Positions 1 to 64,000 of a stretch of DNA of 64,000 nucleotides are shown in pieces. Position numbers and translations under genes: made by a program. Numbering within the stretch: position 1 is the stretch's first letter; each line of letters opens with the position of its first letter. The notes below the pieces were generated by a model, which did no database searches, was not told the DNA's origin, and saw nothing but the letters and a program-made list of their open reading frames with translations. Location: contig JAJEKV010000023.1 in the NCBI GenBank assembly GCA_021234155.1, positions 6,285,945 through 6,349,944 on the forward strand. The letters are read 5' to 3'. Source of the stretch: Isoetes taiwanensis. Its lineage: Eukaryota; Streptophyta; Lycopodiopsida; Isoetales; Isoetaceae.

Positions 1-789
1 ATAGGTAAACCAGGTCTTGCCGTTACATCTCACTGCACTAAATGTCATCATGAAACATATTGCTGTCACCATAGAGCAGCATACAGTACAATTAATCCAG
101 ATATTGAGAAGGATACTGGTGGTTATCGCACTGCTTCAAATGAAGTTGGGAGGACTGCAAAGGCTCAGATTGAAGACCTAAGAAAGCACAGACAGAATTT
201 CAATATACAATTCAAGACAACAGATGAATTAATCATGAAGAACAAAGCAGATGGGTTCAAGTTAGAGTATGATACACAAGAGTACCACCATACTACCCAT
301 ATGCCAATCAATGATGCTGCTGCACAAGTAGACGTTGGAGATCCTCATATCAAGGGAGGGTCTACCATCCCAGCTGCAAATCAAGATCAAATTGAAGACG
401 CTTGTTCTAAAGGTATTCATTTGATTGCTAAAGAAAATGGCATAAGTTTTAGATGCTCAAGGAAGGGAAGATTAGATGATGTGAGCAATCTAAATGCAAA
501 CATGGAAGAAGACCTCACTCCCTTGGCACGCAAGCGAGAGAAATCAGACTTATGGGATCTTTGTTATGATTTTGCTGATGATCATGAAATGGTTCAACTA
601 ATTCTAGAAGGCAGCAATAAAAATTTATTCATAAACGAAGCTGTAAATATTATTGGAAATATCCCACCAGCACACATGAAGAGAAGAATTTCTCCTACAA
701 GATTCAAGAACAAGAATAATCAGAAGAAGATTAGAAGATGTAGGAAGGACCAGATTCTTAGATATGAAGCTGATTCTGATCATGGCTGA
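1..789 (+). CDS. Partial unidentified ORF, open at the window edge
   Basis: The frame is open from the first base to a TGA at 787-789 (262 codons visible), so the true start lies outside the window. The first in-frame ATG (235) is probably internal. Near the start is a cysteine/histidine cluster (CTKCHHETYCCHH, residues 14-26) that could be part of a zinc-binding site. The rest is hydrophilic, and the C terminus is strongly basic (KRRISPTRFKNKNNQKKIRR). I do not recognise the family. Ten bases after the stop come a purine tract and TGTTAGAATAT, the usual order for the end of a retroelement coding region followed by a 3' LTR. It may therefore be the last ORF of a copia-like element, or a host exon. 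Confidence 0.35.
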   Translation: MGKPGLAVTSHCTKCHHETYCCHHRAAYSTINPDIEKDTGGYRTASNEVGRTAKAQIEDLRKHRQNFNIQFKTTDELIMKNKADGFKLEYDTQEYHHTTHMPINDAAAQVDVGDPHIKGGSTIPAANQDQIEDACSKGIHLIAKENGISFRCSRKGRLDDVSNLNANMEEDLTPLARKREKSDLWDLCYDFADDHEMVQLILEGSNKNLFINEAVNIIGNIPPAHMKRRISPTRFKNKNNQKKIRRCRKDQILRYEADSDHG

Positions 790-798
790 GTTGTTGGC

Positions 799-1373
799 TT
801 GAGGGAGGGTGTTAGAATATAACAACCCTGCCAACTCAGCATATCATATGATGTGTCATCCATGTAGGCAAAGAGTCATGTCCCATGGTAAACAGTCGTG
901 TCTATATGAAGCTACGATGGGAAGCTTGTTCCCATCCGGTTTTCTCTATTCAATAAGATATATTGCATTGTAGTTATCTCTTCTGATTTCCTAAAGTTAA
1001 GATGGTTCTGGAAAAACGGTAAGAGTTTAGGGCCTAAAGGCTGACGTGGTATGCCACGTGTACAGATCAGAACTGGAGGCTTTAACAAAATAAGGCTGTA
1101 CTTTGCCTGTTTGCCTGTTATGTTGAGATAGAAAACCAACCTTTTATGTTCAATAGTTGCAGTATAGATCCCCTGTTCTCCAGTTGAAGAGTTTTTTCTG
1201 CATCAGATCATTAACTCCATACCCAGTTCTGAGGACCCTGTATTTGCCTTCGGATCCAACATATTCAGGCAAATACTGTGCATTATTGGTTATGTTCCAT
1301 AAGGAAGGCAATCTATTAGTAGTTAGTGATATAAATGAGAAGATAATATAATATGTCTTGCCTTCTGTTGTCA
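799..1373 (+). mobile_element. Possible copia-type polypurine tract and 3' LTR remnant
   Basis: TTGAGGGAGGG (799-809) is immediately followed by TGTTAGAATAT, a common start of plant copia LTRs. Around 940-975 is a run resembling an LTR polyadenylation region (ctctattcaataag). A second similar junction, caagaggga followed by TTGTTAGAATCT, lies at 1373-1385. I could not find a matching 5' LTR or a target duplication, so the right boundary is a guess. Confidence 0.25.
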
Positions 1374-1757
1374 AGAGGGATTGTTAGAATCTACAAATAC
1401 AAAGAATAGGCTGCCAACAAAAAGTATGCAACCAAGCTGTACTAGCTGGAGTTCCATATCCAAATATTCAATACACACATGAATTTAGAAATAAAAGCAC
1501 GGAAAATGGTATAGGAGCCAATACAATCTATGTATTTGATTAGGTGCTAATACAATCTATGTATTTGATTTATCGAAATACTTTGTCTGTGGTTGTCATG
1601 ATCAAAATATGCTGAGTTCCCAGTAGGTAGCCGTCTTTAACAACTAGAAGTTTTCATGGAAAGCCTTAATCAAAGGCCTGAAGAGCACTGAAATTTTAAA
1701 GATCTAAACGACTTTCAAATACTAAATGCAAAATTCAATTGTGGGGAAGATCCAACC

Positions 1758-2305
1758 TTGATGTGCGGGCACCGAACACAAGGCAACAAAATGCAGGTTC
1801 AAATTCTGCATGTTCTAGCATGTATAGACGAGTTGGAGAAGAGAAACGTTCGCGACGGCCTTGGCCGCCGCGATAAGTTTCTTGTATTACTAATTCGTAT
1901 ACTCAATTCAAGCTCTGGATATTTCTTGGCCATGTTTATTTCCTTTCTTAAATTGATAAGATACAAATACTTTTGATACAATCTTTTGCTACAGTTTATA
2001 TGGGTTGTGGAAATTGTTATAGGTATTAGTTGAGTTGTGGAAATTGTTATGGGTACACATTAGAAAGTTCCTTTGGTGCAATTTGGTTGGTTTCTTTTCT
2101 GGATATTCACAACAATATGTTGGCATAAAATTTCAGAAATCTTCTGATTACTCAACATATACACATATATTTGCAGGGCACTGAACACAAGACAAAGAAA
2201 TGTAGATTCAAATTGTGCATGTTCTAGCGTGTATAGACGAGTTGGGGAAGAGAAACGTTCGCGGATAGGCCGCCGCGATAAGTTTCTTGTATCTTTAATT
2301 CTTTG
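1758..2305. repeat. Duplicated ~125-bp segment
   Basis: About 1765-1890 and 2177-2300 share the same order of motifs: a gggcaccgaacacaag start, tgcatgttctagc, gtatagacgagttgg, gaagagaaacgttcgcg, then ggccgccgcgataagtttcttgtat. The copies are diverged by scattered substitutions and small indels and are in direct orientation about 410 bp apart. Confidence 0.7.
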
Positions 2306-2619
2306 TCTAAAAAATAGTGTAAGTACTCCATGGCCCATGGTAAGATATACAAAACATGGCAAGACATAGCTCCGTCAAACCCAAATTAATGTCAAAGTAA
2401 AGTTCTAAAGAACAATTCCAAGCAAAAAGTTATACATGCAATTTAAATTTCCTAGATATAGACAAGTGGCAAACATGCCTTGTATTACATAGGAAAACGT
2501 AGGAAAAGGTGCATGCATAAATTAAAAGGTCCAATAGTCACATCGATTTTGCCAACCTCACGTTCACTGGAAACATTAATTAATACCGTTGTATTTCCTT
2601 TCACCCCCATGGCCTTAGG

Positions 2620-3200
2620 ATCTTTCCAAGTGGGAAAATGTGGCAATTGCCACCATGCAATGGTCTAGCAAAATTTTGCACCAAAGTGCATAATATCCAG
2701 TACTTAAGTGGTGTCCACATAATTCAATTTTGGTGTCCAAAAGTAAGAACTATGGTACGTTTCATCATGCAATGGTCCATCAAAAATTTCACGAAAGTGA
2801 TCAATATCCAGCATTAGAGCCCTTGGTATCCCCAAAAATGCTTCACCAATATAGTCCAATGGCCTTACCAACAATTCAAGTCCACAATTTCCTAAGGTTT
2901 GCAAGATTAAAAAGCCTCATAGACTTAAGCAAGCTCAGGAAGCTCAGTAGTCCAATGCAAGGAAGCTCAGTAGTCCAATGCAAAGAACTGATAAATACAC
3001 ATTGCAGGTCGCCAAATCCTTAGGATTCCCATAAAGTTCTATTCCATTTTGCCACCAAGGCCTTTGGATTTTTCCAAATGAGAAACGCGCTATATGTCGC
3101 CATAAAATGGTCCCATCAATAATTTGTGTTAAAATGCTCAATATCCAGCATTAGAACGTACCCTTGGTGTCCAGAAACTGCCTCACCATTACAGTCCAAT
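2620..3200. repeat. Degenerate direct repeats
   Basis: Three diverged units contain a 'ccat(g)caatggtc...' start, a run like 'aaaatttcacgaaagtg', and 'atcaatatccagcattag', followed in two of them by 'cttggt(a/g)tcc...ttcaccaatatagtccaatg'. Positions are about 2650-2760, 2765-2880 and 3100-3210. No coding capacity is recognised. Confidence 0.5.
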
Positions 3201-3210
3201 GTTCCTAGTG

Positions 3211-6200
3211 ACTTATAATATGGTATATGCAACCACATATCACTTTTTCCAATTAAGAGTCAAATCTCATGTGCTAGAGTGTAATATGGGACAAGTTTTT
3301 CCAATAGATGTCCAGGGAGGTAAATAAGGTGATTTAGACCATATCAACACATACACTTAGGCAGAATGTCAGGAGTGTCAAATATCAAATTTGTTTGAGA
3401 TGTTCTATCAACCAGATGTTCAGAGAGAAAACAAGGGCAACCTTCAACCATTATAGCAGTTTAAATTAGGTAGAGCATATGACATGTCCGATTAACCAAT
3501 TATGCTAATTACCCGAAGTTTGTAAATCTAGAGAAATCCATAAGCCTGAATACATGCACGGAGCCGTGCAATCCAAAGGCTATCAACACAGGTAGATTTC
3601 AATTTGTGCTAAAAGCAGCCTATGCCAATGCCAGCCATTGGATATATATGTATATATTTATACAAGTTTTTGTACTATCAATGGGTTTATGAAGTATGGT
3701 TCATGGACATCTTGGAGCAAAATCCAAGCTTAAACAGATCAATATCTAAAGTTGAGTGTGAAGAATTAAATTAGAAGAAGTCACAGGTAAATATTAAATT
3801 TTGTTTGTTCAAATAGAATTCAACTGAGTTGAACTATGACCTCCTAATACACACACCACTATCAATGCTAAATACACACACCACTATCTATGCTATCTGA
3901 TATAACCTTCTAGGTTTTTAGGCTAGGAATCCTCAACTCCATTGTTTTCTGCTAAAAAAGAAATCATAGTAGAGATTCTAGAGGCAGTCATTGATTGGAA
4001 CAAAAGTATTATCTATCAATCATGTATATCATGAATGAGTTGATCTATTCTTGGTTTTTCTAGATACTTGAAATCTGTCAGCATTCCACAAAGATAGACA
4101 TGATCTTGATAGACATTCTATATAAAGGTAATTTCGGATTCCTCAATATTTTCTCATTTATTATGAAAAATTATGGTGAGCTCAGCAACCATTCTTCTCT
4201 CTCATCTTTAACCTTTGCATCCTAAATGAAGATTAAAAGAGGCACATCTTTATGGTCCGGCAATACAGCATACTGGAAGTAAGAAACCAACCAATTCCCA
4301 AAAGTACCTTCAAATTGCACATCTCATTTTAGATTTTACCGTTTCAATTACCTCAATTGTCCTTTTATGCAAATGAGAGTACGCATGTAGACACCATTCA
4401 ATGAACTATCTTTGAACACGAATTAACATGTTGCACCGCATATTGCACCTCTAATTTGTTTATTAAAAGTGATAAGATCAAGCATCAGAATAGATCTTGA
4501 ATTGCTATCTTACTAAGCCCTACAACTAGCTCCTAGTTCAACTAACGAATTCCATAACACAAAACTATAAAAACATCCAAAGCAAACATAGCTTCTGCAA
4601 ACAAATTAATAATCGTTGATTTAGAATGGTTATAGCTGCAACATTGGAATGCTCAAGCTTTGTATAAAGGTGTGTCATGATGTTAAGCCTGCAAACTTTC
4701 TATCCTCGAAATAACCTTGAGTCTTGCTGACTTATTTAAAAAATTCAATTACAGTTAAACGAGCCAACATCCAAGGTCATAATGGAGATGTGCAAGATGT
4801 AAGCTCTTGCTCATAAAAAAATCAGCCAAGCCAAGCCAAGCCATATGTTCAATTGTTGGCATAACAAAATAGTCATAAATGATATTGTTGAAGTTATGCC
4901 AACCCTTTGCAATTGTAACACCAAGTTCTCTTTGCTGTTTGCATATCCTGCAGTTCATTGTCATTAATAAAAGAATGCAATGCTAAGTTCTTGATGTGTG
5001 CATACCCTATAGTTATTTGTCATTAATAAAAGAGTTGCAATTGCATGCAGAATAGATATTGCCAAATGTGACCTTATACATATCGTGCAATTACTACCTC
5101 TCAAGATACCATATTTGGGTCCGAAAGCTTATAGCATTCCTCTTGCATGTCTATGAAGCATTTCAAAGCAAGCACATCTTCATCACATTGCTCATATCGA
5201 TTAAATATTTATCCCATGAGATTACATTTGAGCTTAAGTTTTTTTTGCCGCATGTTTTTTTAAACACTAATGCAATACCAAGTAGTCCTTGTTGTGTGCA
5301 TACCCTACAGTTAATTGTATTCCATGCCTCAATCCGTTTAATCCACTAGAACATGCCCAGAAGTATGAGTTGTCTAGGGGCAAGCAAGGCCTCTTACATT
5401 CAGAAAGACTCTCAGTTGACTACATAAAAGCAAGGATTAGATGAGACTAAATTAGGACAATGAACATGATGAAAAGAAAGAATTTGCTAGTGCACAATAG
5501 ACTAGAAACACAACAAAATATACAAAATCAGTGCAACTTTGTGAAAGGCACTAATCTCAAGATTTTTAAGCAAGAAAATCAAAGGGGAAAACTTATGGCG
5601 AGGGATTGGCTTGGGAACCCATTGGCAGATCAAAGAGGTGCCTCATGCTCATCTACCTTAGCATCCTCTTGAATGACGTCAAGCTTCAGTAATTTCCCCT
5701 AATAAGTCATGTACACTCCAAAAAGATAGCAATTCAACCAACAAAGACACAAAGTTGGAACTACTTAAAAATAGCACACACTTAAACTGAATTTACGCTT
5801 AAAAAGTATCTAATAAGCTACAAATGCTTACCTTATGATGGTTTGTGATTTACACCGCTAGGAATGCTCAGGATGATCCAATAATAGGCTTGTTGGCATC
5901 TAAAGTCGACAGCTAAGAAACGCCGTAGGGCGACTTCTTGGGTTGTCCAATCTTCAGAGATTTCCGGGGACGCAGAAATTGCCGCTTTGTGTTTGCAGAT
6001 TTTTCAACGCATTGTTAGAAGAATCTGTAAAATATTATAGATTACGGTAAAGAATTTGCAAGGCGTAAGAACATACATGTCGCTCGAAAATCCGTGGATC
6101 CGCTCTTATGATGAAGCCCCGAAGAAGAAACGAGCTCAGGCCCATTTCAAGAGGAGGCTCGGACTTCATCTGTAAAGGCGTGAACTTATGAAAGCATAGG

Positions 6201-6500
6201 GAGATCATTATAGAGAAGTAATGCCAATCAGCTTTCAAAGTTTTGCTGCAAGAACTATCTGCATATAGCATAGACGTTTTCTCTGTTTTGCACCATTTCT
6301 GCTACGAATCTGAAAAATATACACCTAAGACCATTTGTAGATCTTTCTCTAACCTTTCCAACGCATGTTCTCGCACCAAAAATGGAGCTTGTTTATGGGA
6401 GTTATGCCCATTTTTCTGATGAGGTCTAAAAACATTGTCTTGCAATAACGACCTGCCATAGAGCGTAACATCAGATTCTAATCTACTAGCATTCTGCAAA
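3211..6500. other. AT-rich intergenic DNA, no gene recognised
   Basis: Short ORFs on both strands show no familiar domain or splice pattern. Small local duplications are visible, such as 'aatacacacaccactatc' at about 3846 and 3870 and 'cattaataaaag' at about 4960 and 5020. Nothing else can be supported. Confidence 0.5.
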
Positions 6501-6513
6501 GGAGTTACCAAAA

Positions 6514-6562
6514 GAAAACAAAAAAAAAACAAGGTGCTGCGCACGGAGGGTTGCCCTCCGTG
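6514..6562. repeat. Dispersed A-rich/palindromic repeat, copy 1
   Basis: A poly(A)-rich stretch is followed by caaggtgctgc and the palindrome CGGAGGGTTGCCCTCCG. The same arrangement occurs in reverse complement at 45683-45730, which marks a dispersed repeat. Confidence 0.6.
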
Positions 6563-6570
6563 ACCCGAGA

Positions 6571-7720
6571 GTGAAATGGCTTAAAAAAAAAGAATTCATT
6601 TGGAAGTTTAGTGACATCTTGCAAAAGCGTGCAATCCACCATAAAAAATCTATGGATTATGAACGGCACGGGTTTGTTGAGAGAAACAACAGGGCCTTGC
6701 TGGAATGTACAAGAGCCATGATACATGGCAGAGGGCTGGGCCCAATTTCCTGGGCAGAGGCTTTTCACACAGCCTACAATATGCTAAACAGATGTAACCA
6801 AAGGTAAACCTGGCATGGTTCCAGAGGAGCTTTGGTCAGGAGATGAGCCAAGTGTGCATGGTTGTTGAGCTTTTGCCCATCTGAACCAAAAGGAAAGACC
6901 TCGAGGACCTGCATGTTTGTAGAATCTGACAATGGTATCAAAACACAGTATGTCCCACTCACAAAAAATATCATTGTCAGAAGAACTGTAAAATTTGATA
7001 AAAACACATTTGTGTTAAAAAGATGCATCTCCATAATAAAATGATATGAATCACAAGATGAAGAAAATGAAGAGGCACATGATGCACCATACAATAACAA
7101 CACCCTTTCTAATGCATCACAACATGCACCTGACACAACCATTGATGATCCAGCGGACCTAGGTGCCTGAGGAGACAGATCTAGATTATAATGAAGACCT
7201 GACTACAGTTCCCTTCAGAAGGTCTACTAGACCTAAAAAGGTTATAGATAAGATGCATGCATACTTAGAATCAAGATCTGAGAAAACTTCCTTATACATT
7301 GCCTTCTACAGCAATGTGATCTTTGATGAGCCAACACGTTACAAGGAAGCCATGAACAGTTCCAGGAAAAATGAATGGAGCAAAGCCATGCAAGAAGAAA
7401 ATAGTCTCCTGCTAAAATATGATACATGGGACAGTGCAAGAAAATGAGCGTGGACGAAGCCAAAACCTTTGCGGAAGACGCCTCAAAGCAGTACATCAAA
7501 TCTGGTTGTGATGCTCTTGAAAAAGGACAATGTGAAGAGGATATTGTGTGGAGGGTCAAATCACGCAAATTTGCACCTTCCTGCTGTTGTCCACTTTGAA
7601 GCACTGAAGCTTAATCAGTTGTTATGTATGAGGCATATTATTTTTTACAGCATTCCTATGATCTGTGTGATAAGAACAGGACATGGGATAAAAGTTGGAT
7701 GTTATTTGGGATTGTAAGCA
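6571..7720 (+). mobile_element. Truncated Ty1/copia fragment (integrase end and RT start)
   Basis: The translation at 6571-6804 carries the end of a copia integrase core: GFVERNNRALLECTRAMIHG, then SWAEAFHTAYNMLNR, matching the 'NGVVERKNR...WAEAV..A.YLLNR' family pattern. At 7163-7444 the segment EPTRYKEAMNSSRKNEWSKA with QEENSLLLKYDTW matches the region just before copia reverse transcriptase. The two pieces are in different frames with stops between them (6805-7160). The catalytic YVDD region of RT is missing, so this is a dead fragment. The stretch 7450-7720 has only remnants. Confidence 0.8.
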
Positions 7721-8975
7721 TCCAGGCATATGATTAACTTAACAAGTAAGAAGTACTCAGTACGCCCTTTATCTTTTTCATAATAAGAAAAGAAGCAACA
7801 ATGTCTGCTATAGTTTCCCGTCTCCTTATCTTAACTTTTACAACATGGAATCACTTTATTCTTATCTTAGAGGATTTTGATGACAGCCTAAACTTTTGTT
7901 GGCGAAAAGCTCGTTTGCTTTGGCCTTGCCTGCATTTATTGTGTAGTAGCCATGATTAAAGATCAATATTCACATTACGGCAAGTGTCCATGAGATCAAT
8001 CTATGATAAAACAAGGACAAACAACTGATGATGCATTAAGGCTGGGTTTCTATGCAGTGTGCTTATTCATAAGTGTTAATTCGAATGTGACATGCAAACA
8101 GTGTTGTTAACCCATCCTTTTCAAAAAAGAAAAGCTTGGCTCCTCTTGCCAAACGTACAAAACGTTTTTCTATCTGCAACAAATTCTTCAATTGCCAAAT
8201 TTCTAACTCCAAGACCTTCATGGAAAAACCAATAGTGCACTTTTATCTCACCAAGAACACGTTTCATCCTTGAACAATGACCCACTTTTTTCAGAAGAAT
8301 ATCCATCTGTCAGCCTCGGGATATGATAGTACAACCTAATATGCTTCTTTTCATTATCCATCCTCTTCCACACATAAAATCAGGGCTGGTAAAAAGCGTT
8401 TCCAAAATTGCTAGCTATTTGGCCATTCCTTCTTTACATCCATGTTTCGAACTTCTAAATATTTTCATGTGTCTCCATAAGCATGTCAGAAGCAGATGTT
8501 CCTGGATTCATCTGAACAGTTAAGATTTCATTTTATTTTTCGTTTTGATATCACTAAGGAATAAGTGAGTTTCAAGAGTAATCTGTAATACTCCTGACTG
8601 TGGTACAAAGTATACAAATGGTGCATCCAAAAGTACCCTGTCCATGATTCACGCCATATCCAGTATTATATTTCTTCAGAACAATCCCCACAAATAGTAA
8701 CCATCTCCAAACTTGTTAAGTTGATGCCACAGGAGATTACTATAGTTCACAGGATTTCACAGGCCCAAGAGATATTTCTTGTTCCAGGGAACACAAATGT
8801 AATTCACCAAAAAAGTAAAAATCCATATATACATGAAGGCAAGCTCAGCATACCAACCTGAAAAGGAAAATCCATATATAACATGAAGGCAAGCTCAGCA
8901 TACCAACCTGAAAAGGCTAATCTCCTCTCCAATATTTGTTGAGGTTGCTCTCCGTAAATCCTAGTTAAAGAAGTC
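7721..8975. other. Intergenic, with a 55-bp tandem duplication
   Basis: No gene is recognised. At about 8815-8918 a unit containing aaaatccatatata, acatgaaggcaagctcagc and ataccaacctgaaaagg occurs twice in tandem. Confidence 0.5.
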
Positions 8976-9240
8976 TCATCGACCACACTCAAAAGTATTA
9001 CCACAGGCTTCAAACATAGGGCTGCGATTTAGACCAACATATGGAAGACTTATCCCTCCTCCTCTTGTTCTTTCAGGCCCATCATCAATGTCATAACTAC
9101 CACTATAGTCATCATCTGTACCAGGTAGTTCTCCTTCATCATCATCACTATTAACCTTTCGTAAGTCGGTTCTGTTTTGAATTGCTCTTCGTTGAACAAC
9201 AAAGACATTAAAGTAATAGCAAACTAAAGCACAGGCTTGA
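8976..9240 (-). CDS. Exon-like acidic ORF, unidentified
   Basis: On the minus strand an open frame ends at TGA (8976-8978). It encodes an acidic stretch (VNSDDDEGELPGTDDDYSGS) followed by DIDDGPERTRGGGISLP and a Cys-containing tail. The composition looks like a real protein C terminus rather than random DNA. No start codon or convincing splice acceptor is visible, and I do not recognise the family. It lies downstream of the sterol methyltransferase copy on the same strand but is not part of that protein. Confidence 0.25.
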
Positions 9241-9364
9241 ATGGCAAAAAAGAACTACTACAATCAATGGGGTAAAAGTATAACATTATTCCAAAGGGCA
9301 CTTAAGCCCACTCATTGCCCGCAAAGTGCCGCCAACTCCCAAGCCCCTGCCTACACAACAGAAC

Positions 9365-10348
9365 TCACTGATTCTGTGTTGGCTTGCGACAAACTAAAAG
9401 ATGCATTGGACTGAATATTCCAGTTTCTCCGCCATGAGTAAGATACACTGCAGTCTTAAACAACATTTCATGAACTTCAACCACATCTTGATGGGCTATA
9501 CCCAAAAATGAGAGCAAAGCAATTACCACATGATTCCTATAATATGAAAGCTTTCCCATTTGCAGGCGTTTCCACCATGGCAAAGCAGGGGGGAGAGCTA
9601 AATCTCTGTCCTCCAGAACCTCAAAACCCACTTCTTTGGCAATAGCACCAACCTGACTGAAGCTCCTTAATCCAGGCAAGGCATCACCGTGCTCAATGCC
9701 ATGGATGATCTCCCTATGCTCAGCATCATCAGCATTATACTTAGGAGTGGTGACCCATTCATAAGTTACATACAGCTGCCCAGGCTTTAAAACACGATAG
9801 ATCTCAGCATAAACATCTTTTAGCTGAGGTGCATGACATGTTGCCTCTATGGAATAAGCTGCATCAAAAGAGTTATCTGGGAAAGGCATACTCAAAAAAT
9901 TGCCACAAATAACCTCACAGAGGTTATCTAACTGAGCCTTTTTATTATGACTTCTAGCTCTTGCTACCTGGTAGTCGTTGATAGTAATCCCCACCACATG
10001 TGCTCGAGAATGACTAGCAATCGCCCTCATAGGTCCACCGACGCCACAATCAGCATCCAACACCTTCATTCCAGGCTTCAGTTTTAACGGATCCGCAACC
10101 TTTTCTTCATGCAAACGTGTTTCTTCTTTATGAGACTTGCCAGATACTGCCGGAGAAAAATGAAAGCTTTGGCCCCAACCCCACTCATAAATATCTGTTA
10201 CCAGATTATAGAAGGTATCTACAAGCTTGGGCACTCGCTCTTTCATGGTGATCTGCGCTGGTTTGTCAAAGAAAGCTGCATACTCACGATAGTTATCAGC
10301 AACCAAACAGCTTCCGGTTAGCCGGTATGCACAGCAGCCGCCTGGCAA
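9365..10348 (-). pseudogene. SMT1: Sterol C-24 methyltransferase (SMT1-type), intronless 5'-truncated copy
   Basis: The enzyme family transfers a methyl group from S-adenosylmethionine to C-24 of cycloartenol, the first committed step of phytosterol synthesis at the ER. All family motifs are visible in about 320 residues: YEWGWGQSFHF (sterol-binding region I), a SAM-binding segment, IEATCHAP, YEWVTT and GGETGIFSPMH. The SAM motif reads LDADCGVGGP where the family has LDVGCGVGGP, so a glycine of the nucleotide-binding loop is an aspartate. The plant gene normally has many introns; here the whole domain is one open frame. The frame is closed upstream by a stop near 10375 with no in-frame ATG before the conserved region, so the N terminus is lost. 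These points suggest a processed retrocopy that is probably inactive as an enzyme. The reading frame itself is intact, so it is either young or retained. Confidence 0.85.
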
Positions 10349-10569
10349 CAGGGATGACCTAACATTTACAGCTTACAGCAGGTTTTTAGCAGTTTTTGGC
10401 ATATTTTAGGTATATGCTAGCATATACCATGAATATGCCAAAAACCCACATAAACAAGGGATTGCCCCCCTAGGGGCAACCCAAAAATGCTTACCGCCTG
10501 CCTTAGACGTTTACAAACATGAAACAAAGGCCTCAGGAAGTCAAAACGGATGTGTGGTGACTTTTAGGC

Positions 10570-11710
10570 AACAACCAGTATACCAGCTCCAGTGTACATG
10601 GAAGCCAATTTTTACTGGTGCATACTCACACAATAATGGAAGCCAATTTTTACTGGTGCATACTCACACAATTATTGTGGAGCTTATCCTGCTGCCATAT
10701 GGCAGACAAAGTGGAGGACACGTATAGACACAAGTTCTACCACGTCGGGGATCATGGCCGCAGACAAAGTGGAGGACACGTATAGACACAAGTTCTACCA
10801 CGTCGGGGATCATGGCCGTATAACCCCAGTAACCAACTCCCAAAGCTAAACATACACTGGCCAGGGTTTGAACCCCTGACCAAGTGCACATTTATTTTGG
10901 CATTACTAGGCCTATACCAACTCACCACACATCCGTTGGGCAAAACTTTAGCCATACATGCACACTTTGTAGGCAGGATAGAATCCCGCCTCAGGAAGTC
11001 AGGGAATTTTTAGGCAACAACCAGTATACCAGCTCCAGTGTACATGGAAGCCAATTTTTACTGGTGCATACTCACACAATTATTGTGGAGCTTATCCTGC
11101 TGCCATATGGCAGACAAAGTGGAGGACACGTATAGACACAAGTTCTACCACGCGGGGATCATGGTATATAACCCCAAGAACCAACTCCCAAAGCTAAACA
11201 TACAGCGGCCGGGGTTTGAACCCCCGACCAAGTGCACATTTATTTTGGCATTACTAGGCCTATACCAACTCACCACACATCCGTTGGGCAAAACTTTAGC
11301 CATACATGCACACTTTGTAGGCGGGGATAGAATCGCCTCGGGAAGTCGGGAATTTTTAGGCAACAACCAAAGATACAAAGCTCCAGTGTACATGGAAGCC
11401 AATTTTTACTGGTGCATACTCACACAATTATTGTGGAGCTTATCCTGCTGCCATATGGCAGACAAAGTGGAGGACACGTATAGACACAAGTTCTACCACG
11501 TCGGGGATCATGGCCATATAACCCCAGTAACCAACTCCCAAAGCTAAACATACACTGGCCAGGGTTTGAACCCCTGACCAAGTGCACATTTATTTTGGCA
11601 TTACTAGGCCTATACCAACTCATCAGGAAGTCCGTTGGGCAAAACTTTAGCCATACATGCACACTTTGTAGGCAGGATAGAATCCCGCCTCAGGAAGTCA
11701 GGGAAGTCAG
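10570..11710. repeat. 348-bp tandem repeat, three copies
   Basis: The landmark 'gtggagcttatcctgctgcc' starts at 10677, 11085 and 11433, giving periods of 408 and 348 bp. The 60-bp excess in copy 1 is an internal duplication (about 10701-10757 and 10758-10817). Each copy contains ggtttgaacccctgacc (or ggtttgaacccccgacc), close to a tRNA T-arm/B-box. Similarity between copies is very high, so the array is recent. The short ORFs on both strands are shadows of the repeat. Confidence 0.85.
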
Positions 11711-12945
11711 GCTAACTACGAAATAGAGCAGTAAACGTTAGAGAAGAATCAAGTTAATAATCTCACCAGAAGCTCTAGGGGAAGAGACTCCATGTATGAT
11801 TACGCTCTGTTTTTCTTACGCAAGTCTCTCATTCTTGAAACATTTCATTGAAGCCCACGGGCTCTCTTCTTCGAGTCATGGGAGTTCTAGGCCCAATGAG
11901 CTTCTTTCTTTGTGGGCGGGAAGGCACGAACATAATGGGAGATCCGAAGATCTCAGAAGGCGATAATAATGACACACTGGCCTATCCACTTCAATCTTGA
12001 AAATCTAAAAAATTGCAATCCAAATTTGCTGAAAACCGCAATGCAAGGCAAGTTCAAAATAACCAAATTGCGTGAACGCCCAAATTAGATGAATGGATCA
12101 AATGGGCGACAAAAAAAAAAATGCAAGGACATGGAGTCGGCAACGGCAATGCGGTGGTCACAGCTAAAAATACCGCGTATCGAAAGGAAACCAGGGGAAA
12201 AATGAACGGATCTAGGCTCACCGCTCCCCGAAATATGAAGGTACTTTTATTTGAATGCAAAAAGAAGGCACCCAGCTTGCCATCGCAGCCTTGGAATGCA
12301 CATCCGATCCATTTTCGCTTCGAACCTATCTAATCTCGGAGGCACACATCCATCCAAAAGAACCGAGCACAAAGAACCGTAGCACAAATCCGAGCTCTAA
12401 ACAAATCTCAAAGACTGAACATCCATTTTTATTTTATTTTTGTCCTTTTCCAAAGCTCTAGCCTATGGCTCGTCATAAAGGGTCATTAATTTCGATGCCA
12501 CCTCATCACATGCCATTGATTACAATCATTTACGTGGCTAAAATTAGACCATTCATGTAGAATCCTCAAATCCAACGGCCCACATCAAAAGCCCCAAATA
12601 AAGGTCCCTGCATCTGGGCCGTCGATCTCGCACATTCGACGGCCCAGAAGGCGACACCTCAATCTGTACCAAAAGGAGGTTGCTTGGGGTGATTCTAGGT
12701 GTCACCATCTGCACCGTCCATCTCAGAGATGGACGGCCGAGATCAATCTCTACCAACATTTGGTACACTTATATAATTGTTATATATCTAAGGGAGCTCA
12801 TGGAATCTAATGGTCCAGACGATGACACATTGCTGCATATAAAAAAAACCAACGACCGAGATCAATATGAATATGTAACACCCCCTATGTGACCACCCCA
12901 ATATCTATATATATAATATAATAGGACAAGTGTTTGTACTATAAA
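11711..12945. other. Intergenic; perfect 11-bp-arm hairpin at 12714-12736
   Basis: No gene is recognised. CCGTCCATCTC and GAGATGGACGG form a perfect short stem with one unpaired base at 12714-12736. Several 'ACGGCC' and 'GACGG' motifs nearby are in both orientations (12620-12740), suggesting the end of a decayed transposable element. Confidence 0.4.
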
Positions 12946-15420
12946 GGACTGCATGATTTCACTAGATTCTCAAAACTCTTGGGAAGATTCCCTTAGATTC
13001 CCAAAGATTCTCTTAAGATTCCTCTAGATTCTCTAAGATCCTATGAAGATTCCCTTAGACTTTACATGATTCCATCAAGATTCCTCTAGATTCTTAAAGA
13101 ATCTATGGAGATTCCCTTGGATTCCCTTAATTTCTCAAAGAGTCTCTCGTGATTCCTATAGATTCCCTTTGATTTTCCAAAGATTCTCTTGAGATTCCCT
13201 TTGATTCCTAAAGATTCTCTTGAGATTTCCATAGATTTTATAAAGATTCCTCTAGATTCTCCAAGATTGCATCAAGATTCCTCTAGATTCTCCACGTATT
13301 TATGAAGATTCCTTTAGATTCCCTGAGATTCCTATGGATTCCCTTTAGATTATCTAAGATCTCTGACGATTCCCCAGATTCTTATAAAATTACCATGAAT
13401 TCCGTAAAATTCTAAGATTCCAAAAAGATTCTTAGTGTTCGATCACGTTGGCTGCAACTACAACGAAATAGTGCCAAAGCACCACTCATTGGAAAGCTCT
13501 CGACGAGAGGAATCCAATGGCCTGGGTCCCACCTTCATCCGACCCCTCTACTGCAAGCTATGTGCCTTTGAAGACGGTTAAACAAAAGGAAGCTTCCTAG
13601 AAAGTCTAATCATAAATGTTTTGCCACCTCATTACCTTTTTATTAATGAGGGTGCCACCTCACCTCCTTTTAAAAAAAAATCAATTTAATATTAAAAAGT
13701 TAATGGCTAGGATTTATGCTCACCTTTTAATCTAACGGCTAAGATCTTTTACACCAAATCTACTTTAAGGGGCCTTCCTTGCACCTTCCTTACAAAAAAT
13801 CAAGGGCTAGGATTTATCCTTGATATTCGTCTAGATTCCCAAAGATTATCCCAAGACTCCTCTAGATTCCCCAAGATTTTATGTGGTTTTATTGAATTCT
13901 CCAAGATTTGATGAAGATTCTCCTAGATTCCTTTAGATTATAGGAAAATTCTCCATGATTCTCCAAGATTCTATCATGATTTCACTAGATTCTCAAAACT
14001 TTTGGGAAGATTCCCTTAGATTCCCAAAGATTCTCTTAAGATTCCTCTAGATTCTCTAAGATCCTATGAAGATTCCCTTAGACTTTACATGATTCCTAAG
14101 ATTCTCTTCCTCTAGATTCTCTAAGATCTCTGACGATTCCCCAGATTCTTATAAAATTACCATGAATTCCGTAAAATTCTAAGATTCCAAAAAGATTCTT
14201 AGTGTTCGATCACGTTGGCTGCAACTACAACGAAATAGTGCCAAAGCACCACTCATTGGAAAGCTCTCGACGAGAGGAATCCAATGGCGTGGGTCCCACC
14301 TTCATCCGACCCCTCTACTGCAAGCTACGTGCCTTTGAAGACGGTTAAACAAAAGGAAGCTTCCTAGAAAGTCTAATCATAAATGTTTTGCCACCTCATT
14401 ATCTTTTTATTAATGAGGGTGCCACCTCACCTCCTTTTAAAAAAAAATCAATTTAATATTAAAAAGTTAATGGCTAGGATTTATGCTCACCTTTTAATCT
14501 AACGGCTAAGATCTTTTACACCAAATCTACTTTAAGGGGCCTTCCTTGCACCTTCCTTACAAAAAATCAAGGGCTAGGATTTATCCTTGATATTCGTCTA
14601 GATTCCCAAAGATTATCCCAAGACTCCTCTAGATTCCCCAAGATTTTATGTGGTTTTATTGAATTCTCCAAGATTTGATGAAGATTCTCCTAGATTCCTT
14701 TAGATTATAGGAAAATTCTCCATGATTCTCCAAGATTCTATCATGATTTCACTAGATTCTCAAAACTTTTGGGAAGATTCCCTTAGATTCCCAAAGATTC
14801 TCTTAAGATTCCTCTAGATTCTCTAAGATCCTATGAAGATTCCCTTAGACTTTACATGATTCCTAAGATTCTCTTCCTCTAGATTCTCTAAGATCTCTGA
14901 CGATTCCCATGAATTCCGTAAAATTCTAAGATTCCAAAAAGATTCTTAGTGTTCGATCACGTTGGCTGCAACTACAACGAAATAGTGCCAACGCACCACT
15001 CATTGGAAAGCTCTCGACGAGAGGAATCCAATGGCGTGGGTCCCACCTTCATCCGACCCCTCTACTGCAAGCTACGTGCCTTTGAAGACGGTTAAACAAA
15101 AGGAAGCTTTCTAGAAAGTCTAATCATAAATGTTTTGCCACCTCATTACCTTTTTATTAATGAGGGTGCCACCTCAGCTCCTTTTAAAAAAAATCAATTT
15201 AATATTAAAAAGTTAATGGCTAGGATTTATGCTCACCTTTTAATCTAACGGCTAAGATCTTTTACACCAAATCTACTTTAAGGGGCCTTCCTTGCACCTT
15301 CCTTACAAAAAATCAAGGGCTAGGATTTATCCTTCCCTTTTCATCCAACGGTCCAGGGATGTGGTGCATGCCCCCATGCATGACCCATGCATGCCTCCAT
15401 GCATGCCCATAAGGAATGGA
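12946..15420 (+). repeat. GATTC-rich repeat element with ~750-bp internal tandem copies (copy A)
   Basis: The region is built from short 'AGATTC(C/T)...' units of roughly 10-25 bp, separated by a conserved ~380-bp unique part. The landmark gttcgatcacgttggctgc occurs at 13437, 14204 and 14951 (periods 767 and 747). The unique part includes tggctaggatttatgctcacc and aacggctaagatcttttaca. The last unit ends in a CATGCATG-rich block (15370-15412). There is no coding capacity. A related copy in the opposite orientation surrounds the gypsy element at 28.3-43.1 kb. Confidence 0.85.
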
Positions 15421-15589
15421 TGGCTCTGATGCTGCCACCTCACTGGCCCCACCTTAAACGGACGACATCCAAGCATGTAAGAATCAAACACATTATATAC
15501 CAAAGTTTTATGATATACCTTTATATATATAACTGATATATATACAAGAACAAAAAAGTTATTATAAAGTGATAAAATGATTATGCAAT

Positions 15590-16910
15590 TGAGAACACTG
15601 GTAGACGATGCCACAGAGTCAACGAGGATGGGGTCCATGCCAAGATGAGGAATGGATGAAGACAGCTGAGTGCAACCTGAAACAAGAACAAAGACTATAT
15701 AAGAAAGCAAGACAACTTACCACAGGCTCCACTACAACATGCACGAATGTGCGATGATGCAAACATGTTTTGAAAGTTAAAATCCAGGCCAAAAAGGGGA
15801 ATGTCGTGTGAACATCATGCAGAATGGATGTATACCAAACAACTCTTCTAGTTCGTAAGGGGTCAACATAGAAAAGGCATCATGATGACTGGACCAAGAA
15901 GACAAGAAGAACTACTTCGAGTCAGGAGGTAGACAAAGGAGGAAGTCAAGACAATAGCAGAGCAAAGATATCTCTCAAGGGATAAAATGGAAAAAAGAGG
16001 AAAGGAACAAATAAAGGGTGAAAAAAGACAAACAAGAGATCAAAATGAAATGGATGGAAAAAAGGATCGAGAATAGAGGAACAGAGCAAAATGAGACAAA
16101 GTAGCCAAGAACACAGAATGCGAATAGCCAAAGGCCCTCAAAGGCACCAACAAAACACTAAGAATCTACGACAAAGAGCGAGCATCAGCCCTCATAAGGG
16201 CATCCATGAGAACCACTGAGAACATGTGACCACATATGGAATAAAATAACAAATAGAGCAACAACAACAAATACCAAGGACTAAAATTCATGAATGTGTA
16301 CCCACATGCATAACAGATCCAAGCGAACTTTCAAACGTAAAAACACCATAATTTAAAACAAAATGATAGGGACCCTGAGACTCAAGAATAATCTAGGGGA
16401 CTGGACAAAGAACCCATTATTGTCAGAGAAAGATGGAGATTGGAATAATGAATCCAAGGGACTTAAAGGGTACTATATGACATTTTTGAAAGAAGCAGAG
16501 TTCAGAAAACAACTCGATGAATAACTTGATGACCAAGCCAGGGCAAACGATAGCCAAATTGATTCTAATGTAGCACTTGCGGGGAGGAACAAAACGATTG
16601 CCAAAAAGGCAAGGCAGAGAGGAGGTAACTGAGAAAATAGGTAGACTATGCAACAGATCAACGAGGATGGAGTCAATGCTAAAATGAGGAATCCATGAAA
16701 AAATGGAGCGCACTTTGAAACAAGAATAAAACTATATAAGAATGCAACACAATTGAAAATAGGAACCACTACAACATGTACCAATGCAAAAATATGCAAC
16801 AAGATTTGGAAATTCAAAATGCAGGCTGAAAAGGGGAATACCATGTGAACATCATGCAGACGAACATCAAACAAACCCTTTTCCACTTGGGTAAAGAAAT
16901 AAAAAATCAC
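15590..16910. repeat. Diverged 1.04-kb direct duplication
   Basis: The segment from 15601 (gtagacgatg, acgaggatggggtc, actatataagaa, ccactacaacatg, gtgaacatcatgcaga) is repeated from 16641 in the same order with many substitutions, a period of 1040 bp. Short ORFs differ between the copies, so the sequence does not look protein-coding. Confidence 0.65.
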
Positions 16911-17099
16911 TCATGGGAGCATGATGAGAAGGAATGCACAGAGCAAGAGAAAAATGACTCTACCCCAATAAGATTGGGGCAAACGAGAACCGCTAGGAGA
17001 ATAGGGCAAAGTAGACCGAATGGAGGAAAGTGCAAATTCGATTGAAGAGGGTAAATCCGGCAATTAAGACCAATAAGAATAAATAAAATGCTAAGCAAG

Positions 17100-18550
17100 G
17101 TGGATGAAATAACTGTAAAATAGTGATCTCACATGCAAAGGCATGTGGATGGAAACTTAAGATAGATAGGGTGAGAAGGAGCATATGCATGCATTGACTG
17201 GCAGAGAAGGTGCTATGCATGCATGGGCATAGGCATGCATGTCCAAGCCAAAGGTGCATGCAAAAGCATGTTAATGTAAACTTGAGATTCACTGGATGTA
17301 AAGTGGCCTCACATGCAAAAACTAAGATAGAAACCTAAGATTAGAGAAGATGCTATGCATGCACGCATGATGCACGTCCAATCTAAAGGTTAGGAGGGCA
17401 AACTAATTAGAAATACAAAGCACACTTTATAAATATTTCTGGAAATACCCTCATTGAAATACAACACCACAATCATATGAAAACTATAGCAAAATGGCTG
17501 TATAATTATACGTTTTGCACGATGAACCATTTTTTGTGATATATAAAACACAATGGTTCAAACTTATGCTATGCACTAAAAAAAAAAAAAACCATGCAAA
17601 ACAATGGTATATCTACAATCCAGCAGCTGCTCAAGCAAGAATTCGAAAGGCCATCACAAGTCCGGCGGAAGCAACACAAATCTGGCAAAAGCAAAAGCGG
17701 CTCACTATGCCAACAAGAAAAATCGCCTCTCCTAAACTTGCAACAGAAGTGCCCAAGCAAAACACTCTTGCAAGCAATATCGACCATTGTAATCACAAAA
17801 ACCGCTGCTCAAGCAGCCTAGACTTTCTGTGCCGTCTCTTTGAAGTCTTCAACCCATGGTGCCAGGAATCCAATAAATTCTTGAAACAAAACAGGGCTTG
17901 GAGGATTTGAACCTCCAGGCCAAGCCGAACTCACCAGAACCCAACAATACAAATCTGCATCAATAAAAGCACAGCAAGATATCACACGCAATCTGCGAGA
18001 CAAGTGAAGGAAGCTGTCTGGCATGCCTGCCTCCGATTGCACATATTCATGCCACAGATTTCCCACATAAGATTCTCATGGACATGCTCCACGCCGCCAG
18101 CGCTGACTCCATTTTCAGAAACTACGAGGCCTGACCCTTTCGGCATGAAAACACAATAAGACCATCATGTCTGCATCCTTCCACTTTTCAAAATTTGCCA
18201 TGTTTGTTTCTTTTTTTGTACCATTGGAATAAAAGCCATCCAAAAACTTAAAATAGAAATAAGACCTCGAAAACAAACATTGGAATAAAAGCCATCCAAA
18301 AACACTTAAAATAGAGATAAGACCTCTAAAACAAACAAGCTGCTCAAATTGCCTCAAATATAATACAATACGATACACAAATCTTAGTTCCAACCATTGC
18401 GAGAATACCCTCTCGAATATGAAACAAATTGTTGCAAGTTTATTGTGTGGAACGTAGTACAAAAAAAACATGTCGAGTGCCTCATAACATGAGGCGCCCC
18501 CTATAGTATTGCTGCAGCAGCTGATGGGATCAGCGCTATCTTCGGCAGGG
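17100..18550. other. Intergenic, CATGCATG-rich then featureless
   Basis: About 17140-17370 holds diverged direct repeats containing atgctatgcatgca and cacatgcaaa. At about 18225-18340 a segment 'ggaataaaagccatccaaaaac...aaatagagataagacctc' occurs twice. No gene is recognised. A tRNA-like 'ggatttgaacctcc' at 17906 is isolated and not part of a cloverleaf I can fold. Confidence 0.4.
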
Positions 18551-18559
18551 AAGCATAAA

Positions 18560-18969
18560 GAGGATCCTGACTCTAGTTTGGCAGTTGACCAGTGCGATTG
18601 GCTACTCCTCTTCCTGCTACTGGTAATCTCAGGTCTGATTTCTTTGTTATATCTGAGGGCCTATTTTTGAAGCTATGATGCAACTGGGGCGTGTGGAAAG
18701 ACAGGAACTTAGCTCCCATAGCATCTGTTTTGGAGAAGAGGCCGGGTAGTTCTTGTTCAGTAACTGGCCCTAGTTGTGTCATTAGAGTCTAGGAAATTAG
18801 TCCTTCTCTCCTGTAGTATCCTATGGAGAAGAAGTTGAGAGAGGATAAAAGAGTACTAGGCTCAGAGTCTGGACTGCTATCCATGGATACGAGAAGTGGT
18901 AGCAGCTCTGGACTCAACTGTATGTATGTAAACGATTTATCTTTTGAATATAATACAGATTCTTGCCTT

Positions 18970-19003
<34 letters not shown>
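18560..19003 (+). mobile_element. Poly(A)-tailed retrosequence 3' end
   Basis: A 33-base A run (18971-19003) follows 'tgtaaacgatttatcttttgaatataatacag'-like sequence with an AATATAATA signal about 20 bases upstream. This is the structure left by a LINE or by LINE-mediated insertion of a transcript. No open reading frame of a reverse transcriptase is visible upstream and I could not define a target duplication, so the left end is approximate. Confidence 0.45.
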
Positions 19004-19004
<1 letters not shown>

Positions 19005-20571
19005 ATGTACATGAGAAAACAAATATGTATATGCAGGGTGTCAAATTGGCTGCGTAGTAATATTTTCCACGATGGCATTGAGATGAGCCCTTAATTAGGC
19101 CTAGACCGGAAGTCGCAGTTACCACTGTGGCATCAAATGCCTTAAAGAAATATTTACCGTAACTAGATATATGATTCCACTAGGGCAAAGGTAGTTCTTT
19201 CACAACAAGATCTACTCCGTTGTTTTGATTCGATTGTTTATAGCATCCACATCCTTATCCAAAGCAAAATCCGATGCTCAAATACCTCTATTAGTGGAAT
19301 CACAGAGAAGAAAATTACATTTTGGATGCTCGAACAAGATTAGACCATCTTCAACTTTCAGACATCAATTGACGCCAGTGAAATCTGGGCCTTAATTGAT
19401 CCCACCAGACCTCTAATGCGGTGTGGAACGTAAAATTTGGGTGGGGCATTTTCTACCCCATCCACCAATCTTTGTGTGTCATGTGGCACAGATTCTTTCC
19501 AAGAATCAGTGATCCTTGCAGGCCATTTTCACTCATTTCTCAATAATCAGTGATTCTTGAAGGTCATTTTGGAGGTATGTTTTCAGTCATTTCAATCCCA
19601 TATTATTCAAATACAGTTATAACATTCAATCACATATTAGACACTATTCATTCAATGAAATATTAGACAGAATTTCACATCCTTTGCATTGAACTCTTCA
19701 AGTCTGTTCAGATACATTGAACATAGCCGAAACATTACATTCAAAACCAGATTCATAGCAGAAACATTGCACAGAATTACGCATCTTGGATCTCTTCTCT
19801 ATCATAAACTTTTGAAATTGTTTCTCAAGTTCAATAGAGGCCGTGAAGGTGCAGACATACTTCAGACTCTCATGCAACAAATAAATCACATTAGGCACTA
19901 AAAAATCTAATAAAAAACAACATGCAAGAAAAATGCTTACCTAGATTAGAATCCAGGTTCAGAAATTCTTCCTACAAGTGGTCAGACTCGTCCTAGGACT
20001 CTAAATGTTGAAGTTGAAGCTGTAGCTGCTGAAAGAACCAAAAAATAAGAGGTCAGAACCAAGAATACCAAAATCTAGTGCAAGAATAAAAGATTCTTAC
20101 TCAAAGAAGGCGCTCCAGTTGAAAAAGCCACGAAAATGTCCAGAAAGACACAAGAAAACAAAGATCCTTCAAAAATTATGAGAATCTGAGGCGCTCTTCT
20201 TCAAAATCACATCAAAAGAAAGAGCAGAATGAGGCGCTTCAGAAAATGTAAACAACGGCCGGATCGATGACGGTTAGAGCTTTGGCGCGACGACGCCATA
20301 GCTGGAGCTCGGCCGGCCAGAGCAAAATTGTGAACATTAAAATTGTGATGTGGCACAGGAAATACCCCACCCTAAATTTCACGTTACATTAATGTCCATC
20401 TGTTGAAAATTCCGGCCTAGAAAATTGGATGACGCACACCCGAATTTGTTCCACGCGAACATTGGTCTATACAGAAATGCAAATGTGCCACCTGTATGAC
20501 CAACGGCAGTTTTAAAGGTATAAAATCCATTTTGTTGGTGTAAAAAAATGTCAGGCAGGAGGAGCTAGGTT
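19004..20571. other. Intergenic, no gene recognised
   Basis: Only short ORFs are present. 'caatgatctttgaaggccatttt'-like sequence is duplicated at about 19510 and 19545. The last 200 bases before the oxidoreductase pseudogene show no clear promoter element. Confidence 0.4.
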
Positions 20572-21663
20572 ATGGCGGATGCTGTAGTTTGCGGAGGAGG
20601 AGTGATCGGAGCTTGCACTGCCTATTTTTTGGCACAGAAGGGAGTGAAAGTTACAATCGTGGAGAAATGCGAGGTGGCGTGTGGAGCATCTGGAAAATCA
20701 GGTGGGTTTTGGCATTAGATTGGTGTGATCAAAGCCCCGTAGGTGATCTTGCAAGGGCCAGTTTCAATTTGCATGAAAAACTTGCCGCAGAGCTTGATGG
20801 GGAGCAACGCTATGGCTATCGCCGTCTCCACACTATGAGTGTAACGGTAGATGAGGCCAATCGAGATCCGCCATTCTTCATTGCCCTCTTGGGTGGATCG
20901 GACCCATCAAAAAAGCTCGTAGCATTGGCAATCCTAAAACAACTGCCAAGCAGTTCATCCGTGTCTCTTCACAAACACAATTGTGGATTTTTCCAGAGAA
21001 AAATATGGTGTGCAAGTGATGCATGGAGAAGTGCAGCAAGTTAGGGTTGATCCTGCACAAGGTAAAGTGGTCGGAGTTGTTGTGGATGGAAATCTTATCG
21101 CAACCAATTTGGTGGTAATAGCTCTGGGTCCGTGGTCTAGTAGGAATATCAAGCTTGTTTCAGATTTTACAACTATTTCTGCACTTAAAGCCCATAGCAT
21201 AGTTCTGCGTCCTTTAGATGAACATGCCATAACGAATCATGCACTCTTTCTGAAATATCGAACAGTGGAAGGAGGAACTATGGATCCAGAGATATACCCG
21301 CGGCCTACTGGAGAGGTCTACATATGTGGAATGTCAGAAAAGGTTGAACTTCCTTTGTCTGCATCTCAAGTTGAACCAAAGAAAGAGCATATTCTTAAGT
21401 TACAACAGATTGCGACCCACGGTTTCAAGTCTTTGCAGGGAGCAACTTTGCGTAATGAGCAAGCTTGCTTTACGCGCCTAACAGAGGATAACCAACCCCT
21501 AATTGGCAAGATTCCAAATGTTGAAGGTGCATATATTGCTACCGCCACACTGTTGGGGAATACTCAATGCCCCGCCTTTGGAGCTTCCCTATCTGAGCTT
21601 ATTGTTGAGGGTGTTTCTAGCCTTGATTTGTCTGTATTTGACCCTGCTAGATTTACAAGATAA
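20572..21663 (+). pseudogene. FAD-dependent (DAO-type) oxidoreductase, intronless frameshifted copy
   Basis: The protein family is the D-amino-acid-oxidase/glycine-oxidase fold of FAD-dependent oxidoreductases, probably the plant TDA3-like branch. From ATG 20572 the frame begins MADAVVCGGGVIGACTAYFL, a Rossmann dinucleotide motif (GGGVIG), then VTIVEK and ACGASGKSGGF, all typical of the FAD-binding end. The frame then breaks near 20710 (one base missing), continues in another frame through WCDQSPVGDLARASF, breaks again near 20880-20960, and resumes to RFTR* at 21663. Near 21535-21590 the family motif around CWGILNAP appears only in a shifted frame, implying a compensating pair of indels. No introns interrupt the copy. 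Together this indicates a processed pseudogene. The exact substrate of the parent enzyme is not known to me. Confidence 0.75.
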
Positions 21664-22306
21664 CAGAGCCAATTTGTTCAATAAAAACTGTAAGTTCAAA
21701 GAACTGTTCCAGCCTTGTACTACGTACACATTATAAAAAGATTTGTAATGGCTACGATGAGACTTGATGCATCATACTTTGACTCAATCTTCTGCATTCA
21801 GCATTTGTGGAGCTTCCATATGGTCAGCCGTATCTTGAAACTCCATAATTGCACAGAAGGCTTTACTTGATATAACTTGATATAATGATTGTCTTACAGT
21901 CATGCATCACCTTTCATCTGGTAATATCAGTGTTGCATATTTCATCGTGTAATTAAGACTGATACATTTGGTGATACTCATAATTTCTGTCAATATAGTT
22001 TCTGTGAATAAGTACAATAATGTCAAGATACAAACGTAATGCTAAGGTCTTATGATGATCAACTTGTACAATGCAAGCCAGTGGCTGAATTGTATGATGC
22101 ATATGATGTTTTACTTCCTGGTGCGTTTAAATTAGTAGTCCATGTCTCATATGGTCATTTGTCTGTGTCTTTCCTGCCTTTTGATACAGTATCAAGCGCA
22201 TTTGTTGCTATCAAGCTGGATGGCCTAACAGTATTGTGTACTTTAATTAAACACTTTTGCATGTGCAGTGCAGTATGGTCTTTACTTGACTGTGTTGGTT
22301 TGACAG

Positions 22307-22848
22307 CTAAGATCACCTCTGTCCATGATGAATTAGCCTTTCAAGCAAAAAAGTCTATTTTCAATTATGTACCAGGTGTAACCCCATTTTTCCTATGCAG
22401 GTCCTTGATAAGGTCACAACCGTGATTACTGGACAAACAATGGTAATGCATACCCTTTTCTTAGTCTATTGTATAGCATGTTTTTGTAATATTTTTCTTA
22501 GATTTGTAATAAATTTAAGGTTTGACACTGTTTGGCATGCATGATCCGTGTGTATGTCCTCGGTTTTTTGTCTCGGTAATTCGATGGGAAGCACATGCAC
22601 GTGTATATGTACTTTTAACTCTTATAACACCATTTTCTACATCACATATTACAGCATTGGTATCCTCCATTATTATGAGTAACACCATGGTTTTATAGAC
22701 TTAAAGCATGCCTTAATCATGTTAAAAGAACGCATTCAAGATTTACTGATTTTTATGCAAGCTTTTTTGGATAACAATGTCTCATTGGAATCATGTAGGT
22801 TGAACAAAAGCAGTTGAAAAAGAGTTAAAAGCGATTCTTGGAGGGGAG
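22307..22848 (+). CDS. Candidate upstream exons of the 23.6-27.4 kb gene
   Basis: Three short coding-like pieces precede the clear exons: 22307 to about 22368 (KITSVHDELAFQAKKSIFNY), 22401-22442 (VLDKVTTVITGQTM, with a GT after it) and about 22811-22848 (AVEKELKAILGGE, followed by GTATGA). The gap between the first two is only about 25-32 bases, too short for a normal plant intron, and the third has no clean acceptor in phase. Either the 5' part of this gene has decayed or it is spliced in a way I cannot resolve. The first exon with a start codon was not found. Confidence 0.4.
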
Positions 22849-23598
22849 GTATGATTTTGTCAAATAGGAACTATGCTACCTATTTTTTATGTTAGGGGAC
22901 AATTGTCCTTATAGACTTCCATTCTATTAGAATCTGACCAATGGGGCTTATTTAGCATAAGAAGATACGCATAACATATTTATAGATGAACAGGTTCTTG
23001 CTGCTGGCCACATTTTTATGGATGCTCACGATTCTATATGCACTATAAATATGTTCGAACATGTTCTCTTCTCCAAGTGTTGTATCTAGTGATGCAACCT
23101 TCCATATTATGGAATCATTTCCTCAAGGTGTAGGTGTCCCAAGTCAATTTTTGGTTATAGCCTGGTCCTGAACCCCTATGGCTACAGAAATGAGGAAAAA
23201 GTCTATAAGACCAAATATTACTGTACAGCTAATCTAGATGTCCTTTTCATCAATGACGTTACTACACCACTCAAAAAGGATTTGTAAGCAATTCATTTGA
23301 GGAGAGCTTGACATTCAAGAGCACTTTTTTGACATTTGCAATGGTCTCCATTGTACCAGGTTATAAACGTATTCTTTAAATTAGCCTTGTTAGTGTGATA
23401 ATGTGCCAGTATTGCAATGGAAGCTACCTTTGTGTCACAACAAACACAATTCACAGTCAGACCTTATTAACTCTAAGTTGCTGGCTTTTTGCCATCACTT
23501 TCTTTTGCCAGATTTTATTGGTGGCCTACATATTTAACAAGTTCTACTAATGCATACGGGAACCATTTAGAAACTAATTAAAACATTTTAATTTTTAG

Positions 23599-26500
23599 GA
23601 GGATGTGTTTGCAGAGATTAGATCGGAGATTCTAACAAACGCATCAGCTATGTGGTCGAGTGCGGTAAACTGGGTATGTTGTCGCTTTGATTTGCTGGAT
23701 TTGGATTACTTTACTTAAAAGTCTTTACGTTGTTTTTAGGTAATGACGGAAACCCCATCGACGATTTTGGAATCGGCTATTGTCACTGTTCAAGGTCTCT
23801 TAGAAGGATTTGCTGAAAAGGTAACCATCAATATCACAATGCAGATCCTCCTCTGGTTCTGTTTGAGCTTAAATAGCCATTGTACTTTTCTCTCTTTCTT
23901 GTTTTGGGATGTAACTGTCTATTTCACTCCTTGCAGTTTGCAGCATGGGAACTTTCAAGTCTTGTAGCCTTGGGCGAAAGGTGGCTTATATGGACACCAA
24001 TAATTGTTCTTCCAATGTATTGGTAGGTTGCTCTTGTTGCAGTTGGTTAAACAGAATCCTGTTTCCCTCCTAGAATCCTGGGGTTGTTTTATGACATTTT
24101 GTTATGCCTTCATCACCAAAATTAAACCTTGCATTTTTTATGATCCCAATTTTTTCTTCCTTTTATTTTACATTATATTTCAGCACAATTTTTACTATGC
24201 GGAGCCCAGAACGGAATTTTACAACCATCCATTAATAGCCTTGAGCCCTACAACTAGATTTCCTTTGAAAACTCAATGCTCTAGGAGATCTTCAAATCTA
24301 GATTCAGGAATTATGCAATTATATATCACATGAACAAGGTATTCAATTAACTTAATACATCCTCGCTATTGGATATGTTCATTTTAGCACTTTTATTGAT
24401 GGATCTTATTCTTTCCTTCAAATTGTAGGCAAATGACAAAACAGCAGAGGGAGGAAAATAATTTGAAGTAAGTCCATGATTTTCTTTAACAGATGTGAGG
24501 ATATGGCTTGAATAACCTTGAACACTATGGCCTCTTGATACGAATACAAAAGAAAATCAATGAAAGATAGAAATGACGTACACAATACATCTTCTAAATT
24601 TCGTTGAAGAGAAACCTGCTCTTCAACGAAATTAAATACAAGTCCTCCTAAAAACTGTAAATGTTAAAAAAAATGTCAAGATAGTGACATGCGGCGGCAC
24701 AGGGCATGGAACTTATTGCTGGCCTAGGATGCAGCATCTAACACGGCACAATTCTGACTCCACTTAAGGTTATATTAGCAGGCAGCCACTTGGCCTATGT
24801 ACTGGTAAGCTAGCCTGGAGCTTTCAGCAGGATTTGTTCGACACAATCACTATATTTGACCCAGGCTATTTGGATAGTCAAAAAATATAAGCCTCTTGTC
24901 TGTTTAACTTTTCCATGAATCATTAGGGTTCGTGATCAGATCTGTAATGGGAAGAGATTTCACTGAGATACTGCTGGATTAGAGTGATTTTACATGCGCA
25001 CATTGAATGTCAATGTCAGAGCTGAGCCTGTCGTCTCTTGTTTTCCATTACGGTGTTTAATCCTAGCTCAGAATGAGCACTAACAAAGTTGTTGGGGGAA
25101 GCTAAAAAGCATTGTTCCATGACTCTCCGTAGTATTAGGTAGTTGGTTAAGTATATGCTAGCCAAGCCAATGATGCCTAGCTGATCTTTTCGGATAATCA
25201 GCTAGAGTGAGCAGCCAACAGCATATTGTAAAGGAACTCAAAGTATTAGCGTTCCTTTGAGCAGCATGGAGCCAAAATATAGGTCCATTCCTAATGATTT
25301 AGCTGAATTTCAGAGACTATGCTTCATTTGGTTAGAGAGGGTTATGGGACAAGTTGACATAAAAGTTTGCTGATCAGCTGCTGGTTTCTTTTCTGAACCA
25401 TTAGCCGGACCTGGCTTCTAGAATCTAGAGAGCAGTTTGGTCTAGTCGCCATGGAAAAAGCTGAATTTGTTTTGAAGGCAGAAGGTAGTGGAGGGTAGGC
25501 TGAAATCCTATATCTTCTGTAATTCATCGTATAGTGCATCTATAACTATAAAATCCAACCTTGGATGTTATTCAAGCGTATGCTGTAAACTTCATGTTCA
25601 AAATACATAATTCAACTACATAAAAATTCATATTAATTCCACAAATGAAGCATCCAATGGAGAAAAACTTGAAAACTGAACTCTCTGCCTCTTTTAGAAG
25701 AATTGTGTCAGTAGATAAGAAAGGTCTGTCCTCCTCATCTTGTAGGTCTAAGATGGGGGGAGAGAACTGTCCTCCTTTGCTTGTGTCCCATGGATGAATT
25801 CAGTCTTCAATGGACAGGGAAAATCATTCCCCCCATTTGCCTATCCCATGTCTAAAACAGGGCTTCAGTGTATGATAAAGACTCTATTTCATACTCTAAG
25901 CACACATCCTTAATCGATAAAGCCAGTGGGGCGTGGGATGTGCTAAAGCACAATAGCAACTTGTCATTAAACTCATTCATAAGGATGGGGATGGATGCGT
26001 ATGATGTTGTGTTATGCCAATGCTAGCAGTAATAACTATTTTGTTGATGTTGCAGACTGAGCATATATTCATTGGAGCCAGATGAAAAGATTAAAGTGAA
26101 ACAAGAACAAATCAGAAGCACGCTGGAGAGAATCAGATTGACTGATTCAGCACTCTGCTTGATATCAACACTCGGAGAGGTATTAATATGTTAATTTGTT
26201 CAGGACATGATTACAGGCTTGTCTTCTCAATTATTTATAATGATCAATAAATGGTTCGAACTGTTACATCATGCGTAAACATCTACTACAAATAATATTA
26301 GCACCAGCTCCATAATGGACGGTTGGCCAACTGTGTTCTCACAAATGCAAAATCATTATCCTCACTGCATAAATGAGGCAAATCAATATTAGATATTTAT
26401 TATCTGCATCCAGTAGGTAGGCTTGAAGACAGCATTTAAGAAGAAATAACACATAGAATGGGTCTTCTCCATGGCCACGTGCCATATTTGGTCTGGAATT

Positions 26501-27385
26501 TATGATGGGTTCCTGCCCACAAGACATAGAGTTTTAAGGTATACATGTCCATTTCTGTGGCATTTACCCCATAATGTACTATGGGAAACAGTACCAAGAA
26601 TATCTGGAAAGTAGCACATACAGGCTCTTGTAGTTTTTAAATCAACTTAACTCATGCTGGAAGTGTGTGGCCACTTCAGGTGTTGAATTACTAATTTTTC
26701 CTGTGTTCGATGCTAGGATGCTTTAAGACCAAGCCAGGAAGCAAGACTTAAGAAGCAATCTATTGAAGGAGTAATAACAAAACTAAAGCAGTAAACAACA
26801 CATTGCCTGTGGGGCCCAAATATGATGGGGTCTAGAAGCTTGTGTAAGTTGGCATCCAATGCTCAGCTGTTTTTCTATTGACAAAGTTACTAATAACTTT
26901 ATATGCAACATAGATATGTTTCAGAAAAAATTGATCCGAAAATTATTGGCTTCGATTCTGGGGTCGATATTGTGAAGTTGGAAGAAATATTATCGTCAAA
27001 AAGTACTTCCTCTGAAGTTCCAAACATTTTGGTACATATTAATGCAATTTTCAGGTATGTAGCATTCACGATTATGACAGCATGCCAAGTGCTCAAGGGC
27101 TCACATTCGTCTGTTTCCAGAATAGGTCCTTTTGGTGACCTGAACGTGTCAGCGCAAGGAGAATATGAAGTGATAGGAAGCAATCTGATTATGTCGTTTG
27201 ATAATTTATCAATAAAACCTGCCCAATTACTTAATTTGTCTGTCAGTGATGTTCTGAACTTGGATATTCAAATTCCAACGAGCTTCAGACAACCGTTAGC
27301 ATGGGAACTTTTCTACCTTGATGAGCATATCAGGATACAAAAGGCTGCAGGAGACATATATTTTCTATTTACCAGGAATGAGTGA
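23599..27385 (+). CDS. Host-like multi-exon gene, C-terminal part, possibly PAP/fibrillin-like
   Basis: Eight exons can be joined with correct GT-AG borders and unbroken phase: 23599-23673, 23740-23820, 23937-24022, 24429-24467, 26056-26179, 26717-26790, 26914-27054 and 27121-27385. They encode 294 residues ending in TGA. The phases (0,0,2,2,0,2,2) fit at every junction, which random ORFs would not do. The first part is helical (ETPSTILESAIVTVQGLLEG), then a hydrophobic segment LIWTPIIVLPMYW that could touch a membrane. Next comes a charged helical region (EKIKVKQEQIRSTLERIRL), and a final beta-rich region with GPFGDLNVSAQGEYEVIG and AWELFYLDEHIRIQKA. This last part resembles the end of plastid lipid-associated (PAP/fibrillin) domains, in which a 'YLDE.LRI..' strand is common. 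That assignment is weak. The last intron is only 66 bases and in frame, so it might be retained. The 5' end is unresolved. Confidence 0.55.
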
Positions 27386-28261
27386 GGAATTCGACAGAAA
27401 AGGGGACTGCAACATATCATTGACAGACGGAAACTGATATTTTCATAAGCAAGATAGTCTTGATGTAAATGTTAGGACTGCAATTATTGAGGATTGCTGC
27501 ATATGTAATTATTATCATTGATTTACATTGACTCAATAACAAAGGTTTTGAATAGCATGCCTGATGTTCTAATTCACCCACAAACAAGGGTTAAATTTGC
27601 ATGGTGGCCCTTTCATTATTTCGAAGGACAATGTTTAAACTCTTCTTTCGACATACAACAGAGTAAATTTGCAAAAATCATTTTATAATCAGCATCCAAT
27701 TAGCAAAAACTAAGTCATAATCAGCATGCACATAATCAGTTGCTAATCATGATAAGAACATCAAGGTCTTAAGTATAGTCAACAAACAGACACTCCCTAT
27801 CGTCATCTTTTATCAAATTTTGCCTTTTCAAACCATGCACACACTCTGTAGAAGTTGCTGGAAGAACAAGAGTAGCATGCCATAGTTTCATTACTTTATC
27901 ATAAACCATTAGTTGCAATAGCCACCATATTTTACAAAGGTAGACCCAAATACAGATGCGCGATTGTTGTGAATGATGTGCCTATGACATACATCGAATT
28001 GCATGCAATAAGGAAGGTTATATATGGACAGTATTTAATGATAAATAGTTAAATAAATAAATAGTATTATACAAGAAATTTAATACGTCCTACGACGCAT
28101 TGTTCCAGTTTTAGCATGTTCTTACGGTGTAAGGCCTCTAAAATAATCTATTTTGGATCTATGCAATATTTTTAAAACATTTTCTATTTTTAGATTGAGG
28201 CGCTTGCCCTGAGCATCTAGAATATTTTCTTTTTTCAAGATTTATATTGTACACCTTTATT
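27386..28261. other. Downstream flank, no gene recognised
   Basis: AT-rich DNA after the multi-exon gene, with a possible polyadenylation signal region around 27530-27545 (caataac). No ORF or repeat is supported. Confidence 0.4.
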
Positions 28262-29066
28262 GGTGGCGCGACATGGGCCATTGGATTATGGATGGGTCAT
28301 GCATGGGGACATACATGGCCATGCATGGGGGCATGCAACACATCTCTAGACCATCAAATCAAAAAGGGGAGGCGAAATCATGGCCCTTGATTTTTACTAG
28401 GAAGGTGCAATGAAGCTTCTTCCAAAGTGGATTTGGTGTAACCAATCTTAACCGTTAGATCAAAAGGGGGAGGAGAAATCCTAGCCATTCATTTTTTTTA
28501 TTAAATTAGAGTTTTTTATATTAAAAGGGTGAGGTGTCACCCTTATTTAATGAAAAGGTAATGAGGCACCCCATTAATTATGAAACTTTCATGGAAGCTT
28601 CATTCTTTTGTGTTTCATTCAAACGACTTTATCTTGCGATCGAGATCTCAGATCAAAGTGGGACCCACACCGTTGGATTCCTCTCATCGAATGCTTTTCA
28701 ATGAGTAGTGGTTTGACATCATTCCGTGCAACCTTGGATAATCTAGGGGAATCTTCATAGAATCTAAGGGAATCTAAGAGAATCCATATAGAAGCTTGGG
28801 GAATCTAGAGGAATTTTGGGATAATCTTTGGGAATCAAAGGAATCTCAAGAGAATCTTAAGGAATCTATGGGAATCTCAAAAGCATCTAGGGAAATCTAG
28901 GAGAATCTTCGAAAAATGTTTAAGAATCTAGGGAAATCTTGATAGAATCTTAACGAATCTAGGGGAATATTCATAGAATTTAAGGGAATCTAGGAGAATC
29001 TACATAGAATCTTGGGGAATCTAAATGAATCGTCAAATAATCTTTGAGAATCTAGGGGAATATATA
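28262..29066 (-). repeat. GATTC-rich repeat element, copy B, left part
   Basis: This is the reverse complement of copy A: a CATGCATG-rich end (28300-28330), then sequence matching 'ggtgtaa...ccgttagatc' (28430-28460), then many 'GAATCT...' units from 28740. It is interrupted by the gypsy element, and its continuation lies at 42432-43103. Confidence 0.75.
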
Positions 29067-29071
29067 GAACC
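29067..29071. repeat. Target-site duplication of gypsy element (left)
   Basis: GAACC directly before the 5' LTR is repeated at 42427-42431 directly after the 3' LTR, the 5-bp duplication expected of an integrase-mediated insertion. Confidence 0.95.
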
Positions 29072-30736
29072 TGTGACGTTCCAGCACAGTATACGGTCCC
29101 AGGACGTATACTGTACTGCCCCGTCACGCGTACACGCCACCCCGACTGACGTGTACGCCAACGTGTAGACAGGCGGGTAGCCCCTAGGGGGCAACTTGCA
29201 AGGGAATGTGCATTTATTAATGTGCACATTTAACCATGTACACATTAATGTGGGCACACATTTCCATGTGGACACTTTATACCAAGTGGGCCATACCCAA
29301 GTGTGCAATTAATGTGCACATTTACCAATGTACACATTAATGTGGGCACACATTTCCATGTGGGCACATTTTGCCACCTAGCCATTAAAGGCAAGTGGGC
29401 CCATTCCCAATTATCCCACATGCCTAAAGGGGATAATTGGAAACCCTAGCCAACCCCATGTCTATTTAAGGAGGGAAACCCTAACTTACCCATTTTTCGT
29501 TTCTAGGGTTTTAGAGCTCTGTTTTGGCTGCCTCAAGAGCCAAAACCGCCTTCCAGACTCTGCCTGGGAGAATTGCACCATTAGTTTCCCTTGATTCGAG
29601 CGTTTCAGCAGGATGGTCGAGCTCAGGTCAGGAGGAGCCACTCAAGGATCAGGTATTTAGGCAATTTAATAGCTTAAACCATGTTTCAGTCATAGAATCA
29701 GTAGGTTTAGCCTATTAAATTGCCCATAGCAGCTCTCTAGATCTCTAGATACCAGACTCTAACTAAAGAACCTAACTCTATGAGATAGATTAGATATAGT
29801 TCTTTAGTTCTTCTGAGATGTATGTGGATGATGTATCTCTATGAACTCCTTGTATTGGGAAGGGGGGTAGAGACCTAAAGCTTGGTAGTAGATGCTCCTA
29901 GATTAGCCTCTCTAGCACACTATAGTTTCGGCCTGTGTACAAGAACCACACCTGGTTGTAGGTGAAGGGGCCAGACTGGCTAAGAAGGAGGTTCATGTCC
30001 TGACTCTTGAACGACCCCTCTGGTGTGTAAAGCCTACCAGGGATCATTGTGACTAAGTCTAATGGCTTACCACTGAGTGCGGGTAAGGCATGGACTCGAC
30101 ACCCGTGAAGTGGTGTACACTTTCCAGTGGGTTCAGTCGAATACGGGCAGTGGCCCTCTAGTCACCTTGAGTCAGCATGTAGATCTCTGGAGGGAGTGAT
30201 CCCTTCCTGCCCCATCGGAACTGGGAGGATGAGACCCAGGAATAGCCCCTTTGGCTATGCATCCGGCGGGCTACAGTCAGGTCCCGACACTTTTCAGCCT
30301 ACTCTGCAAAGTGTGCACAGGAGGGGCGGATGGAGTGGATAACCCTATGCCATGTTCATATGCCAGCCAAATCCATTGCCATGAATTCTGTCTGCAATGA
30401 ACTCTGGAGACCCAAGCCGTCAGTCATCCCCTTGAGTCTGAGCCTGGGGTAGGACTTCCCATATGTATTGTGCTCACCCTTGTCTATGCAGATGTGATGG
30501 ACCACCCTTCGAGGTGGATATGTGCTTATGCTATGTACTGACATGTATGTTTACGCTTCCGCAGCTAGGTAGACCCTGAGGGAGACGGGGTAAAATGACC
30601 CCTTCACTCTTCCCACTGGAACCCGTCACGGTTGCAGTGCCATGTGGAGGGCCCTGTATCGGCATGGAGCTGGTATGGGGGATGAACTCCTGTTTGTATA
30701 CGGTGAGTGCACCGTATACGAGTAGGGGACGTCACA
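29072..30736 (+). repeat. 5' LTR
   Basis: It starts TGTGACGT and ends ACGTCACA, an 8-bp terminal inverted repeat. It contains a TATTTAAG box at 29464-29471, likely the RNA start region, preceded by repeated ATTAATGTG(C/G)GCACA motifs at 29210-29360. The short ORFs inside are not supported as genes. Confidence 0.95.
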
Positions 30737-30737
30737 G

Positions 30738-30749
30738 TGGTATCAGAGC
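30738..30749 (+). promoter_or_regulatory. Primer binding site (tRNA-Met type)
   Basis: TGGTATCAGAGC lies one base after the 5' LTR and matches the primer site complementary to the 3' end of initiator tRNA-Met, which is common in plant gypsy elements. Confidence 0.9.
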
Positions 30750-30954
30750 AATGTTCTTGGTGACCAAGAGCAAAGCACTGACCATGCTCCCAGTAGTACT
30801 AACTTGATAGGATCCTTAAATCTCGAAAAGTGGGAAATTTTTTTCTCATTTTTTTGTAGTAGATGCTAAGCTAGTAACAGTTAGGAATGACTGAAAATAT
30901 AATGGAGACATAAAACGACTAAAATTGGTGAGCCGACATCCAAAAAGTAGGGTG

Positions 30955-31223
30955 GTCTCACACGTCGCGCCAGGACAGATAATGAGATTCTCATTTTCGG
31001 GCTGGGCGCAACGTGTGAGACATTCAGCTTGAAACACACTAAAAAGTCATAAATTACAGAAAAGTAACTTGATAATTCTAAATTTGAGTTAAGAAATAGT
31101 AGAATTAGCATGTTATATGCTTAGAAAGTAGAAAACTTAGTAGCGGGACCCACCATGTCTCACACGTCGCGCCAGGACAGAAAATGAACTTCTCATTATC
31201 GGTCTGGGCGCAACGTGTGAGAC
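30955..31223. repeat. First pair of 67-bp palindromic hairpins
   Basis: Copies lie at 30955-31021 and 31157-31223. Each begins GTCTCACACGTCGCGCC and ends with its near reverse complement GGCGCAACGTGTGAGAC. Inner pairing is through AATGAGA/TCTCATT-type sequence. The first copy is type 1 (inner ...cattttcgggctggg) and the second is type 2 (inner ...cattatcggtctggg). The pair lies 78 bases upstream of the TATA box that precedes the histone-like ORF. Confidence 0.9.
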
Positions 31224-31300
31224 CGTGCTCGAATTTAGGTGTTTTAGATGTCCTAGATGATCCAAAAAGGTAGTTTGAAGTTTGACCTAAAATCGACCCT

Positions 31301-31308
31301 TATAAATA
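31301..31308 (+). promoter_or_regulatory. TATA box upstream of the H3-like ORF
   Basis: TATAAATA in the context cctTATAAATAGacc lies 109 bases before the ATG at 31410. The same box and spacing precede the second accessory ORF (33251), suggesting each ORF has its own promoter. Confidence 0.6.
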
Positions 31309-31409
31309 GACCTAGACCCCCTCATTTTCGCGTACCCTGCTTAGAAAGTCTGCTATCCTTTGCCAAGGCGATCTTCTGGTGCATAGCTCGGATCGGCAAA
31401 CCATCGAAC

Positions 31410-32699
31410 ATGGCCCGGACAAAACAGACCGCTAGGAAGCCCCGCCGTCGCGGATCGTTCAGCGCCAGCGACCCTGGCCTCATTCAGACCATACTCCGAG
31501 AACGCCTTTTCCACCAAGGCGAATCCTCGTCCAGCGTGGAGGCGAGATCGGACCGGAGCGACCAAACGGAGGTCATAAGCGAGGAGCGACCGGACATCAT
31601 GCAGCAAATTCTCGAAGAGATCGCCGTGGAGGAGAGGAGGAGCAGGGAGGAACGGGAACAGATAGGGCAGCCGACCGTCGCAGAGAAACTCGAGGCTTGG
31701 GCCCGTCTGCAGGAGGAGAAAGGGAGAGAGGAGCAGCGGCAGCCGAGGCTTAGCCCTGCCGAAGAAGCAGACCTCGCGGCCTTCATCAGCAAGTATGAAG
31801 ACAAGGAGCGCCGCCGAGAGCAGAGGACGAAGAGCCGGCAAGACGACCCAATCACAGCCGGCGGGCCAAAGAAGAGGAAGGCCAAAGCCATTAAGGCGGG
31901 CAAGAGAAAAGTTGTGAAGGTTGGTAAGCGAGCGACGGGTCCCGTCATCAACGAACCAACAGGCGAGCAGACCCCGCCTTCGACCGACGACTCGGACGAG
32001 GATTACGTCTCCAACACAGAGGGGGTGAGCTCTTCAAAACCCCCGGCCGTGGAGAAGGAAGTACCTGAGCAGGTGGCACCTGAGCAGGAGCAGCCCGGGC
32101 AGGCGCCGAAGCCCCCACCTTTTCCGGCGTGGGATAGAGTTAAAGCCCCGCGACCCCAACGGGAGGCGTACGTGATAGACCCGGTCAAGGTCTATCAGAA
32201 GAAGATTAAGGAGCACAATGCCTATATGGCGAAGTGGGAGGCGTACAACGCTTACTATCAGGAGCACAGGGTGAGAACAATTGAAGGCAGACGCCCGACA
32301 AAAAGCAAGGCCCTGAAGCCACCGCCACCCAGGCCCAAGCCTCCCAGAGCACCAGGAAAGAAGCGGAGCAAGAGCAAGCAGAAGGAGCAGAGAGCCCTCA
32401 AAGAAATCCGGCACTTCCAGCGAAGTTACGGACTCTTGATTCCCCGGGCACCGTTTCAACGCTTGGTCCGTGAAGTCATCCAGGAGTACAACACGGACAT
32501 GCGCGTGACCGATGAAATGCTGCTGTGCTTACAGGAGGCAGCAGAGGCGAAAATAGTGCAGCATTTTGAGGATTCGACGGCCTGCACAGTACACGCGAAG
32601 AGGGTCACGCTCATGAGGCAGGATATGCATTTAGCTAGACACATCAAACTTTTTGTAAATAATGAAAATTTTTGTTCATATAAAAGAATTTTCGTGTAA
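31410..32699 (+). CDS. Histone H3-like protein encoded inside the retroelement
   Basis: The preferred start is the ATG at 31410 (context aacATGGcc); an upstream in-frame ATG at 31257 lies before the TATA box. The 429-residue protein begins MARTKQTARK, identical to the histone H3 tail through lysine 9, then PRRRGS replaces the usual STGGKAPR. Residues about 15-150 are rich in Glu/Arg and probably helical. Residues about 150-180 are a basic, nuclear-signal-like block (PKKRKAKAIKAGKRK). About 185-330 is acidic then proline-rich (PPPPRPKPPRAP). Residues 328-413 match the H3 histone fold: RALKEIRHFQ, PFQRLVREV, LQEAAEAKIVQHFED, HAKRVTLM and LARHI. Roughly half of the aligned residues equal canonical H3. 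Loop 1 has canonical H3 length, without the extra residues of plant CENH3, although ALKEIRHFQ and LQEAAE recall CENH3. The last 16 residues are not H3-like. GC content is well above that of the flanks. It could package element DNA or RNA-derived chromatin, mimic H3 at chromatin readers, or be a captured host gene. No frame breaks are seen. Confidence 0.9.
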   Translation: MARTKQTARKPRRRGSFSASDPGLIQTILRERLFHQGESSSSVEARSDRSDQTEVISEERPDIMQQILEEIAVEERRSREEREQIGQPTVAEKLEAWARLQEEKGREEQRQPRLSPAEEADLAAFISKYEDKERRREQRTKSRQDDPITAGGPKKRKAKAIKAGKRKVVKVGKRATGPVINEPTGEQTPPSTDDSDEDYVSNTEGVSSSKPPAVEKEVPEQVAPEQEQPGQAPKPPPFPAWDRVKAPRPQREAYVIDPVKVYQKKIKEHNAYMAKWEAYNAYYQEHRVRTIEGRRPTKSKALKPPPPRPKPPRAPGKKRSKSKQKEQRALKEIRHFQRSYGLLIPRAPFQRLVREVIQEYNTDMRVTDEMLLCLQEAAEAKIVQHFEDSTACTVHAKRVTLMRQDMHLARHIKLFVNNENFCSYKRIFV

Positions 32700-32792
32700 A
32701 TAATGTGTCCAATCTTGATTAATTAGGTTAAGATATTGAATTCTAGCTTTTGTTTTGGTCAAATTGGAGTTTTTGAGCAAAATCGAGACGAT
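32700..32792. other. 3' region of the H3-like ORF
   Basis: AT-rich sequence directly after the stop codon, the likely 3' untranslated region of cassette 1. No clear AATAAA signal is seen. Confidence 0.35.
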
Positions 32793-33059
32793 GTCTCACA
32801 CGTCGCGCCAGGACAGAAAATGAGAATCTCATTTTCGGGCTGGGCGCAACGTGTGAGACCATGCCCCAAAAATGCCCAAAACTGCTTCAAATCGACCAAA
32901 TAAGGGGTCAATTCTGCCTAACTCGACGAGTCTAGTAGAATTACACCCTTAAATCACCCAGATTGATCAAGTTTAGCCCATTTAGAGCCCATGTCTCACA
33001 TGTCGCGCCAGGGCAGAAAATGAACTTTTCATTATCGGTCTGGGCGCAACGTGTGAGAC
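32793..33059. repeat. Second pair of 67-bp palindromic hairpins
   Basis: Copies lie at 32793-32859 (type 1) and 32993-33059 (type 2), in the same order and nearly the same spacing (200 versus 202 bp) as the first pair. This shows that a whole upstream module was duplicated rather than single hairpins scattered. Confidence 0.9.
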
Positions 33060-33250
33060 CTCTCAGCATTTTCTTCACCATGCCACATTCAAATGATCCC
33101 CAATTTGTTGCAATATGTTCATTAGTCCATCCTAGCATGCTCAAACCCTAGAAGTAGTCTTCAAACTCTCAATTGCACCCTTTAATAGATCAGAATCACC
33201 CAGTCCCAACAAATTCTAGGTCATCCAAAAATTAGGGTTTTCCCCTTTTC

Positions 33251-33258
33251 TATAAATA
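33251..33258 (+). promoter_or_regulatory. TATA box upstream of the acidic ORF
   Basis: TATAAATA in the context ttcTATAAATAGGtcc lies 122 bases before the ATG at 33373, matching the arrangement in front of the H3-like ORF. Confidence 0.6.
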
Positions 33259-33372
33259 GGTCCTCCATTTCTCAATTAGCACCCTGCAAGTTTGCTCTCC
33301 ACTGCTTAGGTGATCTTCCAGCTCCCTGAGGCGCTTCTGCATCCGTTTGATACTCTCTTCTTCGCTAGATCA

Positions 33373-33948
33373 ATGGCCACTGCTGACTTCAGGCGATGGT
33401 ACAACGCCAGTGCCCATGCTGCTGAGGCGGATGTCAATGACATCTTCCGAGTCTTCGGGAAAGAAATAGATGTGCAAGCCACTCTGAATGCAACCCCATC
33501 GTATAGATAAGTCTTAGCAGAGTTCCAAGCTAGGGTAGGACCCTCTCTCGTCCAGCTCCCCCCTTGCATAGGCTATTTTGTTCCCCGCCCATCCCTTCAA
33601 GCAGCCTTGGGTGATGTCCCCAACATCGCCAAGTACTTAACTAACAAGGCGCAGAGGCTACCCGACTACATGGTCCTGACAGCTAACAGGACTAAGTATT
33701 TCTCCTACACCGCCGCCTTAGCTATTTTCCTATCCCACCGTGCCGAAAACCCATTGGGGGCAACCTCTATTCCTCCCATGGAGGTGGACCCCATAGCAGC
33801 CCGAGCAGAAGAGCAGATGCTTTTGCAGTACCAGCAAGAGCAAGAAGGAAGAGAGGAAGAAGAGGAGTCGGACGACGAAGAATACACCGAGCTAGACTCA
33901 GAGGAGGAATGGCGACAAGCAGAAGAGGAGCTGGTCAACTTCGAGTAG
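33373..33948 (+). pseudogene. Accessory ORF 2, acidic C terminus, one in-frame stop
   Basis: The frame from ATG 33373 to the stop at 33946-33948 is 191 codons long, broken once by TAA at 33508-33510. The N-terminal half is mixed (FRRWYNASAHAAEADVNDIF, then FGKEIDVQATLNA). The middle contains NIAKYLTNKAQRLPDYMVLT. The last 50 residues are extremely acidic (EEEEESDDEEYTELDSEEE). I do not recognise the family. Acidic tails of this kind are found in histone chaperones and other histone-binding proteins, so a partner role for the neighbouring H3-like protein is possible, but this is inference. It has its own TATA box and hairpin pair. The single stop may be decay or a read error. Confidence 0.6.
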
Positions 33949-35060
33949 AGCCGGCAGAACCTCAGAGTTGCTCCCCCACTTGGGCTAGGCATCACAAGCC
34001 TAGCCCCTATCATCATCGGCCCGAGAGGAGTATTTACTCCCTCGGTGACATCCGAAACCTACCCGAATGCGGGGAGAGGGAGCTCGGACTGATGAACTGC
34101 TCCACCAACCACGGTAGTCCCACACGGACGACTTCATCGCCCGGGGAGTCTCGCACTTTCCGCTTCAAGTCGGGAAGCCGACACCTACACGGGGAAGTGA
34201 CTTGGACATCTAGGCTACAAAGAAACATCGGGCAAATGATGGAAGAGCGGAGTCGCCAACGGAGGAGGAGTTCCTCGCCCTCCGGAAGCAGATGGAGATC
34301 GTGGAAAGACCACGAGCATCCTAATGCCGAGGCCTTCGACACCACCTCCAACAAGAGGAGCGAGGAATTGACCTCGACGAAGTCGACTCCACAATTGAAG
34401 ACTCACCGGAGCCGACCGAGATAGAGGTCAACGAATACGGGCGGGCAAGATAGATTTGGAGGCCAAACATGTTTTGAGAAGCTTCAACACGACACACAAT
34501 GACAGTCCCTCGAGGTACTACCCGCCACCGCCTGGCTGGATGGGAGAATAGCGGTAGTACAACCGCAAGTTCAGCCCCGGGGGAGAAGAAGGAGTGTTCA
34601 TGCTTATTGCACTCTCAAAGCCGCAGCATGCTCGAATAGCGGCAAATGTCGACTATGCTGTCCTAGTCAAGAGAGCAATGGCACTTGACCTCTTCGACTT
34701 CGCCATACCCCATCGACGGCAAAGTAGATCGGCGGTAACCAAGGCCCTGCATAAACCAATCGCAGGGTGGAAGAGTTGGCGAGAGCTTTGCAGGGCAGCT
34801 CGTCAGCAAACGTCCTCAGGAACTTGGGTCATTCGGTAGGAACGGCCCAAGTTAAGAAGTTCCTTGAGGACAACCCGTCTTACCGGCGATTTCAAGACTA
34901 GTTAGACTCTTGATCCCGGAGACTTTTTGTACTAAAATATTATATAATATATGAATATAATTTCTTTTGCACTTTAAATGTTGTGTTGATGTATTTTGTG
35001 TCCCCAACTATACCAACAACATAAATAAGGCAAGAGAACAAGTAAAACTAACCATATAGC
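33949..35060 (+). pseudogene. Degenerate coding-like region between accessory ORFs and gag
   Basis: Coding-like stretches shift between frames: SPTEEEFLALRKQMEIVE (about 34250-34310), then RGIDLDEVDSTIEDSPEPTE in the same frame to about 34425, and VFMLIALSKPQHARIAANVD followed by YAVLVKRAMALDLFDFAI at 34594-34720. It may be the N-terminal part of gag or a further accessory ORF. No domain is recognised with confidence. Confidence 0.4.
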
Positions 35061-35099
35061 CATGAACTACTTGTGTATGCAGCTAGAGGCCTAGGCTCA

Positions 35100-36354
35100 G
35101 GGGAACGACAATGCCGAGACCATATGGAAGAACAGGGTCCACCCAGACCACACCCGGCAAGGAACCTGTTCGAGGAATTTTGACCCATAACCCCAGAAGA
35201 GGAAATATCACAGATGAGGACGGACCTGGAGCAGATAAAGGTTTTACTGGCAGCGCAAGCAGGAGCGGGTTCGGTGGGCAACGCTCAGTTGCCGCAAGCA
35301 TCAGCTCGGAAAACAGGAAGAGACAAGAAGAGAAGCAAGAGAAGGAGGTCCTCCAGCTCGGAATCCTCCGACTCAAGCTCGGACTCGACCGACCAAGAAG
35401 ACGAAGAGCGTAACCGTGGACCTAACGAGATGGAAGGAAAGAGGAACACTGCAGATGGAAGGCAGAGGGATACCATAGAGGGACGACAAAGGGACACAAG
35501 AACCTCCTCGACACGGTAAGAAAGTAGACTCGTGATTGGGGAATGTTTGGAAGGCCGTAAAGCTCGAAAGCAATTCTCAAAGCGAGAACAGTCGCATGGA
35601 AGCAGAGGCTTATTCGATGAGATGAGTGAATATGGCAATGCTTATGGTATGAAGGACAAGGATAAAGGTAGGGTGGCAACAGCCAACCTGAAAGGAGCAA
35701 AGACGATATGGTGGAAGGGGTATGCAAAGGCCCATGGCTTGAGCAGGATGCTTGCGGTGTTCAAGAAGTTTGCTAAAGCCTTCAAGCGCCATTACGTCCC
35801 AAGAGAGCACAAGTCCAAAGATGATGCAAAGTAGTTCTATAGGCTCCAAACAGTGGAAACAAATCAGTCCAGTAAATATACAGAGGAATTCATGAGGCTG
35901 AGGTCAGACAAAGCCAAAGTTGGGTGAGAAGCATGCAAAAGAGAAAGCTACATTGAGGGCCTGAATGAGGAGATCCGCAAGCTTGTAAGGGCAATAAATC
36001 CTAAGACAGTATCAGAAGCAGAGTCCAAGGCAATAAGCTTGCAAGGAAACGGGACCTCAGAATAGCGGGCGAGGCGAAAGATTACCGGGATAAAGGCAAG
36101 GCAAATGGGGAGTTATAGTCCTAGGGCAGCCACCTGTGTCCAGCCTAGAGCCCCATATGGTGGCAATCGGGGAAGCAAATAGGAGAAAAAGGTGTGTCCT
36201 TCAAGGACAAACAGAGGGGTCAAACTACTCCAAAGCAAAGGCGATCCTTTTGCAGTGCATGCCCAAGGAAAAGAGACAGAGTGCATAGAAAAGCAGCTTT
36301 TGTTTTCAGTGCTTCAAAGCCAAAAGCCATAGGACAGCGAACTGTCCCTACGTC
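35100..36354 (+). pseudogene. gag: Broken gag with nucleic-acid-binding zinc knuckle
   Basis: A basic Ser/Arg-rich part (RDKKRSKRRRSSSS, 35300-35370) is followed by capsid-like sequence in which TIWWKGYAKAHG, FAKAFKRHYVPREHKSKDDA and YRLQTVETNQSSKYTEEFMRL fit the retrotransposon gag pattern (35700-35905). Stops and frame changes interrupt it at about 35520, 35832 and 35926. A zinc knuckle [16 protein letters not shown] begins at 36301. It has C-X2-C-X5-H-X4-C spacing, one residue longer than the usual X4. It is in frame with the pol ORF that follows, so gag and pol were probably one polyprotein. Confidence 0.75.
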
Positions 36355-37614
36355 ATGAGTGCAGCACTAGCGGAGTTGGGAGATTGGGACATCCTGTCTG
36401 ACGACGACGGCGAGGAAGCCCGCGACTACATTCAGGGTGAGTGTCATATCTTTGCCGCAATAGATACAGAGCAAGCAGAGAACCAGTATAAAGTAATTTC
36501 CACAGTAGGGAAGGCCAAGGCCAAGTCCTTCATAGTCCTGATAGACTCAGGAAGTAGCCATAACTTTGCATCCCCCAGAATGGTTCAAATGTTGAAGTTG
36601 AAACCGCTAAAATCAAAGCCAAGGCCCGTTGTCTTAGCAAGTGGAGCAGTAAGGCAGACGGCAGGCAAGAGAATTAACTTCAACATCGATTTGCCAGGGA
36701 TTAATATCCAGATGGGGGCAGAAGTAATGGGCATTGGCAAGTATGACCTGATCATAGGAATGGAATATCTTGGGCCAGCAGGAGCCATTATTGATTGTGG
36801 AAAGCGGAAGGTGACCTTCCCAACAACCGACGGCAAGATCATTGAGATCACAGGTAAAGAAGTTGTTCCCATCATGCAGTGTATGTCTTCTAAACGGCTG
36901 TTCAAGTGCATCAAGAGCAAGCAGGTGGCATACATCTTCAAGCTTGAGATTGATGAGCCAGAGTCAGAAGGAAGCAAAGAAGACAAGGCGCTCAGCAAGT
37001 TGCCGAAGCAAATAGCTAAGCTGATCACGGAGTTCCATGATCTCTTTCCAGACGAGATCAAGCAACTTCCTCCTTACAGGGGAGTCGAGTGTGAGATAGC
37101 ACTCGAACCAGGAACAAAGCCGACAAGTAAGGCCCCATACAGAATGACGACGCAAGAGTTGACGGAGCTAAAGAAGCAATTACAGGAGTTGTTCGACCTA
37201 GGCTTCATTAGACCTAGTGTCTCGCCATTTGGAGCGCCCATTCTCTTTGTAAAGAAGAAGGATGGCAGTTTAAGGATGTGCATAGACTATAGGCAGTTGA
37301 ACAAGCACACCATTAAGAACAAGTATGCGCTCCCCAGATCAGATGACTTGATGGATCAACTCCAAGGTGCAAAGGTCTTCTCCAAAATCGACCTAAAGTC
37401 AGGTTATCATCAGATCAGGATAAAGGAAGAAGATATCCATAAGACCGCCTTCAGAACGCGGTATGGGCATTATGAGTTCACGGTAATGCCTTTCGGATTA
37501 TCGAATGCCCCCGCGACGTTCATGAGGCTCATGAACGACATCTTCGTGGGAGTTTTAGACACCTTTGTGATTGTATTCTTTGATGACATTTTGGTGTATA
37601 GCAGATCCCTTTGA
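36355..37614 (+). pseudogene. pol: pol part 1: aspartic protease and reverse transcriptase
   Basis: The 419-residue stretch holds the protease motif [11 protein letters not shown] (residues about 61-71). It then has RT motifs: [59 protein letters not shown] and the active-site segment FFDDILVYS. The catalytic pair of aspartates is present; the residue before them is Phe. The frame ends at TGA 37612-37614 within the RT, where the family continues, so a frameshift truncates it. The next 340 bases carry RT sequence with further breaks. Confidence 0.9.
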
Positions 37615-38849
37615 AGAGCACGTGCACAACACTTAAGGAGAGTGCTAGAGAAGTTGAAGAGGCACCGGTTATGCGTCAAGTTGTCGAAGTGTCACCGCAA
37701 TGAGAGAAGGTGGAATACCGGGTCATGTGATCTCAAAGAAGGAATCTCGACGGATCCCCGCCAAGATTGAAGCCGTCATTCGTGGGCGGCGGCCAAGAAT
37801 GTGCATGAAGTCGGTTTTTTTCTCGGCCTAGCGGTACTACTGAGGAAGTTCGTGAAGAACTTTGCTAAGATAGCGGCCCCGTTAACGGACTTGACGAGGG
37901 CGGAGAAGGTGAAAGATTGGGCAGAGCATTGACATAAGAAAGCCCAAGCAGGGTTTGAATTGTTGAAGGAAGCTTTAACAACCGCCCCAGTCTTAACCCT
38001 GCCGGACCCGGAGAAAGATAAGCTTGTAGCAACAGATGCGAGTAAGATAGCTACAAAAGGCAAAGGTTTCATGCAAGAAGAGCGTGTGGTAGCGTATGAT
38101 TCCAGGAAGATGAACGACGCCGAAACGCGCTACCCCACCCACAATCAGGAATTGCTTGCGGTTGTCAGGACATTAAGAATTTGGAGGCACTATCTTTTGG
38201 GAAGGAAGTTCCAATTGGATACAGACCATCAGAGCCTCCACTATGTATTCACGCAACCACACCTCAACCTGAGGCAGAGAAGGTGGATGGAATTCCTTGA
38301 GGAATATGACTTTGATATAGTCTATAAGTCAGGGAAGCTCAATGTGGTAGCGGATGCGCTTTCAAGGCATCCCCTGGCAACTAGAGTGCATTGCAATGCA
38401 ATTTCGACGCTCTCCAGCGACTTTGGTAAGAAGATTGAAGAGTCCTTGCCAACAGATGTGGAATTCAAGGAAGTATGGGCAAGCCTCTCTAGGGAGGCTA
38501 GAACAGATAAGGAGCGGGAAGCCTTCAAACATTATAAAAAGGAAGAAAACCTGCTATACCATAAGAACAAGTTGTGCGTACCCGAATCATCAGGTGTAAG
38601 GAAATTGATCCTCCATGACACGCACAACAGCCCAATAGCTGGCCATGCGGGATTCATGAAAACATATTTCAAAGTGCGCAGCAGCTATTATTGGCCAGGA
38701 ATGAAGAAGCAAGTAGCTCGCTACATCAGGGAATGTCAGCTATGTCAGCAGACGAAGGCAGAGCAGCTTCGAATTCCAGGGGCATTAGAGCCATTGGCGG
38801 TGCCAAACGCTAAGTGGGAGGTGATCAGCATGGATTTCATCACAGGGCA
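37615..38849 (+). pseudogene. pol: pol part 2: RT end, RNase H and integrase N terminus
   Basis: From 37615 to 37935 RT-like pieces appear in several frames. From about 37936 one frame runs through RNase H (QAGFELLKEALTTAPVLTLP, VAYDSRKMNDAETRYPTHNQ, TDHQSLHYVF, VADALSRHP). It then enters the integrase zinc-binding domain with H-X3-H and C-X2-C ligands (HDTHNSPIAGHAGFM, CQLCQQTK) and SMDFITG, the first catalytic Asp. A one-base loss near 38850 moves the rest of integrase to another frame. Confidence 0.85.
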
Positions 38850-39911
38850 GGAAAGGACGCCTTGATGGTAGTGGTCGACAAGTTGTCGAAGATGGCACAT
38901 TTTGTGCCTTGCAGGACCACAGATACGGCTATGGATACAGCAAAGCTCTTCACCAAAGAGATCTTCAGGCCTCATGGCATGCCAAGGGAGATTATCTCCG
39001 ACAGGGATCCGAAGTTTATGAGTGCCTTTTGGCAAGACCTCTTCGCGACAATTCAGACGAAGCTATCCATGAGCACGGCGTATCATCCTCAGACGGATGG
39101 CCAAACGGAGCGGACCAACAGGATTTTAGAGGACATGCTACGGAACTACGTCTGGAATAAGCAAGGTATGTGGAAAGAATTTATTCACTTGGTGGAATTT
39201 GCCTACAACAGCACCAAGCAAGAATCATCCCAAATGTCGCCGTTTATGATTAATTACGGCTATCAGTGCCTAACTCCAGGCACTTGGCACAACCCCGTGT
39301 CAAAAATGGAAGTTTCGCAGCAGATGTTGGCCGATATGCAGCAGCTCGTGGAAGAAGTTCGAGGGTATCTGCTAGCAGCAAGAAGTCGACAAAAGAGCAT
39401 CGCCGACAAGCATCGAACAGTCAGAGAGTTCAAAGTTGGAGATGATGTATGGCTCAAGATCAAGGTGAAGCAGGCGAAGCTCAGGATCGGGAATTGCAAG
39501 AAGCTTGCTCCAAGGTGGGCTGGACCTTTCAGAATAGTCAAGAGAGTAGGCAATCAATCCTACAAGCTAGACTTGCCAGCACACCTAAAGATTCATAAGG
39601 TCTTCCACGTGAGTTTGTTGAAGAAGCACACTCCAAATCCAGACGAAGTCTTGGACACTCCAACGTTGTTGGAAATGACGGAGGAGCAGCTGGAAATAGT
39701 TCCAGAATTGATTCTTGATAAAGCTTTCAAGAAAACAAGGAGGTCGGAGTTCCTCCAATACTTGGTCAAGTGGAAACACTTGCCAGTGGAAGACGCGACA
39801 TGGGTACTTAAGAAAGATCTAGTAAAGCAGTACCCACAGTTTATGGAGCAATGGGACGGAAAAGTCATCTCCGAAGAAATCGGCTCAGGCATGTCGATTT
39901 GTGTAGATTAA
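38850..39911 (+). pseudogene. pol: pol part 3: integrase core and chromodomain
   Basis: The frame starts at the break with GKDALMVVVDKLSKMAHFVP and contains ISDRDPKFMSAFWQ (second Asp) and YHPQTDGQTERTNRILEDML (catalytic Glu), completing the DDE set. A GPF-type region (APRWAGPFRIVKRVGNQSYK) and HKVFHVSLLK follow. The C terminus is a chromodomain: PELILDKAFKKTRRSEFLQY, LVKWKHLPVEDATWV and DLVKQYPQFMEQW. Aromatic positions of the methyl-lysine cage are only partly kept. Chromodomains of this group are known to guide integration to particular chromatin. Ends at TAG 39909-39911. Confidence 0.9.
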
Positions 39912-40754
39912 TTCTTGTATAGTTAAGATTAATCTACGCATGCAACCTATGCTAGGTATGGGTCGCATGCGTTGTTACCGATGATGGGACCACTACGGTG
40001 ATCTCTAGGGCGTAGTGTAATGTCAATGTAGGCATGACGGCGTTTTCGCTTGGGCGAGTGGAAGGTAGATTAGAAAGTCTACTTCTATTCCACGGAAGTA
40101 GACGACCTCGAGAGAAAGGAGGTCATTAAGGAATGCACTGATAGGAAAAGCACCTCTAGCCCCATATATGCTTTGATAGGAGGAATCAGGCCTTCACGCC
40201 CCATATACGGGAAGGACCTATCCTCCACGCTGGGCAACTAGGGTGTAGGCATGAGCGGCATATAGGCATATAGGCGCTGTCTCCGCGGCCATAATGGAAG
40301 ATTCACCCTCTTCCTACGCCGGGAGATTAGCCATGCATCCATGTAGATAGGTGGGGTGGTCACCATATAAAATGGTACTAATGTAGTGTCGACCTGCAGG
40401 CCAATAGAGCGCTCTGGAGGGCAAGGAGGTCGAGCTACGAAGACTTGCAACACAAATTTTGTTGGAATGTGTTGCAAGGAATGAAGAGTACCTAGAACAA
40501 TAATTATGAAATGTTAAAATTTTGATAAACTAAATTGTTGTCATAAGTGAATTGTGAGTAACTTGTTGATGATGTAATAGATTGATAAGTTTATTTTATA
40601 AGTTAAGGGCGTAATAATGCTTTAAAAATATTACCTTAAGGTAATCTTAGTAAATGTGTAAGTATTATAGGGCATATTGTATGTATCAGGGTGATTGCAG
40701 GTTAGGAAGATCCCAAGGTGGGGAGACCCACGATGCTGCGGACAGCATCATTTC
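39912..40754. other. Non-coding region between pol and 3' LTR
   Basis: No ORF with recognisable similarity is present. The part 40480-40680 is AT-rich. A segment 'gcaggttaggaagatcccaagg' leads into the polypurine tract. Confidence 0.6.
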
Positions 40755-40767
40755 AAGGTGGGGAGGA
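40755..40767 (+). promoter_or_regulatory. Polypurine tract
   Basis: AAGGTGGGGAGGA ends directly at the TGTGACGT start of the 3' LTR, the position of the plus-strand primer. Confidence 0.9.
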
Positions 40768-42426
40768 TGTGACGTTCCAGCACAGTATACGGTCCCAGGA
40801 CGTATACTGTACTGCCCCGTCACGCGTACACGCCACCTCGACTGACGTGTACGCCAATGTGTAGACAGGCGGGTAGCCCCTAGGGGGCAACTTGCAAGGG
40901 AATGTGCATTTATTAATGTGCACATTTAACCATGTACACATTAATGTGGGCACACATTTCCATGTGGACACTTTATACCAAGTGGGCCATACCCAAGTGT
41001 GCAATTAATGTGCACATTTACCAATGTACACATTAATGTGGGCACACATTTCCATGTGGGCACATTTTGCCACCTAGCCATTAAAGGCAAGTGGGCCCAT
41101 TCCCAATTATCCCACATGCCTAAAGGGGATAATAGGAAACCCTAGCCAACCCCATGTCTATTTAAGGAGGGAAACCCTAACTTACCCATTTTTCGTTTCT
41201 AGGGTTTTAGAGCTCTGTTTTGGCTGCCTCAAGAGCCAAAACCGCCTCCCAGACTCTGCCTGGGAGAATTGCACCATTAGTTTCCCTTGATTCGAGCGTT
41301 TCAGCAGGATGGTCGAGCTCAGGTCAGGAGGAGCCACTCAAGGATCAGGTATTTAGGCAATTTAATAGCTTAAACCATGTTTCAGTCATAGAATCAATAG
41401 GTTTAGCCTATTAAATTGCCCATAGCAGCTCTCTAGATCTCTAGATACCAGACTCTAACTAAAGAACCTAACTCTATGAGATAGATTAGATATAGTTCTT
41501 TAGTTCTTCTGAGATGTATGTGGATGATGTATCTCTATGAACTCCTTGTATTGGGAAGGGGGTAGAGACCTAAAGCTTGGTAGTAGATGCTCCTAGATTA
41601 GCCTCTAGCACACTATAGTTTACTTTGTGTACAAGAACCACACACAGGTTGTAGGTGAAGGGGCGGGCCGGGCTAAGAAGGAGGTTCATGTCCTGACTCT
41701 TGAACGACCCCTCTGGTGTGTAATGCCTACCAGGGATCATTGTGACTAGGTCTTGGCTTACCATTGAGTGCGGGTAAGGCATGGACTCGACACCGTGAAG
41801 TGGTGTACACTTTCCAAGTGGGTTGGTCCGAATCACGGGCGGTGGCCCTCTAGTCACCTTTGAGTCGGCATGTAGATCTCGGAGGGAGTGATCCCTTCCC
41901 GCCCCATCGAGGCGGGAGGATGAGACCCGTGAATAGCCCCTTTGGCTATGCATCCGGGCTGGCTTCTGATCAGTCCCGACACTTTTCAGCCTACTCGCAA
42001 AGTGTGCACAGAAGGGCGGATGGAGTGGACAACCCTATGCCATGTTCATATGCCACCAAATCCATTGCCATGAATTACATGCAGAATGAACTCTGGAGAC
42101 CCAAGCCGCCGGGCCATCCCCCTTGAGTCCGAGCCGGGGTAGGACTTCCCATATGTATTGTGCTCACCCTTGTCTATGCAGATGTGATGGACTACCCTTC
42201 GAGGTGGATATGTGCTTATGCTATGTACTGACATGTATGTTTACGCTTCCGCAGCTAGGTAGACCCTGAGGGAGACGGGGTAAAATGACCCCTTCACTCT
42301 TCCCACTGGAACCCGTCACGGTTGCAGTGCCATGTGGAGGGCCCTGTATCGGCATGGAGCTGGTATGGGGGATGAACTCCTGTTTGTATACGGTGAGTGC
42401 ACCGTATACGAGTAGGGGACGTCACA
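40768..42426 (+). repeat. 3' LTR
   Basis: It is near-identical to the 5' LTR in its first ~810 and last ~300 bases (a handful of differences), but the middle (about 41590-42125) carries dozens of substitutions and small indels. Many of these are CAG/CTG in the 5' LTR versus CGG/CCG here. Confidence 0.95.
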
Positions 42427-42431
42427 GAACC
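42427..42431. repeat. Target-site duplication of gypsy element (right)
   Basis: GAACC, matching 29067-29071. Confidence 0.95.
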
Positions 42432-43103
42432 TTAAGTATCCAGGGGGATCTTATAGGGAATCGAGGGAGAATCCAAGGGGACCTATGGAAATCTTTCACA
42501 CTAGGTGTGTTCTACGGGGAAATCTTCATAGAATACAAGAGAATCTAGAAGAATCTACATGGAATCTTAGGCAATCTAGAGGAATCTTAGGATAATATTT
42601 GAGTATCTAGGGGAATCTCAAGAGAATCTAAAGGAATCTAAAGGAATCTTGGGATAACCTTTGGAAATCAAGGAAATATCAAAAGAATCTTAAGGAATCT
42701 ATAGGAGCATCAAAAGAATATAGAGGAATCTAAGAGAATCTTCAAAAAATATTTAGAATCTAGGGGAATCTTGATGGAATCTTAGAGAATCTAGTGGAAT
42801 CTTTATAGAATCTAAGGGAATCTACGAGAATCTACATAGAATCTTGTGTAATCTAAAAGAATCTTTAGATGATCTTTGAAAATCTAGGGGAATTGTGGAA
42901 CCTTAGGGAATGTAGGAGGAATCCAAGGGGATCTATGGAAATCTTTGACACTGGGTGTGTTCTACAAGGGAATCTTCGTAGAATCTAAGGGAATCTTGAA
43001 GAATCTACATGGAATCTACATAGAATCTTGGGTAATCTAAAGGAATCTTTAGATGATCTTTGAAAATCTAGGGGAATTGTGGAACCTTAGGGAATGTAGC
43101 GGA
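42432..43103 (-). repeat. GATTC-rich repeat element, copy B, right part
   Basis: Continues the GAATCT-type units interrupted at 29066. Two subcopies containing 'ggaatcttagg...', 'ctaggggaattgtggaacc' and 'gacactgggtgtgttctac' lie about 450 bp apart (42470-42520 and 42930-42980). Confidence 0.75.
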
Positions 43104-43180
43104 AGGCCATGGTTTCTTAGTGCCTTGGAAGAAAAAGATAGAACTGATTAAACCTATAAAATTAGAAGTAAGGTTTCAAG

Positions 43181-43483
43181 TTGCAAAATTATTATCACTG
43201 GCACGAGGTATTGTACGTTGAATACTCGCCTGATAAGTTACATTTAATGCAGATGACTCTCTCCCCAGAGTTTGGTCAATTATACCTCAGTAGAGTAAAC
43301 CCTTTACGTGGTCATGTTGTTGGGCCAGCGCTAAGAGAGGAAGATATGCTAGGTGTTACCATTGAAGTTTCTCCTCTGGAGCTGAGTCTACCTTCACGTG
43401 TTTTTAAGCTTCATTTTGAGCCACTGAGTGCGGTAACAGATATTTTTATTTGTTCAATAAGTACTGCATATAATCAATATTAA
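43181..43483 (+). CDS. Exon-like ORF, unidentified
   Basis: The frame encodes VEYSPDKLHLMQMTLSPEFG, then LYLSRVNPLRGHVVGPALRE and IEVSPLELSLPSRVFKLHFE, with the composition of a folded protein. Coding quality drops after GT at about 43430, which could be a splice donor. I do not recognise the family and found no matching exon nearby. It may be a host exon cut off from its gene by the repeat and gypsy insertions. Confidence 0.35.
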   Translation: MQNYYHWHEVLYVEYSPDKLHLMQMTLSPEFGQLYLSRVNPLRGHVVGPALREEDMLGVTIEVSPLELSLPSRVFKLHFEPLSAVTDIFICSISTAYNQY

Positions 43484-45200
43484 CTTACTCGTAATGAACA
43501 TTTCATTCAGCTTTCTTATGGCTCCTATGCAGGCAATCAATAAAAACTTTCATCTCTTTGTGTAGCAAACATGACATGGTTTCTACAGTGCACTAAATTA
43601 GACTTAATAATATGATAATTTGCATGTTTATTCCATATGATGTGTGGTTGCTCCATGCACAAGCCCGACAGAAGAACAACGTTGTTTTCTTGTCTATAAA
43701 TTTTTTTTAAGCTTAGAACCAGATTGTTTGCTTCCCTTTCTTCAGATCAGAAACTTAGAACCACAAATTCCTGCTAGTAGGTGCATTGTGCTTGCTCGTA
43801 GATTGCTGAATATTGTTAAGCTGACAAGTCTACTTTGTAGATGTTATTCAGTATTGTAGTTTCTATTGTTTCACTTAGCGACAAACTATTTTTACTGGGA
43901 ATTTATTTAGTTAATGTGCATTTGTTTTCCATCGTTTGGTTGAAGGCTGTACAGGTTAGTTCACGGAAATTGTGCACAGGTTTATCACTTTCCATGAGAA
44001 ACAGGGAATATTATTCTTCATGCAGTCATGTGAGAAGACATCAAGTATCTGGTCCAAAAAGCCATGTCACAAATGCCTTTTGAAAATTATTACTTTCATG
44101 GCATCTATGACTTGTATCCTTTTTTAGCAACTTGCTGAAACAGGTGTACGAGTGAGGAATGGAATTCCTTAGATGGTGAAAGAATTTCGAAGCTTTCTTT
44201 ACTAACATTTTTGTTATGTCTTGCTTCAGTTAAGCATCCACCATATGTCAAAAGTTGAATTAGTAATCCAAAACAAAAATGGTATCCAATTCATTGTAAC
44301 AATGCACGTGCTTTGCAAATACAAAAATGGTATCCAATTCATTGTAGATTATAAGGCAATGTACTTGCTTTGCAAATTCCAATTTTTTCTTCTCTTGCAT
44401 TCTTAAAGAAGACAATAGGCATGATTTCTGGTAATAAAAAGCCCCTGAGTTAGTTAAAGCTTCAAGAGTACTGAAGATCAAGGGGCATGAAGGGACCAAC
44501 AGCTAGTTTTAGAATGAGAAACATCAACACTTTTGCTCCAGGGACCAACAACTAGTTTTATAAAGAGAAACATCAACACTTTTGCTCCAGTAGCATACCT
44601 TACCCATGTAGGTCTAACCAAGTAATATCATAGAGTCACACAAAATGAATTCCCTTGTTTAATTTAGAGTATGAATGAATTTTATATTAAATTTCAAGCC
44701 ATGGTGCCCTAGCAATATCATCTATTCTACAAGGATTGTTAAATACCAGAGATATACACACTGGGTCTTGAGGCTTGTGTTGACGACGATGTACAATCGT
44801 GAAAAAAATTGTAACCCCATCCCCTCCCACCAAGTGCCACATTGACCAATGAGGACAACAAGCTAACTCGCCCATAACTTGTCCCCAACAAGCTCACCCG
44901 CTCGATTGCTTTTCATCGATAAATTAGATGGTAGGGAAATCTAGCGATGAAAAAAATGTGCTACATATGGCTTAGTCCTTTTCTGAGAATTCGCCATGGA
45001 TAGTATAAAGTAAGTTCTATATAGAAGAAAATTCGCCACCATTAGCTAACCTCTAAATCATACAATTCGCCCTATATATTGTATTTATCCCCTTAAGAAT
45101 TTCCCATAAGGGAAACCCTGAACTACAGGATCAGTTAATTAAGGCCCAAAAGTGTGCAGTCTGATGGAACTTTCTAATTTAACGTGGTCTGCAAAATGGC
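43484..45200. other. Intergenic with small tandem duplications
   Basis: A unit with 'caaaaatggtatccaattcattgta' occurs at about 44275 and 44322. 'agggaccaac(a)(g/a)ctagtttta...gaaacatcaacacttttgctcca' occurs at about 44490 and 44540. No gene is recognised. Confidence 0.5.
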
Positions 45201-45210
45201 TATCATTTCT

Positions 45211-45262
45211 GGGGGGGTGGAGGGAGGGAGAGGGAAGGGGAGGGAGGGAGGGAGGGAGGGAG
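45211..45262 (+). repeat. GGGA microsatellite
   Basis: A 52-base run of G-tracts (ggggggg, then repeated gggA units) could form a G-quadruplex on the plus strand. Confidence 0.8.
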
Positions 45263-45682
45263 ATTGATCTCCATTTAGCTATGAAGACGGGGATTCTTGG
45301 TATGTGCATTGCATACATCTTGCATTTTCAGTCTGCGATCATTGGGTAACACTTTTTCTTGCGAGATTTGGAGTTAGGCTATGTATCAATGTTTCATTCC
45401 TCTACAAAATCTGCTCCTCAGATATTTGAAGCTCTCCGTGACACAAAACCGATCAAAGGTCTTCAACGAGTTCTCTCATTTCTATGCTAGCAAAACATGT
45501 ATTTCCGTTCTCTGCTCTATTAGACTTGTCCTTATACCTCTGCAATACTTCTTCTATGCCGACCATCAAAGATTTTTTCAGGCCAATTCCCATAAAGTAT
45601 TCTATTATCTAGAAGTAGCAATTTGAATTGATTTCCAAAGCATGACTTTGAACTATGATTTATGCCAATTCACCTGCCAGCC

Positions 45683-45730
45683 AAGGAGGGTAACCCTCCG
45701 TGTGCAGCACCTTGTTTTTCCTTTGTTTTC
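45683..45730. repeat. Dispersed A-rich/palindromic repeat, copy 2
   Basis: AAGGAGGGTAACCCTCCGTG followed by tgcagcaccttgtttttc is the reverse complement of the repeat at 6514-6562. Confidence 0.6.
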
Positions 45731-46020
45731 CCATTCTTCACCCTTTTCCTCACTCTTTCCCTTTTTTTCTATGCCATTTCCCCTTCTCTTTTGCCCTTTT
45801 ACCTCTTCCCCTTTTTCTCGTGCCTTTTTGTCAGGTTCCCTTCCCCCCTCCTTTTTTATTTTTTCTTTCCCTTTCCCTTTTCCCATACATTTTTCTCTTC
45901 TCTTATCCCCACCCTTTTCCCTTTCTCACTTTCCCTTTTTCCCGTGCCTTTTTGCCCCTTCACGTTCTCTCTTTCTTGCTCCCTTTTCCTTTTCCCCTCC
46001 TTTTCTTTTACCCTTTCCCC
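45731..46020 (+). repeat. Polypyrimidine (C/T-rich) tract
   Basis: About 290 bases are almost entirely C and T on the plus strand. The Phe/Pro/Ser-rich ORFs in all three forward frames are by-products of this composition. Confidence 0.85.
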
Positions 46021-46971
46021 ATAAGAGATCAAAACATGATCAATCACGGTGGTAAGAAGTTGTGCGAGAAATCTCGACCTTTAGATGCATCTAGATTATC
46101 TCGGCCATTCAAATTAGGGCTTGATCCAATCCAAGACTTACGGTATAACATTATAATATAAGATATATAAGGGATTTAAAAATGCATTGCATAAAATTGA
46201 AATTAGAAAACTACCTGAGAATCTTCTATGGAATGGATAGAGAGAGTCTTGATCAATATGCAAAACCATCTTCAGTAAGCATGCTCTCAGGATGCTAAAG
46301 CATCTGCATGTAACCTGCAAAAGCAAACAAATAATGGCAAATAAATAGTGCAATCCTCTAACCTCCTCCAAGAAAGCAAGTATGCCTCTAGAAATTTCCG
46401 TCACTTTATTTCTTACCTTATACGGATGCAACCGAAGAAAGATCATTGAGGAAATATGCTGAGAGTCTTCAAAAATTCGTAAGGCTTACTTTCTGCCAAA
46501 GGCCAACTCCTGGATGCTGAAAACTCTTTCCTGAAGCCTGAAAGTTCTAGCTGAATTCTATCCACTCCAATATACAAACATCGGTTCCTGCACATGCTTA
46601 TATCAGTACTCTTTCTAAGATATTGGGCACGACACCTACACTTCTTTTTCATCAATGTGCACAAAATATAGACTCGTCAATACCATAAGTAATGTGCCCA
46701 AGATTTGCACTTTCATTTTATAGAGCAAAGCCCATTGTTCCTCTCAGCCTCCATACTATTACATCGTTGAAGAAGAAGTGCTCTAATCCATGAGAAATAT
46801 TTTTACAATATTTGCCTCGAAGATAAATGCTTCATATATAAAACATCTGGATGGGCCTGTATTACCTGCCAAAAAATGCAAAGCGCATGAGTTAAAGATG
46901 CAACCTTTGCAACTATGGGCTAAAATCTCCGAAAGCTATATCTAACCTGGTATATAGTTTCGATGTGAAGG
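46021..46971. other. Intergenic, no gene recognised
   Basis: Only short ORFs without domains are present. Confidence 0.4.
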
Positions 46972-47406
46972 CACACAACTACCATTAATATTATTAACAC
47001 AAACCATTGCATTTAACACATTTAAATTAAAATCCCCCTTAAACCCCCCTTGGTTTGGGTGCATATTCACACGGGGTTACTCCCGCAACGAGTCAGAGTC
47101 TTGATAGGCATATTTGCCCTTTATTCCAAGATCTGGACCGTACATAGCGATCCTCGTTTGTGGGGTATGCATGTACAAGTTTTTGTATACTGTATATTAA
47201 AGTTTGCAAAATACTATAAGATTTGAGAGAATGTACTTAATGGTGTTAATTTTGTACATGTATTGTAAATATATTTTTGGGGCTCTCGCTGCCCTACGTA
47301 ACCCCCCGTGTGAATATGCACCCAAACCAAGGGGGGTTTAAGGGGGATTTTAATTTAAATGTGTTAAATGCAATGGTTTGTTAATAATATTAATGGTAGT
47401 TGTGTG
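46972..47406. mobile_element. Fold-back element with ~109-bp inverted arms
   Basis: The left arm (46972-47080) and right arm (47298-47406) are near-perfect reverse complements, differing by two small indels. They run from cacacaactaccattaat inward through aaccattgcatttaacac and aaaatcccccttaaaccc to ttggtttgggtgcatattc. The 217-bp spacer has no ORF. This is typical of a MITE or fold-back transposon. The RNA could form a very long stem. Confidence 0.85.
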
Positions 47407-50400
47407 TTTATTGTTATATAAAAAAAATTTTTGGGCCCTTCGGGCCCTAACCAAAGCAAACATAGGTAAAGTTTATGGGCCTAAATATTAATTACTAAAA
47501 AACACAATAACATTAAGACAAACAAATTATTTCCATTGCAAACAACTATGAATACATTTTATGTAATCATTATATTCATTATCGGTATCTGAATATTGCA
47601 ATACAAGAATCATGTAAACTATTGTGAACTGCACATTGTCATGCATATGCTAGTGCATATGGTAACATATGCTGGTGTGAATGCAAGCCTGTTTTGCCAT
47701 GGCAAGCATTCACAAATAAAGTCGGATATACTCACAAATAAAGTCGGATATACTCACAAATATGGTTACATAGATTAGCAAGCCAGCCTGCACACAATGT
47801 CAAACATACAAGCTGGTGTGCACATACAACGAACTGCAAATCTGCCTCGAATTTTACAGAGAAACCTATAACGAACTCTTGCAGCAATGCAACAGCTCAA
47901 GCTACACAGAATGCGGAAAAACTTAGCTCAAACGTTTGCAAGAAACCCACAGAGCTCCAGTTGGATAAAAGACGATGGAGATGGATGCCGCTAGCCTATA
48001 GCCGGCGCTCGGAATCGGCCTCTTACGACCTGCCTATAAGAGATTGCCAATTTCTGTATTGTCTACTTATATAAAATATAATGAGAACATAGAAGAAAAC
48101 GGCCAATCTGCAATAACATAACAATATTCTCTCCAATGACGGCACCAAGTCTTAATAAATGTCCAGTGTTTCATGAATTGTATGCAATTTGTTTGAAACT
48201 AATAAATGGCTGAGTTTGACAGGGGGCATGATACACTGTCAACAAGTTTAAGGAAGATAAAGTCTCCAAAATTATTTTCACCTCCACTCAAAACAAGACC
48301 ATTAGCTTATTCAACACTTCATCCTTTGGTATGTGAAATACGTCCCAAACCTTCAGCCAAAGACAATACTGATTTAACTATCATGCAGCCAAAGGTATAA
48401 TCGTAAAGGTCCCCAATAAAACTCTCAAATTAGCATCACATTACATCTCGCCAATAACTGGAGCATCGAATGTTGACACAGCTCTAGCAATGAACAGGAA
48501 GGGTCTTACAGTAAAATTCTTTACATGAATGAATTTCCAAGCAAAAAAAGGATCTTGTCTGCATTGAAGCAAGCAAAAAAAAATGGAAGAGAACAGAGAT
48601 TTTGAACGTAAAAATAATACCGATGATCAATTCAACCGATTAATTTGCTGGAGAAATAATAAGAGCCACTAGACATGCTTATGAACAAAATAAATATCCC
48701 TTCTCATAAGAATGAATCTCATAAGAATGAACTGTTGTAGTGTGTGCTAAGGCTACCTTGTACATGATGAGTAGATCTTCCCCGCTTAGAGGCAACCTCG
48801 CCGATGTTCGATGTCATCTTCAGAGTCTCTCCCCGCAAGCACATGAAGAGCTTTAGATTTCTAGTACAAGATGCAAGCACCGAAAAGCTTTTACAAGTCA
48901 TCCACCTTAAGTGCCCCCGGATCGTAGCGTTCAGATAAAATATTCCTCTCATCGCGGTTGTTTTCATCTGGGCCGTCTCGGATAAATCAAACAATATGTG
49001 TAGTGTTAAAATTTAACATTGATAAGTGTTTTCTGCCCAGAAATTCTCACCTCTGTTGATCAATAACTTCTCTTGCATTTGTTTCCTAAATAGAAAAAAA
49101 TCGCACTCAGGGAAGAATCCGTTTCCATGCAGACGGTTTGGCGTAATCCTGGCTGCCCAATATAAGCCACCCATCTGTATCACAAGGCTGCCTTGCCGGA
49201 CTGAACAGATTGAAGCTTGGCATCTGATTTCCTTCCCAAATCCCAAAACAGAAGGTTAAATTTCTGCTGCCCAGATTTTGGGAGAGAGGAGACCATGTCC
49301 ATATCTAATGTCCCATCTAAAACGCAAAACCTAGGCAGCTGAAAACTGCAAATCTGCTTCGAATTTTAAAGAGAAGCTCTCAGAGAGCCTGATTCGACAT
49401 ATCAAAAGCTGTTGATAGCATCACGACACAGCTGCTCCCTAGACTCCCTGTAAAAAATGGTGAGCATTACCTCCTTCAGTCTGCACCCATCCTGAAACCC
49501 TAGAATAAGCCCACAAACGCAGCCCACAAACCCTAAAATCAAGGTCCTCGATCCTTGCATGCATTCTTTGCATTTTTTTTTATAAGGGAAAAATATTCAA
49601 TGCAAAAACCATTGCAAAACCATAGGTAAAATGCCATTCAAATATACTCTAGATATACTGATTAGTATGCCTCGTGCAATACGCCCATGAAATCATATAA
49701 AAACCATGCCAAAAAGCGTATAAAATTACAAAAATAACCCCCTGTTATAATGCTAGATATTGAAAAGGACTGGATGCCCCTTTTTCGTGTTTGGATCCGG
49801 ATAATACTCTTGCATGAATAAGACAATCACTTGTGGGAAAGGATGCATAACACCAGCCAGATCTATAGTAAACCACAACATCCTATTCAAGCTGGACGCA
49901 CAAAGCAGCCTTAGAGATGAACGGCCGAACTAAACCCCTTAATCTAGCATCTTATCCCTAACCTGGCATCATGAAGATCAACATTATACTTACAGTCAGC
50001 AGGCGCCCAAGCTATTCATGCTCCATCCGCGGCTGCACGAAAATGCTGGAAGCAGAAAGGTTCGTGGACATCTACGAAAATAAATCTATTTGCATGTAAA
50101 ACACGAACACATAAATCATACACACAAATTTTTTTTGATTTTTAGACAGTCGAAAATTGTTTCCGACAACCAAAACTCTTAAAACCTTAGAAAAATCAAC
50201 TTAAAAAAAATGCAAAAAAGTTTTTAGCCATACCGGAAAAAGTTTTTAGCCATACCGGAAAAATGTGCATATGTCAATATGCATACAAAAAAGTAGCAGT
50301 ATAGATAGAAGACACAAGCAAAATCATTTCGTTCGAAAATAATCTATTAATCTATCGAGAAGTAAGCTTTCCTGAAATATATGCCAATGACTTGAGGTTG

Positions 50401-50748
50401 CACTTGATTAGTGTATTCACAAAAGAACATGTTTTTTCTTTTGTGTTTCCCTCTAGAATATCTAGAACATAATACTGTATGGCCTGTATCTATAAATTGA
50501 AAACAAATTAAATTATATTCCATTCTTCGCATAGTTTCTAAAAACATATAAAGTGCACCATTTTCAAATGGAATAGAGATGCTCAAGGTTTGTTCAATCA
50601 ACACCTTTGACACTTTTACCACAAATCACCAAACAAATATTGTGGCATACAGATGCGTCCGAGCAAGAAAAAATGTCAAATGAAGGAAGAACGCTTCTTT
50701 TACAATAGAAACTACTATAGTATGTTGTTTCTCTAAAGATACAAAACA
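47407..50748. other. Intergenic, no gene recognised
   Basis: A 'cacaaataaagtcggatatact' unit is duplicated at about 47709 and 47734, and 'gtttttagccataccggaaaaa' at about 50219 and 50240. Short ORFs show no domain. Confidence 0.4.
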
Positions 50749-50880
50749 ATGTTAGTCCCCAAGGCCAAGGATCCACAGTCGGGCGCAGGTCAGTCGTCAA
50801 AGGCCCAGCAGAAGACCAAGCAGCAGACCACGCAGTCAAAGCCCGCGCCTGCTACCAAGAGGAGGCGCTCAGACAAGTGA
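50749..50880 (+). CDS. Short basic ORF, probable retroelement remnant
   Basis: A 43-codon frame (ATG 50749, TGA 50878-50880) encodes a Gln/Lys-rich tail ending in ATKRRRSDK. It may be the C-terminal end of a retroelement protein. The next 430 bases lead to the gag start at 51313 and should contain the leader of that element, but I could not place an LTR border. Confidence 0.25.
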   Translation: MLVPKAKDPQSGAGQSSKAQQKTKQQTTQSKPAPATKRRRSDK

Positions 50881-51312
50881 CGGCCCGTCACCGCCTGCGT
50901 GATTTCAGGCATTTCAAGAGGCACCGTCAGCATTCCTGCAAATCAGGCCTCCTTCCAGGAGTCGGCACCGAAATTAGTCAGAGTGTCTATATTGGGCCAA
51001 AGGCATATGAGTAGAGCTAGCACATGAGTTTTTAGATGAGTTTTGAGTCTTGTCTCATTTCAGTTTTCTCTCGATTGCGAGAGCTCATGTATCTTCATTG
51101 ACATCAAGGAAGTTCATTATTGTGATCTCATTGTTCTCTTCTGTTTTCTTGCCCTTTTTCCTTATTTTTCTTGCAAATCCCGCGTGACATACCTCTCGGA
51201 TTCTCCTGTTAGATCCAAGGGTCCTCACAGAGGGCTGTCTTGCAGGAGTTCCCGAACCCAGACCCCAAACACTGTCGCCGCTGCCGGGTCTGATCTTTCT
51301 TTTCTTTCCATC

Positions 51313-52078
51313 ATGTCTGCTCGAGGTTTCACTCCTGAAGAACTTCTTTGCCAAACGGCGGCTCGACTGGAGCGTCATCAATGACGCGAGGCTGTTCGGG
51401 ATATGTATGATACTGCTTATGACATTGAGGGAGGCCGTGTTCGCTCCAGAGCTCAGTCGGCACCTCCTGCTCATTCTCGACCAGGGTCTCCCCCTGTGTG
51501 TCGCCATTGTTCACAACCGCAATCTCCACAACATACCCCTGTTCAGCCCACGCCTGCTTACTTCCAGACTCCTGAGAGCACCTATATCCATATTCCTTCA
51601 GGCCATACCCCTCAGCCGTCACAACCTTCTTCACCTCCCGCTGGGATCGGCTACCCTCAAGTGTCCTTTGGCCCTTCCCATGTTCATGAGTTTCCGCATT
51701 CACCATCCTTTCAGCAAGCTTTTCCTGTGTACCAAGTCACTGATCTTAAGCCTAATGAGGAGGCTCAAGGCCCTTCCCCACCAGATGCTGCTTTTTCTGG
51801 ACCACACGTTTTTTCAGTCCCACCACCAGACTCTCAGCCTCAGGCTGTTCCACCTCTCTATGCTTCTGCCTATCCTCCACCGAATCCACCTGTCTATGCA
51901 CAAATTCCGCCTTCATCGCCCACTCATAATTTGAAGCTGACTTATCCCACTTTTGGCAACACCAAAGGTAAACCTCTGGATCAGAGTGCTCAAGCCCATA
52001 TGGAGGAATTCGAAGCCTTAGCCATTCTGAATGGTCATGCGCAACCACAGCTTAAATTTCATATCTTTTCGACTACAC
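51313..52078 (+). pseudogene. gag: gag of a second gypsy-type element, 5' part, one stop
   Basis: From ATG 51313 (MSARGFTPEELLCQTAARLE) the frame is open except for TGA at 51382-51384, which stands where CGA (Arg) would need one C-to-T change. A long Pro/Gln/Ser-rich region follows (HSRPGSPPVCRHCSQPQSPQ and similar up to about 51940), and then a capsid-like start (LTYPTFGNTKGKPLDQSAQA, HMEEFEALAIL). The frame is cut at 52078 by the hAT element. The remaining gag lies at 62723 onward. Confidence 0.75.
52071..52078. repeat. hAT target-site duplication (left)
   Basis: GACTACAC, repeated exactly at 62715-62722. Eight bases is the hallmark length for the hAT superfamily. Confidence 0.95.
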
Positions 52079-52189
52079 CAGGGATAGGTTCTATACGTAC
52101 AAAATTAAAATTCCTGACGTATAAAGTCAAAAAATACGTATTTTTTAATAAAATACGTATTTAACGTATAAAAACCTCGCCGCCCGAAA

Positions 52190-52450
52190 AGAATTTCGCC
52201 AGACGCGAAAAAATTCGAAAGCGACGCTGAAAAAACTTCGCCAGACGCTGAAATACTAATTTTGGGCCGCGAAAAGTACAGACTGACTTCAGACGCTGAA
52301 AACCGAAGCCGCAGACGCCGAAAAGTTTTTTCACAGACGCGCGATTTTACAGACGCAAAACCGGGCGGTGTTCGCGCAGACGCCGATTTTTCACGCTTTC
52401 ACAGACGCTGAAAAAGTTTCGCAGACGCTGAACCGAATCAAGTTTTCGCG
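52190..52450. repeat. Left subterminal AGACGC repeats
   Basis: Nine AGACGC motifs, mostly within (c/g/a)CAGACGCTGAAA-type units, occur in about 260 bases, all on the plus strand. Subterminal repeats of hAT elements are known transposase binding sites. Confidence 0.85.
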
Positions 52451-53520
52451 TACGCGAAATTTTTTTATATATTTGCGGCGCGCGGATTCAGTTTTTGCGC
52501 CGCAAAAAAGGTAATTTGCTGCGCCCAACCTTGCAATTTGCCACCCAAAACCTTTTTTTTTTTTTTTGTTTTTCTTAGTTTTTAGGTTTTTTTTTTGTTG
52601 TTTTTGATAGGTAGGCCAGGTTAGGTCCGCAGTTAGGCCCCCGCCTGTTGCCCCCCTGTGTAAGGGGCGTAACGATGGTGAGTGCCTTGTTCTGTGGGCT
52701 GAGCTTGGCCTATTTTAGAAAAAAAAAATAATAATAACAATTTAAGCAAATAATAATTCAAGAGTAAAGTAAAAAAAAAGAAAACCAAAGAAGAAAAGAA
52801 ATTGGTTGCCTTCCCTTAAACGACAACTGAGAGGGCTTTTTTAGGGTCGCGTGTTGCTAAGAGCATAGGCATGCCCCTTGCCTGGTATTGCCGCATTTAT
52901 TTGCGCCATGCCGAGGGTGGGTGGCACTGCTGAAGCTTAAGGCAACTAGGGTCATCCTTTATTAGGAGTATAACCCTCGCCTGACGCCGTTGTTGGCCTT
53001 GGTCACGCGGTGTCGAAAGGTGTGCGTTGTACTTTTATTAAGGGTTAGAAGAATGTTTTATTAATTCACACCCTAGTTCCTGATGGTGTTGTTGATGAAA
53101 GTCCGACACTAATATAGGAACCGGGCGATGTTTTGATAAGCATTCGATTGGTCTCGCCTTTTGAAAAAAGCATGACTGGGACAAGTGCAATGCATTTAAA
53201 ACTTGCTAGCCTTGCATTTTGGCAAGAGTCGGGCTATAGATCATAAATCGTGGTTTTGGTCCTTTTTATTTGTTACCCTATAATTGGCCTTGCACATACA
53301 TACTCATGTTAGGGTCTTAGTGTAGGAATAGGAAGCGTAAAATTAGCGTTTTGTTTGGTTGTTGTTAGAGTGAGTTGATTTACCCTCATGTGCTAAGCAC
53401 TAAATTCAAAGTTTTATCTTTGCTTGACTTGTAGGTGTTGTTATTGTTAGTAGTATTATCGCTGAGTCAAGATTTTGCTAGTCCGCTAGACAATCCTTTA
53501 AAACAAGCAAGATGACTTCG
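52451..53520. other. hAT interior without recognised gene
   Basis: T-rich tract at 52551-52600, then low-coding sequence. No domain is recognised. Confidence 0.4.
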
Positions 53521-56500
53521 TAAGAGAGAGCGGAAGTTAACTTGCAACCAAATGTGGCATTAGTGTTCGGGATAGAGCCGCAAGCTGCCTCAAACACAAA
53601 GCCACAGAGCTGCAACCCGAGTCATCTTTCGCAAAGATCGCCACAGAGAAAAAGAAGTAGACCACAACAAGCATGGTCTACTTTGAGACCAGATTTTATG
53701 AACTGGTTGTGTAATCGGCCATGCAATGCCTCACCAAGATTTGGAATTGATTACCAGCAATGAGGAAGGATGGCTAGACTACCATGTGGCTGGTAAAAGA
53801 TGCCGAGAGGGCTTTTAAGCTTCGAATGATGGAGCTAGAGCCCGCAAAGAGTGAGCAAGAGAGGTATACATGGATAGTGGTAATATCAGCCGCACTACCG
53901 CAATATGATCACGTGGTTGCAAATTTGAGTAGTCATCGCTGAGGCTAGAGCTGAAAGAAAAGCCAAAGACATGGAATGCGGCATGGACCAAGTAAAATTG
54001 AAGAAAGAAGCCCATCAACCCCCATCTTGTTAAGAAAGTGTTGGCACAAACCATAAAAGCCAAACGTCCCCGGGTGAGACAGATAGGGAGTGGGAAGCTC
54101 AGAGAAGAGCAGATGCTAAGACTACTTGGTTTGCCATGGTAGACTCATCACAAATAATAAAAATGCATAAACTAATTGGTTTCGGGTTCATATGGCGCAA
54201 AGGTACAAGTGCAATATTTTAGGGTCTAGTTTTATTAAGGATGAACCTTATTGTGTAAAACTTCAACATAATAATTTTCAGCCTAGTACGTAACCCAATA
54301 AGTTAGTGGAAGCTATGTCAAGAACATGAGGGAGTCAGAATGCAAGTTAGGCATGGTGTATATCATACTGCATTGGTAGCACAACCGCCTAGAAAGACAA
54401 GGCTTAATTTTCCCATTTTGGAATGGAGGTTCGCTGGCAACCTTCTTCACAAGTCATGGGTCCAATGCCTTTGCAGAGCTTGCATTTAAGAAGTTGGGAG
54501 CTGTCCCCGAGTTGAGACGGACTTGAGGCTGCTTTGAGGAGCGCAGTAAAGAAAGAATTATTTGTTGCATCTAGGGTTGGGGACTTAGCAATGTCATTCT
54601 CAGAGAGGGCTACTTAAAGCTCCATCAAGAAAGATATTTGCATATGGACTTGCATCCGCAATATATTGCTCCATTTTGATTATGGAAAGGAGAAGGGATG
54701 TATTAATCCTCAGTCGTATACATTGGCATTTGTGATTGGGGTGAATCCGTGTTGATCCACGAGATGCTGGAGGTAAAACGATGGCATTACAAGGGTATGG
54801 ATGGCTAAGGTAAGAAAAGAATTGAGATGGAAAGGGCCGTGCATCCATATATGCATGATGATCTTTTTTTGGTAGTGGCTCAAGACAAGGCTCGCAAGGG
54901 TTGACTTTGATTTACACTGGCAGCGACATTGTCTACTACTTAGCCGACTTTGCTAGTAAGCACTCCTACATGGAGTCAATAGGAAACTTGGAGCAGCAAG
55001 GCAAGCATCGGAGAATGTGCGACTATTTGAAACATTGCGCTGAGTCGCCAATGAGGGACAAAACACTAAAATTTGATATGGCCCGCCTACTTGACACAAT
55101 GCGAGTTTTCATTGCTCTCCAATTCGCACGAGGCCACAATTGGAATCGATTGATTCTTCAACTTGGCTGTGGTGGCGACGATGCATTAGACCAAGTTGGT
55201 CCTAGTCACGCCTTAGCGTGCATATTCACTTACATTCAAACATCCTTGTATTACATAATATTCCAACTAAATTCATTAAACACTTATCCGATGCTATTTG
55301 AAAGATTATTGTCTATGTGTGTTGTGTAGCTTAGTTTTCCTTTTCGTGTGTTTTTGTGTTATTTATTCTATGCTTTTTTATATGTCGCAGCCTAATCTAA
55401 CATTATAAAGACAAGAAGTCAAAGCACACCTATACAAGTCGGGCCAAGGCACCTATAGAAGTCAAGAAGTCCAAATTATGTCCCACTTAACAGATTTAAG
55501 AATTGAATCCTCGCACACGGAATGTGGGTGCGCCGAGAGCAGCAGGATCAGCATGGATTTTCGGTTCCCTCTAATTTGAGGACCCCCTACTCAGGCCTCC
55601 TTGGCATGAAGGGTTGGAGAACGAAGCTTGAGATGTCACCGCCCAAGAAATGGAGAGAGCAAAGAAAGACATGCAAGGGCGAATGAGTTTCGCACTACAG
55701 AAAGTTAAGAAGGGTTGCGGCGATGGATGAAGTTTCAAAGAGGGATAATTGCACCATCACAGAGGTGCATAATGTAGTCGGGCGAGGCAGGGCCCGGCTA
55801 TTGTCCAAGTGGAGCGACTACCACGATGTAATCACAAATTTGGACAAGAATGAGTTTGAAAGTGAGTGGCCTAGTAGGCGGTAAGTATAAGGCTCACGAG
55901 TGCAAGAATGCCGTGGTTCGAAAGCAAAAGCAATGAAAGGCCATGTCCAAGTGAAGGGACATTTACCCCACAACGGTGAGTTTAGTAAGAGTTTTTGCGA
56001 AGAAGTATACTACGAGCTTGTGAAGGAAGTGCCCGTGAAATTATGGGAGTAGGAAATGGAGGCAAGGAAGCCAGTAGTGGCAAAGACAAAGAGGGTCAAG
56101 CTTATCGGAAGATAGCGAGAGTGGGCCTACATGGTGAGCCCATCACCATTACATACCTTGTTGCCGACGCTTATCCAACTTTTTGAGGTGAGGGTAGCCG
56201 CCGGGCCGGAGCCGTGGAATGACCTTGTGGATATTCGGGCCCAACTAGAGAATGAGAGAAGTCGGAACCTAACACTTTCTCAAGAGAATATTCGCTTGAA
56301 GGACCGTGGCCGATGGGTATGACAAGATGGTCGCTGAATTAGAGGACGCTTAAACGGCAACTAGCGGCATTAAAACAGGAGGCAACGGTCCTTAGAGAAA
56401 ACAACGAAAGCACTTGCAATTTGACCAAATCGTTAGACTCGACCCCTTTAGGGTGACTTCTGAGCAAGCCGATATCCTATCTCCTCGCGAAAGTATTTGT

Positions 56501-56830
56501 ATGAGAGTCGTGGGAAGAGCTAAAGGTTGTTGATTACGCACATTGCCAATTTTGTGGTGACAACCCCCGATGTGTGGGCTGGTACACTCTAGGGTGTGGG
56601 CATCGTGATGCACATGCGATGTGTTCTTGATTGATGTTGCAAAGCCGCTTCGGCCCAACCTTGCAAGACGGATGGATTTTTTCCCGAAGTTACAATATGC
56701 CATATTTAATATGCAAGGTCGCATGCCGCATAAGCCACATTTGACCGCCGCAGGAGGGATGGGCAGATGCACACTTTTCAAACCTTTCGCGAGATGGAAT
56801 TGTGGAGGGGGTGGAGGAGCCGCGTGAAGG
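53521..56830 (+). pseudogene. Decayed plus-strand coding region with RING-H2-like half site
   Basis: Coding-like segments recur in changing frames: MWLVKDAERAFKLRMMELEP (about 53780), YLADFASKHSYMESIGNLEQ and FDMARLLDTMRVFIALQFAR (54940-55140), a coiled-coil-like RAQLENERSRNLTLSQENIR (56250-56310), and at 56551-56632 CQFCGD followed by YTLGCGHRDAHAMC. The last has C-X2-C and C-X-H-X3-H-X2-C spacing, the first part of a RING-H2 zinc finger; the second C-X2-C pair is not clear. The region lies opposite in strand to the transposase. It may be an accessory protein of the transposon or a captured host gene. I cannot name the family. Confidence 0.4.
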
Positions 56831-58048
56831 AGAGAAAGGCCGACATTAACCAGTTCTTACCACCACCTCCGTGGTCAGTAGGTGATTATATTGATCCAAA
56901 TGACCAATGAAAATGAGATATTACATTTTTAGACATGCCAAATTTTGACCTCGAATCATTTTGTGAATGGCGGTATAATGACGTTATTTCAAACAAGGTG
57001 TAATGATGTTATCAAAGGATCGAAAGTAGTGCTCATAGTAAAAGCATCGAGACTTCCAAATCGCTTCTTTCGCTTTTCGCGCTTGACGAGTAAAGGCATT
57101 GAGACTTCCCAATCTCTTTTATCCCCGGCTTAGTCTCTTTTGTTTGTCCTCTTTGCTCACCCCCGCTCACCCTCGGTCGAGTTTCTTCTTTTCTCGCTTA
57201 TCGATCTAATTTGCCCCTAGGATGACATCGCCACTCTGTGGCTTAATTAGATATGCTAAGGTGAAACTCAAAAGGGAGTAAGCCAAGAGCGACCTTCTTG
57301 GATGGTCATGGTTGGATGGTGAGTGAGTCAAAACATCCGCACACGCAACCCTCTTGAATGGTTGTCGTCACTGTTTTTATATTCTCCATGGCAAACAATA
57401 TAGACTTTCGAATTTTTGTTACCTCCTTTAGAAGGAGCGAGCTTTGTTTCACTCTCTTTTTTGCGTGTCTCTCGTGTCAATGTATCTTAGATACTTTGCT
57501 AGGTTATATTACACAAAGACGCCGCAAAATGGGGGTCGGAGCAGAAATCGCTCGCTCTAGAGGAGGTTACAAGGTTTTTGAGTACTCTATTTTTATTGTG
57601 GCCACGGAGGATATAAGGCCTAGTGGTTGCTTGCGCATTCGTGGGTTCATTAGATGTTAGTGATTGAAGCAAGCTTTGACTCCTGAATTCAAGCATCGAG
57701 ACTTCCCTCGGCTTTTGGGCAATGTAGCTTAGTTTACATGCTAAGTTCCATTGTCCAAAGAGCCGGGGAAAGCAAAGATTGGGACGCCTCGATGCCCGGA
57801 CCCGTGTCTCGAGGGCCGAGGTGAGAGAGCGATTAATTTCAAGCCAAAGTGGTGCCCGGGCGTTGTCCATCTATATAGTGGTCTGTTAGGCACCAAATCA
57901 TGGAACATCCTAACTCCTTCTATTGATGGAGAACCTTGAGCATCACTATGACTTATGACTTGAAATTGGAGGACGCATTTTGACACGTTATAATTTTGGT
58001 ACATGCCATGCAAAAATCGCTTTATTTGATGGAATAGATATCAATATA

Positions 58049-58152
58049 GGACCTATAATTTGCTCCATTTTTTGGGTGGCACATGCCATGCAAACCCATT
58101 TGGGTATTCAAAAAGATGTGCCACCCAGAGGAATAGAGTTGATTATAGGTCC
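58049..58152 (+). ncRNA. Candidate hairpin RNA, copy 1
   Basis: The arms GGACCTATAATTtgctcc...TGGGTGGCACAT and ATGTGCCACCCA...ATTATAGGTCC can form an imperfect stem of about 35 bp with a loop of about 32 bases. This is the shape of a plant microRNA precursor or a small MITE. Expression is not known. Confidence 0.4.
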
Positions 58153-58765
58153 AGATAGCATTCAAAGCCCAATTTGGCATGGGAAGTGTCCAAGTAAGTA
58201 TGTTAGTGATTTTTGAACATCCTAATTAGGGACAGATGCCAATTAGGATTAGTGGACTTCCTAACTCGAGACTTCCAACTCGCTCACCCCGGCTTAATCT
58301 CTTTCGAGACTTCTCGAGACTTCAACTCGCCACCCCGGCTTAGTCTCTTTTCCCATTTGGTGTATCTAATTTGCCCCTTAGGATGACATCGCCACAAAGA
58401 GGTGGCTTAATTAGATACGCCAAGCAGAAACTCGAAAAGGAGTAAGCCAAGAGCGCAACCCTCTTGAATGGTTGTCGTCACCGTGCTTTATATTCTCCAT
58501 GGCAAACAATATAGACTTCTCGAAATTTTGTTACCTCCTTGGGTTAATTGATGTTAGTGATTGATGAGTTCAAGCATCGAGACTTCCCAAATTTTTTTCC
58601 CCTCCTCTTTGGGCAATGTAGATTTTAGTTTACATGCTAAGTTCCATTGTTCAAAGAGGGGTGAAAGCAAGGGTTGGGAAGTCTCGATGCTTGTACTCGT
58701 GTCTCTTTCATCCCGCCCCGAGCGTGATCCTCTTGAATGGTTGCCAAATCGCCATTTGAACATCC

Positions 58766-58872
58766 GACCTATAATTTGTACCTCCATTTTTGGGTGGCAC
58801 ATGCCATGCAAACCCATTTGGGTATTCGTGAGCATGTGCCACCCAGAGGAATAGGAGTACGATTATAGGTCC
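58766..58872 (+). ncRNA. Candidate hairpin RNA, copy 2
   Basis: Same inverted arms as copy 1 (GACCTATAATTTG ... ATTATAGGTCC, with inner TGGGTGGCACATG and CATGTGCCACCCA). Substitutions fall mainly in the loop and the middle of the stem. Confidence 0.4.
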
Positions 58873-58900
58873 AGATAGCATTCAAAGCCCAATTTGGCAT

Positions 58901-59740
58901 ACCGGGTTATTCCCCGACTTGGGTACCGGTACTTTGTGAACCTTCGATGGATCGATTCGTCCGGCTGGTCCGAGGTCGTTTGGCCCCTTCGCATGCGTAG
59001 ATTACTTCTCATCAGCAAGATTCTCGGGCGCATGCATAAGAGGCAAGCAACAACGGAGGTCGAGACGGGTCTGATCCAACGAAGGTTTTCGTGGCAATCA
59101 AGTTACACATGAAAGAAACATAGAAAGAAACATAGAAAGAACTATCATACATTAACTAAACATTTGTGACAAAAAATTATAACCAAAAACTTTTTTTATT
59201 AATAGTGCCGTGGACGGTTACAATAGTATGAAAATCCTCAAGACCAATTACAATGATCAAGATACTCATCACATCATTTTTCTAGGCGCCGCCTTCTTCA
59301 TCGGCTTTCATCATTTGCAGTTCCATCCTCTTCTTTGCCGGGGACCTAGGTTCAACCTCCGATGACCCTTTCCTTTAGTGAAACGCCCTCGAGACGTGTT
59401 TTTCCTAGCCCGCTTCTCGCTTGTCAAGGTAAAGCGCAAAGGTGAGTCCGTTGGATCACGTAAGCCGGCCACGCCATCAACCGCATTGCTCGAACCTCGC
59501 CTTTTTCAGACGTGAATTCTCAGATCCTCGCCGGCCGGCTGATCCGTCCGAGAATATGGCTTGGTCTATATCATCTTCGCCATCAACGGCGGGTACGTTG
59601 AATGTCTTCATCAACATGGCTTGCAAAGATTTATTGCAAGCATCTCGCCCTCACCGCCTTCAAGCCGTCCTCTTCCACTTCGAACCGTGATCCATGAAAG
59701 GAAATCGTAGCTTATCGATTGCGGATGTACCATCGTTACG
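58901..59740. other. hAT interior between hairpin and transposase end
   Basis: No domain is recognised. The sequence is the 3' flank of the minus-strand transposase. Confidence 0.35.
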
Positions 59741-59742
59741 AT

Positions 59743-61812
59743 TCAATAGCCGCCAGCTTTGAGAAGTTGTATACAAGTTTGTCCCGCTTTCTTATGTAGC
59801 AAGCGATTGCGGGTGACACACTGTATGTACTTATAGGCACTCCAATTCCTCTCACTTGCACTATTGGAAGATACCAAAGAGAGGATAGTCATTGCAATTG
59901 CCTCGCAAGGTATCAAGAACTTGCCCATGGGCTTGCCACCATGCATATGATTCCATATTTGGTTCCTTCTTATGACTCTCCAAAGGCCGCGGAAGCTCTT
60001 TCATCCGCCCACCTTCCACTCGTGTTCTCGTATTCGCTAACTCGGCAATGAAAAGCTTGTAGTCCGAAAGCTGTTGGGATAGAACATTTTTGCAACCTTC
60101 TTCAACGAGCCCATCACTTCTTTTATCCGTATGCTGGTCCATATCGTGGTTGTGTGGGTCTAAGGCATGCGCGGGCGCCATGAAGATCATTGTATGACTT
60201 CTTCCATCGCTCATTGAAGTCTCTCGAGTAGTGTCGGCGCTTAGCATTGTCAAATGGCGATTGGGACCATCACGCTCTAGGAAGGATTGAATGGAGTGCC
60301 AACACCTCCGCACCTTTCCAAAGGCTTGCCTTCAAGAATCAAGGGTTTTGATGGCATGACAAACAGGTTGCATGCACCTCACAACATTTTTACACCTTTC
60401 CAAAATGTCTCCCGCCCAAGCATTTTCAAGGGCAGCAGTTTTTGTTGTCGGTTGTTTATGCATTTTTCCCTTTCTCGCCTTTTTCCCAATCAAAAAACTC
60501 AGATGATTAAAGGTTGAGATAATCCAATCACGACACTTCAGCACTCTTTTCAAGACAGATATAATTGGAACCAAACCGAAGTTTGCCTGTGATTCATGAG
60601 TGCTAGGCTCTTCCGACGCAATGACTTGTAAATGGCATAAATTGCCGGGCTTCTTTGTGATGAATTTTACAAGCCGACGACGCTTTTCGAATGGGATCTT
60701 TGAACCACGCAGGCCGTGGAGAACCAAGCCCTTCAAAGAATAGGTTCAGCAATGGCATTGGCAACTAGTAGCATGCAACCCCGAAATTGACTCCAAAGAA
60801 TTGACCCGCTTAGCTTGCAATTAGACGCCAAGTATCCATTACAACTTGAAATATTCTCTTCGGTCCAAAACTCTCTATCACGGCCTTTGTTTTCTGAAAA
60901 ATCCAATCTCCTGGCCACTTGGTCGGGTTTTTGGTTTCTACGGTTTTCAAAAATACTTCACCCCCGGATACACGATCATGAAATTAATAAGATGGTCCTT
61001 GTTTACATTGCTCCAACCATCACCACTAATGAAGCCGGGCCGCCGACGCTTCACCACACGACACAACTTCATCTCCACCCTCTCAACCATTTTTCCATGT
61101 ATTTCATCAACCATTTTATTGTTGGCATGCTTGTATGAAGGTAGTCTAAAAGCCGGTCCTAAGTTTTGGCAACTTCTTGAAGGCTTCTTTCATTGCTTTA
61201 TGCTCCGTAATATGTGGAGACAACCCAAAGATATAAAATGCCTCTACAACCTTCGCTTGTGTCTTCTTCAATTGCTCGATGTTAAGCAATGATCAACCCC
61301 TTGTTTGTTTAAGGCCTGCCTTTCCACTATTTCAATTGTCTCTATCATTCTCTCGTTTCTCCCGGCTTCTTTCATTGCTTACACCTATTGACCCTAGTCC
61401 GCCCTCCTTCGACGGTATGATATGTCCCAAATGGGGGGGTGGTATAGTTATCTTCGCCCGCTTCGCCCGCCCCGCTCTTTTGAGTATTCGTGAGAACTCG
61501 CTTTTTCTCATATTATTCTTCGCTTTTTATGTGATCCCATCCAGCCGAGACAATCTCTCGATGGCATCCTTTTTCGCAAGTCGCCAGATGCGCATAAGTT
61601 GCGACACCGACGCCTCGCTCACGAAGATGTGAGCTCAATTTTGTTGCGTAACCATTTACCGATGTGTATCCACAAAACACACATTCCCACTCATTTGCGC
61701 CCAAACTCTTTTCACAAACTCCCATTCTCGGGGCCTCTTTTTCCCACCCGCAACTCCAAGCATCACGACCATGTGCGAAGTTGGGCCCCCCGGGTCCCGC
61801 GCCACCGCACAC
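59743..61812 (-). pseudogene. hAT transposase, decayed
   Basis: Read on the minus strand, the family domains occur in the right order. A BED zinc finger is at about 61720-61600 (WECVFCGYTSVNGYATKLSS, then HLRERGVGVATYAHLATC). The DUF659 motif GDGWSNVNKDHLINFMIVYP is at about 61015-60955, with further DUF659/hAT-like pieces such as RRRLVKFITKKP (about 60680). The C-terminal dimerisation domain follows: SYAWWQAHGQVLD (about 59945-59905) and SASERNWSAYKYIQ with TRNRL (about 59860-59790). Frameshifts separate the pieces, at least one of them between WWQAHGQ and SASERNWS. The protein would cut the element ends and bind the subterminal repeats if intact; this copy is not. Confidence 0.85.
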
Positions 61813-62319
61813 GCAGCCCCCTCGCGACCTCTAGAGGTAGATGCATGACCGCCGCCGCACCTCCAGAGGTAGATGCATGACCAAGAGCCACCATTGCTCG
61901 GACCCGCCGACAATGTCTTTAACCGACCCTTGATTACACGAACCAAAGGAAGACGATATATGCAAAGGAGCAAGCTCACAATGCATATGTTACGCCGACG
62001 CTCCGCAGAATCAAGGGGGTTGGACGGACCCTATAGGATATTCTATGGAAGCAGATGCCAACCCAAGGTCGGAAACCACCGGGACGGAGTAAACTCACGC
62101 TCCAAAGATCCAACGCCAGCTCGCGGATCAAAAAACGACACCTCAAAGGCAAACCGCTTCCCAAGGAGTATTTTGACTCAACCCGGGCGGCCAACGCTCG
62201 AGGTGAATTCTAGGGCTAATCACGCTTTTTATTTATATATACTATTAACAAGTGCCACAAAACAGCCAAACAAGTTGGCGCAAATATTTTTTTTGCTTAG
62301 TAAATCGGGCAAAACAGCT
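61813..62319. other. Upstream region of the hAT transposase
   Basis: Likely the 5' leader and N-terminal coding part of the minus-strand transposase. No clear TATA box or start codon can be chosen. Confidence 0.35.
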
Positions 62320-62610
62320 AGAAAATTTTCGCCAGACGCCAAAAGCAACAAAACGCAGACGCTGAAAATATTTTCGCAGCACGCCGAAGATTATTTCGCA
62401 GACGCCGGTTCAAATTATTTCGCAGACGCTAAAAACTTTAACCGCTGACGCAGAAAAATTCGGGCAGACGCTGTGGAGGGTTTTCGCTACAGACGCTGAA
62501 ATTGGTTTTCGCAGACGCTGAAATCAGAATTCGCAGACGCGAAAATATTTTCGCAGACGCTGTTTTGTTGTTTTCGCCAGACGCCGTAAAATTTTTCTCG
62601 ACGCCGGAAT
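62320..62610. repeat. Right subterminal AGACGC repeats
   Basis: Ten AGACGC motifs in about 290 bases, again on the plus strand, in cGCAGACGCTGAAA-like units. The motif has the same orientation as at the left end, so the two clusters are direct, not inverted, relative to each other. Confidence 0.85.
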
Positions 62611-62714
62611 TGTTTTTCGCCGTATTTTTTGCGTTTTATACGGCAAATTTGTGCCGTATCATTCAATTCATACGTATTCCGTATAAAACGTACAGCGTAT
62701 TGAACCTATCCCTG

Positions 62715-62722
62715 GACTACAC
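62715..62722. repeat. hAT target-site duplication (right)
   Basis: GACTACAC, matching 52071-52078. Confidence 0.95.
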
Positions 62723-64000
62723 TTAGAGGCGCCCCTCATCAGTGGTTAATGGCCAACAAAAGCCACTGGAAACAAAGTTGGCAAGAGATGAAAACTGCTT
62801 TTCTGTCTCATTATGGCACCACCGATGATGATCAACTTCTTCTCAAGCAACTCAATGACCTTCAGCAAGAGCCCACGGAGTCAGCCCGGGACTTTGCGGA
62901 TCGTCTTCACATTCTTGTCAGTAAACTCCAGGAGTACCCCACGCAAAGCCAGATTCTTGTCTGGTTTCTGAAGGGTCTTCCTCCGGCCATTCGACTCATG
63001 ACAGAATACCTCCGTCCAGGAGCAGGCCATTGAACTGGTCAATCACTCAGTCAATATTTCTTCTCGAGGTGTTGCTCTCACGGAACTCCCTTTCATACCC
63101 CCCGTCATGGTTCCACAGAATTCTGTTCAGCCTCAAAATCCACAACGCTTACAGATCTAGTGTCATATTTGCAAATATCAAAGCCATTTGGCAAATGAAT
63201 GCAACTCCTCAAATGGACCTCCTCATTGTAAAAGGTGCAATATGTGCAATCATGCAACAGAAGAATGCACTCGTTCTCATCCTACACCCTCAGGAACAAA
63301 CTAGTTTTTCAAGTCCAAACCACGCCTCAACAACAACAGTCATACCCGCCTCAGCAATATCAACCTCAACCACAGCAGCAGTATCAACAGCAGCAGCAAT
63401 CTCAGCAGCCACAGGGACAAGGCAACCGTCCTCCCTTTGATCCTTCAAAGGCTCAATGTTATCATTGTCATGAATGGGGTCACACCACCACGGCGTGTCC
63501 TCAACTTCCTCAAGTTCAAGTTCAACTTCCAGGTTCCAATCAACCCGCTTCAGTGCGTCTCACGGCTTATCAACTCTGGGTGGCCAATGGTAAACAAGGC
63601 CCTCGTCCTGTTTTAAGGAAGCCCCCTCGGCTGCCTCAACAACATCGCCCTCAGCAACCAGCGTCTACCTCCAATCCTATGGATCAACAAGCTCAAGAGG
63701 AAATTTATCAGGCACTGAACCCTCCAGTTCAGCAGTCCAATTGGGTTGGTCTTGTCACCCGTCACACCAGGGCTTCACGCCCTTTGACCATCATCCCTCA
63801 CGACACGCAACCCGCTTTTGCTGTGGAGACAGTCCCTCATGAAGATGAAAAAAAAGTTCACTTCGCACCTGATCTTGACAAACTTATGCCTCACGTCATG
63901 CCTAAAGTGAGACAAAGTATTCTTAAACTTATGCAGGCTGCGGAAGGTCGCACACTGGCAAATGTTCATGCCACCACTAGAGCTCAGCAGCATCAAGCAA
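62723..64000 (+). pseudogene. gag: gag of the second gypsy-type element, 3' part, runs off the window
   Basis: The capsid domain continues with HWKQSWQEMKTAFLSHYG, QLNDLQQEPTESARDFADRL and ILVWFLKGLPPAIRLMTEYL (62755-63021). A frameshift near 63020 follows. In the new frame EQAIELVNHSVNISSRGVAL leads to a stop and then two CCHC zinc knuckles starting at 63162: CHICKYQSHLANEC and CKRCNMCNHATEEC, both C-X2-C-X4-H-X4-C. A third, CYHCHEWGHTTTAC, begins at about 63460 in another frame after a Gln-rich region (63320-63420). Three knuckles in one gag is unusual. Later sequence is Pro/Gln-rich with no protease motif before the window ends. Confidence 0.8.

Follow-up and report, generated by a model that had tools for sequence, protein, structure and literature searches.

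A Ty3/gypsy chromovirus family of Isoetes taiwanensis carrying a histone H3-fusion gene between its 5' LTR and gag

We analysed a window of 64,000 nucleotides (64 kb) from the genome of Isoetes taiwanensis, which contains an LTR retrotransposon with the marks of a Ty3/gypsy chromovirus. Its 5' LTR (29072..30736; plus strand, like all features below unless stated otherwise) has the form TG...CA and is paired with a 3' LTR at 40768..42426. The pair is flanked by the target-site duplication GAACC, on the left at 29067..29071 and on the right at 42427..42431 (neither assigned a strand). The PBS, TGGTATCAGAGC (30738..30749), is presumably of the initiator methionine tRNA type, and a polypurine tract, AAGGTGGGGAGGA, lies at 40755..40767. 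Pfam matches give the pol domain order protease-reverse transcriptase-RNase H-integrase: an open stretch encoding the aspartic protease and reverse transcriptase (36289..37611), a region with RNase H and the integrase zinc-binding domain (37933..38862), and a region with the integrase core, an SH3-like domain and, after the integrase, a chromodomain (38814..39908; PF00385, 2.4e-10). The gag region (35184..35831) is broken, and its Retrotrans_gag match (E 0.0088) is below the cut-off. Together the LTRs, target duplication, PBS, polypurine tract and ordered pol place the gene of interest, ORF1 (31410..32699), which starts 672 nt past the PBS start, within one transposed unit.

The two LTRs differ by 34 mismatches, of which 28, along with all 34 gap columns, fall within the block 29862-30445. 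Many of the gaps there are 1-nt indels, and the block looks like assembly noise or a local assembly error; we therefore dropped LTR divergence as a clock for this part. The remainder of the LTR (approximately 1081 bp) has 6 mismatches, and by this sequence comparison the insertion reads as young. Minisatellite-like arrays with a 31-bp unit of the GAATCTAGGGGAATCTT type flank the insertion on both sides and also occur elsewhere in the window (12955-14871, 28740-29061, 42467-43112), and the element seems to have inserted within one of them. Elsewhere the window holds an open, intron-less ORF of 327 amino acids on the minus strand (9365-10348), sterol methyltransferase-like by eye and possibly a retrocopy, and a tandem repeat (10760-11705) with 2.7 copies of a 348-bp unit (93% matches).

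ORF1 is an open frame of 429 codons, and its product has three parts: the start of the H3 tail through K9 (MARTKQTARK, 31410..31439), a linker of 317 amino acids (31440..32390) and an H3 histone-fold core (residues 328-413; 32391..32648). A sequence-only reading of this DNA had described the same layout, with an H3 tail start, a charged, proline-rich middle of about 310 residues and an H3 fold at residues 328-413, and this layout is confirmed. Residues 298-413 match the Pfam family Histone (PF00125; 1.8e-27, 96.4 bits), and H3 chains in the PDB are matched at 1.1e-25. Aligned without gaps to a plant H3, the 86-residue core is identical at 47 and similar at 63 positions. Two marks of CENH3 are an extended loop 1 and an N tail that has diverged. 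ORF1 has neither, since its core alignment contains no insertion and its N terminus is H3-like.

The protein departs from H3 in several respects. An intact tail, in which residues 1-44 lead straight into the fold, is absent: residues 1-9 are kept and the linker follows. The C-terminal end of the linker is no more H3-tail-like than shuffles (396/1000), and H3 residues 40-45 are unrecognisable in the PDB H3 alignment of family A, as we call the ORF1 type of the window element. Family A is also changed at several DNA-contact or core residues (R63P, K64R, K79N, F84V, K122Q, R129H), which counts against entry into nucleosomes. In the window copy the last 16 or so residues are read-through. The linker has acidic and proline-rich stretches, a basic NLS-like motif seen by eye (PKKRKAK) and a helical part at about residues 61-144. 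The octamer CGCGGATC, which we take to be that of plant histone promoters, occurs at 31449 within the coding sequence; it is one of two in the window and may be there by chance.

The AlphaFold model of full-length ORF1 is poor (mean pLDDT 49.8), with its confident part helical at approximately residues 61-144 (block pLDDT 71-90 over residues 61-140). The model of the core is weak too (mean pLDDT 60.7), with Foldseek TM-scores of about 0.4 and a best E of 2.0e-3. Nucleosome or H3 entries, 45-55% identical, fill its 32 best PDB rows, none of them at E <= 0.001. Given such models, the claim of an H3 fold rests on sequence. A protein-database search with the linker gave zero relatives at E <= 10. 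This null is uninformative for the family, since the reverse transcriptase matches that span 85% or more of the query were themselves just 44-50% identical among the best 120 listed. The top protein-database matches to ORF1 (P0002, P0003) were rejected as relatives, being repeated canonical H3s with summed scores; a relative sharing the H3 core alone could be hidden, as the best 120 of 1195 matches all carry more than one H3. Scans of phages and viral contigs found no relative of ORF1.

ORF1 is followed by a second gene, ORF2 (33373..34898), which encodes an acidic protein. It is broken in the window and open at 508-511 amino acids in four fetched copies (L032, L035, L040, L042), with an acidic stretch. 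The sequence-only reading had put ORF1 between the 5' LTR and gag of a gypsy element; the LTRs, PBS and GAACC bear out the element, and the placement needs the amendment that ORF2 separates ORF1 from gag. It had also set the uninterrupted ORF1 against broken gag and pol genes. ORF1 is indeed open, but the argument is weak by itself, as pol keeps an open stretch of 441 codons and the LTR differences resemble assembly error. ORF2 has no Pfam match (three open copies searched) and no PDB match at E <= 1.

The two genes form twin modules, each preceded by two 67-nt palindromes and a TATA-box-like TATAAATAG. Before ORF1 these are palindromes A1 (30955..31021) and B1 (31157..31223) and the box at 31301..31309, 109 nt ahead of the gene; before ORF2 they are A2 (32793..32859; 97% identical to A1), B2 (32993..33059; 95.5% identical to B1) and the box at 33251..33259, 122 nt ahead. 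The 9-mer TATAAATAG has just two occurrences in the window, and two or more are seen in 23/100 shuffles. The spacers of the two modules are 53% identical, against a shuffle mean of 46% (4/300 shuffles reach 53%). The palindromes are conserved far better than these spacers and may serve as common control sites or form RNA hairpins. A palindrome match in a bacterial genome (L001) was discounted, being at about chance expectation by our own estimate. The 5' UTRs of ORF1 and ORF2 are related (0/1000 shuffles as alike), and ACTTTTTGTA occurs twice in the window, once at the end of each gene (two or more in 4/100 shuffles). The 3' ends around it are not significantly alike (175/1000 shuffles), and the two proteins have no convincing similarity.

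We searched the whole genome (1,658,258,908 bases in 1,110 contigs) with ORF1. At least 98 long matches were found, counting the window copy, and every one spans 325 or more of the 429 residues; the other matches, at least 97, are 70-91% identical to the window ORF1. These counts are lower bounds, since 98 of 13,659 first-look candidates were scored. The set of 30 loci used below consists of the best protein matches, again including the window. In 23 of them ORF1 stays open for 400 codons or more, and the remaining 7 have an early stop. MARTKQTARK is exact in 26/30, and in 25/30 the core is followed by LARHIKGERP and a stop, an end that is close to the H3 ending LARRIRGERA and that the window copy lacks. 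Around the gene, TATAAATA is found near the position of the box before ORF1 in 29/30 loci and before ORF2 in 27/30, the start of ORF2 is present in 27/30, and a palindrome arm is present in all 30. Twelve loci, all picked among those with an open ORF1, were fetched with wider flanks. The arrangement of 5' LTR and ORF1 recurs in all 12 (some of the LTR sequences are partial), with ORF2 in 11/12 and pieces of gag and pol in 10/12. The copies thus show a Ty3/gypsy chromovirus family that has, between 5' LTR and gag, a gene for a predicted H3-fusion protein with its own conserved TATA-like box ahead of it.

Is the gene under selection? Measured across copies, as the sequence-only reading had proposed, pairwise dN/dS (the ratio of mean dN to mean dS in the 23 copies selected for open frames) is 0.153 for the whole ORF, 0.018 for the tail and 0.051 for the core, at a mean dS of 0.56. 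Within the linker it is 0.27 for residues 11-60, 0.142 for 61-144 and 0.174 for 145-327. The uncorrected pooled pN/pS of the same copies follows the same order (tail 0.029, core 0.072, whole ORF1 0.208). The 30 loci being the best protein matches, dN is understated, but this bias does not account for the contrast between domains. The four open ORF2s give 0.129, and ORF1 in the same four copies 0.157. In a like-for-like comparison of the window with L037, dN/dS is 0.116 for protease-reverse transcriptase and 0.225 for ORF1, so that the whole of ORF1 is less constrained than the reverse transcriptase in this pair, which counts against our main explanation. A neutral simulation carried to an equal divergence of the core produced a mean of 1.9 stops; 6/2000 runs reached the BLOSUM score of the real core and 53/2000 its count of conservative changes. 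The changes in the ORF1 core are more conservative than in the neutral simulation.

A second population of H3 fusions appeared when the genome was searched with the histone family. Among the 150 of 8,705 candidates that were scored, 15 lie at 164-165 bits and at least 135 at 144-155 bits, on many contigs. Of the 15, the 12 that were fetched encode canonical H3. We examined three members of the 144-155-bit group (L056, L057, L058). L056 and L058 form family B, with an N-terminal region of approximately 330 amino acids and a core identical to host H3 at 74/86 positions; L057 represents family C, with an N-terminal region related to that of family B and a core identical at 76/86. None of the three has an H3 tail start at its N terminus. 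The N-terminal domain of B and C and the linker of family A are no more similar than shuffles, and the best PDB match of the B/C domain has an E-value of 0.098. The element context is visible in one of the three members, L056, in which the 12-mer TGGTATCAGAGC of the PBS lies 721 nt before the ORF and the downstream gag is 57% identical to that of the window over 60 aligned residues; the flanks of L057 and L058 are too short. The start of the ORF downstream of L058 has weak similarity to ORF2 (12/300 shuffles), and the ORF downstream of L057 has none (160/300 shuffles). Searched against the genome, the L058 protein gave at least 95 scored matches among 12,627 candidates, itself included; in about half of them the matched part contains no stop. 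The cores of L056 and L058 are identical at 84/86 positions, at a pS of 0.60 and a dN/dS of 0.017. Elsewhere in the core comparisons, dN/dS values of 0.000 reflect saturated synonymous sites and not zero.

The many copies of ORF1, the low dN/dS and the second fusion family argue that the elements captured H3 and have retained it as an accessory gene, and on these sequence comparisons we regard this capture and selected retention as almost certain. The capture itself had been proposed by the sequence-only reading, and it is upheld by the strong C-terminal H3 match and by the same ORF standing at the same place in many copies. That selection has kept the fusion gene working suggests that the element uses a histone of its own. 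What might this histone do? The sequence-only reading had suggested that it may form chromatin on the element's DNA or occupy H3 readers and writers. The H3 core is what the fusion designs have in common, and R69, R72, R83, D106, C110, H113, K115, R116, T118, D123 and L126 are kept in A, B and C (one sequence each); we take these residues to serve in contacts with DNA, in pairing with H4 or at the H3-H3' interface. Both points favour incorporation with H4. The ORF1 core would then pair with host H4 and enter nucleosomes, which the retained residues make probable. The N-terminal parts differ among the designs and so probably carry an element-specific job. In the mechanism we propose, the fused region would act on chromatin that holds element DNA or target sites, either by tethering element proteins or cDNA or by making fusion nucleosomes that host H3-based silencing handles abnormally. 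The explanation as a whole, with the core in nucleosomes and the N-terminal region acting on chromatin, is in our judgment the likelier account. Residues 86-90 of H3 are treated as a chaperone recognition site in the available text of a review of viral histones (PMC9145170). Host H3 reads SSAVL at this site, and A, B and C read DEMLL, AFAIL or TFAIL, a difference that suggests altered deposition and counts against the explanation.

Some of the same observations could be read otherwise. Residues 1-9 of the tail might act as a decoy that occupies host H3K4/K9 readers or writers, or the chromodomain of the element, with the fold a mere carrier; the tail is after all the most constrained part of ORF1 and is exact in most loci. 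The strong constraint on the core speaks against it, as do the P found in place of S after K9 in 30/30 loci and the element chromodomain, in which, by eye, two of the three cage residues seem to be missing. Moreover, the three members of the second population have a nearly canonical core and no tail start, which weakens the decoy as a general function. We consider it unlikely on the whole; in family A the tail may by itself serve as a decoy. An H3 core might also package element cDNA or RNA in virus-like particles instead of entering host nucleosomes. Such a particle protein would suit the position of ORF1 close to gag, the many K and R residues of the linker (66 of 317) and a dN/dS in the range of ORF2. 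Simple nucleic-acid binding would, by contrast, require neither the H3 tail of family A nor the kept H113, D123 and L126, to which we ascribe roles at the H3-H3' interface, and the NLS-like motif in the linker is likewise at odds with it. This use of the core seems to us improbable.

The gene could also be a host H3 variant that was recently picked up, with selection acting in the host and not in the element. However, element LTR, palindromes and ORF2 surround ORF1 in the copies, the window copy compared with host H3 has saturated synonymous sites (pS 0.967), and the 12 top host H3 loci that were fetched encode ordinary, canonical H3 of 136 amino acids; we give this origin very little credence. 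Least credible of all is a passenger without a role, whether a piece of host H3 picked up by chance or a join made in assembly. Plant LTR elements are well documented to capture genes (PMC7264820, in the text available), and the early stops in 7/30 loci would fit a passenger. It is already contradicted by the copy number, the shared place in 12/12 fetched copies, the dN/dS, the neutral simulation and the second fusion design, and the first two of these equally dispose of the one-off chimera or assembly join that the sequence-only reading had named as its own undoing.

The family would add retroelements to the carriers of histones known so far, which are DNA viruses and fungal hAT transposons. 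Hosts silence retrotransposons largely by way of histone H3 marks. With a conserved, element-encoded H3 fusion present in many copies, one can test whether a retroelement is able to alter the nucleosome itself and not the enzymes that set the marks. The cores, which have identities of 56% and 86% to host H3 and are naturally fused at their N termini, are also material on which to ask which H3 residues matter. It is tempting to go further and propose that at least two such designs, arising by separate captures or by deep divergence, have been selected to mark, tether or de-silence chromatin, and that a group of LTR retrotransposons in this lycophyte thereby supplies its own nucleosome subunits; for this broader proposal we would put the chances at even.

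The sequence-only reading knew of no plant LTR retrotransposon with an H3 gene, and among the results of full-text searches of open-licence literature (subscription papers lying outside it) we likewise saw no LTR retrotransposon with a histone gene. In the texts available to us, the paper on plant chromoviruses with a group II chromodomain, which share gag-pol and an integrase chromodomain with the window element, does not mention an H3 gene (PMC3350952). The main text of a 2026 review of plant gene capture has no word starting with "histone" (PMC13317346), that of the viral-histone review none starting with "retro" (PMC9145170), and "histone" is absent from the available text of the Isoetes taiwanensis genome paper (PMC8566536). 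A screen for extra domains in LTR elements of 121 angiosperm genomes, lycophytes being outside its scope, names no histone domain in the text available; the AlkB-type 2-ODD of Phalaenopsis Ty3/gypsy elements that it describes is, like ORF1, a captured host domain retained as an extra ORF (PMC9289625).

As far as the accessible parts of these sources go, the nearest precedents are H3-carrying fungal hAT DNA transposons, followed by the histones of DNA viruses. Single viral H3s and the bracovirus H4 are, like ORF1, lone core histones borne by a parasite, and they are thought to enter host nucleosomes; some viral histones bear N-terminal additions of 53 or 68 residues (PMC9145170). They reside in DNA viruses, whereas ORF1 resides in an LTR retrotransposon. 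In Pseudocercospora and its relatives, a hAT element captured and amplified an H3 transcript or retrocopy, and all of its hundreds of copies but the original are described as inactivated by RIP (PMC6710886); this too is a DNA transposon, unlike the element with ORF1. The hAT transposon of Pyrenophora tritici-repentis carries an H3-like gene, H3L, together with an ORF of unknown function (PMC3538342). H3L has insertions in its N tail, is neither H3 nor CENH3, and is present in 26 nearly identical copies with ESTs; its authors allow that the genes may have undergone drift (PMC3538342). The window element resembles it in being a mobile element with an H3-like gene, an extra ORF and an insertion in the N tail. 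It does not match the hAT-borne H3L class, for its ends are LTRs and its pol is of the gypsy type. Unlike the young copies of that fungal DNA transposon, ORF1 belongs to a plant LTR retrotransposon, has an insertion of 317 amino acids, combines a dN/dS of 0.15 with a mean dS of 0.56, and is accompanied in the same genome by a second fusion design.
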